DNA from: Acidilobaceae archaeon
GTDB taxonomy: Archaea > Thermoproteota > Thermoprotei_A > Sulfolobales > Acidilobaceae
DNA: 64,000 nucleotides
Direction of reading: 5' to 3'
Assembly (NCBI GenBank): GCA_027080775.1
Contig: JALWPV010000032.1
Span: 124,001-188,000 of the forward strand
In this document: positions 1 to 64,000 of the stretch, one piece after another
Numbering within the stretch: position 1 is the first letter of the stretch
Layout of the letters: the number at the start of each line of letters is the position of its first letter
Notes under the pieces: generated by a model
The model's database searches: none
What the model saw: only the letters and a program-made list of their open reading frames with translations
What the model was told of the DNA's origin: nothing
Program-made: the position numbers and the translations under genes

Positions 1-1639
1 TATCGGCCACCGCCTCTCCCAGGCCTGTTACGACCGTGGAGCCGCCCCTCGACTCTAGGTAGCCCCTCTTGAATAGTATCTCAACTATCCTAGCCCTCGT
101 GGCCTCCGTTCCTATGCCAACGGACTCCATCCACTTCACCAGGCTGGACTTGGAGAGCTGCACGGAGGACCTGCTCCACTCGGTTGAGTAGGAGACGCCC
201 AGGATCCTCGCCTCCTCCCCCTGCTTGAGGAGGGGCACGAGGCCCTCCCTGGGCCTGGTGTAGTGGTAGTAGGCCAGCCAGCCCTCCTCGACAACCTCGA
301 CCCCCCGGGCCTCGTACTCCCTGCCCCTAGAGTCCACGAGCACGAGGGTGGTAGACGCCACTCTAGCGGGCCGCGAGAAGGCCGCGAGGAACCTCCTAAC
401 TATCAACTCGTATATCCTCCACTCATCCCTAGAAAGGGCCCTCCTAGGCAGCTCCCCCGTGGGGTATATGGCGGGGTGCGCGGGGTCATCCTTCCGGCCC
501 TGCACGGGCCTGAGGGCGCCGCGGGCCTCGGAGAGGAGCCTAGCCGCGAGCCCCCCCAGGCCGCCAGCCTTGAGGGCTGCGAGCCTCGATATGATCCAAC
601 TATAGTCTATAGTCGGGGGGAGCTTCTGGCTGTTGGTCCTCGGGTAGCTTATGAGGGCCTCGAGGTACAGGTTCTCCGCTATGCTCTGCGTCTTCATCGG
701 CGAGTACCCGTAGATCCTCGCGGCCTCAGACTGGAGGTCTCCGAGGTTGAAGGCTGGCGGGGGCCTTAGGATCCTCTCGACCGCCCCGGCGGAGGAGACC
801 CTGAGGGAGGCCTCGGCCCTCAGCTCCGATGCTATCCTAGAGGCCTCCTCCCTAGAGCCCGGCTCCCAGCCCCTCGGGTGGGCCGTGAACTCGACCCCCC
901 CGGCCTCTAGTCTGAGGCGGAGCCTGAAGCGGGGCTTGGGGACGTGGAGGTTCCTCTCCCTCCACCTCCTCACCGCCTCAACGAGCGTGGGCGTCTGGAC
1001 CCTGCCAGCGCTGAGTATGACCCTCCTACGGGAGGCCCTTCTCACAGCGTCCATAAGGGCCCTGGAGAGGTTTATGCCCCAGAGCCAGTCTAGCTCGTGG
1101 CGGGCCATCCCCGCCTCAACCATCTCGCGGTCCAGGGGCTCGAGCCTCTCGTAGGCGCGCCTGATGTCGAGTGGGGATAGCGTGGAGAACTTCATCCTAC
1201 GGGCCCGGCGGGGGTCCCCCAGCATGTATATTATCATGTAGCCAATCACGCTACCCTCTATGTCATAATCGCAAGCGTTGACGTAAAGCCTAGCCCCCCT
1301 ACTGAGGCGCGCCAGCATCTCATGGAACTTCCTCAGGTGGGCCGAGCCCCTCTCGAACTCCCAGAGCGGCCTCCACTCGTAACTGAAGACCGGGTAGCCC
1401 CGCTCGCCACTATAGGGCCCATAGAGGTGGCCAGCGCTAGGGGCAACCACGAGCGTGGAGCCATCCCTCCACAATACCCAGTAGGGCACCCCCCTCCAGC
1501 GGCACTTCACGGGCCTCCCCTGAGCGAGGGCCCCAGCTATCCTCTCGCCAGCCTTGGGCTTCTCCGCTATGACCAGCACGTAGCCCGGCCTTGGGCTGCA
1601 GGCGCTGGGCTGGCGTGTGGCTCCGCGCCTCGAGCGCAA
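1..1639 (-). CDS. topA: DNA topoisomerase IA (partial, C-terminus off window)
   Basis: Type IA topoisomerase that relaxes negatively supercoiled DNA through a 5'-phosphotyrosine intermediate. Reading the minus strand, the protein opens with a Toprim strand (VLVIAEKPKAGERIAGAL), and the active-site tyrosine lies in LISYPRTNSQKLP, with the Tyr codon at 644-646. A later motif GIGTEATRARIVEILFKRGY lies near 1-120. About 546 residues are present and the reading frame is still open at base 1, so the C-terminus lies outside the window. I chose TTG at 1639, preceded by a GGGGGT stretch; GTG at 1579, directly at VLVIAEK, is an alternative. Because the protein begins straight at Toprim with no helicase domain, it is topoisomerase I/III rather than reverse gyrase. 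It starts 28 bases after the M50 protease stop on the same strand, so the two may be cotranscribed. Confidence 0.9.
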   Translation of the reverse strand, partial: MRSRRGATRQPSACSPRPGYVLVIAEKPKAGERIAGALAQGRPVKCRWRGVPYWVLWRDGSTLVVAPSAGHLYGPYSGERGYPVFSYEWRPLWEFERGSAHLRKFHEMLARLSRGARLYVNACDYDIEGSVIGYMIIYMLGDPRRARRMKFSTLSPLDIRRAYERLEPLDREMVEAGMARHELDWLWGINLSRALMDAVRRASRRRVILSAGRVQTPTLVEAVRRWRERNLHVPKPRFRLRLRLEAGGVEFTAHPRGWEPGSREEASRIASELRAEASLRVSSAGAVERILRPPPAFNLGDLQSEAARIYGYSPMKTQSIAENLYLEALISYPRTNSQKLPPTIDYSWIISRLAALKAGGLGGLAARLLSEARGALRPVQGRKDDPAHPAIYPTGELPRRALSRDEWRIYELIVRRFLAAFSRPARVASTTLVLVDSRGREYEARGVEVVEEGWLAYYHYTRPREGLVPLLKQGEEARILGVSYSTEWSRSSVQLSKSSLVKWMESVGIGTEATRARIVEILFKRGYLESRGGSTVVTGLGEAVAD

Positions 1640-1666
1640 CCAGGACCCCCGGTCAGCCGCCTAGGG

Positions 1667-2746
1667 CTAGCTTGGGAGTGGGAGGGTTAGTATGAGGAGG
1701 GCAGCGTAGAGGGCCACGGCTACCTGACCCGCGGGGCTGAGCCTCTCCTGCGGGAAGGCGGGGCCGGGGTGCCTACCACCCGAGAGCAGGTAGAGTAGCA
1801 GCGCCAGCAGGGCGAACCCTGCTAGGTATGGGTAGAAGAGGCTCGCTGCCAGCAGGGCGACTATGAATGCCTTGCTTACGATCGAGTGGCCCCTGTCCCC
1901 TAGGGCCGCCCTCACGACGTGGCCCCCATCGAGCTGGCCTATGGGCATTAGGTTGAGGAATGTGACGAAGAACATGACGTAGGCGGCGAATGCCGGGGGA
2001 CTCATGACGACTAGGCCGCCGCCCCTGGGGCCGAATGCCATGTCGAGGAGCAGCATGGAGAGGGGCACAAGCGGCACGGTCCCCGTGCCGGGCGGGGGCG
2101 TGGTGGGGGCTAGGGAGGCGTGGAGGCCCCAGATGGCCACTGGTAGGGCCGCCAGGTAGCCAGCCAGGGGGCCGGCTAGGCCTATGAGGGCTAGGGCGTC
2201 GGACGTTGGGGGAGGCCACCTCATGAGTATTATGCTCCCGAATGTCCCGAGGAACCAGGGGTACGGGGGGGCGGGTAGTGGTATGGGCACACTGCTCGGC
2301 ACCCCGTAGCGCCTCATGGTGAGGTAGTGGCCGAACTCGTGTATGAGGAGCGGCGCTAGCAGCCCTCCCAGGTAGGCCAGGGGGGTCCAGGCGGTGCCCC
2401 CCACACCCTTGGGCGCCCCTTTGAGGTAGAAGACCCCGCTGACGTAGAGTGTCGCTACGACGGCGGCTCCGAGGCCCAGGGCGAGTAGGGCCCTTGACTT
2501 CTCGATCTTGCGTGTCACCAGTATCCTTAGGAGCCCGTTCTCCCTCCTAGCGTAGGCCATGCAGCCGTGCGCTGAGAGCCTTCTATAGAGGCTCGGCCAG
2601 TCCACCCGGGTCCTCTCGAGGGCCAGTATCATGAGGCCCTGCGGGACCTGCTGGGCCTCGAGGACCTCCAGGCCCCCGCCTAGCAGGGAGACGCAGCCGC
2701 CTAGGCCGCTATCTGTAGACCCTGCCCCCGACAACCCTCCTCTCAA
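1667..2746 (-). CDS. Site-2-protease-type membrane metalloprotease (M50 family)
   Basis: Predicted intramembrane zinc protease. The zinc-binding motif HEFGH is in LLIHEFGHYLTMRRYGV, and the family's second motif, with its conserved Asp, is in NLMPIGQLDGGHV. At least six hydrophobic segments follow a soluble N-terminal region of about 100 residues. The 359-residue length is normal for archaeal M50 proteins. The start is uncertain: TTG at 2746 overlaps the upstream rpo6 stop by 38 nt, and a second TTG lies four codons later; the next ATG is about 38 codons in. It lies between rpo6 and topA on the same strand. Substrate unknown; archaeal relatives are usually annotated only as peptidase M50. Confidence 0.88.
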   Translation of the reverse strand: MRGGLSGAGSTDSGLGGCVSLLGGGLEVLEAQQVPQGLMILALERTRVDWPSLYRRLSAHGCMAYARRENGLLRILVTRKIEKSRALLALGLGAAVVATLYVSGVFYLKGAPKGVGGTAWTPLAYLGGLLAPLLIHEFGHYLTMRRYGVPSSVPIPLPAPPYPWFLGTFGSIILMRWPPPTSDALALIGLAGPLAGYLAALPVAIWGLHASLAPTTPPPGTGTVPLVPLSMLLLDMAFGPRGGGLVVMSPPAFAAYVMFFVTFLNLMPIGQLDGGHVVRAALGDRGHSIVSKAFIVALLAASLFYPYLAGFALLALLLYLLSGGRHPGPAFPQERLSPAGQVAVALYAALLILTLPLPS

Positions 2747-3041
2747 CCTCTAGGAGCACCTTGAGCGGTATAGCCTGGCCCCTCCCCGTGCCCTTCTGGT
2801 AGCGGTAGATTGTGACCGGTAGGATCCCGTTGTCGACCTCGTACCTAGCTATATCTATCGGGTCAAGCGAGCCTACAACCTCGATATCAACCAGAGGGGG
2901 GGCGCCGTGGTATATCTGGAGCGCCCTGGCGCCTATGAGCTTAGCCCTCTCATACTTCGTTAGCATCGGAGGCCCTATCCTGATCTCCTCAGCCACTCTG
3001 GGGTATACCGAGTAGAAGTCGCCCCCCTCACCCTCCGACAA
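2709..3041 (-). CDS. rpo6: DNA-directed RNA polymerase subunit Rpo6 (RpoK)
   Basis: Small subunit of archaeal RNA polymerase, orthologous to eukaryotic Rpb6 and bacterial omega, which helps assemble the large subunits. The family signature is PPMLTKYERAKLIGARALQI followed by the conserved tail with DPIDIARYEVDNGILPVTIYR. The 110-residue length is slightly above the usual 85-95 because of a short acidic N-terminal extension. The start is TTG at 3041 (reads MSEGEGG). A TATA-like CTTTTAAGG at about 3082-3090 on the minus strand would place transcription initiation near 3060. The gene overlaps the start of the M50 gene, suggesting translational coupling. Confidence 0.93.
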   Translation of the reverse strand: MSEGEGGDFYSVYPRVAEEIRIGPPMLTKYERAKLIGARALQIYHGAPPLVDIEVVGSLDPIDIARYEVDNGILPVTIYRYQKGTGRGQAIPLKVLLEVERRVVGGRVYR

Positions 3042-3095
3042 CAGTGCATCCCCCGGACTGGAGGCCCCGCGGCCTCGGAGCCTTAAAAGCGGGCT

Positions 3096-3800
3096 TCAAA
3101 TAGAGCCGGAGGCTCCTGGAGAGGGCTCCTGAGGCGGCGGGGCCCGCATGGCCTGGGAGGCCTTGTCTCTGACGTCTCTCGCCCCAAGCATTATTAGTAT
3201 GCTCCCTATGAATGCCAGAACGCTTCCGGCCCTCGTGACTCCCAGCAGGATCCCTAGGAACCATAATATGACGCCCAGCTTGACGAGGCTGCCTCCGGGC
3301 TCGTCGCCAAGCCTCCAGAGGGCTATTGCTATCATGATAGCCCCCACTATGGCCAGGATGCCGCCTAGGATGAAGAGGCCCACGGCGAGGCCCATCGAGA
3401 CGGGGGAGGCAGTCATGGCGCCGGGTATGAGGGCGAGAACCGCTAGGAGGACAACTATGACGGCGGCCAGGTAGACCTTGAGCCCAGTAACGCCGACACC
3501 GAACCTAGAGGCGTCGTACTCCTTCAGGCTCCTAAAGCCGTCCCAGAGATAGTAGAGGGAAGCCAGTATCAGGACGAGTGCTATCAGGGCTAGTGTAGCG
3601 AAGGATCCCACGCTAGACCTCAAGGCGGCGCCCACATTGCCGCCATGCATGATCGCCCCCATGCCAGCGACGCCTGCGGCGAGGACCGCAGCGAACGCCA
3701 GTATGAATGCTATAAACGACAGGAGGTAAGACTTGAAGACCCCATCAGCACCCCTGTATAGGAGCTCCCATCTCCTATAGGAGGACGCCACTACAGCCAC
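3096..3800 (-). CDS. DUF996-type membrane protein
   Basis: Predicted polytopic membrane protein of 234 residues with about six hydrophobic helices (near residues 22-50, 65-95, 108-133, 137-165 and a pair between 172 and 210) and a proline/serine-rich cytoplasmic tail. The layout, with an N-terminal YRRWELLYRGADGV-like segment and a C-terminal ILWFLGILLG... LGARDV segment, resembles the archaeal DUF996 family, which has no known function. Starts considered: GTG at 3800 and GTG at 3791; a TATA-like GGTATAG at about 3811-3818 makes the second nearly leaderless. The assignment is by pattern only. A putative transporter or membrane-stress protein cannot be distinguished. Confidence 0.7.
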   Translation of the reverse strand: MAVVASSYRRWELLYRGADGVFKSYLLSFIAFILAFAAVLAAGVAGMGAIMHGGNVGAALRSSVGSFATLALIALVLILASLYYLWDGFRSLKEYDASRFGVGVTGLKVYLAAVIVVLLAVLALIPGAMTASPVSMGLAVGLFILGGILAIVGAIMIAIALWRLGDEPGGSLVKLGVILWFLGILLGVTRAGSVLAFIGSILIMLGARDVRDKASQAMRAPPPQEPSPGASGSI

Positions 3801-4004
3801 TCCTAAACACCACTATACCAAGAGATGGTGGGGGATATTATCGTGGAGCCCGTCGCAGTATGGACCGCTCGGCTCCGGGTTCGTCGTCACTCCAGCCTCA
3901 GCGACGCCTAGCCCGCCTCACAGCGGCCCCAAAGAGCAATGGCGGGCCTGGCTACTAGCCCTTTACCTCCACGCCCCTCCGCCTGGAGGCTGGGGGCTGG
4001 CGCT

Positions 4005-4433
4005 GTGGTTGAGAAGTGGCTCCTCTACTCTCTAGCGTGCCTAATACTCTGGGGCGCCTGGGGTGTGATGCTGAAGGTAGCGCAGAGGATGCTCCCTACG
4101 TGGTACGAGCTTTATGTATCAACGAATCTGGCCATAGTCATAGCGATACTCGTTGTGTGGGCCGTTTATAGGCATGACATTAACCCAACGCCTGCAGGGC
4201 TTGCCGTGGCGATGGCCGCGGGGGCGCTAGGCACGCTCGGATACGTGTTCCTTGTGCTATCACTCGAGGCTGGGGGTCCCGCCTCTCTTGTGATACCGCT
4301 TACAGCACTATACCCCGCGGTCACAGCACTCCTAGCCGTGGGGCTTCTCAAGGAGAAGTTAAGCGTCGAGCAGGCGCTAGGGGTTGCACTAGCGGTGCTA
4401 GCGATATACCTGCTCTCGCGCTCACCGGGGTAA
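4005..4433 (+). CDS. Single-domain EamA/DMT-type transporter
   Basis: Small membrane protein of about 142 residues with four to five transmembrane helices, matching a half-size drug/metabolite transporter unit. The N-terminal helix reads LLYSLACLILWGAWGVM, followed by a segment with YELYVSTNLAIVIAILVVW, and the C-terminal part ends with KEKLSVEQALGVALAVLAI, typical of EamA repeats. Half-size members usually act as dimers. I preferred GTG at 4005 (MVEKWLLYS) because the family N-terminus begins there. ATG at 3939 adds 22 non-conserved residues. A TATA-like CCTTTACC near 3959-3966 would put transcription initiation at about 3988, downstream of 3939, which supports the later start. Substrate unknown. 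Confidence 0.8.
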   Translation: MVEKWLLYSLACLILWGAWGVMLKVAQRMLPTWYELYVSTNLAIVIAILVVWAVYRHDINPTPAGLAVAMAAGALGTLGYVFLVLSLEAGGPASLVIPLTALYPAVTALLAVGLLKEKLSVEQALGVALAVLAIYLLSRSPG

Positions 4434-4585
4434 AGGTACTCCCGAATCTCCCTGAGTAGGCGACCTAGTAAGGGCGTCTGGAGGCTGGTAACGAGTTCGT
4501 CGATTGTGGGCTATCCGGAGGGTAATAAGGATATGTGACCTAAGTTTAGAATGGTTATTGAGAATAAAGGCTAGAGGGGATGGGG

Positions 4586-6232
4586 CTAGAACTCGAACTT
4601 GCCGCTCTCCTCCTCGCCCTTCTCCTTCTTCTCCTTCTTCTTGGGCGGTGCAGCGGCTATGATGTCGTCGATCTTCAGTATCGAGGTGGCCGCCTCGCTG
4701 GCGCTCTTAATCACCTGCTTCTTGACTAGCACGGGCTCGTAGACATTGATCTTTATCATGTCGTGCTCTATCTTGCCCTCGAGCACGTTTACGCCCGCGT
4801 GCTTGAAGCCCTGGTTGTGGAGGGTGCTCAGCTGTAGTAGGGTGTCGAGGGCGTCCATACCGGCGCTCTCCGCCAGCACGGTGGGTATGACTTCTAGGGC
4901 CTCGGCGTAGGCCTTTATGGCTAGCTGCTCCTTGCCCTTCACGGTGTTAGCGTAGTCCTTGAGCCTCTCGGCAAGCTCTATCTCCACAGCGCCGCCGCCA
5001 CCTACTATCTTGGGCTCCCTCATTATGTTCCTGAGGGCGTGGAGGGCATCCATGATGCTCCTCTCGGCCTCATCGAGTAGCATGTCGTTGGCTCCGCGTA
5101 GCAGTATTGTTACGCTTCTCGGGTTCTTTGCTCCCTCTATGAAGATCATCTTGTCTTCTCCTACCTTGCGCTCCTCCACTAGCTCTGCGTAGCCTAGGTC
5201 CTCGGGCTTCAGGTCCCTGATGCTGGTCACGATCTTCGCGCCAGTCGCCTTAGCTATCTTCTCTATGTCGCTCCTCTTAACCCTCCTCACGGCCATGATC
5301 CCGTGCTTCGCTAGGTAGTGCTGCGCAACCTCGTCAATACCCTTCTGAGTAATCACCACATTAGCACCAGTAGCAGCAATCTTCTCCACCATCTCCTTGA
5401 GTAGCCTGGTCTCCTCCTCCAGGAACCTGTCGAGTTGCTCTATGTCGGTCACCCTTATCTTCGTGGTTATGTCGGGCTTCTGTATCTCTAGTGGGGCGTC
5501 TAGCACGGCTATCTTGGCGTTCTCAACCCTCCTAGGCATGCCTGGGTGCACGACCTCCTTGTCGATGACGACACCCCTTACGAGCTTGCTGTCCAGCAGG
5601 CTGCCACCCTTCTTCTTCTCGATCTTAACATTGTCTAGGTCGACGTTGTAGGTGCCGTCGGGCCTCTTCTCCGCTATGATCTTAATGGTCTCGACGACCA
5701 TGTCTATAATCTTCTCCTTCTCAGGCCCGTGACCTATGTACTTGCTTGCTAGAGCGGTCTCCGCTATCCTCCTGAGGGTAGCCTCGTCCTCGACGTTTAT
5801 CGGCACTGCTATCTGGTCTAGGAGCTCCAGGGCCTTCTCCTGGGCCTTCACGAAGCCATCAATTATCACGGAGGGGTGTATGTTATCGTCGAGGAGCTTC
5901 TCGGCCTTCTCGAGTAGCGTGCCAGCGAGGACGACCACGCTTGTGGTGCCATCGCCTACCTCGGCATCCTGGGCCTTAGCCACCTCAACTAGGAGCTTGG
6001 CCGCCGGGTGCTGGACCTCCATCTCCTTCACTATGGTGGCGCCGTCGTTCGTGACGGTTACATCGCCGAAACTGTCAACAAGCATCTTATCGAGGCCCCT
6101 GGGGCCTAGGCTGGACTTGAGCAGCTCAGCTAGGACCTTAGCCGCGAGGATGTTGTTCCTCAGCGCCTCTCTACCGTAGGTTCTCTGGGTGCCCTCCTTC
6201 AATATGATTACTGGCACTCCACCCATAGCCAT
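4586..6232 (-). CDS. ths: Thermosome subunit (group II chaperonin)
   Basis: ATP-dependent protein-folding chaperonin subunit that forms a two-ring barrel with a built-in lid. All hallmark elements are intact in 548 residues: [11 protein letters not shown] (about 40-50), NDGATI (62-67), GDGTTS (93-98), the apical-domain segment with [14 protein letters not shown], and the C-terminal equatorial segment with [12 protein letters not shown]. The C-terminal tail is charged ([19 protein letters not shown]) rather than the Gly/Met-rich tail of many thermosomes. Start ATG at 6232. It is divergent from the TtuA-like gene with a shared TATA-like element at 6296-6304. I cannot tell from sequence alone which paralogue class (alpha or beta) it is. 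A strongly diverged paralogue lies at 18167-19789. Confidence 0.97.
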
Positions 6233-6295
6233 CCTGTTACACCCCCTGTTACCCGGGTCCTCCTAAGCTCCCAGCAGTCCCTTATGGCTACACTT

Positions 6296-6304
6296 CTATA
6301 TAAG
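6296..6304. promoter_or_regulatory. TATA-like element between thermosome and TtuA-like gene
   Basis: CTATATAAG is nearly palindromic and sits about 65 nt before the thermosome ATG on the minus strand and about 76 nt before the chosen ATG at 6380 on the plus strand. It is the only AT-rich box in the intergenic region and could serve either direction. Confidence 0.5.
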
Positions 6305-6379
6305 CCTTGCGCTTCCGAAGAGCCTCCTCCAGCTTCGGGGAGCGCCGCAAACCTAAGAGCTAACCCGGCGGGGGAGGGC

Positions 6380-7273
6380 ATGAGGGGAACAGGCCTGGCG
6401 CTAGGGGAGGCCAGATGCAGCGTCTGCGGCAGGAGAGCCGTCTACAAGCGTGCCTACAGCGGCGAGCTCCTCTGCGGCAGGTGCCTCCTGAGGGCGCTCG
6501 CTAGATCCGTTAAGAGGCAGGCGTCACGCTCCGGAGGCTTCAGGCCGCGCATGGGCGTTGTTGTCCCAGCAGCACTGGAGGCCCCGCATCTAGGCCTGGC
6601 GCTGGCGATGGCGCTCCACGAGGCGACGCGGGGACTAGACGTCACGGTGCACATCGTCGTACCGGAGGGCAGGGGCTGGGCGGTCGAGGTTCCCCGCGAG
6701 GTGCTAGCCAGGCTCGCCGGGATGGGTAGGGTGAGGCTTTGGAGGGCCAGGCTCCAGCTGAGAAGGCTCCCCTCCACATTGAGGGCATGCATAAGGCTCG
6801 ACAGGGCCTGGAGCGCCCTCGCCGCGAGGCAACTGGGAGCTGGGGCTGTGGGCCTGCCAGTCACGAGGACCACGGCGACACTCGCAGCCGTCGACGCCCT
6901 GCTGAGAGGCGAGCCTTGGGGGCTCAGTGAGGCACTCGAGGAGTCGGTCTACATAGGCGGTATAGCGGTCGCCCCACTATTCTACTCTGTAGAGGGCGAG
7001 GCTGCCTCCGCCCTGGCGGCTGTGGAGGGCCTCAAGGCTTGGGGGCCATGTAAGCCCGAGAGCCTCTCCTGGGGCCCCCTCATGAGCGTGCTACACGGCC
7101 GGCCCGAGCTAGAGTTCAGCCCAGCCAAGGCCATAGGCCTCCTAGCGGGCCAGCTCAGGGGGATGCCGAGGTGTAGGCTGTGCGGGGGCTACACGCCCAG
7201 GCCTGGTGTGTGCCCCGACTGCGCTGGTGTGGGCCTTGAGGCAGTGGAGGTAGAGCCCCTCCACGAGGCCTAG
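6380..7273 (+). CDS. Degenerate TtuA/Ncs6-like protein with two zinc ribbons
   Basis: A protein of 297 residues. It has an N-terminal zinc ribbon (CSVCG...CGRC), a central Rossmann-like region and a C-terminal ribbon (CRLCGG...CPDC), the same order as in TtuA/Ncs6 tRNA 2-thiolation enzymes. The catalytic features are eroded. The SGGKDS PP-loop position reads VVVPAALEAPHLGLALAMAL. The middle CxxC of the Fe-S site is reduced to one Cys (LRACIRLD). The ATGHNLDDEAQ region reads GLPVTRTTATLAAVDALL. The Cys corresponding to the conserved CPYS is retained (WGPCKPESLS). I infer a non-thiolating paralogue, perhaps a tRNA-binding or scaffold protein. Start ATG at 6380 follows GGGGGAGGG; an upstream ATG at 6284 precedes the TATA box and is rejected. 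Its stop overlaps the convergent gene's stop in the shared CTAG at 7270-7273. Confidence 0.7.
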   Translation: MRGTGLALGEARCSVCGRRAVYKRAYSGELLCGRCLLRALARSVKRQASRSGGFRPRMGVVVPAALEAPHLGLALAMALHEATRGLDVTVHIVVPEGRGWAVEVPREVLARLAGMGRVRLWRARLQLRRLPSTLRACIRLDRAWSALAARQLGAGAVGLPVTRTTATLAAVDALLRGEPWGLSEALEESVYIGGIAVAPLFYSVEGEAASALAAVEGLKAWGPCKPESLSWGPLMSVLHGRPELEFSPAKAIGLLAGQLRGMPRCRLCGGYTPRPGVCPDCAGVGLEAVEVEPLHEA

Positions 7274-8124
7274 GGGGCCGAGGCCCTCTCGCGGAGGATC
7301 CTCTCCAGCAGCAGCCTCTCGCGGCGGGACAGGAAGAGCTGGATCCCGTACTCCCCCGGCCTCCAGAGGCTCGGGGGTTTAACCTCGTTATCCACCACCA
7401 CGTAGCCGGCTCGGAGGGCCTCTCTCACGAGCTGCGGGGGGCTTCTCCTGGCGAAGGACTCTAGCATGCCCTCGAAGCCTATAGACTTCTTCACCTCCTC
7501 CTCGCTCAGGCTCGCACCGCACACGATACACGTTAAGTCTGGGGCGACCGCGTTGAAGCCGCAGCGGGGGCACCTGATGGGAGTCGGCCTGCCGTACCTG
7601 TTCCAGAGGTCCCTGAGCGCCTCCACTATATGGTCAGCGCCGAGCCTTCTGGCCTCGTGGTAGAGCATTGGCGCCGCCCTCCCAGCGACCTCGGGAGCAG
7701 CGCTCACTATGAGCTCCAGCTGTTCAACGCTATAAGGAGGGCCCCTCTCGACCAGTTTAGCAGCCAATCCCTTCAGGAACGCCTCCTTATTCCTCATGAT
7801 ATTCTTGACGAGGCTCTCTATGCTGGGCTTGGTGCTCCTATTAGCGGCTATGCCCTGCACTATATCAGCTACCAGGTCCCGTATATCGGAGGGGGAGAGC
7901 CCGTAGTAGTCGAGTCCCAGCCTCTCGGCGACCTGTCTAGCTACCTCGGCTGAGACACTCTCCACGTCAAGCTTGAAGCCCCGCCTCCTAGATGCACGCG
8001 AGGCCCTAGAGCCGCTACCCTTGGAGCCCCTCGATCTCGAGGACCTACTCCTACCCGACCCCCTCCTACGTGGCAGGAGGACCACCACCCGAGGAGGCCG
8101 GGGGGCGCGAGTCCTTATCTGCAA
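7270..8124 (-). CDS. Unrecognised basic zinc-ribbon protein
   Basis: I do not recognise this 284-residue protein. It has an Arg/Ser/Gly-rich basic N-terminus (residues about 10-50, many RS/SR pairs), a helical middle (about 50-170), one clear zinc ribbon CPRCG...CIVCG near residue 183, and a helical C-terminal part ending RERLLLERILRERASAP. The basic tract and ribbon suggest nucleic-acid or replisome-protein binding, but that is inference. It is divergent from gins23-mcm across a 66-nt gap with a TATA-like GTTATTAC at 8151-8158. TTG at 8124 would be almost leaderless; GTG codons about 12 residues in are alternatives. Confidence 0.75.
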   Translation of the reverse strand: MQIRTRAPRPPRVVVLLPRRRGSGRSRSSRSRGSKGSGSRASRASRRRGFKLDVESVSAEVARQVAERLGLDYYGLSPSDIRDLVADIVQGIAANRSTKPSIESLVKNIMRNKEAFLKGLAAKLVERGPPYSVEQLELIVSAAPEVAGRAAPMLYHEARRLGADHIVEALRDLWNRYGRPTPIRCPRCGFNAVAPDLTCIVCGASLSEEEVKKSIGFEGMLESFARRSPPQLVREALRAGYVVVDNEVKPPSLWRPGEYGIQLFLSRRERLLLERILRERASAP

Positions 8125-8150
8125 CAGCCAGGCGCCCTGGGGGAGCCCTG

Positions 8151-8158
8151 GTTATTAC
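8151..8158. promoter_or_regulatory. Shared TATA-like box, zinc-ribbon gene / gins23-mcm
   Basis: GTTATTAC in an otherwise GC-rich 66-nt divergent gap. It lies about 27 nt from the minus-strand TTG at 8124 and about 33 nt before the plus-strand TTG at 8191, both suitable for archaeal TATA placement. Confidence 0.45.
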
Positions 8159-8190
8159 GATTCCCCGCGCTGGCCCCTCCCGGGGGCCGC

Positions 8191-8769
8191 TTGAGGGTTA
8201 GGGACTCGCTGCGTGTCAGGCTGAGGCTCGTGGCCTATGACTACCTGGTGGAGCCGGTGAGGGTCCTGGCCTTGAAGGATATAGGGCCTCTCCCGCTGCC
8301 GCAGGGAGCGGTTAACGTGAGGAGGGGAGACGAGCTAGACGTGCCCCGTTGGCAGGCTAGGGAGCTTGAGAGGCTGGGGCTCGTGGAGGTTAGGGCCCGC
8401 GGCCTGGATATTGACACCGTAAATATGTACCACTACAAGGAGAAGAGGGGGCAGGCCGCCAACCAGCTCCAGAGCATACCTCAGGATTTCTACATGGCGG
8501 CTAGGGAACTCATAGAGAGGCTTGATGAGATGATCAGGGAGAGCCCGTCGACCATGCTGATCAGGGACAGGGAGGTCGTCGAGAAGAACCTCCTAGACAT
8601 AGCTGAGACTAGGCTGGTTAAGCTACTCAGGCTCGCCGCCAGCGGCGGGGAGGAGTTCAGGGAGAGGATGACCCCTGAGGAGTCCATAGCCTTCGATGCT
8701 ATTAGGGCTGTCGTTGAGGTGTTCAGAGATTATGTCAAAGGGCTAGCAGGGGGTGGTGGGAGTGGCTGA
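8191..8769 (+). CDS. gins23: GINS replication complex subunit Gins23
   Basis: Subunit of the archaeal GINS complex, which joins MCM and Cdc45/RecJ-like protein in the CMG-type replicative helicase. The 192-residue protein has a small beta-rich B domain first (about residues 15-70: PVRVLALKDIGPLPLPQG, then RRGDELDVPRWQARELERLG) and the helical A domain after it (about 80-185), the B-then-A order of Gins23. Start TTG at 8191 follows a CGGGGGCC stretch. The gene overlaps the MCM start by 17 nt, and gins23-mcm adjacency is an established crenarchaeal arrangement seen in Sulfolobus. This context is a main reason for the call, since GINS sequences are poorly conserved. Confidence 0.87.
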   Translation: MRVRDSLRVRLRLVAYDYLVEPVRVLALKDIGPLPLPQGAVNVRRGDELDVPRWQARELERLGLVEVRARGLDIDTVNMYHYKEKRGQAANQLQSIPQDFYMAARELIERLDEMIRESPSTMLIRDREVVEKNLLDIAETRLVKLLRLAASGGEEFRERMTPEESIAFDAIRAVVEVFRDYVKGLAGGGGSG

Positions 8770-11700
8770 GAGCAGCCTCGAGTTGGATTATGCTGAGAGG
8801 TTCAAGGATTTCCTCAGAAACTTTAGGGACCGCCTCGGGGAGCTGAAGTACCTTCAGAGGCTCCGGAGGATGATAAGCTTCAATCAGTCTAGCCTAATCG
8901 TTGACTACCCCGACCTCTACAGGTACGACACGGAGTTGGCCGAGGCCGTGGTGGAGGACCCGGATAGGTTCATACGCAGCGCTGGCGACGCCATCAAGGA
9001 GCTGGTCGCCCAGGAGGACCCGGAGTACGCTGAGAAGAAGAGGAGGTTCGTGCCCAGGTTCGTGAACCTCTTCGAGACCGTTAAGATCAGGGAGATACGC
9101 TCCGAGCACATAGGTAGGCTCGTCCAGATAGACGGCGTTATAACGAGGATGCTACCAGTGAAGAGCAAGCTTGTGAAGGCTGTATTCCTCCACGACAAGT
9201 GCGGGGGCACATTCACCTGGCCTCCTGGCGATGAGGAGCTTCAGGAGGACAAGCTGGAGAGGCCCCCCTATTGCCCCCTCTGTGGTGAGAGTGGGGGACG
9301 CTTCATACTGGTGAAGGAGAAGAGTACCTACATAGACTACCAGAAGATCGTAGTGCAGGAGAGGCCCGAGGACGTTCCGGGAGGGCAGATGCCTAGGAGC
9401 ATAGAGGTCAAGCTGACCGGTGACCTGGTCGACACGGCGAGGCCCGGGGATAGGGTGCAGATAGCTGGCATAGTCAGGCTGGAGCCGGCCTCGCCTAGGA
9501 GCACCCTCTTCGACATCTACATTGAGGCGAATAGCATCAGGGTTAGCGAGAAGGAGCTGGAGGAGGTATCCATAACTAGGGAGGACGAGGAGAGGATACG
9601 CCAGCTTGCCCGCGATCCCTGGGTGAGGGAGAGGATCATAGCCAGCATAGCCCCCAGCATCTACGGGCACTGGGACCTCAAGGAGGCCATAGCACTCCTA
9701 CTCTTCGGCGGCGTCCCCAAGGTGCTGCCGGATGGTACCAGGATAAGGGGCGACATACACGTGCTCTTCATTGGAGACCCTGGTATGGCGAAGAGCCAGC
9801 TCCTCCAGGCGGCTGCCCGCGTGGCTCCAAGGGCGGTCTTCACGAGTGGTAAGGGCAGCACGGCGGCGGGCCTCACGGCGGCGGTCCTCAGGGATCCGAA
9901 GACGGGGGAGTGGTACCTCGAGGCTGGCGCCCTCGTGCTCGCCGATGGTGGCGTGGCTATAATTGACGAGTTCGATAAGATGAGGAGTGAGGACAGGACT
10001 GCGATACACGAGGCGATGGAGCAGCAGAGCTATCACAGGGACTTCGAGATACTGCTCGGGGATGGGAGGAAGGTTAGGATAGGCGAGCTGGTAGACTCCC
10101 TCATGGAGAGCCGCCGGGCCGAGGTCATAAGGGGCAGGGAGACCGAGGTGCTGAGGGTTAACGACATCTACGTGGTAGCCTATGACCCAGAGGCCAAGAG
10201 GACTGTCCTAGCCAAGGCTGATAGGGTAAGCAGGCACAGGGCTCCGAGGAGGCTTGTAAGGATAAGGTTCTCCAACGGCAGGGAGGTAACCGTGACCCCC
10301 GAGCACCCGATCATGGTATGGACGGGCGGCGCCATCAGGGAGAAGCCCGCCTCCGAGGTGAGGCCGGGCGACATCGCAGTGGGCGTGAGATTCTACGGCA
10401 TACCAGAGATCTACAATACCGACCCTAAGACAGCCGGTGTAGCGGCGCTCCTCGCCGCAGCCACCGAGCCCCCCAGCTTCGAGGGCGGGTGCCTGGAGGC
10501 CACCCTGCCGGGGGCCAGCGGCCTCTGCGTCGAGGTGGCCCGCGAGACGCTCTCGGGCATCGAAGCGGAGTATAGTGTGGAGGAGCTGGATGGGGGCTGG
10601 TGCAGGCTCCGGATCTGCGGCAATGTCGCTGAGGCCCTCGAGGCCCTAATGCCGGAGCTCCTCTGGTCCCGCGGAGAGGCCAGGATTCCGGCCAGGATCC
10701 TAGCAGCGAAGAGGGAGGCGAGGAGGGAGTTCCTGAGGGTCTACTTCCAGCTGAGGGGCCGCATAGGCCCCGATGGCCTCGCCCTAGGGGCTAGCGGTAG
10801 GGGGCTCGCGGAGGACTTACAGGACCTCCTCTTGGACTTCGGCGTCTACAGCGTGCTCGACTGCTCCCGCGGCTCCTGCAGTCTCCGCGTCCAGTCCCCA
10901 CGCGACGCTGAGGTGCTCCTATCCATAGCGGGCCTAGAGGGCGGCTGGGCTCTAGCCTGGCCCCAGGGGGGTGAGTGGGACGAGCTGCCACCGGACGCCT
11001 CGAAGCGCCTTGTGGACGCCGCGGCCCTCGCGGGCGTCAGGGGCGTGGCCTCTACCCCCGGGGGAGGCCTTGATAGGGGTATGGCGTCGAGGCTCCTAGG
11101 CGAGCTTCGCGAGCGGGGGGCCGTTGGTGGCGTCGAGGATCTTGAAGGTATAGTAGGGGGCAACATCAGGTTCCTGCGGGTCGAGTCCGTTGAGGTCGTC
11201 GAGAATAGGGACTCGGAGTGGGTCTACGACGTCACGGTGGAGCCCTACCACCTCTTCGTCTCCCACGGGCTGGTCCTTCACAACACAATAAGCATATCGA
11301 AGGCTGGCATAGTGGCGAGGCTCAACGCTAGGGCTAGCGTGCTCGCTGCTGGGAATCCCAAGCTGGGCCTCTATGACCCCACGAAGAGTTTCGTGGACAA
11401 CGTTAACCTGCCCCCAACGATACTCTCGAGGTTCGACCTGATATTCGTGTTAAGGGACATACCCGACAAGAGGCGTGACGCCGAGCTAGCGGCGTACGTA
11501 CTCGAGGCCCACACGGGCAGCGATAAGATAAGGCCCGACATAGACCCCCAGCTCCTCAGGAAGTACATCCTATACGCCAGGCGCTACGTGAGGAGGATCC
11601 GCCTCGCACCCGAGGCCAAGGAGATGCTCAAGGACTTCTTCACTAGCATGAGGGCGAGCGTGCTATCCAAGATGCAGGGGGAGGGCCCCATACCGATACC

Positions 11701-12100
11701 GATAACGACGAGGCAGCTCGAGGCGCTCATAAGGCTGACGGAGGCCCACGCCCGCATGGCCCTAAGGGAGGAGGCTGGCCCCGAGGACGCCGCCGAGGCT
11801 ATCAGGCTGACGCTCAGCTTCCTGACGAGCGTTGGCTTCGACGTGGAGACCGGGGTGGTGGATGTCGGCATGCTAGCCTCGGGGGCGACGTTCAGGATGA
11901 GGACTATAATGAGTACAATCCAGGATATAATAAAGGAGATGCAGAAGGAGAGGGGCTGCGTGCCCCTCAAGAGGATCCTGGAGGAGGCGGAGGCCCGCAG
12001 GATCCCCAGGGAGAAGGCGCAGGAGGCCGTCGAGATAATGCACAGGAGGGGGCTGATATTCGATAAGGGGGGCAACCAGTGCTACGCCCTAGTGCCGTGA
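8753..12100 (+). CDS. mcm: Replicative helicase MCM, interrupted by an intein
   Basis: Hexameric 3'-5' DNA helicase of the archaeal replisome. The precursor is 1115 residues; removing the 419-residue intein leaves about 696, the usual MCM size. It has an N-terminal OB domain with a zinc site (DKCGG...CPLCG, about residues 145-185), Walker A GDPGMAKSQ (about 341-349), Walker B IDEFDKM (about 404-410), and the arginine-finger segment LSRFDLIFVLRD after the intein. A C-terminal winged helix ends the protein (RRGLIFDKGGNQCYALVP). The intein sits after EAMEQQ and before TISISKAG, in the ATPase core, so splicing is needed for activity. GTG at 8753, 8756 or 8762 are all possible starts; 8762 (MAESSLELDY) is the one least overlapping gins23. 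The stop overlaps the convergent M42 gene by 12 nt. Confidence 0.97.
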   Translation: MVGVAESSLELDYAERFKDFLRNFRDRLGELKYLQRLRRMISFNQSSLIVDYPDLYRYDTELAEAVVEDPDRFIRSAGDAIKELVAQEDPEYAEKKRRFVPRFVNLFETVKIREIRSEHIGRLVQIDGVITRMLPVKSKLVKAVFLHDKCGGTFTWPPGDEELQEDKLERPPYCPLCGESGGRFILVKEKSTYIDYQKIVVQERPEDVPGGQMPRSIEVKLTGDLVDTARPGDRVQIAGIVRLEPASPRSTLFDIYIEANSIRVSEKELEEVSITREDEERIRQLARDPWVRERIIASIAPSIYGHWDLKEAIALLLFGGVPKVLPDGTRIRGDIHVLFIGDPGMAKSQLLQAAARVAPRAVFTSGKGSTAAGLTAAVLRDPKTGEWYLEAGALVLADGGVAIIDEFDKMRSEDRTAIHEAMEQQSYHRDFEILLGDGRKVRIGELVDSLMESRRAEVIRGRETEVLRVNDIYVVAYDPEAKRTVLAKADRVSRHRAPRRLVRIRFSNGREVTVTPEHPIMVWTGGAIREKPASEVRPGDIAVGVRFYGIPEIYNTDPKTAGVAALLAAATEPPSFEGGCLEATLPGASGLCVEVARETLSGIEAEYSVEELDGGWCRLRICGNVAEALEALMPELLWSRGEARIPARILAAKREARREFLRVYFQLRGRIGPDGLALGASGRGLAEDLQDLLLDFGVYSVLDCSRGSCSLRVQSPRDAEVLLSIAGLEGGWALAWPQGGEWDELPPDASKRLVDAAALAGVRGVASTPGGGLDRGMASRLLGELRERGAVGGVEDLEGIVGGNIRFLRVESVEVVENRDSEWVYDVTVEPYHLFVSHGLVLHNTISISKAGIVARLNARASVLAAGNPKLGLYDPTKSFVDNVNLPPTILSRFDLIFVLRDIPDKRRDAELAAYVLEAHTGSDKIRPDIDPQLLRKYILYARRYVRRIRLAPEAKEMLKDFFTSMRASVLSKMQGEGPIPIPITTRQLEALIRLTEAHARMALREEAGPEDAAEAIRLTLSFLTSVGFDVETGVVDVGMLASGATFRMRTIMSTIQDIIKEMQKERGCVPLKRILEEAEARRIPREKAQEAVEIMHRRGLIFDKGGNQCYALVP
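10028..11284 (+). other. Intein within MCM (degenerate LAGLIDADG endonuclease)
   Basis: In-frame protein intron of 419 residues (MCM precursor residues 426-844). It begins with Ser (SYHRDFEILLGDG), carries block B GREVTVTPEHPIMVW with the conserved T-x-x-H, and ends with blocks F/G (WVYDVTVEPYHLFVSHGLVLHN); the +1 extein residue is Thr. The splice residues (Ser1, His-Asn end, Thr+1) look competent. The middle has the size of a homing endonuclease, but the second LAGLIDADG-like helix reads FLRVYFQLRGRI, with Gln and Arg where the motif has Asp, and the first reads GVAALLAAATEP. It should therefore splice but probably cannot cut DNA. Confidence 0.93.
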
Positions 12101-13192
12101 GCCTATCTCCCTCTCGTACCACTCCCGCGTCAGCCTCTTGGTAGCCTCGACTAGGAGCCTCGCAGTGTACTCAACATCGGATAGGCTTAGGACCTCGACG
12201 GGGCTGTGGATGTACCTCGTTGGTATGGATATCGTCGCAGTCGGCACCCCCTCCCGGGTGAGGGCTATCACGGCGCCATCCGTGGTGCCCCCGGGCAGTA
12301 TGGAGAGCTGGTAGGGTATCCCGGCCTCCCTGGCCGCCGCCTCGAGGAGGCGCAGAAGCTTGGGGTGCGTTATCAGCCCGCTCGACGCCCTGCCATCCGC
12401 CACGGTCAAGGCGGGGCCTCCCCCGACCCTGGCGACCTGCTCCTTCGGCTCAGCGCCGGGCACGTCGTTCGCCGTGGTGACATCAACTGCCAGGCCGATG
12501 TCGGGTGAGAGGGAGTAGGCGGCGACCCTCGCACCCTTGAGGCCCACCTCCTCCTGGACGGCGGCCACGAGGTATACGTCGGCCTCCTGGCCGTCGAGCG
12601 ACTTGAACGCCTCTATTATAGCGGCGACCCCGGCCCTGTCATCCATGGCCTTGCCAGTCACCCTGTCGCCCTGCAGCCTTATCGTCTCCCTGTCTAGGTC
12701 CACGGGGCTTCCAACGTGTATGCCGAGCTTCTCGACCTCCTCGCGGCTCGACGCTCCTATGTCCACGAAGAGCCTGTCGAGGGGCACGACCTTCTCCCTC
12801 TCCTCCTGCTTGAGGAGGTGCGGCGGCTTGCTCCCCACGACGCCGTAGACGAGAGACCCGGAATCCGTCAGGATCCTCACCCTCTGCCCCAGGACTATCG
12901 GGTCCCACCAACCGCCCACCGGGGAGAGGTATATGAAACCCTTATCATCTATGTACCTGACGAAGAAGCCTATCTCATCCATGTGGGCGTCCCAGAGCAC
13001 CCTCAAACCGCCGCCCGATCCCTTCTTGTAGGCTATCACGTTGCCCAGCCTGTCTACCCACACCTTATCAGCGGCACCCCGCAGCTCCTCCACGATCACG
13101 CCCCTGACCTCGTCCTCGTACCCCGAGATGCCGAAGGCCTCTGTGAGCCTCTTCAAGAGATCGTAGAGGCCATCAGACCGAGCCATCAGCAT
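12089..13192 (-). CDS. M42 family metallo-aminopeptidase
   Basis: Dinuclear zinc aminopeptidase that trims peptides, usually as a large tetrahedral dodecamer. Visible family residues are HMDEIG (first metal His and catalytic Asp), MDDRAG (bridging Asp), QEEVGLKGA (catalytic and metal Glu), AVDVT (Asp), and RYIHSPVE near the C-terminus (His). From ATG at 13192 the protein has about 367 residues, a little above the usual 330-360. I chose this start because a TATA-like AATATAG at 13219-13226 lies about 30 nt upstream, giving an almost leaderless mRNA; ATG at 13186 is equally possible, and a longer start at 13246 lies upstream of the TATA box. It is convergent with mcm, overlapping by 12 nt, and divergent from hel308. 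Confidence 0.92.
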   Translation of the reverse strand: MLMARSDGLYDLLKRLTEAFGISGYEDEVRGVIVEELRGAADKVWVDRLGNVIAYKKGSGGGLRVLWDAHMDEIGFFVRYIDDKGFIYLSPVGGWWDPIVLGQRVRILTDSGSLVYGVVGSKPPHLLKQEEREKVVPLDRLFVDIGASSREEVEKLGIHVGSPVDLDRETIRLQGDRVTGKAMDDRAGVAAIIEAFKSLDGQEADVYLVAAVQEEVGLKGARVAAYSLSPDIGLAVDVTTANDVPGAEPKEQVARVGGGPALTVADGRASSGLITHPKLLRLLEAAAREAGIPYQLSILPGGTTDGAVIALTREGVPTATISIPTRYIHSPVEVLSLSDVEYTARLLVEATKRLTREWYEREIGSRH

Positions 13193-13218
13193 CCACCACC
13201 GACCCCGGGCAGTCCCCG

Positions 13219-13226
13219 AGAATATA
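13219..13226 (-). promoter_or_regulatory. TATA-like box for the M42 peptidase gene
   Basis: Minus-strand CTATATT lies about 30 nt upstream of the chosen ATG at 13192, which suggests a leaderless transcript and decides against the longer start at 13246. Confidence 0.5.
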
Positions 13227-13293
13227 GCCTCGACTGGGGCCCCCACTATAGTCAGGGCCCTGGCCCTCCCCGAGGGTCCAGCGGTCCTGTGGG

Positions 13294-15465
13294 GTGCCTC
13301 TGTTGGCCGCTAGCCAGGTGAACGGGGCGGTCGCGGAGCTGCTGAAGCTGCTGGGCGTGAAGAGGCTCTACCCCGTCCAGGAGGAGGCCGTTAGGGCCGG
13401 GGTGACACGGGGCGAGAGCCTGGTAGTCTCAGCTCCGACAGCGTCGGGTAAGACGCTCGTCGCCCTGATGGCCATAGTCTCGGCCCTCGAGGGGGGCGGG
13501 GGTAGGGCCTTCTACGCGGCCCCCCTCAGGAGTATAGCGTTGGAGAAGTATAGGTCCTTCAGGGTCCTCGAGAGACTGGGGTTCAGCGTTAGGGTCAGCG
13601 TGGGGGACCTAGAGAGGGGGCTGCCAGGTGCCGACGTCGTTATTACGACCTACGAGAAGCTCGACTCGAGCATACGCAACGACCCCGGGATCCTCGGGGG
13701 CCTCAGGGTCGTGGTTGTTGACGAGGTGCACTACGTGGCCGACCCTAAGAGGGGCCCCCTCCTCGAGGGCCTCCTAGCGAGGCTCCTCAGCCTAGGAGAG
13801 AGGCCCCAGATCGTGGCCCTCAGCGCTACCATACCGAATGCTGGCGAGCTAGCCGAGTGGCTCGGGGCCAAGCTCGTGTCCTCGACGTGGAGGCCCGTGC
13901 CTCTCAGGGAGGGCGTGCTAGACTCGGGGGAGATAGTCTACGCGGACGGCTCCAGGAGGCCCGTGGAGAGGCCCACGGGCAAGCCATACGTGGACCTCGT
14001 GGCGGACCTCGCCGGGGAGGGGGGCCACGCCCTGGTGTTCGCGCAGAGCAGGCGTAGGGCCATACAGATGGCCAAGCAGGCCTCCAAGGCCCGCTCGATG
14101 CTGTACTATGACGAGGCAAAGGCTAGGGAGTGGGCCCGGAGGATAGCCTCGAGCGGCGCCCCCGCCCCGATTAGGGAGGAGTTGGCCGAGCTTGTGTCAC
14201 GCGGGGTTGCCTTCCACCATGCTGGCCTCGGGAACGAGCTGAGAAGCCTCGTGGAGGACGCATTCAGGGATGGCGCCTTAGCGGCGATATACGCCACGCC
14301 CACGCTCGCCGCTGGCGTCAACCTGCCGGCCCGGAGGGTAGTCGTAGCTGAGTACCTCCGCTACGAGCACGGGTTCAGGAGGCCGATAAGTGTGGCCGAG
14401 TACAAGCAGCTAGCCGGCAGGGCCGGCAGGCCGGGGCTAGACGAGTACGGGGAGGCCGTGATAGTGCCCCAGGGGAGGGACTCCCCCGAGGACATCCTAG
14501 ACCGCTACGTTAGGGGCGAGCCGGAGCCCGTGGAGAGCAAGCTCTCCGGCCTGAGGGGGCTCAGGCACGTCATACTGGGCCTCATAGCCTCGGGCGTTGC
14601 ATCCACGAGGGAGGCCATACTGGGGGTGGCGTCGAGGACCCTCTACGCCAGGCAGAGGGGCAAGAGGCTACTAGGGCCCCTCGTCTCGAGCGCTCTGAGC
14701 CAACTCGCTGGCTGGGGCCTCGTGGAGCAGGGCCCAGGGGGCTATAGGGCGACGGCCGTGGGGCTCGAGGCGAGCAGGTACTATGTTGACCCAGAGACAG
14801 TGAAGATATTCACGGACTCCCTTGAGGAGGTGGAGGGCGAGCCCAGCGACGCCCAGCTCCTCTACATCATAGCGGCGTCCCCCGACATGCCCAGGGTAAG
14901 CGTTACCCGGCGGGAGGCTGAGGAGCTGCTAGACGAGCTACTCGACAGGGCTCCCGAGGTATACGATCTCATAGACTACGTCGGCTGGGACGAGTCGTCT
15001 GCGGTGAAAGAGACGCTCATACTCCTCGACTGGATAGAGGAGGTGCCCGAGGACAGGATAGTCTCGAAGTACGACGTGTGGCCCGGCGACCTCTACTCCC
15101 TAACAGACACGGGCCGCTGGCTGGCGAGGGCCCTCTCGGCGGTAGCCGAGGCCATGGGGCACCCCGGGGTGGCGGGCAGGCTGAGGGTGCTGGGCAGCCG
15201 CATACGCCATGGCGTCAAGCAGGAGCTACTCGAGCTACTCTCCATACCGGGGATAGGCAGGGTCAGGGCGCGCCGCCTCTACAACGCTGGCTATAGGAGC
15301 CTAGCCGACCTGGCGTCGGCCGAGCCCTCCAGGCTCCTCGCGGTACCCGGGATAGGGGCCTCCACGGTGGCGTCGATACTGGAGTTCCTCGGCAGGAGGG
15401 AGGAGGCGGAGGAGGTTAGGAGGCGCTCCGGGAGGGGGAGGGGCCTAGCGGCATTCCTCGACTAG
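13294..15465 (+). CDS. hel308: Hel308-type superfamily 2 DNA helicase
   Basis: ATP-dependent 3'-5' DNA helicase thought to act at stalled replication forks. The 723 residues contain, in order: Q-like motif (RLYPVQEEAVRAG), Walker A APTASGKT (47-54), DEVH box (about 147-150), motif III ALSATIPN, motif IV region, FHHAGL, motif VI QLAGRAGRPGLDEYGEA, winged-helix and ratchet regions, and C-terminal helix-hairpin-helix pairs (LSIPGIGRVRARRLYNAGY and LLAVPGIGASTVASIL). The length fits Hel308/Hjm (about 700-720). The start is GTG at 13294; TTG nine bases later is an alternative. Its last 21 nt overlap the convergent dehydrogenase gene. The location near gins23-mcm groups replication and repair functions. 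Confidence 0.93.
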   Translation: MPLLAASQVNGAVAELLKLLGVKRLYPVQEEAVRAGVTRGESLVVSAPTASGKTLVALMAIVSALEGGGGRAFYAAPLRSIALEKYRSFRVLERLGFSVRVSVGDLERGLPGADVVITTYEKLDSSIRNDPGILGGLRVVVVDEVHYVADPKRGPLLEGLLARLLSLGERPQIVALSATIPNAGELAEWLGAKLVSSTWRPVPLREGVLDSGEIVYADGSRRPVERPTGKPYVDLVADLAGEGGHALVFAQSRRRAIQMAKQASKARSMLYYDEAKAREWARRIASSGAPAPIREELAELVSRGVAFHHAGLGNELRSLVEDAFRDGALAAIYATPTLAAGVNLPARRVVVAEYLRYEHGFRRPISVAEYKQLAGRAGRPGLDEYGEAVIVPQGRDSPEDILDRYVRGEPEPVESKLSGLRGLRHVILGLIASGVASTREAILGVASRTLYARQRGKRLLGPLVSSALSQLAGWGLVEQGPGGYRATAVGLEASRYYVDPETVKIFTDSLEEVEGEPSDAQLLYIIAASPDMPRVSVTRREAEELLDELLDRAPEVYDLIDYVGWDESSAVKETLILLDWIEEVPEDRIVSKYDVWPGDLYSLTDTGRWLARALSAVAEAMGHPGVAGRLRVLGSRIRHGVKQELLELLSIPGIGRVRARRLYNAGYRSLADLASAEPSRLLAVPGIGASTVASILEFLGRREEAEEVRRRSGRGRGLAAFLD

Positions 15466-16587
15466 CACTGATTCGGGGTCGACGCGGGACACCCTGATGC
15501 CCCTCGCCTCGAGGTAGCCTAGGACCTCGCTGAGGTGACCGTTGAAGCCTAGCTCCTCCGGGTAGTGGATACCCGGCTCCCTGACGCGGCGTGCCTCGAG
15601 AGCGACTCTGAGGGTGGCGACTGCTGAAGCGCCCGTCACCCTGGCCATGGCGCTCCATTCGGCCTCGGCCCCGACTATCGAGAGCGAGGCCGCCGCCCCC
15701 CTCTGGGAGGAGGCCTTGACGGCCAGCACAACCACGTCCTCGACGCCACTCGTATTCTCCTCTATAAGCCTCGCGAGCACCGCCCTAGGCCTCACCATGC
15801 ACCCGTCGACGTGGACGGGCTCGTCGCTCAACATACCCAGGCTCCTGAGCTTCAACACGAGGTCGAGGTGGCCCGGGTGGCGTAGCGTGTACTCCACGAG
15901 GTGCGAGGCCCTCCCCCTCATGGTGTGGAGGAGGCTCCTCAACCCGTCGGTGGGGAAGGCCTCCATCACGCCAACGCCCGGGATCCTCGCCTTACACGCT
16001 GACGAGAGAGGGTCGAGCGCGGCGACCTCTCCTGCCCTGAGGATCCTCGCCGGCCTCAGGTACTCGTCAATTAGATCCTCAGCGTTCCACGTGGCTGCGA
16101 GGCCCAGCGGGTTAGCGTTGGGATCCCGCGAGACGCCCCCGACTAATATGTAGGCCTCCTCCAGGAAACCCAGCTCCCTATAGGCTGACGCCACCAGCAT
16201 GTTACTAAGGCCCGGGGCAACCCCGGCATCCACAACCACCCTAATACCCGCTCTAGAGGCCAGCTCGGCGTAGCGCTCCGGTATACTCTTATAGAAGCTT
16301 ACATCCACGGCGTCAACTCCAGCTTCCACGACGCTCTCGAGGGGCCTCCCACCGAGGCCCCCCGGCAGGGCTATGAGGGCGTAGTCCACGTCCCTGAGGG
16401 CCTGAGCGAGTGCCCGCGGGCTAGAGGCATCCGCCAGGCGCCCCTCAGAGCCCACGACCTCGGAGGCCCTCCTAAGAGCCCTGGAGCTGGAGTCAACCAC
16501 GACGACATCATAGCCCAGGCCAGCCAGCTCCCAAGCAGCTCTCAAGCCTATGCGGCCAGCCCCAACAACGGCGACCCTAGACCCCAA
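15445..16587 (-). CDS. Saccharopine dehydrogenase-family oxidoreductase
   Basis: NAD(P)-dependent enzyme with an N-terminal Rossmann fold (RVAVVGAGRIGLRAAWEL) and a C-terminal saccharopine-dehydrogenase-like domain (DAGVAPGLSNMLVASAY, then EAFPTDGLRSLLHTM). Of about 380 residues, the layout resembles lysine 6-dehydrogenase and related archaeal proteins; the substrate cannot be read from sequence. TTG at 16587 follows CGGGAG and begins exactly at the Rossmann strand. A longer TTG start at 16699-16701 would add 38 residues of Ser/Gly/Arg-rich sequence without conserved look. A TATA-like GATATAG at 16751-16759 permits either. Its 3' end overlaps hel308 by 21 nt. Confidence 0.82.
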   Translation of the reverse strand: MGSRVAVVGAGRIGLRAAWELAGLGYDVVVVDSSSRALRRASEVVGSEGRLADASSPRALAQALRDVDYALIALPGGLGGRPLESVVEAGVDAVDVSFYKSIPERYAELASRAGIRVVVDAGVAPGLSNMLVASAYRELGFLEEAYILVGGVSRDPNANPLGLAATWNAEDLIDEYLRPARILRAGEVAALDPLSSACKARIPGVGVMEAFPTDGLRSLLHTMRGRASHLVEYTLRHPGHLDLVLKLRSLGMLSDEPVHVDGCMVRPRAVLARLIEENTSGVEDVVVLAVKASSQRGAAASLSIVGAEAEWSAMARVTGASAVATLRVALEARRVREPGIHYPEELGFNGHLSEVLGYLEARGIRVSRVDPESVLVEECR

Positions 16588-16807
16588 CTCCCGGGGAGCA
16601 CCCCCACGCGGCCCCCAGAGCCAGGCCGTGGCTGGGGACTCAATGTTCCGGCTCTCCACATCCCACGATTCAGGAGACTCCCTTCCACGGCATCCCCCCA
16701 ACCGCGCCTGGCCCGGGGGGCCGCGCCATTAGAGGTAGCGCATCGAGGGAGGCTATATCACTGACCAACGATGCCGAGTACTAGAAAGCGCGTGCGCCAG
16801 CCTGAAA

Positions 16808-16816
16808 GCAATAAAC
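16808..16816 (+). promoter_or_regulatory. TATA-like box for tRNA-Gly
   Basis: CAATAAACC lies about 30 nt upstream of the mature tRNA 5' end in otherwise GC-rich DNA. Confidence 0.45.
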
Positions 16817-16843
16817 CCCCGCCACCCTAGGGACTTCCGTGGA

Positions 16844-16922
16844 GCGGCCGTCGTCTAGCCTGGACTAGGACGCCGGCCTCCCAAGCCGGCGATCCCGGGT
16901 TCAAATCCCGGCGGCCGCACCA
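16844..16922 (+). tRNA. tRNA-Gly (anticodon CCC)
   Basis: A complete cloverleaf can be drawn by hand. The acceptor is GCGGCCG/CGGCCGC. The anticodon stem CCGGC/GCCGG encloses loop CTCCCAA with anticodon CCC. The T arm is CCGGG-TTCAAAT-CCCGG. The discriminator is A at 16919, followed by encoded CCA at 16920-16922. No intron. It decodes GGG glycine codons. It shares the 5' segment GGCCGTCGTCTAGCCTGG with the tRNA-Pro at 41749-41826. Confidence 0.96.
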
Positions 16923-17009
16923 TCCCCTTTAAGAGGGAGTAGCCCTTAATCTAGGGACACGCTTGAGGACTCCGCGTGCTAGAAGCTTGAGGGGTCCTTG
17001 TACAGGGCC

Positions 17010-17117
17010 TACCGTTTTATGTGTATTCTGTATCCGTGCTTGATTTCTGATTGTCGTGTTTGGTAATGATGTAATGTATAGTGTATTCTTCGTTGAGCCA
17101 AAAGGTAATAAAGGAGT
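17010..17117. other. AT-rich gene-free stretch upstream of prefoldin
   Basis: About 110 bases of conspicuously AT-rich DNA between tRNA-Gly and pfdA, in a GC-rich neighbourhood. It contains several TATA-like words and GTAATAAAGG near 17105-17114, which is suitably placed as the pfdA promoter. No gene or convincing RNA was found in it. Confidence 0.4.
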
Positions 17118-17147
17118 ATGCTGCTGATAATATCTATGGTGGGCGGC

Positions 17148-17585
17148 ATGAGCGAGCAGGTTAAGGAGGCAGGCAGGGAGGCCCGCGCCGACAAGCTGGA
17201 GGAGGAGCTTAGGACGCTCTTCGGCCAGGTCGAGAGCCTCAGGCAGCAGGTGGCCACGATAGACGCTACGGTCATGGACCTAGCAACGGTCATAGAGACC
17301 CTGGAGTACATAAAAGAGAAGGGTAGGGATAAGACCGTGCTAGTCCCCATAGGCGCCGGGAACTTCATACGCGCAAAGATAGTGGACACCGAGCACGTGG
17401 TCATGGGCGTCGGCGGCAGGCTAAGCGTCGAGGCCACGATAGACGAGGCGAAGGAGCTGATAAACGAGAGGATACGCGCCCTCGAACAGCTGCGGCTGGA
17501 CCTCCGTAGGAAGCTCGAGGAGCTGAACGCCAGGATCAGAGAGCTGATCCGAGAGTACCAGGGGTCCCCGGCGGAGACCGCCTAG
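17148..17585 (+). CDS. pfdA: Prefoldin alpha subunit
   Basis: Subunit of the jellyfish-shaped prefoldin co-chaperone, which captures unfolded protein and hands it to the thermosome. The 145-residue protein has the family form: an N-terminal coiled coil (LEEELRTLFGQVESLRQQV), a central beta-hairpin region (VLVPIGAGNFIRAKI, then VVMGVGGRLSVEATIDEA), and a C-terminal coiled coil (LRLDLRRKLEELNARIREL). I chose ATG at 17148 (MSEQVKEAG), preceded by GGTGGGCGGC; ATG at 17136 and 17118 are in frame. With a TATA-like element around 17105-17114 the transcript would begin near 17136, making 17118 unlikely. It is followed by a short prefoldin-like gene. Confidence 0.93.
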   Translation: MSEQVKEAGREARADKLEEELRTLFGQVESLRQQVATIDATVMDLATVIETLEYIKEKGRDKTVLVPIGAGNFIRAKIVDTEHVVMGVGGRLSVEATIDEAKELINERIRALEQLRLDLRRKLEELNARIRELIREYQGSPAETA

Positions 17586-17634
17586 CCCTCCCTAACCCTA
17601 TCATCCCCGGCAGCTCTTGGGGGGTAGCGCTTCT

Positions 17635-17889
17635 TTGCAGGGCACAACACAGCCCGGGGCTAGGGAGAGGGTGCTGGCCGAGCTAGAGTTAGCCCTGAGG
17701 GAGCTCGAGGACGCGGAGGCCCTCCTGAGGAGGCTCGAGCCCTCAAGGCGCGCCTACATAGGCTTCGCGGGGCGCCTCATGGTAGAGGTTACCGTGGCCG
17801 AGGCACTCGACTACGTTGAGGAGAGGAAGGCGGGGCTCAAGGCGCTACTCGAGAAGCTGAGGAGGGAGGCCCCCCTGGGGGAGGGCTAG
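17635..17889 (+). CDS. Mini prefoldin-like coiled-coil protein
   Basis: An 84-residue protein built as helix, short beta-hairpin, helix. RVLAELELALRELEDAEALL is followed by AYIGFAGRLMVEVTVAEALD and a second amphipathic helix. The hairpin closely echoes the C-terminal half of the neighbouring prefoldin alpha (GGRLSVEATIDEA against AGRLMVEVTVAEA). That suggests descent by duplication with shortened coils. Start TTG at 17635 follows a GGGGGGT Shine-Dalgarno-like run at 17618-17624; TTG at 17617 is an alternative. It lies 50 nt after pfdA on the same strand, so cotranscription is likely. Its stop shares CTAG with the convergent membrane gene. The exact role is unknown; an alternative prefoldin subunit is an inference. 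Confidence 0.7.
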   Translation: MQGTTQPGARERVLAELELALRELEDAEALLRRLEPSRRAYIGFAGRLMVEVTVAEALDYVEERKAGLKALLEKLRREAPLGEG

Positions 17890-18143
17890 GCGCCCCCGCT
17901 CCGTCTCCCCTTTATCTCCCCGGCGAGCCTGTAGGCTAGGAAGAGGGCTATACCAGCCTCCACGACAGTAAATATCGGATCCCTCCTGAGGTACGCGTAG
18001 AGGGTTAGCACGACCGTGCCGCTTAGGTTAAGGCTGTAGAGCCACACCCAGCTCTTGACCACGAAGCTCGCGAACACAAGCACCATCCCAGCGAGTCCCA
18101 GGGCCTCGAGCCACCCGATCACAGAGGGATCCTCTAAAGCCAT
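17886..18143 (-). CDS. Small membrane protein, possibly CBU_0592/YgjV-like
   Basis: An 85-residue protein with three hydrophobic helices (about residues 9-30, 32-52 and 55-75) and a basic C-terminus (EIKGRRSGGA). The segment LYSLNLSGTVVLTLYAYLRRDP resembles the small CBU_0592-like membrane domain found across prokaryotes, whose function is unknown. Start ATG at 18143. It lies 23 nt downstream of the chaperonin-like gene on the same strand and probably shares its transcript. Confidence 0.6.
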   Translation of the reverse strand: MALEDPSVIGWLEALGLAGMVLVFASFVVKSWVWLYSLNLSGTVVLTLYAYLRRDPIFTVVEAGIALFLAYRLAGEIKGRRSGGA

Positions 18144-18166
18144 GGCGTAGGCGGGGGTTTATCACG

Positions 18167-19789
18167 CTACCTATGGGGTTCCCTGATCTCCCTGAGGTGG
18201 GCGCCTCGCCGGTGCACGCTTATGCCGGTAACCCTCAACAGCGTCATTGCGAGGCTCACGCCCACCTCGGCCGCGGCCCTCCTGATGGGGTAGGGGTCGA
18301 GTATGCCCCTAGCGGCCAGGTCCTCGTCTACGCGCTTCTCGTACTCGTTCACCCCCGCAGCCCAGCGGCCCTGGGCGTGGAGGGCCTCGAGGGTGGCTAG
18401 GGCCTCGTGGGGTTTTAGGGCCGAGTGCCTGGCTAGGGTGGAGGGTATGACCTCTATGGCCTCGGCGAACGCCTCCATGGCAAGCCTCTTCTTCCCCCCG
18501 GCCCTGAGGGCCTTCTCCCTTATCCTGAGGGCGGCCTCCACCTCGGGAGCCCCGCCCCCGGGGAGGGAGCGTGGATCAGCCGCGTAGGCCTCAAGGCCCC
18601 TCGCTGCCATGCGGGCCTCCTCGTAGGCCGTGTCAACGGCATACCAGGGCCCCCGGATGACTATGGTGGAGACGCACCCCCCGCGGGCCTCTAGTATGGT
18701 GTAGTACCTGTCCCCGAAGGCCCTCTCCTCTAGACGGTCGATGACTCCCACGTCCCCGGGGCTGGCGTCTTGGAGCCTCGAGAGGAGCCTCGCGCCCGAG
18801 GCAGTCGCTATGAGTCTCGCCTTCTCGGGGGGGATCCTGCGGAGTACTAGCACGCCCCTCCTCTCCAGCTCCTCCTCCAGTCCGGCCTCGAGGCCCTTGA
18901 CGTCTACGAGGAGCCCGACCCCGAGCTGGGAGAGCTTCTCCACGGCCCAGAGGTGGCTCCTCGAGAGCTCCTCCCCAAGCCTGAGAGCGGCCTCAGGGTC
19001 GCTTGCAACGAAGTTGTAGCCCTCATACCTGAGGTCCACGTAGAGCTTCTGGTCCACAACGGCAACCCTCAGGGGACCCACCTTGAGCCTCGGCATGCCC
19101 GGCCTCGAGAGCCTCTTCCTCACCACCACGCCCTCCACGAGCGTGGAATCGGAGAGGGAGCCCCCCTCGATCCTCTCGAAGCCCACCACCTCCGAGAAGG
19201 GCTTGCCGCAGCCGCTGGCCTTGTAGCGCTCGAGGGCCCTGCAGAGGAGGGGCTCCAGGATCCCCGAGGCCTGGGACCCGGTCAGCAGGGCCCGGGCGGC
19301 CGTGGCGCAGTCAAGCCTAGGCGACCTACCCGCCAGCTCCTCGAGAGTCTCGACGTACACTCTATAGGCGGCACTGTAGCCCTCGAGTATCGTCGAGGGC
19401 CTGAGGCCGTAATCCCTTTCGAGGCTCAGAGCCCTCTCGTAGAGCTTGTACGCCAGCAGCAACGCCGTCTTGACGCCATCCCCGTATAGCCTCCAGAGCC
19501 CCCTCGCTGCCTCCCAGATCAGCTCAACCAGCGGGTTATCCTTGGAGGCCTCGTTGAGGAGCAGGTACACCTTAGCCGTCGGCACGACGTCGCCGTACTT
19601 GCCGTGCACGAGCTTCAGGGCCCCCCTATAGCCCAGGCTGGAGCCCGAGAGGTAGCCGTAGACCCAGAGGATCCTCAGTATAGCCTTCCTAGACTCCCCA
19701 TCGCCCACGTAGTCGCTGCCACCGACAGGTACAACGACCTTAAAGGGGCCCTTCTCATGCGCCGCGGCTATCTTCAAGGGCCACACCAA
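18167..19789 (-). CDS. Strongly diverged group II chaperonin paralogue
   Basis: A 540-residue protein that aligns by eye along its whole length with the thermosome subunit at 4586-6232. Shared stretches include SSLGYRG (against SSLGPRG), GGSLSDSTLVEGVVVRKRLS... PGMPR (against [20 protein letters not shown]... PGMPR), and PGGGAPEVEAAL. AMEAFAEAIEVIPSTLA likewise matches [17 protein letters not shown], and WAAGVNEYE matches [11 protein letters not shown]-site loops are changed: NDGATI reads PTAKVY (70-75) and GDGTTS reads GDGVKTA (103-109). The C-terminal tail is basic and lacks the thermosome's charged tail. I infer a chaperonin-fold protein with altered or no ATPase activity, possibly incorporated into mixed rings or acting alone. 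Start TTG at 19789 (GTG at 19786 also possible) follows GAGAGG. It lies close to two prefoldin-type genes. Confidence 0.82.
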   Translation of the reverse strand: MVWPLKIAAAHEKGPFKVVVPVGGSDYVGDGESRKAILRILWVYGYLSGSSLGYRGALKLVHGKYGDVVPTAKVYLLLNEASKDNPLVELIWEAARGLWRLYGDGVKTALLLAYKLYERALSLERDYGLRPSTILEGYSAAYRVYVETLEELAGRSPRLDCATAARALLTGSQASGILEPLLCRALERYKASGCGKPFSEVVGFERIEGGSLSDSTLVEGVVVRKRLSRPGMPRLKVGPLRVAVVDQKLYVDLRYEGYNFVASDPEAALRLGEELSRSHLWAVEKLSQLGVGLLVDVKGLEAGLEEELERRGVLVLRRIPPEKARLIATASGARLLSRLQDASPGDVGVIDRLEERAFGDRYYTILEARGGCVSTIVIRGPWYAVDTAYEEARMAARGLEAYAADPRSLPGGGAPEVEAALRIREKALRAGGKKRLAMEAFAEAIEVIPSTLARHSALKPHEALATLEALHAQGRWAAGVNEYEKRVDEDLAARGILDPYPIRRAAAEVGVSLAMTLLRVTGISVHRRGAHLREIREPHR

Positions 19790-19843
19790 ACCTCTCAGGG
19801 TGATTGGACCATAGAGGCTTAGGGGTTCTGATTGTTAATCATA

Positions 19844-19852
19844 CATTATAGC
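19844..19852 (-). promoter_or_regulatory. TATA-like box for the chaperonin-like gene
   Basis: Minus-strand GCTATAATG lies about 55-60 nt before the TTG at 19789. That would give a leader of about 33 nt ending in GAGAGG. Confidence 0.4.
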
Positions 19853-19900
19853 TTGGATACACCATCCAGGCACCCCCTTACCTATCCACTAGAAATACCT

Positions 19901-19924
19901 TTTACGTACGTGTAAATTAATATC
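19901..19924 (+). promoter_or_regulatory. Promoter with inverted repeat before PaaK-like gene
   Basis: TTTAC and GTAAA flank a 6-nt centre (19901-19916) that contains the palindrome ACGTACGT. It runs straight into a TATA-like AAATTAATATCC (19913-19924), which is 24-30 nt before the ATG at 19948. The repeat overlaps the TFB/TBP site, so a bound regulator could block or recruit initiation. Confidence 0.45.
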
Positions 19925-19947
19925 CATGCGGCCCTTCTGGTGGGAGT

Positions 19948-21315
19948 ATGCCGTTGGAGTCAAAGTATTTTGAGCCCTACTTTGAGACCATGCCCCGTGA
20001 TGAGCTCAGGGAGCTCCAGAACAAGAAGCTCCGCCACCAGGTGCTCAGGGGTTACACATTCGCTCCAGCCATAAAGGAGCTCTTCGACGAGCTAGGCGTG
20101 AGCCCCAGCGACATCAGGACCGTGGAGGACCTCCAAGAGAAGATACCCGTAATGTACAAGGACAAGGTCAGGGAGAGGAGGGCGAGGACCGGCGACCCCT
20201 TCGGCGGCTACCTGGCCGTGCCCGAGGAGGAGGTCTACACCGTGCAGCACAGCACGGGCACGACGGGCCTCCCCACGTTCATAGCGAAGACAAAGAAGGA
20301 CATAGAGGGCTGGATAACCAGGGAGTACGCCCGCCACGCTTGGGCGGCTGGCGCGAGGCCCGGTGACAGGATACTGGTATGGGGCTACTACTGGCACGGC
20401 TGGCTGAAGGACGGCAATGACCGGGGCTTCGCCGCCACGGGAGCGCAGGTGTGGGAGTTCAGCAGCATGCCTACCCCCACAGACATAGAGAGGCTCCACA
20501 TGATAGCTAGCGCCGTCAAGTTCAACGGAGTCGACCACGGCACGCTACCAATGTTCCGCTGGATGGACTACGCTAGGGCCCGCGGCATAGACCCCAAGGA
20601 GGCCTACCATAGCCACGAGTGGAAGTTCATACGTACAGCTGGCGACATGCTGACCGACCCTGTTAGGAAGTACAGCAGGGACTTCTGGGGCACCCTACAC
20701 CTCGACGCTAGTGGTGGCGGCGACTGCGTCGTGGCGACGGCGGAGAACCGCGACCAGGTGGAGACCGGTAACACCAAGGGCCTCATGATATGGGAGGACA
20801 TGTTCTTCGTGGAGGTCGTCGACCCGAAGACCCATGAGGTCGTAGCTGACGGCGAGAAGGGCGAGTACGTGATAACGCCCCTGGACTACGAGGCCCTCGT
20901 CTACCTGCGTTGGGACTATGAGGATATGGTGATAAAGGACTCCTCGAAGGATGTCAGCGGCCGCACCCACGCCACCCTGAAGTACCTGGGCCGCACGATA
21001 TTCGGCGCGATAGTGCGGGGCAAGCACATAACACAGAGGGACGTGGAGGAGGTGTTGTACAGCTTCCCGGAGACCATACTGAAGCCATGGCAGTTCATAA
21101 GGAGCAGCAAGGACCTATTCAAGGAGGAGGACAAGCTCCGCATCAGGGCGGTCTACGACCCCAACCTGACCAAGGATCCCGAGGAGCTGAGGCAGAGGAT
21201 AGCCAAGGCCCTCGAGGAGAAGCTCGGCGTTCCCACGGAGGTCGAGTGGATACCCGAGGAGGAGGTCAGGACCCTGCCACACAAGGTCTACAAGCTATAC
21301 GTGAGGAGCGGTTAG
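19948..21315 (+). CDS. PaaK-like CoA ligase (phenylacetate-CoA ligase family)
   Basis: Adenylate-forming enzyme predicted to activate an aryl or acyl carboxylate to its CoA thioester through an acyl-AMP intermediate. The 455-residue protein has the PaaK layout: helical N-terminus, P-loop STGTTGLPT near residue 105, an adenylate-binding region with DASGGGDC, and a small C-terminal domain with KYLGRTIFGAIVRGKHIT and a lysine-bearing tail (LPHKVYKLYVRSG). Start ATG at 19948 gives a nearly leaderless transcript from the TATA-like box at 19913-19924. The acid used is unknown. A second PaaK-like gene is at 23744-25111. Confidence 0.85.
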   Translation: MPLESKYFEPYFETMPRDELRELQNKKLRHQVLRGYTFAPAIKELFDELGVSPSDIRTVEDLQEKIPVMYKDKVRERRARTGDPFGGYLAVPEEEVYTVQHSTGTTGLPTFIAKTKKDIEGWITREYARHAWAAGARPGDRILVWGYYWHGWLKDGNDRGFAATGAQVWEFSSMPTPTDIERLHMIASAVKFNGVDHGTLPMFRWMDYARARGIDPKEAYHSHEWKFIRTAGDMLTDPVRKYSRDFWGTLHLDASGGGDCVVATAENRDQVETGNTKGLMIWEDMFFVEVVDPKTHEVVADGEKGEYVITPLDYEALVYLRWDYEDMVIKDSSKDVSGRTHATLKYLGRTIFGAIVRGKHITQRDVEEVLYSFPETILKPWQFIRSSKDLFKEEDKLRIRAVYDPNLTKDPEELRQRIAKALEEKLGVPTEVEWIPEEEVRTLPHKVYKLYVRSG

Positions 21316-21395
21316 CAGAGCCTAGCCCCCACTGCTCTGGTACCCTTACCCCCAATTTCTACGTCTTTTTAGATCAGCTCTAGGTCTTGTATGGG

Positions 21396-22958
21396 GTGAG
21401 TGCGGGGTTGCCGTCGAAGCCCTGGCTGAGGGTGTGGCCTAAGGGTGTGCCGCAGAGCATAGAGTACCCCGAGGAGCCCGTGTATGGCCCCGTCCTCGAG
21501 CAGGCCTCCAAGTCCCCCTCCCGCTGCGCTGTGGCGCAGGCTGAGAGCGGTACATGCTACACGTACGAGAAGCTTGTCTCCATGGCCAAGGGCGTGGCCG
21601 CGTGGCTCCAGGCCCGCGGCGCGGGCCCCGGCTCCCAGGTGCTGTACTCGGCCTTCAACACCGTCGAGGCCGCCGCCGGCCTCCTGGGTGTTTGGATGAG
21701 TGGCGCCTCGGCCGTCCTCGTGGACCCCCTCACGACGAGTGAGGATCTGCAGTTCCAGCTCGAGGGTAGGGGCATAAGGCTGGCGGTCCTCGCACCCGAC
21801 TTCTACGAGAGGGAGAAGGGGGTCCTCGCTGGAGTCGGCGTCGAGGAGGCCCTACTCCTGAGCCCCTACCACGAGACCAGCGGCGCCCCGAAGGCCTCGA
21901 CACTCGGCGAGGCCCTAGGCCTGGCTGGCGAGTGGAGGGAGCCCGAGATCAAGCCTAGGGAGGATGTTGGAGTGGTAATGTACTACTCCGGCATAGCGGG
22001 CCGCACGATGCAGACCCTCCACACCCACTTCGGGGCACTCTCATCGACGATAGCATACACTACCATGATGCAACTCAGGGGCCCCCCCAACTCGATGGTC
22101 GTTGCCCCCCTAACCCACATCCTAGGCCTCCAGGCCGGCCTACTCTCATCACTCTACTACGGCGGCACGGCAGTCCTCATGAGGAGGTGGAACCCTACGG
22201 TAGCGCTCTACGCCATAGCCTCCTGGGGGGTTAACTACCTCTCAGGAGCCCCCATGATGCACGAGGCCCTCCTAGCCGAGGCCAAGAAGAGGGGGCTACC
22301 ACCGGGCTGGTCCCTCGAGCTAGGCGTCTCGGGCGGCGCGCCCCTGAAGCCGGAGGTCCAGGAGGAATACTCCAAGGTGACTGGGGCGCCCCTCGTGCAG
22401 CTCTACGGCATGACTGAGACCTGGGTCGTCACATTCCAGCCGAGGCACCTGGCCCACGTGAAGGCTACCGTGGGCATTCCACTCCCCGACGTCGACGCCA
22501 AGATAGTTGACCCCGAGAGCCCCACGAGGGAGCTGGGCCTCGGTGAGACCGGTGAGCTGCTGATCAAGGCCCCCTGGGTTATGAAGGGCTACGAGGACGA
22601 GGAGGAGAACAAGAGGGCCTTCGTTGACTCCTGGATCAGGACGGGCGACCTGATGGTGATGGATGAGAACGGCCTACTATACTTCAGGGGGGTGAGGAAG
22701 AGGATGATAAAGTACAAGGCCTACCCCATATTCCCGAGGGACCTCGAGATCATACTTGAGAAGCACCCGGCCGTGGAGAAGGCTTACGTCTACGGCGAGC
22801 CACACCCAGACTACGGCCACCTGCCAGTAGCGAAGGTGGTCCTCAAGCCGGGCTACAAGGGCATGGTAACCCCCGAGGAGCTAATGGACTACGTCAACAG
22901 TAGGGTGGCATTCTACAAGAAGATAAGGAAGATAGAGATCGTCGACAAGCTACCCTAG
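21396..22958 (+). CDS. ANL-superfamily acyl-CoA synthetase-like protein, atypical
   Basis: A 520-residue AMP-forming synthetase homologue. The core is clear: LYGMTETWVV (adenine motif) and SWIRTGDLMVMDENGLLYF (ATP-ribose motif). Three features are unusual. The P-loop usually reading SGTTGxPKG reads YSGIAGRTMQTLHTH. The hinge segment reads RGVRKRMIKYKAYPIFP, with Arg where Asp is usual. The protein ends at KIRKIEIVDKLP, just before the C-terminal GKIxRR-type catalytic lysine motif. It may therefore have lost adenylation or use a partner's lysine. GTG at 21396 was chosen because TATA-like CTTTTTAGA at 21364-21372 puts initiation near 21393; TTG at 21387 is the alternative. It follows the PaaK-like gene by 80 nt. 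Confidence 0.82.
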   Translation: MSAGLPSKPWLRVWPKGVPQSIEYPEEPVYGPVLEQASKSPSRCAVAQAESGTCYTYEKLVSMAKGVAAWLQARGAGPGSQVLYSAFNTVEAAAGLLGVWMSGASAVLVDPLTTSEDLQFQLEGRGIRLAVLAPDFYEREKGVLAGVGVEEALLLSPYHETSGAPKASTLGEALGLAGEWREPEIKPREDVGVVMYYSGIAGRTMQTLHTHFGALSSTIAYTTMMQLRGPPNSMVVAPLTHILGLQAGLLSSLYYGGTAVLMRRWNPTVALYAIASWGVNYLSGAPMMHEALLAEAKKRGLPPGWSLELGVSGGAPLKPEVQEEYSKVTGAPLVQLYGMTETWVVTFQPRHLAHVKATVGIPLPDVDAKIVDPESPTRELGLGETGELLIKAPWVMKGYEDEEENKRAFVDSWIRTGDLMVMDENGLLYFRGVRKRMIKYKAYPIFPRDLEIILEKHPAVEKAYVYGEPHPDYGHLPVAKVVLKPGYKGMVTPEELMDYVNSRVAFYKKIRKIEIVDKLP

Positions 22959-23037
22959 CCGCACGTGAATCCCTCCCCTCAAGACTGGGCACCTCTTTTC
23001 CATGCGCTGCCTTTATATGCTACGAGGATCGTTGTTT

Positions 23038-23664
23038 TTAGAATGGATAGAACTCGCTCTCAATAGACCTCGTCAGTCTTAATATTAGCGAGGTCAGCTC
23101 GTCCTTGGTAACCCTGGACTTGGGGCCTATCTTGACGAGGGTGAAGAGGTCCCCGGGCAGGGATACGGGGAGCTTCTCGAAGCCGTACTTCATCACGGGG
23201 ACCTCCATTATGAACATAGCGTACACCCTGCACTCGTCACCGTAGCAGTCCCAGTAGTCAGGGTTACCCCTTATGAGCAGCACTTTATCATCGAAGAAGG
23301 GATCTGTCACCGTAGCCTCCAGCAGTGTCGAGCCTATGCCGTGGCGGCGCCACTTCCTGCTGACCTCAGTTGCTATGTCGTACACGTCCTCGAACGCTAT
23401 CTTCGACGGGAGACCCTCGAGTGTCCACTGGTAGGCAACGAGGAATCCTACTATCTCGTCCTCGTGGGTCGCTATGGCGACGTAGTCGCCCCTCTCAGCG
23501 GCCTTGGCGAGGGGCTCGACCCCCATAACCGGGTTTATGAAGTACCCGAAGCCCTGGGCGAGCTTGTAGCTCCTTATCGAGGCTGCATCACACCTCCTCT
23601 TGACCTCTATGTCGCCCCTGTCGCTCTTGATGACTCTGTAGACCTCGCAGGCCCCGTTCCCCAT
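23038..23664 (-). CDS. GNAT-family N-acetyltransferase
   Basis: Predicted acetyl-CoA-dependent N-acyltransferase of 208 residues. The GNAT core reads VAIATHEDEIVGFLVAY (strand pair) followed by the acetyl-CoA pyrophosphate loop in VSRKWRRHGIGSTLLEA. The C-terminal 60 residues are an addition with no motif I know. Start ATG at 23664, with a TATA-like TTTATTTAC at about 23700-23709 on the minus strand giving a leader of about 15 nt. Placed between the ANL gene and the second PaaK-like gene; a role in reversible lysine acylation of CoA ligases, known for bacterial acetyl-CoA synthetase, is only a contextual guess. Confidence 0.78.
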   Translation of the reverse strand: MGNGACEVYRVIKSDRGDIEVKRRCDAASIRSYKLAQGFGYFINPVMGVEPLAKAAERGDYVAIATHEDEIVGFLVAYQWTLEGLPSKIAFEDVYDIATEVSRKWRRHGIGSTLLEATVTDPFFDDKVLLIRGNPDYWDCYGDECRVYAMFIMEVPVMKYGFEKLPVSLPGDLFTLVKIGPKSRVTKDELTSLILRLTRSIESEFYPF

Positions 23665-23743
23665 TGAGCTTATCCTCCGTGTAGAGGAGTGGGTGCATGG
23701 GTAAATAAAGGGAGAGATGGGGGAAGGCTTGTGGAGAGGCTCT

Positions 23744-25111
23744 TCAGCCCTTCCTCTTCCACTCGTGTACGACGTAGGTCTTCTTCCAGACGGGAGGCTG
23801 TATTGTGCCGGGTGGGGCGTACTCTACCTTGACGGGGACGCCTAGGTGCTTGGATAGCTTCTCCTCGAACCCCCTGGCCCAGGCGTCGGGGTCCTTGGGG
23901 GCCTCCTTGGGCTCTAGCCTAACGTAGAGCCTGTCGTGTTCTAGGCGTGTCTTCTTTATTATCTGGTAGTCCTTTATCTCGGGGTACTCCCTGACGACGG
24001 CCTCCACGTCCCATGGTAGTATGTAGTGGTAATGGCCGTCGAAGCCCTTAACCTTGACGAGCCACTCCTCCCTGCCTAGGACGCCGAAGGGGAACATGGG
24101 GTGGGTCCGGCCGCAGCCGCCAGGACCCTCTCGGTACTCCGCTATATCCTCCACGTTGAACCTGATTATAGGTAGGGTGTGGTTTATGAGGCTGGTAACG
24201 ACTAGCTCGCCTCTCTCGCCGGGGCCGAGGGGCTCCTTGGTGTCGGGGTCTATGATCTCGAACACTGCAGCGTCGAACCACCAGTGGTCGCCCTCGAACC
24301 ATGGGTCCTCGGACATCTCCGTGAAGGGTATCTCGCTGAAGCCGAAGAAGTCGAAGACGTAGTCTGTGTTGTAGATGTCCTGCAGCTTCTTCCTGACCTC
24401 CCTAACCAGAGGCTCGCCCGCAGTGTGGACGACCTCGAATGGCGGTTCTATGCCCCACTCCTCAACCATCATCCTCGCCAGGTGGTAGAGGCCGCTCGGC
24501 GTCCCGCCGACGACGGTTGGCCTCACCTCCTCTATAGTCCTCCTCGTTAGCTGGGGCATCGTGGCTATCGGCGCACTGCCGTGTGGTATCACCTTCATGC
24601 CCATCATCCAGGCGGTCTTGTAGAACCTGACGCCCCACGCGTAGTTGAAGTCCATTCTCCAGGCGTTGAGGTAGACGTCGCCGGGCCTCATCATCATAGC
24701 CCAGAAGTTCCTGGCGTTGAGGTCCCTGGCGTAGGCCTCCTCGGCGGGGCTCCACGTGTTGTAGGTTGGCCTCCCAGTCGTGCCAGTGCTCGTGGCTATC
24801 TTGTAGTGATAGCTATCCGGCAGGCCGGGATGGGAGCCGTAGGGTATGGGCTCCGTCTGTATCTTATGGCGCACGTCGTCCTTGACTATGAAGGGTATCT
24901 TAGGGAGGTCCTGGAGGGTCCTAATGTCATCGGGCTTGACGCCGGCGCTCTCCATGTGGTCGTGGTAGAATCTACTGTTCAAGTAGGCGAATCTCACTAT
25001 GTACCTCGTCTTTCTCTCGGTGAGTCTGACCAGCTCGTCCCAGGGCATTGTCTCGATGCGCTTGTCCCAGTAGAGGGGCCACTCCTTCCTCTTAGGGTCG
25101 GGCCTGGCCAT
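23744..25111 (-). CDS. PaaK-like CoA ligase, second copy
   Basis: A 455-residue member of the phenylacetate-CoA ligase family, diverged from the one at 19948-21315. The P-loop is STGTTGRPT (about residue 112), followed by FDFFGFSEIPF in the adenylate pocket region and VKGFDGHYHYILPWDVEAV in the C-terminal part. The tail is lysine-rich (VWKKTYVVHEWKRKG). I chose ATG at 25111 (MARPDPKRKEW), preceded by GGAGGAGGTG; the longer start at 25132 overlaps the upstream gene. The 94-residue gene ends only 5 nt upstream, so the two are probably cotranslated. Substrate unknown. Confidence 0.85.
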   Translation of the reverse strand: MARPDPKRKEWPLYWDKRIETMPWDELVRLTERKTRYIVRFAYLNSRFYHDHMESAGVKPDDIRTLQDLPKIPFIVKDDVRHKIQTEPIPYGSHPGLPDSYHYKIATSTGTTGRPTYNTWSPAEEAYARDLNARNFWAMMMRPGDVYLNAWRMDFNYAWGVRFYKTAWMMGMKVIPHGSAPIATMPQLTRRTIEEVRPTVVGGTPSGLYHLARMMVEEWGIEPPFEVVHTAGEPLVREVRKKLQDIYNTDYVFDFFGFSEIPFTEMSEDPWFEGDHWWFDAAVFEIIDPDTKEPLGPGERGELVVTSLINHTLPIIRFNVEDIAEYREGPGGCGRTHPMFPFGVLGREEWLVKVKGFDGHYHYILPWDVEAVVREYPEIKDYQIIKKTRLEHDRLYVRLEPKEAPKDPDAWARGFEEKLSKHLGVPVKVEYAPPGTIQPPVWKKTYVVHEWKRKG

Positions 25112-25116
25112 GGCCT

Positions 25117-25401
25117 TCACACCTCCTCCCACTTGACCCTCTTAACCTCGAAGTCTAGGCGACCGCCAGCGTAGGATCCTATCCTAGGCCACATCTCCAG
25201 GTCGGGGTCAGCCACGAAGTCGTTGCGGTACCCGTCTAGCTGGGCTACGATCTCCTTGAGGACGGGGAGTATCATCGTGCGGATCGGCAGGCTCGCGTAG
25301 GGGAGGCCTGCCTCCATAGCCTTCCTGTAGGCCTCCACAAGCCTCTCAGAGGCCTCCTCGAGGAGGCGTAGTATCTCAGACTCAGGGCCTGCCTCACTCA
25401 A
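25117..25401 (-). CDS. Unrecognised small helical protein upstream of PaaK-like gene
   Basis: I do not recognise this 94-residue protein. It is mostly alpha-helical (ILRLLEEASERLVEAYRKAM, then MILPVLKEIVAQLDGY), with an aromatic/acidic C-terminal segment (DLEMWPRIGSYAGGRLDFEV). It has no cysteines and no membrane segment. It lies 5 nt upstream of the PaaK-like CoA ligase in the same orientation, so it may be a partner or small regulatory subunit of that enzyme; this is inference. TTG at 25401 is the only sensible start. A TATA-like GATTAATTT near 25448-25456 on the minus strand is a possible promoter. Confidence 0.65.
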   Translation of the reverse strand: MSEAGPESEILRLLEEASERLVEAYRKAMEAGLPYASLPIRTMILPVLKEIVAQLDGYRNDFVADPDLEMWPRIGSYAGGRLDFEVKRVKWEEV

Positions 25402-25529
25402 GGCTAGAGCTCACCCGAGCCGATATACCCACTCTAGCCCCACGAAATTAATCGTTAAGAGGGCCCCCAGCATATACTCCGCTCCACCTATTAGCCCCTC
25501 CCGGCCCTCCCGGTAGTGGGAGGCCCCCC

Positions 25530-26504
25530 TTGCGTATAGTGGACTTCCACCTGCACCTGCCCCTGAGCATGGCTGGCGGCGACGTCCACAGGGCCCTCCA
25601 CCTCCTCCTCGGGGAGATGGATGATGCAGGCGTCGATGTGGCAGTAGCCATAGCCATAGAGGCCAGCCCGGAGGTCGTGAGGAGGAATGTCACACCCGAG
25701 AAGCTACGCAACGCCATCCAGCCCCTGCTATACGACTGGAGGGCGCTAGGCCACCCCTCACTCTACAACGCCATGGTCAGGCCCCGCGAGGCCCTCGAGG
25801 ACCATCTGAGGCTCGTGGAGCGCCACCTAGCCAGGAGCGAGGACGTCGCCAGGGCTGCAGCGGCCTCAGGGGGTAGGGTGCTTGCTGTGGCAAGCTACTG
25901 CAGGCTGAATAGCGTAGAGGAATACATAGAGAGGCTCGAGAGGATAGCCTCGATGGGCCCCCTGATAGGGGTCAAGATCTACCCCACATTCCACTTCTTG
26001 AGACCCGACGACCCCAGCCTTGAGCCTCTGTACGACTACATGGAATCCAGGGGCCTGATACTCATAGTCCACACGGGCTGCGACCCCGGCATCTGGGAGC
26101 TCCCGGCCCTCTGCACGAAGGCAAGCCCCCGCTACCTCGAGCCCGTGGCTAGGAGGCACAGGGACCTCATGATAGTGGCCGCCCACATGGGTAGCTACAG
26201 CTACCTCTTCCCCGGCATATACTTCGCGGACGCCATACGCCTGGCTAGGGGCAACGATAACGTCTACCTCGACACGAGCGCCACGACGCTCCACCAGGTC
26301 AGGATTGCCCTCAACAAGCTGGGGCCCGAGAAGCTCCTCTACGGCAGCGACTATCCCTACTTCGAGGGCCTCCACATGAAGGATATAGTTGAGGCCTACC
26401 TTGCATTCAGGGTGCCGGAGAGTGTGAAGGAGAGGATACTCCACCTCAACGCCGAGGAGATACTGTCGAGGATAGGCGTCAAGCTAGCCCTCCCGCGCGG
26501 CTAG
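25530..26504 (+). CDS. Amidohydrolase-family (ACMSD-like) metal-dependent hydrolase or decarboxylase
   Basis: A 324-residue TIM-barrel protein of the amidohydrolase-2 type. The metal-binding N-terminal motif is VDFHLHLP. Barrel strands carry LIVHTGCDPG, VAAHMGSYSY, YLDTSATT and the conserved LLYGSDYPYFEG. This family includes aromatic-acid decarboxylases (ACMSD, gamma-resorcylate decarboxylase) and hydrolases, so a role on aromatic acids would fit the nearby CoA ligases, but the substrate cannot be read out. Start TTG at 25530. The last 21 nt overlap the convergent regulator gene. Confidence 0.82.
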   Translation: MRIVDFHLHLPLSMAGGDVHRALHLLLGEMDDAGVDVAVAIAIEASPEVVRRNVTPEKLRNAIQPLLYDWRALGHPSLYNAMVRPREALEDHLRLVERHLARSEDVARAAAASGGRVLAVASYCRLNSVEEYIERLERIASMGPLIGVKIYPTFHFLRPDDPSLEPLYDYMESRGLILIVHTGCDPGIWELPALCTKASPRYLEPVARRHRDLMIVAAHMGSYSYLFPGIYFADAIRLARGNDNVYLDTSATTLHQVRIALNKLGPEKLLYGSDYPYFEGLHMKDIVEAYLAFRVPESVKERILHLNAEEILSRIGVKLALPRG

Positions 26505-26810
26505 GATCCCACTAAGGTAGTCAACAAGCTCCTCGTAGGCCCTCCTGCCCTCCTCGGTCAGGTACACCATGGTCCTGACTCCCCTCCTCGTGAAAACCTT
26601 CCTAGTGGCCGCGAGCCCCCTCCGGGCGAGGAACCTCACGTTGGAGTCTAGGTCACCCCAGCTCAGCCCCGTAAGCTCCCTCAGCCGAGCCATCGACATG
26701 GACCCCCTGAGGTATAGGAGACTGGCTATGGCGAACCTCTTAGGTGAGAACAGCGCCGCCGCGGGCCCCGATGGCGGTTGCAGCGCCTCCTCCCTGTTCT
26801 CACCAGTCAT
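26484..26810 (-). CDS. Winged-helix transcriptional regulator (HTH_34/MarR-like)
   Basis: A 108-residue DNA-binding protein. The winged helix runs from about residue 22: SPKRFAIASLLYLRGSMSMA, then LRELTGLSWGDLDSNVRFLA (recognition helix), and the wing TRKVFTRRGVRTMVYLTEEG. This pattern fits the small archaeal HTH_34 type. It lies 21 nt downstream of a membrane protein gene on the same strand. Such regulator/membrane-protein pairs next to an ABC exporter suggest it may control the exporter, though the sequence only shows the adjacency. Confidence 0.8.
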   Translation of the reverse strand: MTGENREEALQPPSGPAAALFSPKRFAIASLLYLRGSMSMARLRELTGLSWGDLDSNVRFLARRGLAATRKVFTRRGVRTMVYLTEEGRRAYEELVDYLSGILAAREG

Positions 26811-26831
26811 CGGCGCCCGGCACCTCGCGGC

Positions 26832-27506
26832 CTACTCCCTAGCCAGTATCCTGGAGGCCCTCCAGATTGACCAGGTGCCTCCCGCCAGGTAGCCGAACAT
26901 GAGGGATGCAAGCGCCACGTCAACGTTGTTACTAGCGAGGACTAGGGGCAACAGGCAGGCCATGGAGCTAGACGCCACTATGAAGGCCCACCCCCCAAAG
27001 AGGGGCGCCAGCACCGCCAGGGTGACGTCTAGGGCGTAGTACCAGGCCACGTTACCGAAGCCTGGTGCGAGGTAGTAGACCAGGTAGGAGGCCCCCATAT
27101 ACACTCCGATGAATACGGCGAGGGTTGCAATGAATAGGGTGGAGGGCCTCCTCCACCTCCCCGCTCCCGGCCTCCCCCCAGCCCTGAGGGGTGCGAACAC
27201 CTCCCTCACGATGAGCCAGACAAGGATTGTCGAGAGTATGCTCCCCACGAGGCTGCTTATGGTAACGCTAACGCCAAACGGGAGCCCATACGTCACCGCG
27301 AGGCCCTCAGCCAGCAGTATCGAGGCTGGTACCGCTATGCCGTAGGCCAGGAACATGTAGGAGCCAGCTACCCCCTCGAGGAAGGCCCTCGTGCTCCTGA
27401 CAAGCCTCCCAAGGGCGGCCATCTCCCTGATTGCATCCTCCCCGCTGTAGTCGCCCACCAGGCCAACCCCACGCCTGTCTACTCCAAGGAGTAGATTTGA
27501 GTCCAA
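26832..27506 (-). CDS. Unrecognised polytopic membrane protein
   Basis: A 224-residue protein with an N-terminal soluble part of about 45 residues and six hydrophobic segments (starting near 46, 72, 118, 147, 168 and 195). No family motif is recognised. It probably forms an operon with the winged-helix regulator downstream (21 nt gap). Start TTG at 27506. The divergent promoter region carries CTATATCA at 27538-27545, shared with the ABC transporter genes. Confidence 0.7.
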   Translation of the reverse strand: MDSNLLLGVDRRGVGLVGDYSGEDAIREMAALGRLVRSTRAFLEGVAGSYMFLAYGIAVPASILLAEGLAVTYGLPFGVSVTISSLVGSILSTILVWLIVREVFAPLRAGGRPGAGRWRRPSTLFIATLAVFIGVYMGASYLVYYLAPGFGNVAWYYALDVTLAVLAPLFGGWAFIVASSSMACLLPLVLASNNVDVALASLMFGYLAGGTWSIWRASRILARE

Positions 27507-27537
27507 GCGCTTCTCTGAATCTCAGAGTCCCAACACG

Positions 27538-27545
27538 CTATATCA
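27538..27545. promoter_or_regulatory. Shared TATA-like box, membrane protein / ABC exporter
   Basis: CTATATCA lies 32-39 nt from the minus-strand TTG at 27506 and 37-44 nt before the plus-strand TTG at 27582. It is the only good TATA word in the divergent gap. Confidence 0.45.
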
Positions 27546-27581
27546 ATCACAGGCGCCACCCGGCTTCCCGGGGGGCTAGGC

Positions 27582-28526
27582 TTGGAGGCCCTCGTCGAGG
27601 CCCTCGGCCTCAGGAAGGTCTACCCAGACGGCACCGTGGCTGTGGACGGCGTGAGCTTCAAGGCGGGCCCCGGGGTCACAGTGCTGATGGGCCCAAACGG
27701 GAGCGGTAAGACGACCACCCTATCAATGGTTGCAGGCGCCCTCAGGCCGACCTCAGGCAGGGTAGTAGTATGCGGCTACGACATGTGGGGGGGCGAGTGG
27801 AGCAGGCCCCGGGAGTGCGTGGGCTTCGCCCCCCAGGACATGCCGTTCCGGGAGAAGCTCACAGTGATGGAGAACCTCGTATGGTACGGCCTCATCAGGG
27901 GCCTCAGCCTGGGCGAGGCCAGGCGAAGGGCGAGGCGCCTCCTCGAGGAGGTCGGCCTAGAGGGCGCGGGTAAGAAGAAGGTTGCAGAGCTGAGTGGGGG
28001 CATGAGAAGGCGCCTCTCCCTCGCGGCGGCCCTCATGGGCGACCCGAGGGTCCTAGTGCTCGACGAGCCCACGAGCGGCCTCGACCCAGCAGGAAGGATG
28101 AGGCTCTGGGGGCTCATCAAGCGCCTCGCCGGTGAGAGGGTGGTGATAGCCTCAACGCACATACCCGAGGAAGCAGAGGAGCACGCTGACACCGTTCTAA
28201 TCTTCCACAGAGGCAGGATAGCCGCCTCAGGCAGGCCAGCCGAGCTAATCAAGGAGTACGCCAGGCACTCCAGGATAGTGGTTGAGGGCCGCGGCCTCTC
28301 AAAGGCGGGCCCCCCAGGCTACGCCGAGCTCGTGGAGGCCTCCGACACGAGGGCCTCCTTCCTAGCCGAGGAGCCCGAGGAGGTGCTCCCCAAGCTCCTA
28401 GCAGACCTCCTAGCGGCGGGGGCCAGCGTGGAGAGGGTCGAGGTCAGGAGGCCCGGCCTCGCCGAGGTGTACTTCGCGGTAACAGGTGAGGCCGAGCTAC
28501 TAGGCGGAGGTGGAGCCGGTGGGTAG
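27582..28526 (+). CDS. ABC transporter ATP-binding subunit
   Basis: A 314-residue ATPase of an ABC-2 type exporter. Walker A is GPNGSGKTT, the Q-loop is in GFAPQDMPF, the signature is LSGGMRRRLSLA, Walker B is VLVLDEPTSGLDP, and the H-loop His is in STHIPEEAEEH. The C-terminal 80 residues form the extra domain common in exporter ATPases (drug or DrrA-like). Start TTG at 27582. It overlaps the first permease gene by 17 nt. The substrate is unknown; DrrA-like exporters move hydrophobic compounds or drugs. Confidence 0.93.
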   Translation: MEALVEALGLRKVYPDGTVAVDGVSFKAGPGVTVLMGPNGSGKTTTLSMVAGALRPTSGRVVVCGYDMWGGEWSRPRECVGFAPQDMPFREKLTVMENLVWYGLIRGLSLGEARRRARRLLEEVGLEGAGKKKVAELSGGMRRRLSLAAALMGDPRVLVLDEPTSGLDPAGRMRLWGLIKRLAGERVVIASTHIPEEAEEHADTVLIFHRGRIAASGRPAELIKEYARHSRIVVEGRGLSKAGPPGYAELVEASDTRASFLAEEPEEVLPKLLADLLAAGASVERVEVRRPGLAEVYFAVTGEAELLGGGGAGG

Positions 28527-29751
28527 CCTCTGGAGGGTCCTGAGCGAGACATACGCCTTCCTCAAGGGGTTCACCCGCTACAAGGAGACGCTCTTCTGGA
28601 CCGTCATATTCCCCATAATATTCTACGCCATAATGGCCGGCATATGGGGCACGCCAAACCCGCCAACAGTCAGAGTCGGAGTCTACAATGGCGACGCCAC
28701 CCAGGGCCCCTACAACATGAGTGAGGCCCTCCTCAGGGCCATGAACTCCTCCGGGGTCTTCAAGGTTAGGCTGTATGGGAACGCCTCCAAGCTAAAGCTG
28801 GACGTGGCGCATGGCAGGGTGGACGCTGGCGTCTGGATACCAGTGGACTTCACGGAGAACATCACGAGAGGCGAGGCCTCGACCCTAGGGGTCTACTACG
28901 TCGAGACGAAGTGGGGAGGCTTCGTGGGGCAGACGCTAACCTCCTTCTTCAAGGCGTTCTCTGACATCCTGCGGGCCCGCGTGGTTAACGTGTCGCTCAG
29001 ATACATAGAGGACTCTGACATGCCGAGCAGCTTCAAGTCCATGGCGATCCGCTGGATGAGGTTCATAGAGGAGCCACTAAGAGTCAACGTGAGCGTGGAA
29101 AAGCCACCGCTCATAGCAACGTCACACGGCCTCAAGGCCTACTATGCCATAAGCATGGTGGCCATAGAGGCACTCTTCATAGGGATCTTCAGCGGCGTCG
29201 AGGCGGTGAACGAGAAGAAGAGGAGTGGCACCCTGAGGGTCCTCCTAGCATCCCCCATGAACGGCTGGGAGCTCCTCGCAGCAGACACCCTCTCAGCGCT
29301 CGCCGCCGTTGGAATCTCCGCGGTCGCGGTGATCCTGTTCAGCATCGCAACGGGGGCCCGCTACACGGCGGCACCCACCGCACTAGCAGTGACGGCTCTT
29401 CTGCTCGTAGTCGGCACGCTCTCCATGATAGGAATAGGCCTCCTCCTGGCTCCCCTGGCGAAGACGCCTGAGGGCGGGACGGTGATAGCCAATGCATTAG
29501 CCTTCCCGCTAATGTTCATCGGGGGCATAACGATACCACCATTCGCGCTACCCAAGTACCTCAGGGCCTTCGCCGCTAACTGGCCGCTAGGCAAGGCTAC
29601 CGAGGCTATCAGAGAGGCACTCATATACAACGTGGCCCCACTCAAGGCGCTGGAGGCCGGGTGGGAGACTATAGTGGCCAGCCTCGTGATCTACGCCCTA
29701 GGCGCCCTCGTATACCAGAGGCTCCTCATCGGCATGGTGGAGCACTACTAG
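28510..29751 (+). CDS. ABC-2 type permease, copy 1
   Basis: A 413-residue membrane subunit. One N-terminal helix (ETLFWTVIFPIIFYAIMAG) is followed by an extracellular domain of about 170 residues with N-glycosylation sequons, then five to six C-terminal helices. The conserved cytoplasmic segment EKKRSGTLRVLLASPMNG precedes the helical block. The start is inside the ATPase gene; GTG at 28522 (MGSLWRVLSETYAF) is a good alternative. It is a paralogue of the next gene and shares with it 75 identical nucleotides at 29218-29292. Confidence 0.88.
   Translation: MEPVGSLWRVLSETYAFLKGFTRYKETLFWTVIFPIIFYAIMAGIWGTPNPPTVRVGVYNGDATQGPYNMSEALLRAMNSSGVFKVRLYGNASKLKLDVAHGRVDAGVWIPVDFTENITRGEASTLGVYYVETKWGGFVGQTLTSFFKAFSDILRARVVNVSLRYIEDSDMPSSFKSMAIRWMRFIEEPLRVNVSVEKPPLIATSHGLKAYYAISMVAIEALFIGIFSGVEAVNEKKRSGTLRVLLASPMNGWELLAADTLSALAAVGISAVAVILFSIATGARYTAAPTALAVTALLLVVGTLSMIGIGLLLAPLAKTPEGGTVIANALAFPLMFIGGITIPPFALPKYLRAFAANWPLGKATEAIREALIYNVAPLKALEAGWETIVASLVIYALGALVYQRLLIGMVEHY
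29218..29292 (+). repeat. 75-nt exact repeat, copy in permease 1
   Basis: AAGAGGAGTGGCACC... to ...GCAGACACCCTC is identical to 30471-30545 in the paralogous permease. It codes for the segment KRSGTLRVLLASPMNG... AADTL, while flanking codons differ. Confidence 0.9.
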
Positions 29752-29792
29752 GATTAGTATCTCCACTTAAGTCTCGCGAGCCCCCAGCACGC

Positions 29793-29810
29793 GCCCCCCG
29801 GGCGGGGGGC
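29793..29810 (+). promoter_or_regulatory. GC hairpin covering the Shine-Dalgarno of permease 2
   Basis: GCCCCCC (29793-29799) and GGGGGGC (29804-29810) can form a 7-bp all-GC stem with loop GGGC, immediately before the TTG start at 29811. The 3' arm is also the only Shine-Dalgarno-like run, so folding would hide it. Confidence 0.5.
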
Positions 29811-31004
29811 TTGGGTAGGCTCTGGAGGATCCTCAGCGAGAGCTACGCGGCCGTCCACGGCCTGGTCAGGTATAAGGAGCTCCTCTTCTGGGCCGTCATA
29901 TTCCCACTCATACTCTACGCCATATTCATAGCGATCCTCGGAGGCCCCCGGCCCCCCAGGGTTACAGTTGGAGTCTACGACGGAGACCCCCTCGGGGGTA
30001 ATGGGACTCTCGGAGCCCACCTGGTGGCGGCGCTCAGGGCGTCGAAGCTCTTCACAGTTAAGACCTACAACTCCACGCAAGCACTACTACACGCCCTCAA
30101 GGTGGGGCAAGCCTCCGCGGGCCTGGCTATCCCCGCCAATTTCACCGAGTCGATCACCTCGGGCAGGCCAGCCGGGCTGAGGGTCTACACCACCGGGAGC
30201 CTCTGGGGGCTCTACTCGAGAATGCTGCTAGGAGGCTTCCTAAGCTCCTACGAGGACTCGATAAGGGCCTCACTAGCTTCGGGTGCCCCGGCCCCCTGTA
30301 GGGGCGTGGCTAGCCTCATAGCTGATCCCGTGAATGTGAGCTACACTAGCATATCACCCCCTCTACTGGCTACGAGGGCCGGTGTGAAGGCATATCACGC
30401 AGTCAACATGGTCGGGCTCGAGGCCCTCTTCATAGGCCTCTACACCGGGGCACTCTCAATCAACGAGAGGAAGAGGAGTGGCACCCTGAGGGTCCTCCTA
30501 GCATCCCCCATGAACGGCTGGGAGCTCCTCGCAGCAGACACCCTCGGGGCGCTCTCCATAGCGGCGTTCTCAGCCTTCTCGGTGATAGCTGCTAGCCTGG
30601 CCGTAGGAGCCCGCTACACGGCGTCCCCCACGGCGGTGGCCGCCTCCCTAGTCCTCGGCCTCACCGCGGTGTTCTTCACGATAAGCCTGGGCCTCCTCGT
30701 GGCCCCCCTCGCGAGGACCCCCGAGGGCGCGGGGGCCCTAGTCAACGCCATAGGCTTCCCGGTGATGTTCGCGGGGGGAGTGCTCGTGCCACCCTCAGCC
30801 TTACCGGGCGCCCTGGGAGTATTCGCCGCCAAGTGGCCCCTAGGCCAGGCCCTCGAGGCGGCCCGCTCCGTGCTACTCTACGGTGAGCCCCCGAGCCGGG
30901 CCCTCTGGAGCGCCCTGCCGGCGATGCTGGTGACCGCGGCGCTCTACGTTCTCGGCGGCCTCGTGTACCTCAGGCTCCTAGAGAGATCGGCCGAGTACTA
31001 CTAA
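29811..31004 (+). CDS. ABC-2 type permease, copy 2
   Basis: A 397-residue paralogue of the preceding permease, with the same order: N-terminal helix (ELLFWAVIFPLILYAIFIA), external domain of about 150 residues, the ERKRSGTLRVLLASPMNG segment, then the C-terminal helical block and an ending like the first (LERSAEYY against IGMVEHY). The pair probably forms a heterodimeric channel powered by the ATPase at 27582-28526. I chose TTG at 29811 (MGRLWRILSESYAAVHG), which matches the start of copy 1; an upstream start at 29661 lies inside copy 1 and is unlikely. Its stop overlaps the convergent gene at 31001-31004. Confidence 0.88.
   Translation: MGRLWRILSESYAAVHGLVRYKELLFWAVIFPLILYAIFIAILGGPRPPRVTVGVYDGDPLGGNGTLGAHLVAALRASKLFTVKTYNSTQALLHALKVGQASAGLAIPANFTESITSGRPAGLRVYTTGSLWGLYSRMLLGGFLSSYEDSIRASLASGAPAPCRGVASLIADPVNVSYTSISPPLLATRAGVKAYHAVNMVGLEALFIGLYTGALSINERKRSGTLRVLLASPMNGWELLAADTLGALSIAAFSAFSVIAASLAVGARYTASPTAVAASLVLGLTAVFFTISLGLLVAPLARTPEGAGALVNAIGFPVMFAGGVLVPPSALPGALGVFAAKWPLGQALEAARSVLLYGEPPSRALWSALPAMLVTAALYVLGGLVYLRLLERSAEYY
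30471..30545 (+). repeat. 75-nt exact repeat, copy in permease 2
   Basis: Identical over 75 nt to 29218-29292. The bases just outside differ (AGAAG against AGAGG before; TCAGCG against GGGGCG after). Confidence 0.9.
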
Positions 31005-31831
31005 CCGCCAGCCCCGGCTTCCAGGGCCTTCCTGAGGGCCTCGGCCACGTCACCTGGAGTGACGCCGTAGAGCTCGGCGCCCCCGAGCCTCGCCTCCACG
31101 AGTGTATAGAGCTGGTCCCCGACGGGCATGCCCTGGAGGGCTGCGGCGGTGTTGAACGGCTCACTAGGGGGCGCCGCCATGAAGACACCATCCACGCGTG
31201 CGAGGCTCACGTAGCGGCCCTCGTAGAGTGAGACTCCCACCCTAACGCTGTAGGGGCCCCTCGAGACCGAGGCCTTGAGTGGGAGGGGCGAGGCGCCCGT
31301 GTAGAGCTTCCACCTGGGATCCCGGTAGGCCCTCTCTATCCTCGAGGCGGACTCGGGCACGCCTAGCCTCGACGTGCTGGCTCCGGGCCTCGCCACGAGC
31401 CCCCGGGCGCACTCTAGGGCCTCGCTGGCGTCGCCGGCTACTACCTCGACTATGCCGGCACCCAGCTCCCTGGGCCCCATCCTAGTTGCGCCCCACACGC
31501 CGCCGCCTAGGCACTCCGCGAGCCCCCGGGCAACCCCCGCAGCCTCCGCGAGATCCTCGGAGGCGAACACCAGGCCGACGTACCAGGAGCCCGGGCCAAC
31601 CCTCGCCTCAGGACCCCCTGTAATGCGCCTCCAAGTAGCTCTGGGGTCGGCGTCGAGTGGGGAGGCCTGATAGTAGCCTAGAAGCACGCCCTCACCCTCG
31701 GGCTCGCCTATGAGGAGGCTGGCCTGGAGTTTCCCCTCGAGGAAGAGGCCTACGAGGGCCTCGAGGGACGCCTGGAGCCTCTCCAGGGGCCCCCGGGCCT
31801 CGACCAGGGTTATCCTGCTTGAGGGTAGCAC
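31001..31831 (-). CDS. Lipoate-protein ligase-like protein, degenerate
   Basis: A 276-residue protein resembling LplA: LLGYYQ near residue 51, WRRITGGPEARVGPGSWYVGLV at about 67-88 (against the family RRxTGGGxVxHDxGNL), and a C-terminal LplA accessory-like domain (VSLYEGRYVSLARVDGVFMA, then a helical end). The His/Asp of the substrate loop is replaced, and I see no K(x)xGxA segment that supplies the lipoyl-AMP lysine. A non-ligase paralogue or an enzyme with altered chemistry is possible; an unrelated BPL/LPL fold cannot be excluded. Start at 31831 reads MLPSSRITLVEARG. It lies 33 nt downstream of the HD hydrolase on the same strand. Confidence 0.6.
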   Translation of the reverse strand: MLPSSRITLVEARGPLERLQASLEALVGLFLEGKLQASLLIGEPEGEGVLLGYYQASPLDADPRATWRRITGGPEARVGPGSWYVGLVFASEDLAEAAGVARGLAECLGGGVWGATRMGPRELGAGIVEVVAGDASEALECARGLVARPGASTSRLGVPESASRIERAYRDPRWKLYTGASPLPLKASVSRGPYSVRVGVSLYEGRYVSLARVDGVFMAAPPSEPFNTAAALQGMPVGDQLYTLVEARLGGAELYGVTPGDVAEALRKALEAGAGG

Positions 31832-31864
31832 GCTGGCCGCACCACTGGGCGTGGCGTGCGCGCG

Positions 31865-32659
31865 CTAGGGTGTTATGAGTCTCTCCCTGGAGCCGTCTAC
31901 CACGGGTTCTATCTCTATGTTGCCCTTGAGCAGGCTCGTCTCTATTTTGGGTATCAGGACGCGCTCTATCTGGAAGTAGCCCGCCCTATCGTTCATGTAG
32001 ACCGATATGCGGAGCGGTTTCTCCTCGCCCCGGCTGATCTCGACCTTCTTTATGGAGAGCGCTGAGAGGGCGTGTATGTCGCTCTTACCCCTCTTGTAGG
32101 GGTAGCGGGCCCTGCCCTCGGCCATGTCGGTGGCGTCTGCAACCTTCACTATACTCGCCTCCATCGTCAGGGCCTGCACGGCGGGGTGGGTGGCGTATAT
32201 GGCGTGGGCTATCTCCATCTCGAGCATCTTAATCCTCTTCACAGGCCCCCCCTGTAGGATCTCTGGCAGGATCCTGTCGAGGATCCTCATTGCCATGAGG
32301 CTCCCGGCGAACTCGTGGTTATCCCTGTGGAGGGAGTTGCCTATGTCGTGCAGGTAGGCGGCCGCCAGTATTATGGCCTTGGCCTCGTCGAGGTTGGCGG
32401 CAGTCCCCTGCTGGACGCTCGTTGGTAGAATGCCTGCCCTGAAGAGTATCTCAGCGATCTCCAAGGCGCTGCCAGAGACTATTCTGGCGTGCATTGGGCC
32501 GTGGTCGTTGTAGAGGAGTCTGGCTACCGCGTTGATATTGGCCATCCTCAGGAGGGCGTCTATCTCCTCATCACGTGTGAGTCTATCCCAGAGGGCTTGG
32601 AGTAGCTTGCTCCTCCTTATGTGGCCCTCAACCAGCCTTGGCCCCACTTGAGCCGCCAT
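31865..32659 (-). CDS. HD-domain phosphohydrolase
   Basis: Predicted metal-dependent phosphohydrolase of 264 residues. The HD superfamily metal ligands are visible: H in NDHGPMHARIV (about residue 53), HD in AYLHDIGNSLHRDNHEFAG (about 103-117), and D in KVADATDMAEGRARYPYK. The C-terminal 70 residues are beta-rich. The natural substrate is unknown; family members hydrolyse nucleotides or cyclic nucleotides. ATG at 32659 follows GAGGGGTG; GTG at 32662 is directly before it. The 5' end overlaps cutA by 32 nt, implying translational coupling. Confidence 0.85.
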   Translation of the reverse strand: MAAQVGPRLVEGHIRRSKLLQALWDRLTRDEEIDALLRMANINAVARLLYNDHGPMHARIVSGSALEIAEILFRAGILPTSVQQGTAANLDEAKAIILAAAYLHDIGNSLHRDNHEFAGSLMAMRILDRILPEILQGGPVKRIKMLEMEIAHAIYATHPAVQALTMEASIVKVADATDMAEGRARYPYKRGKSDIHALSALSIKKVEISRGEEKPLRISVYMNDRAGYFQIERVLIPKIETSLLKGNIEIEPVVDGSRERLITP

Positions 32660-32981
32660 CACCCCTCACCTCGCTCAGCACCCACTCCAGGTAGTCGCCC
32701 AGGCCGGCCTCGACGGGGAGGGCGATCGCCTCCGGGACCTCGTATGGGTGTAGCTCCTTGACGGCCTCCAGGAGGCTATCGAGGGCGGAGCCGCTCGTCT
32801 TTATTATGAGTAGAGACTCCTCTGCCTCCTCGACTCGGCCCTCCCACCAGTAGACGCTCCTAAGACCCGGCACCACGTTGACGCACGCCGCCAGCCTCCT
32901 CTCAACCAGGGCCCTGGCGAGTCTCTCCGCTTCGCTGGGCGGCGCGGTGACTAGGACTACGTAGACCCTATCACCACTCAA
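32628..32981 (-). CDS. cutA: CutA1 divalent-cation tolerance protein
   Basis: Small trimeric ferredoxin-like-fold protein of 117 residues. Family signatures are VLVTAPPSEAERLARALVER, ACVNVVPGLRSVYWWEGRVE, EESLLIIKT and LHPYEVPEAIALPV. CutA1 binds copper and is unusually heat-stable; its cellular role in archaea is not settled. Start TTG at 32981. It leads the cutA-HD hydrolase-lipoate-ligase-like gene run. Confidence 0.95.
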   Translation of the reverse strand: MSGDRVYVVLVTAPPSEAERLARALVERRLAACVNVVPGLRSVYWWEGRVEEAEESLLIIKTSGSALDSLLEAVKELHPYEVPEAIALPVEAGLGDYLEWVLSEVRGDGGSSGAKAG

Positions 32982-33050
32982 GGGGCCTTCACCTCAAAAA
33001 CTCCTTGAGAGCTTAAGAGAGAGCCCCGAGGAGTCATATATAAGTGTTTC

Positions 33051-34352
33051 CTAGGGGAAGGGGGCACGGCCCGCGTAGCGCGCGACGGGCCCGAGCTCGT
33101 GCTCTATCTCTATGAGCCTGTTGTACTTCGCATTCCTCTCGCTCCTAGCGGGAGCCCCCGTCTTTATGAGGCCGTGGCCTAATGCGACGGCGAGGTCTGC
33201 TATGAAGGGGTCCTCGGTGTCGCCGCTCCTGTGGCTCACAACGACCCGCAGGCCCGCCTGGCTGGCCATGCGGGCGTAGTCGAGTGCCTCCGTGAGCGTG
33301 CCGACCTGGTTGACCTTGAGTAGGGCGGCATTTGAAGCCCCCTCCCTTATGCCTCTCTCGAGTATGGAGGGGTTCGTGCAGTATATGTCGTCTCCCACTA
33401 TGAGGACCCTGGAGCCTAGGGACCTGGTTATCTCCTTGAAGCCCTCCCAGTCGGACTCGTCGAAGGGGTCCTCTATATAGGCTATGGGGTAGTCCTCCAC
33501 GAGCCTCGTGTAGTACTCCAGGAGGCCGTTCCTATCGAGTTCGAGGCCCTCCCCGGAGAGCCTGTACTTGCCCTCTCTGTAGAACTGGCTGGCCGCCGCG
33601 TCTATCCCTAGGAGGAAGTCCCTGCCAGCGGTGTAGCCCGCCTTCTCGATAGCCTCCACCATGAGGGAGAGGGCCTCCCCCGCCCTGGCTACGGGTGGCG
33701 CGAAGCCTCCCTCGTCGCCAACAGCCGTTGCCTGCTTGCCGTACCTCTCTGCTATTATCGACTTGAGGTCATCGTAGACCTCAACCGCTATCCTGATGGC
33801 CTCCGTGAAGCCATTGGCCCCCACTGGTATGAGGAGGAACTCTTGGATGTCGAGGGGGTTACCGGCGTGGACCCCCCCGTTGATCACGTTGAGTAGGGGC
33901 GTGGGCAGCACTCGGGCCGCTGGCCCTCCGAGGTACTCGTAGAGTGGGAGCCCCGCCGTGGCGCTGGCGGCCTTGGCGTTCGCTATGCTCACGGCCGTCG
34001 TGGAGTTGCCTCCAAGGAATGACTTGTTCCTCGTGCCGTCGAGGGCAACAAGGGTCGAGTCGACGAGGGCCTGGGAGCGGGAGTCTAGACCTATGAGAGC
34101 CGGCGCTATCACGGTCTCAATCCTGGATATGGCTAGGCCGACGCCCCTGCCCTTCCAGGCCCTCCCGCCGTCGCGTAGCTCGACAGCCTCCTTGGAGCCC
34201 GTGCTGGCCCCGCTGGGCGCTATGGCCACGCCCCTCCCGCCTCCACGGGTCTCTATGATCGCCTTTACCGTGGGCCTCCCCCTGCTGTCCAGTGCGAGGA
34301 GAGCCTTCACCGACTCGATCTCGAAGGGGTTCTCGGGCATTACCAGCACCAT
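33051..34352 (-). CDS. eno: Enolase
   Basis: Glycolytic and gluconeogenic enzyme converting 2-phosphoglycerate to phosphoenolpyruvate. All 433 residues look standard: ALDSRGRPTV at the N-terminus, GASTGSKEAVELRDG, a Mg-binding DEGGFAP, LGIDAAASQF, YIEDPFDESDWEGF, VGDDIYCTN, LLKVNQVGTLTEAL with the catalytic lysine, and SHRSGDTEDPFIADLAV. ATG at 34352 is directly at the expected transcription start from a TATA-like CCTATAAATC at 34375-34384, so the mRNA is probably leaderless; ATG at 34340 is the alternative. Confidence 0.98.
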   Translation of the reverse strand: MVLVMPENPFEIESVKALLALDSRGRPTVKAIIETRGGGRGVAIAPSGASTGSKEAVELRDGGRAWKGRGVGLAISRIETVIAPALIGLDSRSQALVDSTLVALDGTRNKSFLGGNSTTAVSIANAKAASATAGLPLYEYLGGPAARVLPTPLLNVINGGVHAGNPLDIQEFLLIPVGANGFTEAIRIAVEVYDDLKSIIAERYGKQATAVGDEGGFAPPVARAGEALSLMVEAIEKAGYTAGRDFLLGIDAAASQFYREGKYRLSGEGLELDRNGLLEYYTRLVEDYPIAYIEDPFDESDWEGFKEITRSLGSRVLIVGDDIYCTNPSILERGIREGASNAALLKVNQVGTLTEALDYARMASQAGLRVVVSHRSGDTEDPFIADLAVALGHGLIKTGAPARSERNAKYNRLIEIEHELGPVARYAGRAPFP

Positions 34353-34374
34353 GCGGGGATTACGGGCGGCCTAG

Positions 34375-34384
34375 CCTATAAATC
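34375..34384 (-). promoter_or_regulatory. TATA box for enolase
   Basis: Minus-strand GATTTATAGG lies 23-32 nt upstream of the enolase ATG, spacing typical of leaderless archaeal genes. Confidence 0.6.
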
Positions 34385-34421
34385 AAGTGGCCCCGGCCCC
34401 TCCCCCTAGGGCGGGCGGGGT

Positions 34422-35078
34422 GTGCGCATACTAGTAATAGGCGTCGGGGAGATGGGTAAGATACTCGCGAAGAGGCTGAGCGAGATAGGCCACAGTGTGA
34501 CCGTAGTCGACAAGGACGAGGATAGGGTTGTGGCCGTGAGCGACGAGGCGGATGTAATGGGGATAGTGAGGGACGCTACCGATCCCAGGCTCTACGAGGA
34601 ACTCGATATGTCTTCTTTCGACGTTGTCGTCGCGGCCACTGATAGGGACGAGGTGAACCTCTTCGTGGCCGCCATAGCGAGGATGTACAGGGTGCCCAGG
34701 GTCTTCGTTAGGGTGAGGAACCCAGAGACTGCGAGGCTACTCAACATGCTGGGGATAGAGGGTGTCATAGCGGAGAGACAGATAGCCGCCAACATAATGT
34801 ACTCCTACATTCAGGGCTACTACTCCATAGTGGAGCTGATACCGGCCCTCCAGGGCGAGTTCCTCGTGGTCTCAGGCGTCGTCAGGTCGACGAGCCCCCT
34901 CAGAGGCAAGAGCATCAGGGAGGCGGAGAAGATGATCCCGCGGGGGGCGAGGCTACTCCTAGTTTATTATGAGGGCGAGTTTAGGGATCCCAGGGAGGTG
35001 GCCTACCTGGAGGAGGGTATGATGCTCATCTTCATCGCTAGGAAGGACGTGCTGAGGGAGGTCGCGAAGCTCCTCTAG
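34422..35078 (+). CDS. TrkA-type potassium uptake regulatory protein
   Basis: Cytoplasmic RCK protein of 218 residues that gates a K+ channel or transporter through nucleotide binding. The TrkA-N Rossmann fold starts RILVIGVGEMGKILAKRL, with acidic TVVDKDEDRV after strand 2 (NAD/NADH preference) and AATDRDEVNLF. The TrkA-C domain covers about residues 140-218 (LRGKSIREAEKMIPRGARLL). Start GTG at 34422 follows GGGCGGGG. The mscS gene begins 8 nt after its stop, forming an ion-homeostasis operon; no TrkH-type channel subunit is in the window. Confidence 0.9.
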   Translation: MRILVIGVGEMGKILAKRLSEIGHSVTVVDKDEDRVVAVSDEADVMGIVRDATDPRLYEELDMSSFDVVVAATDRDEVNLFVAAIARMYRVPRVFVRVRNPETARLLNMLGIEGVIAERQIAANIMYSYIQGYYSIVELIPALQGEFLVVSGVVRSTSPLRGKSIREAEKMIPRGARLLLVYYEGEFRDPREVAYLEEGMMLIFIARKDVLREVAKLL

Positions 35079-35086
35079 GCTGTAGC

Positions 35087-35944
35087 GTGGGGGTGGCTGA
35101 GGTGGATCCCGGGGGCATACTGGGCTGGCTCGAGGAGGCCAGGGCCTTCCTGCGGGAGTACCCCATAGTGGCGAAGACATTCTACTCCCTCGTCCTTGCG
35201 ATTATAACGTACCTCGCACTACGCCTCTACTACGGTATACTCAAGAGGCTCGCGGGCATAAGGGCCCTCGAGCCCGACGCTGTCGAGAGGCTCTACCGCT
35301 TCACGAGCCTCGCCGCCTGGACCATAGTCCTCTCGATAATAGTGTACATCGTGACTGGGGCGACCGCGGCCTGGGCCACCGCCCTCATACTGGTTATCGT
35401 GATAATAGCGGCGAACGGGGAGCACATAATCAACATGTTCAGCTACTACGCCATACTAGCGCAGAGGCTAGTCAAGCCCGGGGACTACATCGTAGTAGAG
35501 GGACTAGGCTCCGGGAGGGTCAGGGAGGTCAGGTACCTCCACACCGTTCTCGAGGGGGAGCAGGGGGTTCTCTTCATACCCAACAGAGAGCTAATCAGGA
35601 GGGGCTTCCGGGTCCTAGACGAGGTCATGCCCGCCAGGATCACGATAAGGGTCACGGGCCTCAAGAGCCCGGAGGAGGTGGAGGAGGTTAGGAGGAGGAT
35701 AGAGACCGTCCTAGAGCTGAGGGGCGGCGAGGTGGCAGCAATAAGGCACCCACTCCACGGCCCCGGGGCGGCGAGGGCCTACGTGAGGGGCCTGACCAGC
35801 GACTCCGCCGAGTACCTCGTCGAGATACCCGTGCCGAGACCAGTCTCGGGGCCCAGGAGGCTGGGCTCCCTAGTCTACCCAATAGCGGCGGCGCTCCAGG
35901 AGGCAGGCTACGCGTTCGAGATAAAACTAGAGCAGACCAGCTAG
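35087..35944 (+). CDS. MscS-type mechanosensitive channel
   Basis: A 285-residue membrane channel that releases solutes on hypo-osmotic shock. Three helices are predicted (about residues 24-45, 66-88 and a pore helix region 90-125). The MscS beta domain follows, with VKPGDYIVVEGLGSGRVREV and FIPNRELIRRGFRVLDE. The C-terminal alpha-beta domain carries IETVLELRGGEV. Start GTG at 35087, 8 nt after the TrkA-type gene; GTG at 35093 is also possible. Confidence 0.9.
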   Translation: MGVAEVDPGGILGWLEEARAFLREYPIVAKTFYSLVLAIITYLALRLYYGILKRLAGIRALEPDAVERLYRFTSLAAWTIVLSIIVYIVTGATAAWATALILVIVIIAANGEHIINMFSYYAILAQRLVKPGDYIVVEGLGSGRVREVRYLHTVLEGEQGVLFIPNRELIRRGFRVLDEVMPARITIRVTGLKSPEEVEEVRRRIETVLELRGGEVAAIRHPLHGPGAARAYVRGLTSDSAEYLVEIPVPRPVSGPRRLGSLVYPIAAALQEAGYAFEIKLEQTS

Positions 35945-35978
35945 ACCCCCGGCACCCAGCGTCTTGGGGGTGGGCGGA

Positions 35979-36278
35979 TTGGCTAGGAGTAGGAGAGGCA
36001 AGAAGCAGAGGGACCCGTTCGTCTGCCCCAGGTGCGGCACGCGCGTCGAGGAGCCAGTCAAGACTTGGACTCTAGTCTCGCCGTTCCCCGATAAGAAGGG
36101 TAGAATAACGGTCACTGTTATGGGTAGCTTCCGCTGCCCCAAGTGCGGCTACACCTGGAGGGCAGTCATCAAGAAGATCAAGACTGAGGCCGCCGCCCCC
36201 GCGGCTGAGAGTGAGGAGGAGAAGCGTGAGGGGGAGATCATAGAGATAGATCTCGACGATCTAGATAGCATAGAATGA
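35979..36278 (+). CDS. Elf1-like zinc-ribbon transcription elongation protein
   Basis: A 99-residue protein with a four-cysteine zinc ribbon, CPRCG...CPKCG, preceded by a basic N-terminus (ARSRRGKKQRDPFV) and followed by a lysine-rich strand (WRAVIKKIKTEAA) and an acidic tail (EIIEIDLDDLDSIE). This order matches archaeal Elf1 homologues, which associate with RNA polymerase. TTG at 35979 was chosen because the basic tract begins there and GGGGGTGGGCGG is immediately upstream; TTG at 35964 is the alternative. Alone of the plus-strand run it is a nucleic-acid protein, 35 nt after mscS. Confidence 0.82.
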   Translation: MARSRRGKKQRDPFVCPRCGTRVEEPVKTWTLVSPFPDKKGRITVTVMGSFRCPKCGYTWRAVIKKIKTEAAAPAAESEEEKREGEIIEIDLDDLDSIE

Positions 36279-36390
36279 GCGGGGCTCCCGGCCTAGCCTG
36301 CACCACACGCCCCGCCGCGGCCTGGCGGCTTCGGCGCCGGCGATCGCGGCATCGCCCCGCCCCTCCCGCGGGGTTGCAGGGGCTGGGGGT

Positions 36391-37050
36391 TTATGTGAAT
36401 CTTATCCCATCGACGCTCCTAACCACTATGCCCTTGTATAGCCAGCTGATCTGCCTCAGGGTGGCGTGTAGGTCGAACTCGGTGAGGGCGCTTATCCCGT
36501 CGACGGGAACAACCACCTTATACCACCTGAGAGCGGCGCTTGCGGCGGTGTGGAGCACGCATATGTTGGCTACAGTGCCTACTATGACCGTGTACTTTAC
36601 GGAGTAGACCCTTAACAGGTCGTCGAGGGGAGTCCCGTAGAAGCCGTCGTAGCGCGTCTTCTGCACAACGATGTCGCCGGGCTGGGGCTTTAGCTCGTCG
36701 ATTATCTGCCAGCCCCACGTGCCGTGCTTGACGTGCTCGCCCCATATGGTGAACTCGGGGTCGCCGTCGTAGTGGGTGTCCTGTGTGTAGAAGACTCTAG
36801 CGCCGGCGCTCCTGGCCCTCGAGAGGAGCCGCCTAATCGGCTCTACTGTGGCGGGAGCCGTGGGCACGAATAGCTTCCCCTCGGGCTTGACGAAGTCGTT
36901 CTGCATGTCAACAACTATCACGGCGGCCTCGCGCGCCGGGACCTCGACGCTCTCAACAATCTCGTACTCTGGAACCTCGACCACGCGGCCCGCCAACGCT
37001 CTCCAGCCCCGGGGGCTCTCCGGTGTGAGGGGAGGGCTATCACTAGTCAT
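36391..37050 (-). CDS. Nicotinamidase/isochorismatase-family hydrolase
   Basis: A 219-residue cysteine hydrolase. The catalytic triad is visible: Asp in VIVVDMQNDFVKPEG, Lys in VVQKTRYDGFYGT and Cys in GTVANICVLHTAASA. A probable metal-binding site is in the FYTQDTHYDGDPEF region. This fits nicotinamidase (PncA), which deamidates nicotinamide to nicotinate in NAD salvage, though isochorismatase-like enzymes share the motifs. I chose ATG at 37050; longer frames overlap the upstream gene. It lies 14 nt after the NAD(P)HX repair gene, which supports the NAD-related role. Confidence 0.82.
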   Translation of the reverse strand: MTSDSPPLTPESPRGWRALAGRVVEVPEYEIVESVEVPAREAAVIVVDMQNDFVKPEGKLFVPTAPATVEPIRRLLSRARSAGARVFYTQDTHYDGDPEFTIWGEHVKHGTWGWQIIDELKPQPGDIVVQKTRYDGFYGTPLDDLLRVYSVKYTVIVGTVANICVLHTAASAALRWYKVVVPVDGISALTEFDLHATLRQISWLYKGIVVRSVDGIRFT

Positions 37051-37064
37051 ACTGAGGCGGGCCG

Positions 37065-38642
37065 CTACACCAGGCTCGGGGGCCTGCAGTGCAGCTCCAG
37101 CCCGCGGGCCCACTGCACGACGGCCGCTACCTCGTCTAGCACGTCTATCGCTGTCATACCCTCCCCGCGCTTCTCGTAGGCCCTCTCCCCGGCCCTCCCA
37201 ACAGTGAAGGCGGCGGCCGCTGCAAGGTGGATGGTCTTGAGGGGTAGGCCAAGGCTGGCCCTCCTGGCTAGGAAGCCGGCTGTCACGCCTGTTAGGACGT
37301 CCCCCGTGCCGCCCGTCGACATAGCTGGTACACCTGTCTTGTTGACTCTGCACCTGCCGCTGGGGTCGCATATGTAGTCGACGGGGCCCTTTACTATGAC
37401 GGTTGCCTGGTACTCCCTCGCTATCCTCCTAGCCGCCTCGCGGGGCTCAGCCTCCTCGCCCCCGAGGAGCAGCCTGGCCTCGCCCCTATGCGGTGTCAGG
37501 ATGGCCTCTGGCCATAGGGCCCCTCCGATCTTGGCTAGGGCCTTGAGGCCATCAGCATCTATGACAACCGGCTTCCCCCTAAGCTCTTCGAGCAGCCTAC
37601 CAACGGCCTCCACGGTCTCGCTGCTCAGGCCCAGGCCGGGGCCTATGGCTACCGCGTGGGCCCTGGAGGCCTCCTCGAGCACCGCCTCAGCGTGGTCTGA
37701 CTTCAGGTAGTCGCCGTCTAGGGGCCTCGGTATAATCGAGGGGTTCCAGGCCGCGGCGCTCTCCGCGACCCTCCTCGGCGCCGCTAGGAACGCCAGGTCC
37801 GCCCCAGCCCTGTAGGCTGCGAGCGCAGCCAGGGCGGGCGCGCCGAAGTAGAGGCTCGAGCCCCCCACAACGAGGACCCGGCCCCCAACTCCCTTGTGCG
37901 CGTCCCTGGGCCTCGGCGGCACCCTGACGGCGACGTCCCCGGGGCCTGCCTCGACCTCGGCCTGCGGGGGCGCCCCTATCTCTGCCACGAGGACCTCGCC
38001 GGCGTACATCCGGCCAGGCTCCCTGAGGAGGCCCGGCTTCGCGGCGTGGAACGTTACTGTCACGTCTGCTTGGGCGGCGCCCTCCGCGGCCTCGCCCGTG
38101 TCGGGGTTGACGCCTGTGGGCACGTCAACGGAGACCCTGAGGCCCTTGCTCCTGCTGAACGCCCTCGCCGCCGAGGCTATCGGCTCTAGGAGCTTGCCCC
38201 TAACGCCTATGCCGAGGAGCCCGTCTATCACGGCGTCGGCCTCCACGGGCTCCAGCTCTGAGGGGCTGCGGATCCTGCGTACTCTAGCATAGCCGCTCCT
38301 CAGGAGCGCCTCGAGGTTCATGCGGGCGTCGGAGTGCTCGAAGAGCCTCTCGTGGTAGACCAGGTACACCTCGACCCTGGCCCCCCTAGCCGCTAGGTGC
38401 CTTGCAGCAACTATGGCGTCGCCGCCATTGCCCCCGCGGCCAGCGAATACGACTACCCTCCTGCCCCTCACCCCTCCCAGCCTGCACTCCACGGCATCAG
38501 CCACTGCCCTACCAGCGTTCTCCATGAGGAGCGTCAGGGGGACCCCGAGCCAGACCGTGTTGACCTCAACGGCCCTGATGTCCTCCGTATCGAGGACCTC
38601 GGCCTCACCCGCGGGCCTAAGCCCCGGGCACGAGCCTGCCAC
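37065..38642 (-). CDS. nnr: Bifunctional NAD(P)H-hydrate epimerase/ADP-dependent dehydratase
   Basis: Repairs hydrated NADH/NADPH, a damage product favoured by heat. The 525-residue protein has the N-terminal epimerase (YjeF_N) domain with GRGGNGGDAIVAARHLA and VSVDVPTGVNPDTGE. The C-terminal ribokinase-like dehydratase domain has VGGRVLVVGGSSLYFGAPALA, GPGLGLSSETV, and STGGTGDVLTGVTAGFLA. The start is GTG at 38642, with TATA-like GTATATA at about 38675-38681 on the minus strand giving an almost leaderless mRNA. The nicotinamidase-like gene follows in the same direction. Confidence 0.95.
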   Translation of the reverse strand: MAGSCPGLRPAGEAEVLDTEDIRAVEVNTVWLGVPLTLLMENAGRAVADAVECRLGGVRGRRVVVFAGRGGNGGDAIVAARHLAARGARVEVYLVYHERLFEHSDARMNLEALLRSGYARVRRIRSPSELEPVEADAVIDGLLGIGVRGKLLEPIASAARAFSRSKGLRVSVDVPTGVNPDTGEAAEGAAQADVTVTFHAAKPGLLREPGRMYAGEVLVAEIGAPPQAEVEAGPGDVAVRVPPRPRDAHKGVGGRVLVVGGSSLYFGAPALAALAAYRAGADLAFLAAPRRVAESAAAWNPSIIPRPLDGDYLKSDHAEAVLEEASRAHAVAIGPGLGLSSETVEAVGRLLEELRGKPVVIDADGLKALAKIGGALWPEAILTPHRGEARLLLGGEEAEPREAARRIAREYQATVIVKGPVDYICDPSGRCRVNKTGVPAMSTGGTGDVLTGVTAGFLARRASLGLPLKTIHLAAAAAFTVGRAGERAYEKRGEGMTAIDVLDEVAAVVQWARGLELHCRPPSLV

Positions 38643-38687
38643 TGGGCCACACCCGCGGTCAGGCGCTCCCTCATGAGTATATACGGG

Positions 38688-38758
38688 GGCCCTCAGCAGT
38701 CAACGCCCTCTCCACCCGGGGAGGCGTCAGAGCCTCGCCCGATCGATCATCATTGGGG
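38688..38758 (-). ncRNA. Candidate C/D-box guide RNA
   Basis: On the minus strand: C box ATGATGA (38747-38753), 16-nt spacer, D' box CTGA (38727-38730), weak C' GTGGAGA (38709-38715, two mismatches), 12-nt spacer, D box CTGA (38693-38696). Flanking CCCCC and GGG could form the terminal stem. It lies in the gap between padR and nnr, upstream of the nnr TATA box. The weak C' and lack of an obvious own promoter keep this speculative. Confidence 0.25.
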
Positions 38759-38785
38759 GCGGGGGTTCGGGGCCATCCTCTCCTA

Positions 38786-39394
38786 TCACCGGCCCCCAAC
38801 CCTGGGGGCGTCATCTAACAGCTCATCCATTCCACACTCCCCCAGCCCCCGCCTTCTATCACCGCTCTCCGAGGCCTTAGAGTCTGGGCCGGGGCCGTCC
38901 TCCTCGGGGCACGCCTCCCTGAGCCTCTCGAGGAGCCTCCTCAGGCCCTCCTTGAAGAGCCTGCAGGCCTCCCTCGCCTCGGCCTCGTAGCCCGCTTTCC
39001 TGAGGAGCTCGATGGCGTCCACGACCTGGAAGGTGGTGTAGAAGGGTCTGAGGCGTGCCTTGAACATTACTATGGATGCGAGTTCCTCCCACCCCTTCCT
39101 CGAGAGCCTGTATTTAACCCTCCTCCCACTCTTCACGTGGGCGGTCTCGACGCCTGCCCTCTCTATGACGCCCTCGGCCTCCAGCTGCTCCAGCAGCGGG
39201 TAGAGGGTGCCCGGCGTGGGCCTCCAGCAGCCCAGCGTTGCCTCCTCTATCCTCTTGATCACAGCGTAGCCGTGGGAGGGCCTCTCAGCCAGCACCCTGA
39301 GCACAGCGGCTCTGAGGGTCTCTCGGACTAGCCTGCCGCCGCTACTGGGTCTACCATTGGTCTCCCTCGTCTTCAATACAGAGCACCCAGCCAC
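38786..39394 (-). CDS. PadR-family transcriptional regulator
   Basis: A 202-residue regulator. The winged helix is LRAAVLRVLAERPSHGYAVI, then the PadR hallmark WRPTPGTLYPLLEQLEAEGV and wing SGRRVKYRLSRKGWEELA. The C-terminal dimerisation helices (RKAGYEAEAREACRLFKEGL...) are followed by an acidic, probably disordered tail. Start GTG at 39394, with TATA-like TTTATAAT at 39420-39428 about 30 nt upstream. Between them is the palindrome GAAG-TGT-CTTC (39399-39409), a possible autoregulatory operator. Regulated genes are unknown; a second PadR is at 50320-50766. Confidence 0.88.
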   Translation of the reverse strand: MAGCSVLKTRETNGRPSSGGRLVRETLRAAVLRVLAERPSHGYAVIKRIEEATLGCWRPTPGTLYPLLEQLEAEGVIERAGVETAHVKSGRRVKYRLSRKGWEELASIVMFKARLRPFYTTFQVVDAIELLRKAGYEAEAREACRLFKEGLRRLLERLREACPEEDGPGPDSKASESGDRRRGLGECGMDELLDDAPRVGGR

Positions 39395-39398
39395 AAAT

Positions 39399-39428
39399 CG
39401 AAGTGTCTTCGGACGGGATTATAAATTA
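39399..39428 (-). promoter_or_regulatory. padR promoter with small palindrome
   Basis: Minus-strand TATA-like TTTATAAT at 39420-39428 and the palindrome GAAG-TGT-CTTC at 39399-39409 lie between the box and the GTG at 39394. PadR proteins commonly repress their own gene, so the palindrome is a plausible operator. Confidence 0.35.
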
Positions 39429-39446
39429 CACGCACAGACACCCCAA

Positions 39447-39463
39447 TCCCTCCTAGGGGAGGG
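39447..39463. repeat. Inverted repeat in the padR / prenyl synthase gap
   Basis: TCCCTCC and GGGAGGG-type arms flank TAGG within the 279-nt divergent gap (39395-39673). The rest of the gap holds GC-rich DNA and the TATA box of the prenyl synthase; no gene is seen there. Confidence 0.35.
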
Positions 39464-39622
39464 CTGTGAGGAGGGCTGGTATTGCCGACCCCTAAGTAGG
39501 GAGGCGGGGATGCGGTCGGACACCAGACATGGAGCCCTCCCCCGCGGCTGTGAGGAGATTGTTCCGGCGGCACCGAAGCCCTAGGGGGTGTGGAGCGCTT
39601 CGCTGGCCGAGCCTGCCCTCCC

Positions 39623-39631
39623 GTTATAAAC
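39623..39631 (+). promoter_or_regulatory. TATA box for isoprenyl diphosphate synthase
   Basis: GTTATAAAC lies about 45-50 nt before the TTG at 39674, giving a leader of about 20 nt. Confidence 0.5.
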
Positions 39632-39673
39632 CGTGGCGTGGCCCCTGCCCCCGGCTAGACGGGGCGCTAGTGA

Positions 39674-40585
39674 TTGGCGGGTGTCCCCTCCGAGGTCGCC
39701 GAGGAGATCGTCAGGGAGTGGCGCAGGATACGCGAGATGCTGGAGCCGCACCTAGCCGAGGCCGCGAGGAGCGCCAGCGAGGCCGGCCTCGAGGAGGTGG
39801 CATCCTATATTGTCAGGGGCGGCAAGAGGTTCAGGGGGTTCCTAGTCGTCCTGGTCGCAGAGGCCCTCGGGGGGAGGGCGGAGGACGCAATCGACGCCGC
39901 CGTGGCAATCGAGCTGGTGCACAGTGCGAGCTTGGCTATAGACGATATCATAGACAAGGACAGGGTCAGGAGGGGATCCCCCGTGGCCTGGATAGTCCAC
40001 GGGGTGGAGAAGACCGTGCTCGCGAGCCTCCTCATGATACCCGTGGCCCAGAGGATGGTGGAGCGCTACGGCCTCAGGGCCCTCACGAGGGTCGTAGCGG
40101 CCTGGGAGAGGACTGTCCGGGGCGAGATACTCGACTACCTGGCGACCCCCCACCTGCCCCCCTCGAGGTACCTCGAGCTGGTAGATATGAAGACCGGGAG
40201 CCTCTTCGCCCTCGCAGCAGCCCTGGGAGCCATAGCGGCCAGGCGCCCCGACCTAGCGCCTCGCCTCGAGGACTACGGGGGCCACCTTGGGAGGATCTAC
40301 CAGGTGGCCGACGACGCCTCGGACTACTACCTATACATCAAGGGTAGGAGGCCGAAGCTGGACCCGAGCGAGGAGCTGTTCGAGAAGTGGGCCACAGAGC
40401 AGCTAGGCGCAACGCCGGGCGAGGACGCGGTCAAAGCCGCCCTCGAATACGTGGCGCGGGAGGCCAGGAAGGCCTCCCAGCTACTAGAGGGGATCCCGGC
40501 GAGTAGGAAGAGGGAGATACTCAAAGCTATACCCAGATTCATGGCGGAGAAGCTAGTGGAGGAGGCAGGCCTCACCCTCCCTTAG
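39674..40585 (+). CDS. Short-chain isoprenyl diphosphate synthase (farnesyl/geranylgeranyl type)
   Basis: Builds the prenyl chains of archaeal ether lipids by condensing isopentenyl diphosphate. The 303-residue protein has GGKRFRGFLV, the first aspartate-rich motif DDIIDKDRVRRGSP, KTGSLFALAAALGA, and the second motif with DDASDYYLY. The residue spacing suits a chain-length class around C15-C20, but the product cannot be fixed without modelling residues before the first motif (VHSASLAIDD). Start TTG at 39674. Followed 52 nt later by tRNA-Ser. Confidence 0.92.
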   Translation: MAGVPSEVAEEIVREWRRIREMLEPHLAEAARSASEAGLEEVASYIVRGGKRFRGFLVVLVAEALGGRAEDAIDAAVAIELVHSASLAIDDIIDKDRVRRGSPVAWIVHGVEKTVLASLLMIPVAQRMVERYGLRALTRVVAAWERTVRGEILDYLATPHLPPSRYLELVDMKTGSLFALAAALGAIAARRPDLAPRLEDYGGHLGRIYQVADDASDYYLYIKGRRPKLDPSEELFEKWATEQLGATPGEDAVKAALEYVAREARKASQLLEGIPASRKREILKAIPRFMAEKLVEEAGLTLP

Positions 40586-40594
40586 GGCCTGGAA

Positions 40595-40603
40595 ACTTTA
40601 AAC
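40595..40603 (+). promoter_or_regulatory. TATA box for tRNA-Ser
   Basis: ACTTTAAAC lies about 35-43 nt before the mature 5' end of tRNA-Ser. Confidence 0.5.
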
Positions 40604-40637
40604 TCCCCGGCCAACCACGTCAAACAACACGGAGAGA

Positions 40638-40761
40638 GCCGGGGTGGCCGAGCGGCCCAAGGCGGCGGGCTCGAGGGCGGCAAGCGGGTTACGCGCCCGC
40701 CGCACGTGAGACCCGTTGCCCCGAAAGGGGCGCGCGGGTTCGAATCCCGCCCCCGGCGCCA
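40638..40761 (+). tRNA. tRNA-Ser (anticodon CGA) with intron
   Basis: Class II tRNA. The acceptor is GCCGGGG/CCCCGGC, the D stem is GCC/GGC, and the anticodon stem GCGGG/CCCGT encloses loop CTCGAG-A with anticodon CGA at 40672-40674. The long variable arm TGCCCCGAAAGGGGCGC is at 40717-40733, and the T arm is GCGGG-TTCGAAT-CCCGC. The discriminator is G at 40758, with encoded CCA at 40759-40761. A 35-nt intron (40676-40710) lies at the canonical 37/38 site. It decodes UCG. Confidence 0.95.
40676..40710 (+). other. tRNA-Ser intron (archaeal endonuclease type)
   Basis: A 35-nt insertion between anticodon-loop positions 37 and 38. Its arms GGCGG and CCGCC can pair, consistent with a bulge-helix-bulge substrate for the archaeal splicing endonuclease. 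Exact ends are inferred from the mature cloverleaf. Confidence 0.85.
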
Positions 40762-40937
40762 TTCCCGCCTGCCGCACACCCTACTCCAAGTCCCCGCAAG
40801 CTCGTAGCGGGGCCTACATCCCGTAGAAGGGGAGGGCTCTCGGGGGCACTGGAACGCTTCATTCCAAATGCCACGGTCATACTCTTAGTTACGTGGGCAG
40901 CCACCGCTTAGGCCTTCGAGGCTCCTGGTTGCAGGTG

Positions 40938-41528
40938 CTACCTAGAGTAGGTGCCCATAGCGTAGCCCCATGCTAGCGCGTGGCCCCTAATGGTGTTGAG
41001 CAGCTGGTTCAGAGTGTAGCCCCTCGAGAGTCCCGGGTCTCTGTCGAGGGCTAGGACTAGGAAGAAGTACCTATGCGGCCCGTGCCCCGGGGGAGGGCAG
41101 GGGCCGCCGTAGCCTATCCTCCTGAAATCGTTCCTACCCTCGACAGCGTTGGGCGATGGGAAGGAGACCGTGGGAGCGGCTGGCTGGTAGGCGAGCCAGT
41201 GTATGAACGTGCCCAGGGGCGCGTCGGGGTCATACATTATCAGGGCGACGCTCTTGGCATCGGCGGGCACCCCGCTCACCTCGACCCTAGGAGCCCTATC
41301 GGGGCCATCGCAGGTGTACTCGACAGCTATCCTGCCGTCAGCGCCTATGCCCTCAACACTAACCCTAAGGGACTCAGGCGCGCCCGAGACCAGGTCCTCG
41401 AACCTCTTATCCACAAGCACGCCTCCACCACCCCGCTGGCGGGAGGCCCAGGCCAGGGCCATCCCAACAACAAGTAGGGCGACAAGGACAATATACACTA
41501 ACCGCCTATCACCACCGCTAATACCCAT
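40938..41528 (-). CDS. Membrane-anchored PEBP/YbhB-family protein
   Basis: A 196-residue phosphatidylethanolamine-binding-protein fold of the Raf-kinase-inhibitor-like YbhB/YbcL class. An N-terminal membrane anchor (RRLVYIVLVALLVVGMALAWA) is followed by the PEBP domain: YTCDGPDRAPRVEVSGVP, ALIMYDPDAPLGTFIHWL, and YGGPCPPPGHGPHRYFFLVLAL with the ligand-pocket DPDAP, GPCPP and HRY motifs. The domain would lie outside the cell. The ligand is unknown. I chose ATG at 41528 (MGISGGDRR), preceded by GTGGGGTGT; a longer GTG/ATG start at 41588 adds a cysteine-containing stretch with no signal-like character. Confidence 0.85.
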   Translation of the reverse strand: MGISGGDRRLVYIVLVALLVVGMALAWASRQRGGGGVLVDKRFEDLVSGAPESLRVSVEGIGADGRIAVEYTCDGPDRAPRVEVSGVPADAKSVALIMYDPDAPLGTFIHWLAYQPAAPTVSFPSPNAVEGRNDFRRIGYGGPCPPPGHGPHRYFFLVLALDRDPGLSRGYTLNQLLNTIRGHALAWGYAMGTYSR

Positions 41529-41702
41529 ACACCCCACACACAGAGAGGTACAGCGGGCAGTTTTTGCTCCAATCCAGAAACAGGACATTACCGTGGATCC
41601 AGCGAGGCTACTACCCTCTAATGCTAAGGCTAGGAGGCGAATAGAAAGTGGAAATCACCAGAGGCGTAAGCAACGATTACCACGTATGAACGCGCTGTGT
41701 AC

Positions 41703-41732
41703 ATAAAGAAAAGAGAAGTAACGCTGAAAGAA
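41703..41732 (-). terminator. T-rich terminator after tRNA-Pro
   Basis: Downstream of tRNA-Pro the minus strand reads TTCTTTCAGCG, then ACTTCTCTTTTCTTTA, a pyrimidine/T-rich tract suited to archaeal intrinsic termination. The remaining 41529-41702 holds no gene that I can support. Confidence 0.45.
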
Positions 41733-41748
41733 GGCTGCTCTGCGCTCT

Positions 41749-41826
41749 TGGTGGGGCCGCGGGGATTTGAACCCCGGACCACGGGGGCCCAAGCCCCGCA
41801 TCCTAGCCAGGCTAGACGACGGCCCC
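41749..41826 (-). tRNA. tRNA-Pro (anticodon TGG)
   Basis: On the minus strand: acceptor GGGGCCG/CGGCCCC, anticodon stem CGGGG/CCCCG with loop CTTGGGC and anticodon TGG, and T arm CGGGG-TTCAAAT-CCCCG. The discriminator is A at 41752, followed by encoded CCA (41749-41751). No intron. It reads CCA and, with wobble, other proline codons. Confidence 0.95.
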
Positions 41827-41934
41827 TCCCCGCGAGGGTGTGGGCTAGGCTGTGGGGTCTATTAGGGTTAAGCCTCCTAGGGGCTAGGAGAGGAGTGGTT
41901 CGAGGTAAAAATGGGGGGTTACTGGGGGCGGGGT

Positions 41935-42390
41935 TTAGGCTGGCTCGAAGTATTCGATGTCTGTTATGTGTCCTGTCCTCTGCTCTGGGGGCTTCCAGCG
42001 TGGCTTGACCTCCATGCCTATGTAGACTGTGTCGGGGTCTGCTTTGACTATGTGTATTAGGCCTCCCCTGCGCGCGTCGTCTGGGCGTATGAGTGCTAGT
42101 ACCTGGGGTTCGGGTAGTGGGTTCCCGTAGATATCCTCGTATACTATCGTGAATGTGGCTATGCGCCAGGGGCCCTTGACCTCGACTAGCTCGCCGGGGC
42201 TGCCGTCGGGGCAGTAGGTTTTGGGTGGCACGTGGATGCCGCCGGGGCACTTCATGCCGAGGATCCTGCCCTCCTTGAGCGCCTTGGCGAACTCGAGGCC
42301 GTGGATGCCTGGTGTGTAGACGTACTTCTCCACCTCCTGTGTGCCTGGGTAGTGGATTACATCGCCTATCCTCCAGGCCTTCCACACCAT
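41935..42390 (-). CDS. DUF35 OB-fold protein B, zinc ribbon degenerate
   Basis: A 151-residue DUF35 protein: N-terminal helix segment, rubredoxin-like ribbon, and OB fold. DUF35 proteins are partners of thiolase-like enzymes and help channel or bind acyl-CoA. Here the ribbon reads CPGGIHVPPKTYCPDG, so only two of the four usual cysteines remain. The C-terminal segment EVKPRWKPPEQRTGHITDIE mirrors DUF35 protein A. Start GTG at 42390 (reads MVWKAWRIGDV). It is the last gene of the four-gene operon 45316-41935, 7 nt after protein A. Confidence 0.85.
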   Translation of the reverse strand: MVWKAWRIGDVIHYPGTQEVEKYVYTPGIHGLEFAKALKEGRILGMKCPGGIHVPPKTYCPDGSPGELVEVKGPWRIATFTIVYEDIYGNPLPEPQVLALIRPDDARRGGLIHIVKADPDTVYIGMEVKPRWKPPEQRTGHITDIEYFEPA

Positions 42391-42397
42391 CGCCCGG

Positions 42398-42958
42398 TCA
42401 CCCCTCTATGGGCTCGAAGCACTCTATATCGTTGATGTCGCCCCTCCTCTCCTCTGGGGGCCTCCACCGCGGCTTGACCCTCATGCCTATGGCGCGGCCG
42501 CTCATGACGTCCTCGGGTGTAACGCCGCAGAGCCTATGGAAGAGGCCGGCGAACTCGTAGCCGCCGGGCGTGTAGCCGGGGGCGTCTAGCTGTATGACGC
42601 CCACTATGACGGGCTCCTTCCTCCTCTCCCTGAACGTGCCTATGTAGCTTATCACCGCTGTGTGTATGACGCCGGTGCCGGGTAGCTCCACCCACTCGAG
42701 GGTGTGGGTGTGGCAGTACTCGCAGTACATCCTCGGGGGCACGTAGACCCTCCCGCATCTGGGGCAGCGTGTCCCCAGGATCTTGCCCTCCTTGAGTCCC
42801 ATTAGGAACCTCGACTGGGCCTGGCCAGCGCTGAAGAGGTACTTGGCCCTCGGCGGATACTCGACAAGGCCCACTAGGCTGTACATCTCGTCCCTCTTGA
42901 GGTAGTGGCCGGGCGGGTTCACCCACCCGGGCTGGGGCCTCCCACTCCTACTGCTCAC
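42398..42958 (-). CDS. DUF35 OB-fold protein A with intact zinc ribbon
   Basis: A 186-residue DUF35 protein. It has a 55-residue N-terminal extension, LKEGKILGTRCPRCGRVYVP, then CEYC completing a four-cysteine ribbon, an OB fold (GTGVIHTAVISYIGTF), and a C-terminal VKPRWRPPEERRGDINDIE. In archaea DUF35 proteins bridge thiolase and HMG-CoA synthase, and in actinobacteria the ChsH2 DUF35 domain binds the thiolase-like aldolase Ltp2. Start GTG at 42958. It is 13 nt after the thiolase-like gene A. Confidence 0.87.
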   Translation of the reverse strand: MSSRSGRPQPGWVNPPGHYLKRDEMYSLVGLVEYPPRAKYLFSAGQAQSRFLMGLKEGKILGTRCPRCGRVYVPPRMYCEYCHTHTLEWVELPGTGVIHTAVISYIGTFRERRKEPVIVGVIQLDAPGYTPGGYEFAGLFHRLCGVTPEDVMSGRAIGMRVKPRWRPPEERRGDINDIECFEPIEG

Positions 42959-42971
42959 CCATCACCACCCC

Positions 42972-44156
42972 CTAGTTTCCTAGGACTATCACGGTCCCGG
43001 CCTGCATGAGGTCGCCCCACGCCTGGGCGACGCCGTAGTGGACCGGCTTCTTCACCTGGCGGGGCCCGGCCTCGTAGCGGAGCTGCCAGAAGATCTCGGC
43101 GACCTTCATGAGGCCAGCGGCAGCTATCGGGTTGCCCACCCCCAGCAGGCCCCCGCTGGGGCTCGTGGGTAGCTCGCCGCTCCTGTCGAACCATCCCTCC
43201 TCGAGTAGTTTGGGGGCCTCGCATGGCCTGGCCAGCATGAGGCCCTCTATGTGGTGTAGCTCCTTGTAGTCGAAGGGGTCGTAGGGCTCCGCGACGTCTA
43301 TCTCCTTCCAGGGCCTCTCTATCCCGGCCATCTTGTAGGCCATCCTGGCGGCGTAGTTCACGTACCTCGGGAAGGCTAGCTCCCTATTGTACCAGTGGGT
43401 GTTGTCGAGTGTGAAGCCTATCCCCTCGACCCAGACAGGCGAGTCCGTTATCCTCCTAGCCTCGTTCTCCCTAGCCAGTATGACCGCGGCGGCCCCATCG
43501 CTCACCGGGCTGATGTCGAGCCTGTTGACGGGCCACACGAGTAGCTCGCTGTTGAGGACGTCCTCCACTGTTATGTTGGCCGCGGCCTGGGCGGCGGGGT
43601 GGTCTAGGGCGTTCCTCTTGTTCTTAACGCTCACCTTGGCTATCGTCTCCTTGGCGGCGCCGCACTTGTACATGTACCTCCTCATCTCCATGGCGAATAT
43701 CCATATCAAGTTGGGGCCGAGGGGCCTCTCGAGTATCGGGTCCCAGATGTAGGCGAAGACCCCCTGGGGATGCGGGTGTGCGGGGCTCATCTTCTCCTCC
43801 GCAACTGCCAGTACGGTGTCGCAGAGGCCGCTGGCGGCGTGCCACCACGCTGCTACGGGCACGAAGACCCCGGTGCCGCCGCCGACGTACACCCTCACCG
43901 TGGGCTTCCCGAAGCCTCCGGCGTCCGCTATGTACTCCCCGTTGAAGTGTAGTCCATCGAATGCGTCGGGGGCGGTGCCCGTCACTATGCAGTCGATGTC
44001 GTCGAAGGTTAGCCCGGCGCTCTCCAGTGCCTGCCTCGCCGCCTCCCAGGCGAGCTCCCTAGGAGTCTCCTGGAGCCTCCTCCTGAAGAGTGTGAGGCCA
44101 GCCCCCACGACTGCGACCCTATCCTTAACGAAGATATTAGTCCTCACCACTACCAC
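42972..44156 (-). CDS. Thiolase-like protein A (catalytic residues absent)
   Basis: A 394-residue member of the SCP2-type thiolase superfamily: RVAVVGAGLTLFRRRL, ESAGLTFDDIDCIVTGTA, DISPVSDGAAAVILA, and SPSGGLLGVGNPIAAAG. The residues that define thiolases are missing. The nucleophile Cys region reads VRVYVGGGTGVFVPVAA, GHP reads GNP, and the second Cys loop reads AQAWGDLMQAGTVIV. The HDAF-type position reads EPYDPFDY. I infer a CoA-binding non-thiolase enzyme, by analogy with Ltp2 retro-aldolases. Start GTG at 44156. It follows thiolase-like gene B by 8 nt. Confidence 0.87.
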   Translation of the reverse strand: MVVVRTNIFVKDRVAVVGAGLTLFRRRLQETPRELAWEAARQALESAGLTFDDIDCIVTGTAPDAFDGLHFNGEYIADAGGFGKPTVRVYVGGGTGVFVPVAAWWHAASGLCDTVLAVAEEKMSPAHPHPQGVFAYIWDPILERPLGPNLIWIFAMEMRRYMYKCGAAKETIAKVSVKNKRNALDHPAAQAAANITVEDVLNSELLVWPVNRLDISPVSDGAAAVILARENEARRITDSPVWVEGIGFTLDNTHWYNRELAFPRYVNYAARMAYKMAGIERPWKEIDVAEPYDPFDYKELHHIEGLMLARPCEAPKLLEEGWFDRSGELPTSPSGGLLGVGNPIAAAGLMKVAEIFWQLRYEAGPRQVKKPVHYGVAQAWGDLMQAGTVIVLGN

Positions 44157-44164
44157 CCCGCCGC

Positions 44165-45316
44165 CTACTGGGCCCCTAGCACTGCCACAGCGCTGGTGTA
44201 GGTGGGCGGGCCCCGCCAGGAGGCCACGATAGCCCTGGGCACGTCGTACTTGTCAGCGTGCTCCCTCAGCTCTAGGTAGGCCTCGAGGGCCCTCCAGAGG
44301 CCGAGGGCCTCGAAGGGCACGCCCACGCTGAGGCTGCCGCCGCTCTGGTTCACGGGCAAGTAGCCTCCCGGGGAGAAGTCGCCAGTCTCGAGCATCTTGT
44401 GCGCCTCCCCCTCGCCGGCCAGGCCGAGCTCCTCGAGGGAGAGGAGCTCCATGAAGCTGAAGCGGTCCTCCACCTCGGCGAAGCCTACCTCGCCAGTCGG
44501 GCTGTCTATTCCAGCAGCCCTGTATGCCATAAGGCCGGCGGCCTTCAGGCTGGGCATGTGGCCCCACTTGTGGTACTCAACGGCGCCGGTGCCCACCTCA
44601 GTCGACCAGCCAACGCCCTCAACCCACACTGGGTTATCCGTGAGTCTCCTCGCGGCTTCCTCCGAGGCTAGTACCATCACCACGGCGGCGTCGGCGAATG
44701 GGGCGACCTCATAGCGGGTCATAGGGTAGATGTAGTAGGGCGCCCCCAGTATGTCGTCGACAGTAACCCTCCCAGCGTAGGAGGCCCTGGGGTTGTGGAG
44801 CCCCATCCTCTTATTGGCGGCCGCCACCATCGCGAGGTGCACCCTCGAGGCGCCAGTGCGGCTCATGTACGCGACCGCGTCGAGGCCAGCCGTGAAGAGG
44901 GGGTTAGCCGCGCGGAGGGGCCTGATTGTGTGGGGGTCGAGGGCGAGGTCGTATATCCCGTCGAGTGTCACTATATCACTGGGCTTAGCGTGGCTCTCAA
45001 CGGCTACGATGTCGAACGCCCCACTCTTAATCATCATGTAGGCCTGGGCGAGGCCCTGGAGGCCGTCGCCGGCAACCGTGTAGGTGGGCCTAAGGGCTCC
45101 CCCTATGGGCTCGGGGGCGAACTCGTCCGCTATCGCTATGCCCTCCCAGTAATCCTCCTGGCAGGAGACGAATGCGTCCACGTCCTCCCTCGGGTCTACC
45201 CCGGCGTCCTCGTAGGCCCTCTGGGCGGCCTCGAAGACTAGCTCCCTGAAGGATAGCTCGGGCACCTGCGGGCGGAAGCCCGCCCAGCCTGCTCCCACTA
45301 TCGCTACCCTACGCAT
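44165..45316 (-). CDS. Thiolase-like protein B (catalytic residues absent)
   Basis: A 383-residue thiolase-superfamily protein: RRVAIVGAGWAGFRPQ, EDAGVDPREDVDAFVSCQED, FADAAVVMVLASEEAARRLT, NQSGGSLSVGVPFEALG. Again the catalytic residues are replaced. The nucleophile loop reads TVAGDGLQGLAQAY, GHP reads GVP, and the final loop reads ASWRGPPTYTSAVAVLG. The HD position reads EVEDRFSF. Start ATG at 45316: a TATA-like CTAATATAG at about 45349-45357 gives an 11-nt leader. A longer start at 45373 lies upstream of the TATA box. It is the first gene of the operon. Confidence 0.87.
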   Translation of the reverse strand: MRRVAIVGAGWAGFRPQVPELSFRELVFEAAQRAYEDAGVDPREDVDAFVSCQEDYWEGIAIADEFAPEPIGGALRPTYTVAGDGLQGLAQAYMMIKSGAFDIVAVESHAKPSDIVTLDGIYDLALDPHTIRPLRAANPLFTAGLDAVAYMSRTGASRVHLAMVAAANKRMGLHNPRASYAGRVTVDDILGAPYYIYPMTRYEVAPFADAAVVMVLASEEAARRLTDNPVWVEGVGWSTEVGTGAVEYHKWGHMPSLKAAGLMAYRAAGIDSPTGEVGFAEVEDRFSFMELLSLEELGLAGEGEAHKMLETGDFSPGGYLPVNQSGGSLSVGVPFEALGLWRALEAYLELREHADKYDVPRAIVASWRGPPTYTSAVAVLGAQ

Positions 45317-45404
45317 CAGGGGGACCCATGTTATGGGGGTGCCCACCACTATATTAGGGTGAGTCGCACCCACGTAATGAAGCTCCCGGCACTCAATATG
45401 TGTA

Positions 45405-45414
45405 CATATAAATA
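45405..45414 (+). promoter_or_regulatory. TATA box for inositol-phosphate synthase
   Basis: CATATAAATA lies 45-54 nt before the GTG at 45459. A strong Shine-Dalgarno AAGGAGG at 45443-45450 sits between, which decides the start. Confidence 0.6.
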
Positions 45415-45458
45415 TTTGTGGCTAAGTGTATTTCCAGGCGAGTAAGGAGGGTGGAGTC

Positions 45459-46580
45459 GTGCCCAAGATAAGGGTTGGCCTCGTGGGTATAGGAAACTGC
45501 GCCTCGGCAATAGTTCAGGGTGTCTACTACTACGCCTCCCGCGGGGACTGCGAGGGCCTCATACACTGCGAGATAGGCGGCTACAGGGTCGAGGACATAG
45601 AGTTTGTGGCTGCGATAGACGTGAGCCAGCACAAGGTGGGGAGGGACCTCTCGGAGGCGATATTCGCCCCGCCCAACCTCACACCCAGGATAACTGAGGT
45701 CCCCAGGCTGGGTGTCACTGTTGCGAGGGGCGCCGTGCTCGACGGCGTAGCACCACACATGGCTGACGTCTTTAAGCCGGCCCCCGGCAGGGATCCCAGC
45801 TTGGATGAGGTCGCCGAGGCCCTCCGCGGGGCGGACGTGGTCGTTAACCTACTCCCCGTCGGGAGTGAGGAGGCCACGAGGTTCTACGCCACAGCCGCCA
45901 TCAAGGCTGGCGCGGCGTTCGTCAACGGGATCCCGGTATTCATAGCCAGCGACCCCGAGGGAGTATGGCCCCGCCGCTTCGAGTCCGCGGGCCTCCCAGT
46001 CCTCGGGGACGACGTTAAAGGACAGGTGGGGGCGACCATAACACATAGGATGCTTGTCTCGCTCCTCAGGGATAGGGGCGTGAAGGTAGAGGCCACTTAT
46101 CAACTAAACGTCGGCGGCAACACAGACTTCCTCAACATGCTGGTGGAGGAGAGGCTCAAGTCGAAGAGGATAAGCAAGACCAGGGCGGTCACGAGCCTCG
46201 TGGACTACGGTAGGGAGCTGGAGGAGACCGGGGGCGTCAGGATAGGCCCGAGTGACTACGTGCCGTTCCTGGGCAACACTAAGGTAGCCTACATGTACGT
46301 GAGGGGCAGGGGCTTCGCTGGCTTCCCACTAACCATAGACCTCAAACTAACCGTCGACGATAAGAGCATGTGCGGGGCCGTCCTAGTAGACGCCATACGA
46401 GCAGCGAAGGTGGCACTAGACCGGGGCGAGGCCGGCGCCATACCGGAGGCCAGCGCTTGGTATTTCAAGCACCCGCCGGTACAGGCGCCCAGCGATGCCG
46501 AGGCCAGGCGCTGGCTCGAAGAGTGGCTAGCCACCGACAAGAGGCTGGCTAGCTCCAACTCCCCGGGCCCAAGGGACTAG
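45459..46580 (+). CDS. ino1: myo-Inositol-1-phosphate synthase
   Basis: Converts glucose-6-phosphate to inositol-1-phosphate using NAD, feeding archaeal inositol phospholipids and heat-protecting di-myo-inositol phosphate. The 373-residue protein has Rossmann motif [55 protein letters not shown] (active-site signature), and [20 protein letters not shown] at 45459 was chosen because AAGGAGG lies 8-9 nt upstream; an upstream start at 45426 is before the likely transcription start. It is divergent from the thiolase-like operon across a 142-nt gap. Confidence 0.95.
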
Positions 46581-46750
46581 CGGGGCCCTCCCACGGCTCC
46601 TCGCCAATATCACGGGGGCCCTCCTCTTTCTCCTGCAATCGAGGCCGTGGGCTGGAACCTCGGTAGGCACCCCCTTCTCGTGGGGCGTGGGAGCGGCACT
46701 CCGGCGGCCTCAGCGGGATCCTAAGCGGGTGGTATCGGTTAGGAGATATG

Positions 46751-46758
46751 TTTATAAG
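46751..46758 (+). promoter_or_regulatory. TATA box for the MMPL/RND transporter
   Basis: TTTATAAG lies 26-33 nt before the ATG at 46784, which makes the transcript nearly leaderless. The rest of the 203-nt gap (46581-46750) is GC-rich with a T-rich tract CCTCTTTCTCC near 46621-46632 that may end the ino1 transcript. Confidence 0.55.
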
Positions 46759-46783
46759 CTAGATACGTGTTGGGACTCGATAT

Positions 46784-49700
46784 ATGGGTGCTCGCTTGGG
46801 GGCATCGGAGGCTATCGCGAGGAGGGCCTGGGCGGTTATACTGGCGTGGATAGTCATAGCAGGCCTCGCTGCGCCCCTAGCGGCGAAGCTTAACAACGTG
46901 ATACAAACCAAGGAGGAGTCCTACCTGCCCCCGAACGTGGAGAGCGTTAGGGCCGAGAGAGCCCTAGGAGGGGGCTCTAAGGCCCAGCCCGACGCGGTCA
47001 TAGTAGTTGACGGCGTTAACGTGAGCCTTGAGTCCTACTGGAGGCTCAGGGAGCCCTGGAGGGGTATAGACTGGGGCAATGCGACGCACATAAGCTGGAT
47101 AAGCATACTTGACGGCATTTACTCCAAGGCATACAATGAGAGTCTTGGGGGGGTGAACCAGACCCTCCAGGGCCTCGAGGGCTATGAGAAGCTCTGGAAC
47201 GCCACCCTACAGGCGAGCGATGGCCTGGAGAAGCTGGCGCTCCTACTCAACGCCACGGCCAAGAGCCTCGCCGGGGCCGACAGGGCTTACAAGGGCTACT
47301 GGAGCGCCGCCCAGTCCCTGGCTAGGGCGAAGCCGGGCCTGGAGAGGCTCCTGGCCGCGGTCACAGCGCTGTGCCAGGGCACACCCAGAGCCTATGGAGC
47401 CCTCCTCTTCGACGTGGCGAGGGCCGAGTACCTGATAGAGAACCTGACCAACGCATACGAGAGGGGCTACCTGACCAAGGCTGATGTTGAGAGGGTGGTG
47501 CAGGCCTCCAACATGAGCTCCGCCGGGATCCCACCGCTGGACCCCATGGTTGTGGTGGAGGTGTTCAACCTCACCATGAAGGCCGGGGGCCCCTCCTTCT
47601 TCACTAACACCCTCGCGGCCTGGGAGGCCTACGCCATACTCAACGCGACTATGCCTCCCCAGACATCAAGGTACCTGGAGGCACTCTACCACAGGGTATC
47701 CGAGAAGCTAGCCGGGGAGCCGAGCCTCAGGGGCCTAGCCTCCCAGGGCCCCCAGGGCCTCAGGGAGGCCCTCGGCATAGCCCTGAACACCACGGTAGCC
47801 GAGGCCGCCCCCGCGGCCGTAGACTACGGGTGGGCCCTAGCCAATGAGACCAAGAGCCCGATAGTGGGCTGGGCCGTCGAGGCATACGCTAGGGCCGAGT
47901 GTAGCCCCAACGCCACCACGGAGGCCCTAACCTACGCTATGTACAAGCAACTCGTCTCCAACAAGATGAACCCCGAGGTAGCAGCCTTCATAGCACGCGG
48001 CGTGGCTAGAGGCAACCTAACCAAGGAGGCCGTGGCCAGGGTCTCCCTCAAGGTGGTGGCTGCTACGGCCGCAAAGGCCGGGGCGCCCCCCGTGCTGCTC
48101 GAAGCCATAAACAGCAGCGAGGCAGTAACCATTCTACTACGCTTCGACCCCAACGCAACCGGCGCCCTAGAGTCCAATGCAACCCTAGCTAGGCTCGCCG
48201 CGGCGAGGCTCCTCGAGGAGCGCCACGACGGCATGGAGATCGAGCCGCAGGTCCTCGAGGCCTTAGCGGCCGGGGAGCCGCCCGAGAGGCTTGCTATAAA
48301 GCTCGTGGAGGCGAAGGCGCCCCCCCAGGCCAGGCCACTCCTGAGGCTCTTCGAGGAGAAGGGAATACCCCGCAGCAGGGAGGAGCTGGCCGAGATGGCG
48401 GCCCCCCTAATGGTTGAGGCCGCCGTGGAGCGCGGCGTCCCCAAGGCCCAGGCCGAGATGGCCGTCGAGGCAGCGGTCAAGGTCTTCCTCGGCGAGGAGA
48501 ACCTGACAAGCGCAGCCGCCTCGCTAGCGCGCAAGGTCCTCGAGGCCGCCTGGGGCGAGGTCTTGAAGAACATCGAGGGTTCAATGGTCTCCAAGGACCA
48601 CAGGGCCTTCACAGTCATACTATTCCACGTCACATACAGGCAGGCCAAGAGGATAGAGGGGGAGATAAGCAATGCTACCGCCAGGGCTGGCTTCACAGGC
48701 GCCAGGGTGGTTGGCACCGGCGGCGTCATAGTAGATCACGACATGAAGGAGTCAGCAATAAAGAGCGTCGAGAGGAGTGACAGGGTCAGCATGGCTCTGG
48801 TATTCATAATACTGGCCATAGTACTCGAGAGCATAGTAGCAGTGTTCCTCCCGTTCACAGGCATAGGCCTCGGCCTAGCCACGGCCCTCGGGGTGGCATA
48901 CCTGCCAGCCAGGGGAGGGGCGCTGACGATAACCGATGTCTCGCGCTCAATAATGTTCTCTACGGGCCTGGGTCTCGGGATAGACTATGCCACGCTCATA
49001 TCGAGGAGGTTCAGGGAGGAGTACGCCAGGCTAGGCGATAAGAGGAGGGCGGCCGCCGCTGCCCTCAGGCTAAGCGCCAGGCCTGTGGTGGCCGGGGCGA
49101 CGACGGCGGCGATAGGCTTCGGCAGCCTGGCTCTAGCCTGGGACTTCCCGTTCCTGAAGAGCATAGGGCTCAGCGTCCCCCTGGCCATAGGCTTCGTGGT
49201 AGCGGCGAGCCTGACATTCATACCAGCGCTACTAGCCCTCGTGGGATCCTCCAACGCCCTCTGGTGGCCCGTCGGGGCCAAGCCCCGCGGCACTGGCAGG
49301 GGGGCCCGGGCCCTGGGGAGGCTCGTCTCTAGGAGGGCCGCCGCGGCGGCTCTCGTAGCCATAGTCGTGGTCGCTGCGGCCCCCGCGATATACGAGCACG
49401 TAACTTTCAAGGGGAGCCACGACCTCACACTCATGATGCCCGAGGGCACGGAGAGTCTCGAGGGGCTAAAGATAATCAATAGCAGGTTCGACCCCGGCGT
49501 GCTCTACCCACTCTACGTCGTGCCCTCCAACACGAGCTCGGCGAAGGCAGTAGCGGATGCGGTGGCGAGCCTCTCATGCGTCTCCAAGGCGGTGGTGGAG
49601 AACACCAGCTCTGGTACAAGGTACGTGCTAGTTATACCCTCAGTGGTCCCCATGAGCAGGGCTGGCGTGAGCTGCGCTAGGCAGGTGAGGGAGGTCGCCC

Positions 49701-50314
49701 ACAAGATAGACCCCGGGAGCCTCGTGGGGGGCGCGGCGGCCATGAGCCTAGACGTGGAGGACCTCCTAAACGCCCGCTTCTACCATAGGGTCCTACCGGC
49801 GGCCGTGGTCCTGATGTTCGTATCCATGCTCGTAGCATACGGCGGCGCAGTAGCGGCCCTCGCTGCTGTAGCAGTGGTAACGCTGGCGGCGGAGTACTCC
49901 ATAGGCCTCACGGTGTTCTACTACCAGAGTATCAGGGGCATGCCGGTCGTCTGGTTCCTCCCGATAGTCGTATTCACGGCCATACTAGGGGTGGGGATGG
50001 ACTACAATAGCTTCTCGATAAGCAGGGCGGCCGAGGAGTGCCTCAAGCGCTGCGACCCCAAGGCTATAGAGGAGTCCGTCTCGAAGGTGGCCATACTCGT
50101 CCTAGGCCTAGCAACCATAATGGCGGGCGCCTACGGGGGGCTCACGCTAAGCTCGACTCCGCACATGAGGATGATGGGGGTCTCGCTGCTGCTAGGCGTG
50201 CTCTTCGCTGGCATACTGGCGAGCATCGCCCTCACGCCGCCCCTCATAGCGCTCCTGGGTAAGGCGGCCTGGTGGCCGTGGGGCCCGAAGGCGGAGGCAG
50301 CCGAGGAGGTCTGA
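46784..50314 (+). CDS. Large MMPL/RND-superfamily membrane transporter
   Basis: A 1176-residue membrane protein. The N-terminal helix (AVILAWIVIAGLAAPLAA) is followed by an exceptionally long extracellular region of about 600 residues rich in helices and N-glycosylation sequons. A five- to six-helix MMPL block follows (LVFIILAIVLESIVAVFLPF, with GLGLGIDYATLISRRFREE), then a second external loop and second helical block (GVGMDYNSFSISRAAEE). The GxGxDY motifs in both halves are the proton-relay segments of RND/MMPL permeases. It is predicted to export lipids or other hydrophobic compounds; the cargo is unknown. Start ATG at 46784. The PadR gene follows at once. Confidence 0.9.
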   Translation: MGARLGASEAIARRAWAVILAWIVIAGLAAPLAAKLNNVIQTKEESYLPPNVESVRAERALGGGSKAQPDAVIVVDGVNVSLESYWRLREPWRGIDWGNATHISWISILDGIYSKAYNESLGGVNQTLQGLEGYEKLWNATLQASDGLEKLALLLNATAKSLAGADRAYKGYWSAAQSLARAKPGLERLLAAVTALCQGTPRAYGALLFDVARAEYLIENLTNAYERGYLTKADVERVVQASNMSSAGIPPLDPMVVVEVFNLTMKAGGPSFFTNTLAAWEAYAILNATMPPQTSRYLEALYHRVSEKLAGEPSLRGLASQGPQGLREALGIALNTTVAEAAPAAVDYGWALANETKSPIVGWAVEAYARAECSPNATTEALTYAMYKQLVSNKMNPEVAAFIARGVARGNLTKEAVARVSLKVVAATAAKAGAPPVLLEAINSSEAVTILLRFDPNATGALESNATLARLAAARLLEERHDGMEIEPQVLEALAAGEPPERLAIKLVEAKAPPQARPLLRLFEEKGIPRSREELAEMAAPLMVEAAVERGVPKAQAEMAVEAAVKVFLGEENLTSAAASLARKVLEAAWGEVLKNIEGSMVSKDHRAFTVILFHVTYRQAKRIEGEISNATARAGFTGARVVGTGGVIVDHDMKESAIKSVERSDRVSMALVFIILAIVLESIVAVFLPFTGIGLGLATALGVAYLPARGGALTITDVSRSIMFSTGLGLGIDYATLISRRFREEYARLGDKRRAAAAALRLSARPVVAGATTAAIGFGSLALAWDFPFLKSIGLSVPLAIGFVVAASLTFIPALLALVGSSNALWWPVGAKPRGTGRGARALGRLVSRRAAAAALVAIVVVAAAPAIYEHVTFKGSHDLTLMMPEGTESLEGLKIINSRFDPGVLYPLYVVPSNTSSAKAVADAVASLSCVSKAVVENTSSGTRYVLVIPSVVPMSRAGVSCARQVREVAHKIDPGSLVGGAAAMSLDVEDLLNARFYHRVLPAAVVLMFVSMLVAYGGAVAALAAVAVVTLAAEYSIGLTVFYYQSIRGMPVVWFLPIVVFTAILGVGMDYNSFSISRAAEECLKRCDPKAIEESVSKVAILVLGLATIMAGAYGGLTLSSTPHMRMMGVSLLLGVLFAGILASIALTPPLIALLGKAAWWPWGPKAEAAEEV

Positions 50315-50319
50315 GAGCC

Positions 50320-50766
50320 TTGGGCTACGACCCCCTGAAGGTGAGGCTGAAGTTCATGGTATTAACGCTCCTAGCCGTGAAGCCTAGCCACGGCTACGAG
50401 CTCAGCAAGGAGATAGAGGAGGTCACACTCGGCAGCGTGAAGGCTGGCCCCGGGAGCCTCTACCCGGTGCTGAGGGAGCTGAGTGAGGAGGGCCTTATTG
50501 AGGAGGAGGTCGAGGTCGAGGGTGGAAGGCTCAGGAAGGTCTATAGGCTAACCGAGAAGGGCTGGGCGGAGCTGGCTAAGGCTATAGAGGCTGCCTACAC
50601 TATCAGTAACAGTATAAACGAGATACTAGCCCTCGCTAAGAGGAAGCTCGAGGAGAAGGGCCGCAGGTCCTGCGTGCCCCGGGACATCCTCTACTACCTC
50701 GGCCGCCTCGAGGAGAGGATCAGGAGGATAAGGGAGGTCCTCGAGGAGAACGCCTGCCCCGACTAG
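50320..50766 (+). CDS. PadR-family regulator linked to MMPL transporter
   Basis: A 148-residue PadR regulator: LKFMVLTLLAVKPSHGYELS, then KAGPGSLYPVLRELSEEGLI and wing GGRLRKVYRLTEKGWAELA. A C-terminal coiled-coil dimerisation region follows (LEERIRRIREVLEENACPD). TTG at 50320 (reads MGYDPLKVRL) follows GAGGAGGT and starts 5 nt after the transporter stop; the longer frame from 50272 overlaps the transporter. PadR proteins often repress efflux genes in response to ligands, so feedback control of the transporter is likely. The stop shares CTAG with rqcH. Confidence 0.9.
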   Translation: MGYDPLKVRLKFMVLTLLAVKPSHGYELSKEIEEVTLGSVKAGPGSLYPVLRELSEEGLIEEEVEVEGGRLRKVYRLTEKGWAELAKAIEAAYTISNSINEILALAKRKLEEKGRRSCVPRDILYYLGRLEERIRRIREVLEENACPD

Positions 50767-52727
50767 CCGGGAGCCCCGAGCCTCTTTGAGCCCCTCCTAG
50801 CGGCTAGTATCCTCGAGCGCCCCGGGATCCTGCGGGCAACCTCCTCCACGGGTAGCCCCAGGGCTAGGTGCCTCTCCCCGGCCGGGAGGACCCGTGCGAG
50901 CCTCTCCCTCACGGCCTCCGCAGCCTCCTCCACCCTGAGATCCCCTGGCGCTAGGACCACGTAGGCCAGGCTCCTCAGGGCCACGAGGTCCTCGGGGCCC
51001 ACTATGGCCATGGGCGCCCCCTCCTCGGTAACCGCGAGGCCCAGGGCTAGGCGCATGGGTATGGGGGGTAGGTAGTTCTTCCTACCGTAGACCATGAAGG
51101 CGCCCCTCGCTAGGTACTCCCCGGCCGGGGGGCTCTTGGATACCTGGCGCCCCCAGGCCCAGTAGACCCTAACGCTCCCCAGGCCAGCCTTCCAGGCTCT
51201 GCTGTAGGCCGCCGCTATCACGGCCGCGTCGAGTAGGTCCCCCTTGCTGGGGGTCCTGCCCTCGGTCTTCACGACAACGGCGGGGGCGCCGTGTATGTCG
51301 GCGTGCATGAATATGTCCTCGTCGCCAAGGTAGCGCTTAACGACACTCTCGTTCTGGCTGGCGTCCCTGCCCCCTATGGCGAGGAAGCCCCCGCGCGTTA
51401 TGATCCAGTGGTACTTCTCGTACCACTCCCTCCTCCTGGTCCTAGCCAGCTCGGCCGCCCTCCTAGCCCTGGCCCTCACCTCGAGCTCGGCCAGCCTCTC
51501 CTCGGCCCTCTCAATGGCCTCCCGGGCTCTCCTGGCCTTAGCCTCAGCCTCCCCCGCCTCGGCGTAGAGCCTCACTATCACTCTATCAACGGTCTCCCCC
51601 GCCCTAACCGTGAGGGGCTCGGGCAGGTCGGGTATCCTGAGCGTGTAGGATCCCCGGGAGGCCTCGACGCTGGCGACGCCGGGGCACGAGGCGACAGCCT
51701 CCCAGCCCCCGCGCCGCCTGGCCTCCTCGGCGCAGCGCACAGCCTCCTCGACGGCTTGGTAGTTGGCGGCGACGGCCTCGGCGAGCCTCCTCAACCGCCT
51801 GGCTCTCTCCTCGTATTCCCCGAGGGTCCTCCTCGCCTCCTCCAGGCTCGCGAGTAGCTTGGCCTTCTCGGCGTCAACGCTTCCCCCGCGAGTCCCCGGC
51901 TCCTGGAGGAGGTGGAAGAGCTCGTCCAAAGCCCAGTCGACGCTATCATAGGCCCTGACCTCCACGTCCCCCCGGCCCTCGAGCCTCGTGGGCCTGAAGG
52001 GCGTGGCCTCCAGGACCCCGGGTCCAACGGCTAAGTAGCCCCGGCCCTCGAGGGACTCCCTGATTAACCTCGAGACAGCATCGGCGAGGGCCTCCAGCTC
52101 CCCCCTGCCGAGGCTATCAGGGCTCCTAGAGGCCTCAATGCCAGCCCTGTAGGCGGCTTCCTCCGCTGCCTCGCCGGGGAGGCCGAGGCCCCTGACCAGG
52201 CCCCTCACCACGTCCCTCTGACCAGCTAGGCTTTCAGCAAGCTCCTCGGGCGTGGGGGGCTCCAGGGGGTTCCGGGCTGGCGGGGGCGGGGGCTTGTAGG
52301 GCTGCTTGGGCTTGACGATCCTGTCCCTGACCTCCATGTAGCGGCTCGCAGCCAGTATCACCCCGGACTCGTCGAGAAGCGCCGCTACCCCCCGCGGCAC
52401 CAGCTCCACTAGGAGGCTGTGGCCCCCCTGGAACCTTAGGACTGCTATTCTGTCCCACCCGAGCCTCTCGATGGCCTCCAGCCTCCTGCCCCTCAAGTGC
52501 TTCCTAGCCAGTGCGAGGAGGGGCGTCTGTCTGGGAGTCGAGGGTGGTTGAAGCCTCCTCGTTGCGTGGATCCTCCTACCAGGCTCAGCCGCGACGAGTA
52601 AGTCTAGGCCGGGAGCCTTGAAGCGCAGTAGGAGGACATCACCCACCTGGTAGATATTCGCGAGCCTCGCTCCAGCCAGCGCCGAGCCCGTCTTGCCGAG
52701 CCATGCCTCGAGGTCTAGTATGCTCAT
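50763..52727 (-). CDS. rqcH: RqcH/NEMF-family ribosome quality-control protein
   Basis: A 654-residue homologue of eukaryotic NEMF/Rqc2 and bacterial RqcH, which bind stalled large ribosomal subunits and direct C-terminal tailing of the nascent chain. Visible parts: NFACT-N domain from MSILDLEAWLGKTGSALAGA, a central helical and coiled-coil region (about 270-420, EEARRTLGEYEERARRLRRL), and the NFACT-R domain (GGFLAIGGRDASQNESVVKR, DIFMHADIHGAPAVVVK). ATG at 52727 was chosen because the conserved N-terminus begins there; an extension up to 52925 has no conserved look and overlaps sdhB. Confidence 0.92.
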   Translation of the reverse strand: MSILDLEAWLGKTGSALAGARLANIYQVGDVLLLRFKAPGLDLLVAAEPGRRIHATRRLQPPSTPRQTPLLALARKHLRGRRLEAIERLGWDRIAVLRFQGGHSLLVELVPRGVAALLDESGVILAASRYMEVRDRIVKPKQPYKPPPPPARNPLEPPTPEELAESLAGQRDVVRGLVRGLGLPGEAAEEAAYRAGIEASRSPDSLGRGELEALADAVSRLIRESLEGRGYLAVGPGVLEATPFRPTRLEGRGDVEVRAYDSVDWALDELFHLLQEPGTRGGSVDAEKAKLLASLEEARRTLGEYEERARRLRRLAEAVAANYQAVEEAVRCAEEARRRGGWEAVASCPGVASVEASRGSYTLRIPDLPEPLTVRAGETVDRVIVRLYAEAGEAEAKARRAREAIERAEERLAELEVRARARRAAELARTRRREWYEKYHWIITRGGFLAIGGRDASQNESVVKRYLGDEDIFMHADIHGAPAVVVKTEGRTPSKGDLLDAAVIAAAYSRAWKAGLGSVRVYWAWGRQVSKSPPAGEYLARGAFMVYGRKNYLPPIPMRLALGLAVTEEGAPMAIVGPEDLVALRSLAYVVLAPGDLRVEEAAEAVRERLARVLPAGERHLALGLPVEEVARRIPGRSRILAARRGSKRLGAPG

Positions 52728-52834
52728 ACTCTTCCTAGCCAACGCGTACTCCCCAGGGCCCACCCCCCGGGGACCCGTATTATCTATGGGAGCCTGGAAA
52801 CGGCCACGGCTGGCTGGGCTTTTGGGGGTGCACC

Positions 52835-52848
52835 AAAAAGAGGGAAGG
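52835..52848 (-). terminator. T-run terminator after sdhB
   Basis: The minus strand downstream of the sdhB stop reads CCCTCTTTTTGG (TTTTT at 52835-52839), the only T run in the GC-rich gap before rqcH. Confidence 0.45.
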
Positions 52849-52887
52849 CCGCGCTGGGGATCGGGAGTGGGGTAAGAGTCCGGGGTC

Positions 52888-53835
52888 TTACTCGTAGATC
52901 TTGTAGCGTAGCCTGATCTTGACACCGTCTACCTCTATCTCAACAGGCTCCTCCTCGAGCTTCTTCAGGTCCACGTCGGGGCTGACGAGCTGCGCCTCGG
53001 GTGGCATGGGCTTCCTGGGCTTCCACTCCTTGGGCGGCGGCGCTGGCTTCGAGGTCTTCTTCTTGCGTAGGAGGCCGAGCTTGTACTTGTAGAGCAGGTT
53101 GCGGAGCCTCTGTATCGCCTGGGCGGGATCCACCACCTTGGGGCACACCATGCTGCAGGTCCCAGCGTAGTGGCAGCGGTGGCAGCCGTGCTCGTCGTCG
53201 GCTATCATAAGCCTCATCTCCCAGGCCTCATCCCTCGGGTCCACGACGTAGCGGAAGAGGTAGCCGAGGGCCTGGGGGCCCAGGTACTCTGGGTCGCTGG
53301 CGGCGACGGGGCACGCGGCGTAGCAGAGCCCGCAGCTTATGCAGAGGGTGAACTCCTCCATGAACTCGAACTGCTCGGGCGTCACGATGTAGGGGCCCTT
53401 CGGATCCTCCTGCTCCTCCTTATCGTTCCTTATCAGGTAGGGCTTGACCTTCTTGTGCTTCTCGAAGAAGCTCGTGAAGTCTGTGAGGAGGTCCCTTATC
53501 ACGGGGAAGTTGTAGAGAGGCTCCAGGGTGACGACGGGGTTCGACTCGTCGGCCACCTCGGCTATCTGCGTCTGGCAGGCGAGCCTCGGCACGCCGTTAA
53601 TCACCATGCCGCAGCTACCGCAGACACCCATCCTACAGCTGTACCTCCAGACTAGCGTGTGGTCGATCTCCTCCTTGATCTTAAGGAGGGCGTCGAGGAC
53701 AGTCATACCCCTGCTAGTCTCGACCTTGTACTCTTGCCACCACTCCCTGCCGCTGACGGGGTTGTACCTCCTGATCCTGAAGGTCACGACCTTCGGCGGG
53801 GCCTTAGTAGCCGCCTCAGGGTTTATACCGACCAT
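52888..53835 (-). CDS. sdhB: Succinate dehydrogenase iron-sulfur subunit
   Basis: Electron-transfer subunit with three Fe-S clusters. In its 315 residues: [2Fe-2S] ligands in YSCRMGVCGSCGMVINGVP and RLACQT, a [4Fe-4S] motif CISCGLCYAACP, and a third motif CHRCHYAGTCSMVCPK with the spacing of the [3Fe-4S] site. The C-terminal 50 residues are Lys/Pro-rich and longer than in bacterial homologues. It is the last gene of the sdhA-C-D-B operon, 17 nt after sdhD, and a T-rich terminator follows. GTG at 53835 reads MVGINPEAATKAPP. Confidence 0.96.
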   Translation of the reverse strand: MVGINPEAATKAPPKVVTFRIRRYNPVSGREWWQEYKVETSRGMTVLDALLKIKEEIDHTLVWRYSCRMGVCGSCGMVINGVPRLACQTQIAEVADESNPVVTLEPLYNFPVIRDLLTDFTSFFEKHKKVKPYLIRNDKEEQEDPKGPYIVTPEQFEFMEEFTLCISCGLCYAACPVAASDPEYLGPQALGYLFRYVVDPRDEAWEMRLMIADDEHGCHRCHYAGTCSMVCPKVVDPAQAIQRLRNLLYKYKLGLLRKKKTSKPAPPPKEWKPRKPMPPEAQLVSPDVDLKKLEEEPVEIEVDGVKIRLRYKIYE

Positions 53836-53852
53836 CCACCATCACCCCCCGG

Positions 53853-54194
53853 CTAGGGCCACAGCGCCACCACAGTCCATGTCGCTATCGCCGCGAATAC
53901 TATGAAGAGGAACCAGAACAGTCCATCCCAGACCTTGCCCCACCTCGGGCTCCACTCGTGGAGTATGCCCCTGACGCCGTTCAAGCCGTGGAAGAGAGTT
54001 ATGTATGCCAGTATCAGCAGGCCCCAGGCCCACCAGCTCTGGTACTGGTGCTGGACGAAGGCGGTCTGGAGGGTCTGGTGGTAGTGGCTGTAGCCCCAGA
54101 GCCATGGCAGCCTCTCGGCTAGGTGGTAGCCGAGGAAGAAGATTATGAGGATGGCCGTTATGTACTGCCACACCTGGATCCTAGAGGCGCCCAT
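53853..54194 (-). CDS. sdhD: Succinate dehydrogenase membrane anchor subunit D
   Basis: A 113-residue membrane anchor with three helices: ITAILIIFFLGYHLAERLPW, a central helix with WGLLILAYITLFHGLNGVRGI (conserved FHGxNGxR, candidate haem-ligand His), and LFWFLFIVFAAIATWTVVAL. ATG at 54194 (MGASRIQVWQY) begins 2 nt after the sdhC stop, so the two are coupled. The subunit anchors SdhAB and passes electrons to quinone. Confidence 0.88.
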   Translation of the reverse strand: MGASRIQVWQYITAILIIFFLGYHLAERLPWLWGYSHYHQTLQTAFVQHQYQSWWAWGLLILAYITLFHGLNGVRGILHEWSPRWGKVWDGLFWFLFIVFAAIATWTVVALWP

Positions 54195-54196
54195 CG

Positions 54197-54679
54197 CTAC
54201 CACACCCCGAATATGAGCAGGCCAGCTATAACCCATAGCACGGGCCAGAGGGCGAAGACGACGTAGAGGAGCTTCCTCTGGCATGCCCTATAGGTCGGGG
54301 GTATGTAGGGTGGCTTAGGCCTCTCGGGCCTTCCGATGCAGAGGCCGAAGAACTCGGTTATCAGGAGTCTTATCCCGTTCATGCCGTGGAAGAGCACCGA
54401 GCCGGCGACGATGAACTCGCCTATCTCGTTCCAGGGGTTGTTGAACTCCTCCATGAGCTTCGTCCAGGCGTCCCAGCCGGCCCTCGCGGGGGTGTTGGTT
54501 ACCACGACGTGGGCTAGCAGGTAGAGTATTATTATGACGCCAGTGACCCTGTGTAGGACGAACGCGAGCCTCTCCGGGTGGTCCTCCACCCGGACGAGCC
54601 AGGGGTTCAGGCTGGCCCGGAGCAGGCCGGGCCTGTTCTCCTTGAGCCTCGCCTTAGCCCCACGAGACAAGGCCATCAC
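54197..54679 (-). CDS. sdhC: Succinate dehydrogenase cytochrome b subunit C
   Basis: A 160-residue membrane subunit with the SdhC signature RLAFVLHRVTGVIIILYLLAHV and a second helix pair containing GSVLFHGMNGIRLLITEFFG. The last helix is LWPVLWVIAGLLIFGVW. Histidines in the first and second helices are candidate haem b ligands. ATG at 54679 or 54676. It lies 6 nt after sdhA. Confidence 0.9.
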   Translation of the reverse strand: MMALSRGAKARLKENRPGLLRASLNPWLVRVEDHPERLAFVLHRVTGVIIILYLLAHVVVTNTPARAGWDAWTKLMEEFNNPWNEIGEFIVAGSVLFHGMNGIRLLITEFFGLCIGRPERPKPPYIPPTYRACQRKLLYVVFALWPVLWVIAGLLIFGVW

Positions 54680-54685
54680 CCCGGA

Positions 54686-56449
54686 CTAGTACTTCCTCTC
54701 CACGGGCTTCCATGTGGTGACGGCGACCGGCCAGTAGCTTATTGAGACGTCATCCTCGCCGTACCTCACGGCGAGGCTGTGCTTGAGCCAGTTCTCATCG
54801 TCCCTCTTGGGGTAGTCGAGCCTGTAGTGGGCGCCCCTGCTCTCGGTCCTGTTTAGGGCCAGCTTAGCCACGACTAGGGCAACGTCTAGGAGGTTGGCGG
54901 TCTCGATGGCCGCCGTCAGGTCGGTGTTGTATATGGGGTCCTTGTCCTCGACGTAGACGCTCTCCCTGAACTTCTTCCTGAGCTCCAGTATCTTGGCTAG
55001 GCCCTCCTGCATCCCATCGCCATCCCTGAAGACGTAGAAGTACTTACCCATTACGTTCCTGACCTCCCTCTTTATCTCGTAGCTGGGCGTGCCGCTCTCC
55101 CTGCTCAGCAGGCCCCAGACCCACTCCTCCTCGCGCCTGGTTCTCTCGGGGCTAGGGCCTGTTACGTCGCTCTCCCTTACTCTAAGGGCATACTCGGCCG
55201 CCAGGAGCCCGGTTATCCTACCGCTGACAAGGCACTCGGCAGTGCTGTTCGTGCCGAGCCTGTTGGCACCGTGTATGCTGGCACATGCCGCCTCGCCCGC
55301 CGCGAAGAGGCCCCTGATCCAGCGGCCCTCGGTGTCGAGGACCTTGTAGTTGCCGTCCGTGTGTATACCGCCCATCGTGTAGTGGGCCGCGGGCCTCACG
55401 GGTATCGGCTCCTCGGCCGGGTCTATGCCTGCGTAGCGTATCGCTATCTCCCTGACGGCTGGGAGCCTCTCGTTCAGCTTCTCCTCGCCTAGGTGGCGGA
55501 GGTCTAGCAGGACGTAGCCGAGGCCGCTCTCCTCGTGGACGAACCCCCTGCCCTCCAGTATCTCCCTCATCATGCACCTCGACACTATGTCCCTCGGGGC
55601 CAGCTCGCCCTTCGTGGGTGCACACTCCTGGCGGAGCATGAACCTCTCGCCCTTATTGTTGAGTAGGTAGCCGCCCTCTCCCCTGGCGCCCTCCGTTATC
55701 AGGATCCCGCTCGGCACGAGGCCCGTGGGGTGGAACTGGACGAACTCCATGTCCTTGAGGGGCACCCCGGCCCTGAACGCCACGGCGTACGCATCGCCGG
55801 TAACTGTGTGGGCGTAGGTCGTGAAGTTGTAGAGCCTCCCGCCGCCTCCCATCGCTATTATCGCGGCCTTGCTCTTGAAGAGGTAGAGCTTGCCCTCCCT
55901 GAGGTTTATGGCGTAGACGCCCTTGTAGGCGCCGTCCTCCACTACGATGTTGGTTATGAACCACTCGTCATACCTCTCCCAGCCATCGTACTGGAGGAGC
56001 TTGTTGTAGAGGGTCTGCATCTCGAAGAAGCCCGTCTTGTCCGCGGCGAAGGTTGCCCTGGGGAAGCTGTGGCCGCCGAAGGGCCTCTGCGCTATCCTGC
56101 CGTCGGGCCTCCTATTCCAGGGGAGCCCCCAGTGGTCTAGAAGCAGTATCTCCATTGGCATAAGCTTCACGAACTTCCACACGACATCCTGGTCGGCAAG
56201 GAAGTCGCTGCCCTTGACGGTGTCCCAGGCGTGGAGGGCGAAGCTGTCTCCCTCGTCGGGGTAGAGCACGGCGGCAGTGCCGCCCTCGGCTGAGACGCTG
56301 TGGCTCCTCATGAGGTGCAGCTTGCTTATAATGCCAACGTCGACCTTGTCTCCGTACTTCCTCTTAATCTCGACGGCCGCCCTGAGCCCCGCTATACCGC
56401 TCCCCAGGATCACCACGTCGTGGTATATCGTCTCCACACCGCTTGACAC
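54686..56449 (-). CDS. sdhA: Succinate dehydrogenase/fumarate reductase flavoprotein
   Basis: FAD-binding catalytic subunit of 587 residues: dinucleotide fold DVVILGSGIAGLRAAVEIKR, HSVSAEGGTAAVL (covalent FAD-histidine region), FVQFHPTGLVPSGILITEGARGEG in two conserved blocks, HYTMGGIHTDGNYKVL (active-site region), ANRLGTNSTAECLVSGRITG, and the C-terminal SRGAHYRLDYPKRDDENWLK. It works in the citric acid cycle or, reversed, in the dicarboxylate/4-hydroxybutyrate carbon-fixation cycle known from related crenarchaea. Start GTG at 56449. A TATA-like CATATATG at 56531-56539 would give a 60-nt leader. Confidence 0.97.
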   Translation of the reverse strand: MSSGVETIYHDVVILGSGIAGLRAAVEIKRKYGDKVDVGIISKLHLMRSHSVSAEGGTAAVLYPDEGDSFALHAWDTVKGSDFLADQDVVWKFVKLMPMEILLLDHWGLPWNRRPDGRIAQRPFGGHSFPRATFAADKTGFFEMQTLYNKLLQYDGWERYDEWFITNIVVEDGAYKGVYAINLREGKLYLFKSKAAIIAMGGGGRLYNFTTYAHTVTGDAYAVAFRAGVPLKDMEFVQFHPTGLVPSGILITEGARGEGGYLLNNKGERFMLRQECAPTKGELAPRDIVSRCMMREILEGRGFVHEESGLGYVLLDLRHLGEEKLNERLPAVREIAIRYAGIDPAEEPIPVRPAAHYTMGGIHTDGNYKVLDTEGRWIRGLFAAGEAACASIHGANRLGTNSTAECLVSGRITGLLAAEYALRVRESDVTGPSPERTRREEEWVWGLLSRESGTPSYEIKREVRNVMGKYFYVFRDGDGMQEGLAKILELRKKFRESVYVEDKDPIYNTDLTAAIETANLLDVALVVAKLALNRTESRGAHYRLDYPKRDDENWLKHSLAVRYGEDDVSISYWPVAVTTWKPVERKY

Positions 56450-56530
56450 GCCCTAACACCCTCGCACACTAGTGGGCGGCGCCCTCACGCCCCAGGGCGC
56501 GTTGCCATGGGGCATCTATGAAGGGGGAGC

Positions 56531-56539
56531 TACATATAT
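56531..56539 (-). promoter_or_regulatory. TATA-like box for the sdh operon
   Basis: Minus-strand CATATATGTA lies about 85 nt before the sdhA GTG and is the best TATA word in the gap; GCTATAAGG further upstream (about 56549-56560) is an alternative. Confidence 0.4.
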
Positions 56540-56582
56540 GTGCAGGGCCCTTATAGCAGGATAGTGTTTGGGTTCTAATATG

Positions 56583-56592
56583 CTAAAAACCC
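56583..56592 (-). terminator. T-run terminator after cdc48
   Basis: The minus strand reads GGGGTTTTTAGCA just after the cdc48 stop, with TTTTT at 56585-56589. Confidence 0.45.
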
Positions 56593-56603
56593 CTGCCAGA
56601 GGG

Positions 56604-58799
<2,196 letters not shown>

Positions 58800-58898
58800 C
58801 TACACCCACATGCTTGATGAAAGCGGGGGCTTAAGTATTCAATGCCAAGAAGAAGAGGCGGGGACGCCTCCCTGGAGAGTGGGAGGGTCGGGGCGTCC

Positions 58899-60260
58899 CT
58901 ACTTCCTAAGGTTCCTGTCGGCCTCCCTTATTAGGTCGGCTATGATCTCCAGGCCCTTCCTGAGGTGCTCCTCCTCTATGACGAGAGGCGGTGCTATCCT
59001 TATTGTGGAGACCCCGGCTCCTATCACGAGGACGCCCCTCTTGAAGGCGTGCTCGAGGATCCATGCAAGCTCCTTCTTAGCGGGCTCCTTTGTCCTGTGG
59101 TCACGCACTAGCTCAACGCCAATCATGAGGCCCTTGCCCCTGACGTCGCCTATCAGCTCCACCTCCTCGGCTAGGTCCCTGAAGAACCTGATCACCTCCT
59201 CCCCTAGGCGGGCTGCGCGGTCGTAGAGTCTCTCCTCCTCTATGACGTCTATCACGGCCCTCATGGCTGCTAAAGCCACGGGGTTGCCCCCGAAGGTTGT
59301 GGCGTGGCTCCCAGGCGGCAGGTCCATCACGTCCCTCCTACCTATCACGGCCGCCAGAGGTAGGCCACTGGCTATCGCCTTGGCGGTGGTCACTATGTCA
59401 GGCTCCACGCCCCAGTGCTGAACGGCCCACCACTTGCCGGTCCTGGCAAAGCCGCTCTGGACCTCGTCCACGGCGAGTAGTATGCCGTGCTTCCTGGTGA
59501 GCTTCCTGAGGCCTGGCAGGAAGTTGTCTGGCGGCACGATGTAGCCCCCCTCTCCCTGTATGGGCTCGAGGATCACCATGGCGACCTCGGAGGGGTCAAC
59601 AAGCTTTGAGAGCACCCAGTCCTCGAGGTATGCGAGAACCGCCTCACCGCACTCCTCGGGCTCCTCGGCCTTGAAGGGGCACCGGTAAGGGTAGGGGTAG
59701 GGCACGTGGATCACGCTGGGGAGCAGGGGGCTGAAGCCCTTCCTGTGAACGGGCTTGCTCGCAGTGAGGCTCAGGGCGCCCATGGTCCTCCCGTGGAAGG
59801 CCCCCAGGAAGGCTATGATGTACTGCCTCTCGCCTCTGAAGTGGCCCCTGGCCACCTTTATGGCTCCCTCGACGCTCTCGGCCCCGCTGTTGGCGAAGAA
59901 CACCTTGCCCTCGCTTATCGGGGCCACGGAGAGGAGCCTCTCCGCCCCGAGGACTGCCTCCTCGTAGTAGAAGTCCGTCAGGCTGTAGTGGAGGAGCTTC
60001 TCGGCCTGCCTCTTAATGGCCTCCACGACCCTCGGGTGAAGATGGCCGACGTTCAGGACTGCGAGGCCGCTGTTGAAGTCTATGTACACGTTACCATCTA
60101 CGTCCTCGACTAGGTCCCCGCGGCCAGTCTTTATGACGAGTGGGTACCACCTGACGAAGCTCTGCATCAGGAGGTTCTCGTCTCTCTCAATGATCTCCCT
60201 GGCCCTGGGGCCCGGCGGTTCCACCACTATCTTAGGCGCCTCCTCGGGCATATGACCCAC
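58899..60260 (-). CDS. Class III PLP aminotransferase (GabT/ArgD-like)
   Basis: Fold-type I, class III aminotransferase or racemase of 453 residues: GNVYIDFNSGLAVLNVGHLHP, FFANSGAESVEGAIKVAR (PLP phosphate site), AFHGRTMGALSLTASKP, EPIQGEGGYIVPP, LAVDEVQSGFARTGKWWA, and the Schiff-base lysine in TTAKAIASGLPLAAV. Hyperthermophile relatives include ornithine aminotransferases and broad-specificity amino-acid racemases, so the reaction is not fixed. GTG at 60260 and ATG at 60251 are both near the transcription start expected from TATA-like TTTTAATA at 60288-60295. Confidence 0.92.
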   Translation of the reverse strand: MGHMPEEAPKIVVEPPGPRAREIIERDENLLMQSFVRWYPLVIKTGRGDLVEDVDGNVYIDFNSGLAVLNVGHLHPRVVEAIKRQAEKLLHYSLTDFYYEEAVLGAERLLSVAPISEGKVFFANSGAESVEGAIKVARGHFRGERQYIIAFLGAFHGRTMGALSLTASKPVHRKGFSPLLPSVIHVPYPYPYRCPFKAEEPEECGEAVLAYLEDWVLSKLVDPSEVAMVILEPIQGEGGYIVPPDNFLPGLRKLTRKHGILLAVDEVQSGFARTGKWWAVQHWGVEPDIVTTAKAIASGLPLAAVIGRRDVMDLPPGSHATTFGGNPVALAAMRAVIDVIEEERLYDRAARLGEEVIRFFRDLAEEVELIGDVRGKGLMIGVELVRDHRTKEPAKKELAWILEHAFKRGVLVIGAGVSTIRIAPPLVIEEEHLRKGLEIIADLIREADRNLRK

Positions 60261-60319
60261 CAGACAGGGGGAGGGTGGGCCCCTTCTATTAAAACAAGCA
60301 GGTATGGACGTCGCCTAGG

Positions 60320-61330
60320 CTACCCCAGGCGGGCCTTGACGCCCTCCTTGTAGCGGGTGAGGTTCGGGGTCTCGTGGGGGTCGACGCCGCGCAGTCCGGC
60401 GGCTATAGTTGAGGCGTACCCGGCTAGTATGGCGGAGCGGGCCAGCTTGAAAGCCGTACTCGGGCCCTGGAGCATCACCTCCTCCACCCTATAGCCAGCA
60501 CTCCTATGCATGGAGACGCTGGCGTCCAGCATGACGTTGCAGACCGGGTCAACGGGGTCCCTCAGGACTAGGAGGAGCCCCCTGAACCCGGGCTTCGCCT
60601 GGAGAGCTACTATGTCGTTGTGCCCGCTCTCCGGGTAGACGTCGTCCCTCGCCGGCATCTTGGTGTTCTCCCCCAGCTCCGTCCTCCACCTGCGGGCGGC
60701 TGGCGAGAGGCGGCCGCACGCTGCTATGAAGGCGCAGTCCGCCCAGGCGAGCGCCTCTGCTATGCCGCGCGCCTCCTCGGGCTCCGTTGACTCGAACGCC
60801 GCGGTCACGTGGCCCGCCAGCTCCTCGAGCCTCCCACCGGCCCCCGAGGGCTTGGAGAGGAGCCCGAGGATCCCGCCGAGCAGGTAGGCCATGCTTGTCC
60901 TACCGTACTCCCCGGGCTCCACCCTCACCGTGGGCCAGCCGCGCTCCCCGGCGATGGCCAGAAGCTCCCCCCCAGCGGTGACAGCCGCTACGGAGGCCCC
61001 AGCCCTGGAGGCCCTCCTAGTGCACTCGAGGGTCTCCCAAGTGTTGCCGGAGTAGCTGACCGACACCACTAGATCACGGCTCGAGAGCCATGCGGGCGGC
61101 TCGAAGCTCCTAACGATAGTTAAGGGTGCCCTGAGGCCCACCTCCTCCAGGATGGCGGCGGCGTGCTCCCCGGCGGCGGCGCTGCTGCCCATCCCGCAGA
61201 TGACTACGGCCCTGGGCTCCACTCCGGGGCTGGCCTCGAGGCCCCTCTCCCAGGCCAGCCTGAAGTGGCGGGGCCAGGCCCTGTAGCGCTCGATCATGGA
61301 CTCAACCCTCTCCTCGATGCCCCCGCTCAC
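60320..61330 (-). CDS. Bifunctional phosphoglucose/phosphomannose isomerase
   Basis: SIS-domain sugar isomerase that interconverts glucose-6-P, mannose-6-P and fructose-6-P, feeding ino1 and glycolysis. The 336-residue protein has VICGMGSSAAAGEHAA, VSYSGNTWETLEC (SIS substrate loop), TELGENTKMPAR (catalytic Glu region), and PESGHNDIV (conserved His). The C-terminal DPHETPNLTRYKEGVK matches crenarchaeal PGI/PMI. The start at 61330 reads MSGGIEERVESMIERYR. It lies 22 nt after the DUF2299-like gene. Confidence 0.93.
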   Translation of the reverse strand: MSGGIEERVESMIERYRAWPRHFRLAWERGLEASPGVEPRAVVICGMGSSAAAGEHAAAILEEVGLRAPLTIVRSFEPPAWLSSRDLVVSVSYSGNTWETLECTRRASRAGASVAAVTAGGELLAIAGERGWPTVRVEPGEYGRTSMAYLLGGILGLLSKPSGAGGRLEELAGHVTAAFESTEPEEARGIAEALAWADCAFIAACGRLSPAARRWRTELGENTKMPARDDVYPESGHNDIVALQAKPGFRGLLLVLRDPVDPVCNVMLDASVSMHRSAGYRVEEVMLQGPSTAFKLARSAILAGYASTIAAGLRGVDPHETPNLTRYKEGVKARLG

Positions 61331-61352
61331 GCCCCTCCACCCCGTTAGCCCT

Positions 61353-61874
61353 CTACATAACCATAGTGTCCTGCCTGGGCCCGGCTCCAGTGCCGAGGCG
61401 GGCGTTGAGTCTCTCCACTATTATCTGGTACGCATTGGAGAGCACCCTACAGGTAGTCATCACCTCGCGCCTGAGTATCCCCTCAGCCTCCCTGGTGTAG
61501 AGGGGCACCTCCCTCGAGACAAGCATTCCCTCCATAGCGGTGGAGCCGGGGGGCTGGGGTATGACCACGCAGTCGGGGCATAGGTGTAGCAGGGACTCCA
61601 CCAGCTCGGCCCTCAGCTCGAGCCTCTCGGGCTCCGCGAGGGAGTTGAAGGCGTTCTGGTGGTGCGGGGCCAGCTTGACCCCCATGCTTAGCACTATCTT
61701 TGGGATGTTGGAGGGCTTCTGAACCGCTATGTTGACCTGGAGCGGGGCCTTAACCGTGACGAGCATAGACCACTCCAGCGGCGCCTGCGGGGGTACCTCC
61801 ATCTTCTTTACCTCGAACCCCTCATCGACGAACCAGGACATCAGCTTACCCCTAAGGTCTTCGCCCAAAAGCAC
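61353..61874 (-). CDS. DUF2299-like conserved crenarchaeal protein
   Basis: A 173-residue protein with an alpha/beta core: LRGKLMSWFVDEGFEVKKME, MLVTVKAPLQVNIAVQKPSN, VLSMGVKLAPHHQNAF, then a long helical part and a C-terminal helix VMTTCRVLSNAYQIIVERLN. It resembles the DUF2299 family of hyperthermophilic archaea, for which I know no firm function. No catalytic motif is seen. Start ATG/TTG at 61874. It precedes the PGI/PMI gene on the same strand, with 22 nt between. Confidence 0.65.
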   Translation of the reverse strand: MLLGEDLRGKLMSWFVDEGFEVKKMEVPPQAPLEWSMLVTVKAPLQVNIAVQKPSNIPKIVLSMGVKLAPHHQNAFNSLAEPERLELRAELVESLLHLCPDCVVIPQPPGSTAMEGMLVSREVPLYTREAEGILRREVMTTCRVLSNAYQIIVERLNARLGTGAGPRQDTMVM

Positions 61875-61932
61875 CCACCACCCGAGGCTCTAGCAGGCCC
61901 GGGTTATAATGGAGGGCCCTCACCGCCTAGGC

Positions 61933-62994
61933 CTACGAGCCGCAGGTCCTCCAGGGCTCCGGCGGGGGCCCCTCACCGCTCCAGGGCCTGGCCCTCCTGT
62001 GCGGATCCAGGGAGGCCGGGAGGGGGCGGCCCCGGGTTATGGCGTCGGCTAGGAGCCTGGCCAGTGCCGGGGCCGCCATGAGGCCGTAGCCGTCTAGGCC
62101 CGCGAAGACGTAGACGCCCTCGACCCACTCGCCCACGGCGGGGAGGCCGTCTCCCGTTATCATGCAGGGGGCCGCCCAGCTGCTCGTCGGATAGGACTCC
62201 TCGAAGACTGGGGAGACTCTGGCCAGCTCCTCAAGAACCTCGTAGGGGGTCCCCGGCTCGGGCGCGGCCTCCCCCGGCTCGCCTAGGATCCTGTTGGGCC
62301 CATCGCCGACTATCGCCCTGCCCGGGGCCTCGGGTACGGCGTAGGCGCTCTCACCGTCGTGCTCCACGTAGAGTATGGCCTCGAGGCTCCCCCCGGGAAG
62401 GCGCACGCTTGAGGCCTCGCAGTTATAGAGCGCGGAGCCCGCCACCTCCGAGGCTGGCGCCCCGAGGACCATGGGAGTCCAGGCCCCCGCAGCCACGACG
62501 ACAACGTCAAAGCCATCCCGGAGGGCCCTCCAGGGGTCTGCCTCGACCGGGCGTATGGGCCCCGGCGGGGGGCTCGTGAGCCTCGAGAGGAGCCCGCCTA
62601 GGTCGACGAGGGCCTCTAGCGTGTAGCCGGTCCCCCACCCGTTGGGGGGCTCGATGGGGAGCCCCGCCAGCCTGGATGCCTCGCCGGGGCTGAGGGCGCC
62701 GGCCTCGACCCCGTGGTACCGCAGCTCGAGGAGGCCCCCGATGCACTCTCCCGGGGCGACGAGAATCCCGGGTAGCCTCCGGGCCACGCCCAGGGACTCG
62801 TAGAGGTCCAGGGACTCCACGCTCCAGCTGAGGGGAGGCTCGGGGAGCTGGAGGGTGACTATACCCGAGGCCGCCCCCGTGGCGCCTCCCATGGGCCCCC
62901 GGGGGTCGGCTACCTCGACACTGGCCCCGCGGGATGCTAGCTCGCGCGCCACCATTAGGCCGGCGATGCCCGCTCCTATCACGAGGACCCTCAA
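61933..62994 (-). CDS. DAO-family FAD-dependent oxidoreductase
   Basis: A 353-residue flavoenzyme of the D-amino-acid-oxidase/glycine-oxidase type: dinucleotide fold RVLVIGAGIAGLMVARELAS, GATGAASGIVTLQLPEPPLS (FAD-binding loop), and C-terminal VYVFAGLDGYGLMAAPALARL with the family's G-x-x-G-x-G-like region. Substrates in this family range from glycine and proline to D-amino acids. Start TTG at 62994 follows GCGGCGAG. It is divergent from panB. Confidence 0.82.
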   Translation of the reverse strand: MRVLVIGAGIAGLMVARELASRGASVEVADPRGPMGGATGAASGIVTLQLPEPPLSWSVESLDLYESLGVARRLPGILVAPGECIGGLLELRYHGVEAGALSPGEASRLAGLPIEPPNGWGTGYTLEALVDLGGLLSRLTSPPPGPIRPVEADPWRALRDGFDVVVVAAGAWTPMVLGAPASEVAGSALYNCEASSVRLPGGSLEAILYVEHDGESAYAVPEAPGRAIVGDGPNRILGEPGEAAPEPGTPYEVLEELARVSPVFEESYPTSSWAAPCMITGDGLPAVGEWVEGVYVFAGLDGYGLMAAPALARLLADAITRGRPLPASLDPHRRARPWSGEGPPPEPWRTCGS

Positions 62995-63136
62995 CTCGCC
63001 GCGCAGCCCATGGAGGCCCTCCGGGGCTGGGCGAGTATTTCAACTAGCGTGTGCGTGTGGTTGCTCCCCGGGTGTCATAGCCCTGGCGGGGGAGTCATGC
63101 GGTAGCGGTAGGGGGAAGGTTAGGGCCCGCGACATA

Positions 63137-63898
63137 GTGGGGGCCAAGGGGCGTGGGAGGCTGGTCATGGTCACGGCCTACGACTACCCTACTGCTCTGG
63201 CTGTCGATAGGGCTGGGGTGGACTCCATACTCGTTGGCGACAGCCTCGGGATGGTGGTTCTAGGCCTCGACTCCACGCTGCAGGTGACCATGGAGGACAT
63301 GGTCAGGCACACAGCGGCCGTAGCCCGCGCCAGGCCCTGCGCCTTCCTCGTGGCTGACATGCCTTTCATGAGCTACGAGCCGAGCGCCTCGAGGGCAGTG
63401 GAGTCTGCGGGCCTCCTGGTGAGGGCTGGCGCCGAGGCGGTTAAGCTGGAGGGTGGAAGTGAGTACGCCGACAGAGTCAGGGCCATAGTCAACGCTGGGA
63501 TCCCCGTGGTCGGCCACGTAGGCCTAACGCCCCAGAGGATGCACAGGCTAAGCGGCTACAGGAGGCAGGGCAAGACCGAGTCCGAGGCCTCTAGGCTACT
63601 GGAGGATGCGAGGAGCCTGGAGGAGGCCGGTGCAATAGCCGTGGTCATAGAGTACACGAAGGCCGACGTGGCCAGGATGATAACTGAGAGGCTCTCCATA
63701 CCGACGATATGCATTGGGAGCGGGCCTTACTGCGACGGCCAGGTGCTGGTGCTCCACGACATAATAGGTCTCTCAACGTTCACGCCGCCATTCGCGAAGC
63801 GCTACGCAGACGCCATGGGCCTCATCGTTGACGCTGTCTCGAGGTTCGCCAGCGAGGTCCGCTCTGGGGCCTTCCCGGGGCCTGAGCACTACAAGTGA
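63137..63898 (+). CDS. panB: Ketopantoate hydroxymethyltransferase
   Basis: Makes ketopantoate from ketoisovalerate and methylene-folate (or the archaeal methylene-carrier), the first step to pantothenate and CoA. Family blocks are clear: VMVTAYDYPTALAVDRAGVD, ILVGDSLGMVVLGLDSTLQV (metal-binding Asp), ADMPFMSYEPSASRAVESAG, VKLEGGSEYADRV, VVGHVGLTPQRMHRLSGYRR, and SIPTICIGSGPYCDGQVLVL. The start is unclear. The frame upstream reads KVRARDIVGAKGRGR, matching the usual N-terminus, but contains no ATG/GTG/TTG until GTG at 63137, which gives a slightly short 253-residue protein. A TATA-like AGTATTT at 63034-63040 is upstream. Confidence 0.9.
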   Translation: MGAKGRGRLVMVTAYDYPTALAVDRAGVDSILVGDSLGMVVLGLDSTLQVTMEDMVRHTAAVARARPCAFLVADMPFMSYEPSASRAVESAGLLVRAGAEAVKLEGGSEYADRVRAIVNAGIPVVGHVGLTPQRMHRLSGYRRQGKTESEASRLLEDARSLEEAGAIAVVIEYTKADVARMITERLSIPTICIGSGPYCDGQVLVLHDIIGLSTFTPPFAKRYADAMGLIVDAVSRFASEVRSGAFPGPEHYK

Positions 63899-63978
63899 TT
63901 CTACCTAGAACCTACTTCATAGTGGTAGTGGTTAACGTAATAAACCGCTCCCTTTAACGGCGTTTATGGGGGGCACTA

Positions 63979-64000
63979 TTGGCTCTAACCGCAAAGGAGC
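63979..64000 (+). CDS. Start of a gene running off the window
   Basis: TTG at 63979 after GGGGGGCACTA opens a frame (reads MALTAKE) that continues to the window end. A TATA-like CGTAATAAACC at 63937-63947 lies about 35 nt upstream. An alternative is ATG at 63966 in another frame. Too short to identify. Confidence 0.3.

Follow-up and report, generated by a model that had tools for sequence, protein, structure and literature searches.

A PP-loop-less paralogue of the tRNA thiolase NcsA conserved in one archaeal class, and its possible pairing with an active NcsA

What function can be expected from a protein that has the architecture of a tRNA 2-thiolase but not the residues with which such an enzyme works? 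This question is raised by an open reading frame of 297 aa located at positions 6380..7273 (+) of the window, i.e., the stretch of 64,000 nucleotides (G000:C32:124001-188000) that was analysed from a draft archaeal genome with a completeness of 99.89%. Its ATG is preceded by a purine-rich stretch, and 147 bases separate it from the divergent gene of a thermosome subunit (4586..6232, -; Pfam Cpn60_TCP1), whereas its last 4 bases are shared with the terminus of a convergent gene that encodes a zinc-ribbon protein (7270..8124, -), for which no Pfam match above the cut-off was obtained. Beyond the zinc-ribbon gene, a GINS-like gene and then an MCM gene are found. The MCM helicase gene (8753-12100, +) is interrupted by an intein (Pfam Intein_splicing, residues 434-844) within the conserved segment EQQ/TISIS; by eye, Ser is the first residue of the element and Thr follows it. 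An earlier note on this DNA, made from the letters alone, described the product of the open reading frame as a TtuA/Ncs6-like protein without a PP-loop, and proposed that it could be a tRNA-binding scaffold, a regulator of an active TtuA, or a new enzyme.

In Pfam, the only match of the 297-aa protein above the cut-off is that of TtuA_LIM_N to its N-terminal CxxC...CxxC ribbon (E 3.8e-7), and NCBIfam gives a weak NcsA match (0.0046). The paralogue family as a whole matches ribbon families only in Pfam; in NCBIfam, 17 of the 38 members checked gave weak matches to TtuA and 17 to NcsA, and no family dedicated to these proteins was found for these 38. A profile of 29 orthologues (A1), composed of the 297-aa protein and 28 other loci (L007-L034), aligned with TtuA from Pyrococcus (5mko) with an E value of 1.1e-15 over positions 2-274, and with NcsA (6scy) at 4.9e-14; L035, whose frame is split in two, and L036 and L037, from the same genomes as L007 and L009, were left out of this profile. 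The AlphaFold2 model of the protein (pLDDT 93.8, pTM 0.92) has the full TtuA/NcsA fold, and the 17 best PDB chains retrieved with Foldseek are all TtuA or NcsA. According to VIA-align, the model superposes on TtuA with Z 19.6 (259-264 residues, 3.6 A) and on NcsA with Z 17.7 (248 residues, 3.5 A), followed by TilS with Z 15.1-16.0, and by the rest of the entries listed at 9.5 or less. The Sulfolobaceae orthologue (G142:C1:1195473-1196204) of genome G142, which we take to be S. acidocaldarius, was modelled over 246 aa with a pLDDT of 92.3; this model also matches TtuA/NcsA (Foldseek 1.8e-9; Z 15.5, 225 residues, 3.9 A), and the first row other than TtuA, NcsA or TilS appears at Z 7.6. The type I NcsA of the same genome is located at G142:C1:1340336-1341292. 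The relationship suggested by the earlier note is therefore significant in the profile comparison that it recommended, and the fold that it expected is the one predicted; as for its question about the host, the genome encodes an intact TtuA and also an intact NcsA, which is of type I (G000:C11:109613-110572).

Two families of thiolases come closest. TtuA from Pyrococcus horikoshii (5mko/3vrh), a tRNA U54 2-thiolase, is the best single structural match and has the same ribbons; however, the paralogue lacks its catalytic residues, is more distant from it by profile than from NcsA, and is present in many genomes that show no TtuA. The archaeal tRNA U34 thiolase NcsA (e.g., 6scy from Methanococcus maripaludis) shares with the paralogue the whole-length fold and both ribbons, and an intact NcsA accompanies the paralogue in the same genome; in contrast with NcsA, the paralogue has neither the PP-loop nor the HNxDD segment, and its set of Fe-S cysteines is incomplete. 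When a class-wide profile of 38 chosen rows (A2) was compared using hhalign, the E value was 4.5e-38 with NcsA of other classes, 8.2e-26 with TtuA, and 2.5e-25 (type I) and 1.1e-24 with the two NcsA groups of the class itself. Judged by profile, the family of proteins closest to the paralogues is thus NcsA, the U34 thiolase, and not TtuA. In a tree of 89 rows, chosen from many more that were found, the paralogues form one group (SH-aLRT 100), whose placement is uncertain because the branches are long. Outside the class, which we take to be the one that holds Sulfolobus, Aeropyrum and Acidilobus, no PP-loop-less member was detected among 28 NcsA-like proteins (L219-L241, L242-L246) screened from the matches across 151 genomes, since all of these have SGGKDS. 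Short exact patterns recovered two near relatives alone, and profile searches proved better for proteins that evolve this fast. A search of plasmids gave no match.

The loss of the active site was examined residue by residue in an alignment of 20 chosen paralogues with 69 intact proteins. The S-G-G-K-D residues of the PP-loop are present in 69/69 intact proteins and in 0/20 paralogues, and the same is true for the His of the H(N/T)xDD segment. In the 297-aa protein, residues 63-72 (PAALEAPHLG; 6566..6595, +), which follow the first core strand, align where the PP-loop would be, and both SGGKDS and HNxDD are missing, as the earlier note had stated. The first Fe-S cysteine, found in 69/69 intact proteins, is conserved in 1/20 paralogues and is missing here; the second is found in 66/69 versus 8/20, and the third in 69/69 versus 14/20. 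It had been noted that one cysteine of the cluster was gone and that the one corresponding to CPYS survived, which is correct for the first cysteine and for Cys224 (7049..7051, +), the third; nevertheless, Cys137 (6788..6790, +), which corresponds in the alignment to the second such cysteine in NcsA, is also kept, so that one more remains than was counted. Cysteine occupies the position of Cys137 in 18/38 class-wide rows and that of Cys224 in 24/38, and neither position has it in the five Sulfolobaceae rows examined; from the first two counts, an Fe-S cluster is unlikely as a feature common to the family. A metal site is possible in the proteins of family f1, where each of the two cysteines is present in 23 of 29 rows. 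Given that the defining residues of the active TtuA/NcsA enzymes were looked for and are absent, the 297-aa protein does not belong among them.

On the other hand, both terminal zinc ribbons reported from the sequence are indeed present. The N-terminal ribbon (residues 13-35, CSVC...CGRC; 6416..6484, +), which is the one recognised by Pfam TtuA_LIM_N, is the best-conserved part of the family, with its four cysteines in 37-38 of the 38 rows; in the C-terminal ribbon (residues 265-281, CRLC...CPDC; 7172..7222, +) each cysteine is found in 30-31 of them. Glu243, in the PEL of the RPELEFS motif (residues 241-247; 7100..7120, +), is invariant (38/38). Apart from this Glu and the ribbons, only one Ala and one Pro come close to being invariant across the class; within family f1, stretches such as RxERAWS, EGE and RPELEFSS are conserved. 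Scored against HMMs of NcsA from other classes, the region of the N ribbon and its helix reaches a median of 53.1 bits in the paralogues (n=20), 43.0 in NcsA of paralogue-bearing genomes (n=21), 47.8 in NcsA of paralogue-free genomes (n=16) and 27.1 in TtuA (n=16). For the PP domain the corresponding values are 1.2, 162.8, 191.7 and 103.8 bits, and for the C part 18.2, 72.4, 86.8 and 57.4 bits. Since the paralogues score above the active relatives of the class in the first of these regions, the ancestral N ribbon is, by this measure, better preserved in the dead protein than in the active ones. The core of the paralogue evolves very fast and the Sulfolobaceae forms have merely 223-272 aa; in view of this, the dimer contacts of NcsA may have been lost. 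A shrunken form of 184 aa, which retains the N ribbon, has a PTETYSS motif and lacks the C ribbon, was observed in genome G040 of family f6 (L141:1117-1668, -).

In spite of this rapid divergence, the 297-aa protein is under purifying selection (dN/dS 0.11). Pairwise dN/dS values from three congeneric genomes are 0.113, 0.155 and 0.282, the last two being near saturation of synonymous sites. The very fast divergence and the shortened forms, together with the occasional in-frame stop or split frame in draft genomes, would be expected from a decaying copy without function; however, these values (0.11, 0.16 and 0.28 when rounded) contradict decay, the 29 genomes of Sulfolobaceae searched all retain the gene, and its position is conserved. 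Decay is therefore very improbable as an account of this gene.

The observation extends well beyond one gene, to a conserved family. The A2 profile was used to search 144 genomes of the class that are at least 85% complete, a second profile weighted towards Sulfolobaceae (A5) was run on 71 chosen genomes, and about 90 loci, from a subset of the genomes, were inspected letter by letter. Of the 15 family codes into which the class is divided, 11 have PP-loop-less orthologues and a twelfth (f6) has a shortened form. The gene was found in all the genomes of f1 (29/29), f2 (16/16), f3 (11/11), f4 (3/3), f5 (4/4), f8 (5/5) and f11 (29/29), which we take to be Sulfolobaceae, in the single genomes of f12, f13 and f14 (1/1 each), and in 2/3 genomes of f10, plus a fragment at a contig edge. 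Family f6 has it in 1/3 (the remnant-like 184-aa form of G040); G050 gave a weak match only and none was found in G095. The paralogue was not found in f7 (0/8), f9 (0/28) or f15 (0/2), the first two of which are presumably Desulfurococcaceae and Pyrodictiaceae. No intact protein was seen above 107 bits in the A2 search, and the lower-scoring proteins of G039, G029 and G153 were counted as paralogues after it was seen by eye that the PP-loop is missing.

This distribution was compared with that of the active thiolases. A profile made from NcsA of paralogue-bearing genomes (A3) gives at least 418 bits in 100 genomes and at most 300 elsewhere, which defines type I NcsA; likewise, a profile from NcsA of f7 and f9 (A4) gives at least 490 bits in 35 genomes and at most 303 elsewhere, which defines type II. 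The two types were found together in none of the 144 genomes searched. The paralogue is present in 99 of the 100 genomes with type I NcsA, the remaining one (G150) having a fragment at a contig edge, and in 0 of the 35 with type II, i.e., 8 from f7 and 27 from f9. With the paralogues left out, a tree of 69 rows places the 20 type I rows in a single clade (96/85), to which L200 from f6 attaches (100/99), and the 15 type II rows in a separate one (100/100); L192, from G152, was removed from the type I group before testing. Besides these 100 and 35 clearly typed genomes, there are nine others in the 144. G004 and G058 have the paralogue and no NcsA was found in them, neither was found in G072, the NcsA of G040, G050 and G095 (f6) is nearer type I, and G154 and G155 have another NcsA and no paralogue. 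The clearest exception to the co-occurrence is G152 (G152:C2:4330-5256), where a paralogue is found with an NcsA of a third kind that groups with L246.

The same comparison was possible for TtuA. Counted by reading the tables, 40 of the 100 type I genomes have a single A3 match at E 1e-30, and hence no TtuA at this threshold; these include genomes in a single contig, e.g., G007 and G042. Conversely, G053, G066 and G117 have TtuA and no paralogue. The presence of the paralogue thus tracks type I NcsA and not TtuA, given that no TtuA was seen in about 40 of these 100 genomes. Nevertheless, the two families in which type II NcsA goes together with the absence of the paralogue belong to one order, and this could possibly go back to a single event, so the co-occurrence should not be regarded as many independent trials.

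The gene order around the paralogue was compared as well. From 40 paralogue loci, counted by reading tables in which many stretches stop at contig edges, the thermosome gene is present in 26, the zinc-ribbon gene in 27, both in 22 and at least one in 31; both neighbours were also found in 8 of ten further loci, including all five from Sulfolobaceae, and the zinc-ribbon neighbour (7270-8124, -) is present in 17 of 18 genomes searched. The paralogue gene does not adjoin ncsA. Five loci of f7 and f9 keep the thermosome gene, the zinc-ribbon gene and, between them, a small thioredoxin-like gene, without the paralogue. Loss in f7 and f9 is more likely than the gene never having been gained, because the paralogue is also present in f12-f14, outside the order. 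In many families, the interval from the thermosome gene to the zinc-ribbon gene encodes a small thioredoxin-fold protein (17 matching loci; L169-L173 and others); one of these proteins has a Pfam Thioredoxin match, and the five f7/f9 copies have no CxxC by eye. The idea that this gene displaced the paralogue was dropped, as in other families it also sits between the paralogue and the zinc-ribbon gene. The zinc-ribbon neighbour was likewise discarded as a partner, since it persists in genomes without the paralogue.

The whole-length homology and fold, the loss of the active site, the selection, the conservation across the class and the co-occurrence with type I NcsA are observed, and they have to be accounted for together. 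We propose, with a probability that we put at roughly 55%, that the protein, a conserved and catalytically dead paralogue of NcsA, pairs with type I NcsA as its non-catalytic subunit. A dead site, both ribbons and one active paralogue that accompanies it make a heterodimer with type I NcsA the most economical reading of this anatomy. In such a pair, the paralogue would replace one protomer of the NcsA dimer; type I NcsA would bind ATP and the [4Fe-4S] cluster and carry out the chemistry, while the dead subunit would provide dimer contacts and, through its two zinc ribbons, may hold and orient the tRNA. The pair would then act like the eukaryotic Ncs2/Ctu2 beside Ncs6/Ctu1, presumably in the formation of s2U34.

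The likeness to Ncs2/Ctu2 is that of a dead U34-thiolase paralogue with both zinc sites retained and a single active paralogue at its side. It is reported that Ctu2 keeps the zinc sites without the cluster cysteines, and that a Ctu1/Ctu2 model superposes on the NcsA homodimer (PMC10067955); that Ncs2 has lost the catalytic residues, that the Ncs2/Ncs6 complex exceeds either subunit in stability, and that Ncs2 may be a specificity factor that contacts the tRNA core (PMC10450187). In contrast, the additional regions reported for Ctu2 are absent from the paralogue, which, as far as was searched, is seen in one archaeal class only. Pfam CTU2 (PF10288) gave no match up to E 10 with 8 proteins of the family, and type II NcsA L184 gives 0.14, in a comparison where the HMMER filters drop weak matches. 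Given the missing CTU2 match and the restriction to one class, the paralogue would be a counterpart of Ncs2/Ctu2 that probably arose independently, rather than a member of Ncs2/Ctu2 proper. Against a partner role stands the description of M. maripaludis NcsA as a homodimer that is active by itself (PMC10067955). Another paper states that 'archaeal homologues rather form homodimers' and, for Sulfolobus, that no data tie Urm1 directly to tRNA thiolation (PMC12645042).

Among the roles first suggested for the protein, that of a scaffold is the best-fitting, although its partner would be NcsA rather than TtuA, as the profiles are nearest to NcsA and about 40 genomes lack TtuA. These 40 genomes, together with those that have TtuA and no paralogue and with the profile comparison, make a partner or regulator of TtuA in m5s2U54 synthesis improbable, even if TtuA is the single best match in the PDB. 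Hardly less improbable is a new enzyme whose site has been rebuilt, perhaps with use of the two remaining cysteines: the frequency of Cys137 and Cys224 in f1 and the conserved stretches of this family would agree with it, but hardly any core residue is conserved class-wide apart from the few mentioned above, and the cysteines are found in about half to two thirds of the 38 rows and are off-position in the five Sulfolobaceae rows. A more serious alternative, still unlikely in our estimation, is that of a lone RNA- or tRNA-binding protein, e.g., a tRNA chaperone or a ribosome-linked factor, in which the thiolase fold and its ribbons are put to another use, with no thiolase partner. Ribbons that are the most conserved part of a protein whose core is nearly free to drift, and a gene located beside that of the thermosome and not beside ncsA, would be well explained in this way; nevertheless, it leaves unexplained why the paralogue correlates with type I and not with type II NcsA.

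In archaea, U34 thiolation has been described as depending on a single homodimeric protein, and the system of two proteins as a eukaryotic invention (PMC10067955; PMC12645042). No paper on the paralogue family was found among open-access PMC texts. It is conceivable, though we hold it somewhat more doubtful than even, that this class evolved a two-subunit tRNA thiolase, formed by type I NcsA and its dead twin, separately from eukaryotes, and that families f7 and f9 (presumably Desulfurococcaceae and Pyrodictiaceae) exchanged the pair for a one-subunit enzyme. If this is true, the notion that archaea rely on a single NcsA homodimer would not hold for the genus used to study archaeal Urm1, and the split of a homodimer into active and inactive partners would have happened more than once in the same enzyme. 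A natural pair with a dead subunit in a thermophilic and genetically tractable archaeon would then allow direct tests of the role of the dead subunit.

Follow-up and report, generated by a model that had tools for sequence, protein, structure and literature searches.

A strongly diverged archaeal chaperonin paralogue with a replaced ATP pocket, encoded beside a CoA-ligase cluster and a candidate cobalamin-type operator

Chaperonins are usually regarded as ATP-driven machines. The stretch of 64,000 nucleotides from an Acidilobaceae archaeon analysed here (the window; contig JALWPV010000032.1) raises the question of what such a protein may do when its nucleotide pocket has been replaced, as it encodes, in addition to an ordinary thermosome subunit, a paralogue, referred to here as Q, in which most of the catalytic residues have changed.

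18167-19789, minus strand: Q, diverged group II chaperonin paralogue, 540 aa from a TTG codon
4586-6232, minus strand: canonical thermosome subunit used as comparison sequence, Cpn60_TCP1 638 bits

Alignment of the orthologues indicates that translation of Q probably starts at the next codon, GTG at 19786. The proposal of the initial annotation that this is a chaperonin-fold paralogue is borne out by a full-length match to the Pfam profile Cpn60_TCP1 (256 bits, E 8.2e-76, profile positions 6-485 of 490, cut-off 34.3), which lies far above chance, and by a predicted fold of the thermosome type; the best sequence matches in the PDB are also thermosomes (E 1e-56). AlphaFold2, supplied with a 27-row alignment of Q, its close orthologue, the window's canonical subunit and 24 viral thermosomes, returned a model with a mean pLDDT of 80 and a pTM of 0.77, a three-row alignment having given a pLDDT of 36.5 before the 24 viral sequences were added. 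The weak stretches of the model are the N-terminus, residues 52-83 (which hold LGYRG and TAKVYL) and the C-terminal tail. Foldseek matched it to 1q2v (TM 0.80/0.83), to Mm-cpn 3izi (0.82/0.87) and to 1a6d (0.80/0.86). The equatorial, intermediate and apical domains and the built-in lid are all present in the model, and in the alignment the intermediate domain carries a 9-residue deletion and no large insertions.

The host genome (1.78 Mb in 85 contigs, of high completeness) already has two ordinary thermosome subunits, which score 645 and 639 bits against Cpn60_TCP1, and Q is thus a third, strongly diverged paralogue. It shares 27-30% identity with the canonical subunits and 96, 69 and 66% with its orthologues, and it falls short of the NCBIfam thermosome cut-offs TIGR02339 (201.6 versus 671.1), NF041082 (191.6 versus 450) and NF041083 (184.8 versus 400). 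In the tree the branch of Q is very long and saturated and lies close to the subunit type encoded in the window; derivation from one identifiable canonical subunit was rejected, as on a saturated branch the parent copy cannot be named.

The two canonical genes have a history of their own. That of the window (4586-6232) and its counterpart on L037 (4417-6063) contain stretches of 97-100% nucleotide identity, the identity elsewhere being 50-70%. These identical stretches are gene conversion, a process known in archaeal chaperonins according to Archibald and Roger (2002), as cited in PMC9720267, and it may explain the assembly breaks inside the thermosome genes of several relatives. A thermosome gene of one relative (L017, G003:C11) is of one subunit type for its first ~390 codons and of the other type thereafter, a chimera that reflects either recombination or misassembly across a shared stretch. 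Elsewhere in the window, positions 8753-12100 hold an ORF for an MCM-type replicative helicase of 1115 aa with, on translation by eye, an apparent in-frame intein.

A profile built from the four Q orthologues gives them more than 1000 bits and canonical subunits less than 250. Of the 214 genomes of the order, four contained Q by this profile, and these all belong to one genus of Acidilobaceae; no further match was obtained among 398 genomes drawn from the phylum; a survey of 100 genomes of the class contained no other comparably diverged copy among the matches listed. In a second genus (G005) the contig ends ~94 bases into the gene upstream of PaaK1, the ligase gene described below, and the start of this fragment reads as the N-terminus of Q (profile E 8.5e-6). 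The orthologues occupy the same place in the related genomes, always head to head with PaaK1, and the two genes occur together in all five genomes (four of the main genus and the G005 fragment), which, being close relatives and several of them incomplete, represent few independent events. A viral origin of Q was rejected, as viral contigs contain no relative of it and viral thermosomes keep all the catalytic residues. About 30 viral contigs (L075-L106) do encode thermosome-like proteins; a scan gave 33 thermosome relatives, and the 24 that were aligned retain each catalytic residue checked.

The segments of Q that correspond to the ATP pocket are listed below. Counts refer to 25 comparison rows, that is, the alignment rows other than Q and its close orthologue, which include the 24 viral thermosomes. 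Canonical residues carry Mm-cpn numbers, which were assigned from motif positions rather than from a direct alignment.

19622-19636, minus strand: loop LGYRG for LGPRG, residues 52-56; Pro in 25/25 rows
19562-19579, minus strand: TAKVYL for TNDGAT, residues 71-76; N-D-G in 25/25 rows
19466-19483, minus strand: GDGVKT for GDGTTS, residues 103-108; T-T in 25/25 rows
19271-19282, minus strand: nucleotide-sensing loop TGSQ, residues 170-173; Lys in 25/25 rows
18605-18613, minus strand: RMA at catalytic Asp386, residues 393-395; Asp in 25/25 rows
18551-18559, minus strand: retained GGG of GGGxxE, residues 411-413; AGG in one orthologue

The proline of LGPRG is replaced by tyrosine in Q, and by tyrosine or serine in the orthologues (LGSRG in two). 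Asp60 has become Lys73, Thr93 and Thr94 have become Val106 and Lys107, and Lys161, the γ-phosphate sensor (PMC5220055), has become Ser172. At the position of Asp386 Q has Ala395 or, in another alignment, Met394, neither of which is acidic, within an RMAARG motif that is invariant in all four orthologues. Indeed the four proteins are identical at K73, V106, K107, S172, M394 and A395; at T156 they have Ala or Ser167. Thus, of the ATPase residues D60, D91, T93, T94, K161 and D386, Q keeps only D91, the aspartate of GDG (Asp104). The initial annotation had already recognized the LGYRG and GDGVKT loops and the retention of the GDG aspartate and of GGGxxE; its pairing of NDGATI with PTAKVY, however, was off by two residues, TNDGAT aligning with TAKVYL, and the changes at K161, D386 and T156 come in addition to those that it listed.

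The consequences of such changes are known from single mutants. The D386A variant binds ATP but does not hydrolyse it (PMC5019054). In the Thermoplasma acidophilum thermosome, T97V, a substitution of the second threonine of GDGTT, abolishes ATP binding, the D94K α-only complex has no ATPase activity, and mutation of D94 or D93 eliminates hydrolysis in the mutated subunit (PMC5983026). Because the catalytic residues are present in 25/25 of the comparison set and replaced in Q, and single mutants are already impaired, we strongly infer from these substitutions that Q has lost ATP hydrolysis; normal binding of Mg-ATP has very probably been lost as well.

Q is divergent to a cluster of CoA-ligase and associated genes.

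19948-21315, plus strand: PaaK1, phenylacetate--CoA ligase-like, divergent to Q; same 5/214 genomes of the order
21387-22958, plus strand: AMP-forming acyl-CoA ligase (PF00501, E 4e-59); syntenic
23038-23664, minus strand: acetyltransferase-like protein (weak AAC(3)-I-type match, E 0.0035); syntenic
23744-25132, minus strand: PaaK2, second PaaK-like ligase (NCBIfam paak, E 6.5e-44); syntenic
25117-25401, minus strand: 94-aa protein of the cluster, without family match; syntenic
25530-26504, plus strand: Amidohydrolase-2 family protein (PF04909, E 1.4e-29); syntenic
17886-18143, minus strand: 85-aa membrane protein, immediately downstream of Q; gene order shared by all three species

Beyond PaaK1 the cluster is complete in three of the five genomes, the contigs of the remaining two being too short to show all of it. 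The 85-aa membrane protein and Q probably form one operon. As a dedicated partner of Q this protein was rejected, being widespread in genomes of the family where no Q was found, and a prefoldin partnership was rejected because prefoldin genes adjoin Q in only the two closest of the four genomes. Next to these genes, at 17617-17889, a 90-aa prefoldin-β-like protein is encoded directly after prefoldin α; it scores 25.4 bits against a Pfam cut-off of 27.6.

The gap between Q and PaaK1 contains a palindrome.

19853-19869, no strand assigned: palindrome TTGGATACACCATCCAG, candidate cobalamin-type operator between Q and PaaK1; 4/4 genomes of the genus

This 17-base element (YTGGAY-N5-RTCCAG) is the best-conserved block of the gap; it was not found in the Q-PaaK1 gap of the second genus (G005). 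In its own genome there are five exact sites, one at the Q promoter and four others, all of which lie at cobalamin genes: three within a cobalamin cluster (cbiB, cobS, cbiS, cobY-like, cobT and btuF-like genes) and one preceding another btuF-like gene. The palindrome positions are L136 5383, 9344 and 11410, L137 3670, L142 1934, L144 4007 and window 19853. In relatives it precedes btuF-like genes (G003, G001) and, in G005, cobT and a methylmalonyl-CoA mutase gene. Chance was rejected as an explanation: in the 1.29 of 1.78 Mb searched, 11 controls with scrambled arms gave 0-4 sites, about one being expected, against the five found, four of them at cobalamin genes. Some hits inside coding regions of other genomes (G003:C105, G005:C194) resemble chance, and further hits fall at G003:C17, G001:C33, G001:C148 and G005:C144. 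The pattern suggests that Q, PaaK1 or both belong to a cobalamin-linked regulon, which B12 would control. The literature covered, subscription journals being outside its scope, describes no archaeal palindromic B12 regulon, and the palindrome may be a cobalamin operator of Acidilobaceae, perhaps an undescribed one. It could be argued, since the element sits between two divergent genes, that it serves PaaK1 alone and that Q is a bystander, a view that concerns regulation only and is compatible with the other readings of Q considered below. In three of the four genomes, however, a TATA-like stretch directly adjoins the palindrome towards Q, an arrangement also seen at cobS, at cobT and at the mutase gene, and we consider the bystander view quite unlikely.

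With these elements in hand, we tentatively favour, as a plausible reading to which we give somewhat less than even odds, that Q is an ATPase-dead, client-dedicated and ATP-independent holdase or adaptor, the client of which is linked to the CoA-ligase cluster or to B12. The three-domain scaffold with its built-in lid would have been kept while ATP hydrolysis was lost. Judging from the sequence, Lys73 and Lys107, facing the retained Asp104, could replace Mg-ATP and so fix a single conformation. Even without a nucleotide cycle such a scaffold could bind proteins and retain them, or associate with other subunits. A client-dedicated role is preferred to a general one because Q is tightly linked to a single gene cluster and to the operator; most likely the client would either be made by, or act together with, the divergent CoA-ligase genes, or be an enzyme of that regulon that depends on B12, and Q would hand it over to the ordinary thermosome. 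It should be emphasized that we infer both the adaptor role and the client, and that several observations stand against them. Why the CoA-ligase cluster would require a chaperonin of its own is not obvious; the palindrome, which the second genus lacks, could act on PaaK1 rather than on Q; the 73% of the genome of Q that was searched yielded no methylmalonyl-CoA mutase; and the prefoldin link, seen in two of the four genomes, is not general.

The main rival is that Q is an ATPase-dead third subunit of mixed thermosome rings, in which it would alter allostery or the cavity. Q does retain the N-terminal strand, the stem-loop GD and the lid elements; a third thermosome gene exists in Sulfolobaceae; and in T. 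acidophilum a hydrolysis-dead β subunit (D93K) still forms an α8-β8 ring, the overall activity of which is increased (PMC5983026). Against mixed rings are the identity of just 27-30% to the prospective partners, the loss in Q of the C-terminal IDDVI strand of canonical subunits, with a C-terminal tail that differs, and a pI of 9.0-9.6 compared with 5.4-5.7 for those subunits, which gives the proteins opposite net charge. Nor would a tie to a ligase cluster or to a B12-type operator be expected of a general ring subunit. We therefore regard mixed rings as unlikely, if a serious contender to the dedicated holdase or adaptor.

Q might instead act alone, as a homo-oligomer or monomer, in the manner of an ATP-independent holdase or of a redox or metal scaffold, and its invariant cysteines bear on this proposal.

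19208-19309, minus strand: Cys161 (19307-19309), Cys183 (19241-19243) and Cys194 (19208-19210); 4/4 orthologues
18674-18676, minus strand: Cys372, fourth invariant cysteine, intermediate domain

All four lie in the intermediate domain and occupy the same positions in the 4/4 orthologues, and neither canonical subunit of the same genome contains any cysteine, so that disulfides or a metal site can be envisaged. The cysteine content of Q (0.74%), however, is not unusual among proteins of the window, and a stand-alone function of this kind appears decidedly unlikely.

The initial annotation had described the subunit as inactive, slow or differently regulated. A slow or altered nucleotide cycle could be maintained through other residues, such as Glu391, which is invariant and lies one helical turn before the lost aspartate, and Asp104 of GDG and GGGxxE are indeed kept. 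Five essential positions have nevertheless gone together, including both phosphate-binding threonines and the γ-phosphate sensor, and single changes at such positions already abolish activity or binding (PMC5019054, PMC5983026). Inactivity is thus far better supported than slowness, and a surviving cycle is improbable.

Finally, the selection data concern the status of the gene itself. The dN/dS of Q in the two closest orthologues is 0.12 (NG86) or 0.06 (YN00), compared with 0.01-0.02 for canonical thermosome genes, and the columns invariant among the four orthologues comprise 50 of 64 in the pocket, the segments of which were picked by hand from known motifs, versus 241 of 462 in the remainder (Fisher p 5e-5). 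Because Q is under purifying selection and the pocket belongs to its best-conserved regions, the protein appears to have been repurposed and is not decaying. That Q is a duplicate on its way to becoming a pseudogene, as its very long branch might suggest, is contradicted by this constraint on the close pair and on the replaced pocket, and by an intact gene in four genomes, and was rejected as highly improbable.

A stably kept subunit with a selected, replaced pocket suggests that the chaperonin scaffold is useful without an ATP cycle outside eukaryotes also. Q offers a small, heat-stable test system for pseudo-chaperonins, which are now studied mostly through the human BBS proteins, and the common palindrome provides a testable hint at its client.

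How does Q compare with the systems already described? With the archaeal thermosome α and β subunits it shares full-length homology, the three-domain fold, the lid, the GDG aspartate and GGGxxE; in contrast to Q, with its pI of about 9, these subunits contain the catalytic, phosphate-binding and sensor residues. Within the same order, Sulfolobaceae likewise have a third thermosome subunit (γ), but its match to Cpn60_TCP1, at 555-569 bits, is over twice that of Q, and it falls inside the canonical tree. Methanosarcina acetivorans has five group II subunits (PMC5220055, PMC6420498), of which the extra subunits 4 and 5 are reported to group with CCT6 (PMC6420498); compared by description, these two resemble Q in being additional, diverged members of group II within a single lineage of archaea. 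The best profile scores of Q are to thermosomes and not to CCT8, the tree containing no CCT rows. In eukaryotes, MKKS/BBS6, BBS10, BBS12 and CCT8L are described as adaptors in the assembly of CCT clients (PMC5534436, PMC2846930). The suggestion that Q is a counterpart of the MKKS/BBS6 type holds to the extent that both are highly diverged group II paralogues in which the GDGT motif has changed, as in BBS6 and BBS12 (PMC2846930) and to GDGVK in Q. It does not extend to the rest of the architecture: the BBS proteins keep the Gly-Pro ATP-binding dipeptide (PMC2846930) and carry large insertions in the intermediate and equatorial domains (PMC5534436), whereas Q has Gly-Tyr or Gly-Ser and a deletion, and no BBSome is known in archaea. 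The resemblance is thus one of analogy. That Q is an archaeal, convergent counterpart of the BBS type, in the sense of a pseudo-ATPase that acts as an assembly factor reserved for a single metabolic system and is controlled in the same way as vitamin B12 acquisition, seems to us possible but rather unlikely; by analogy, Q may work like BBS6 and BBS12.
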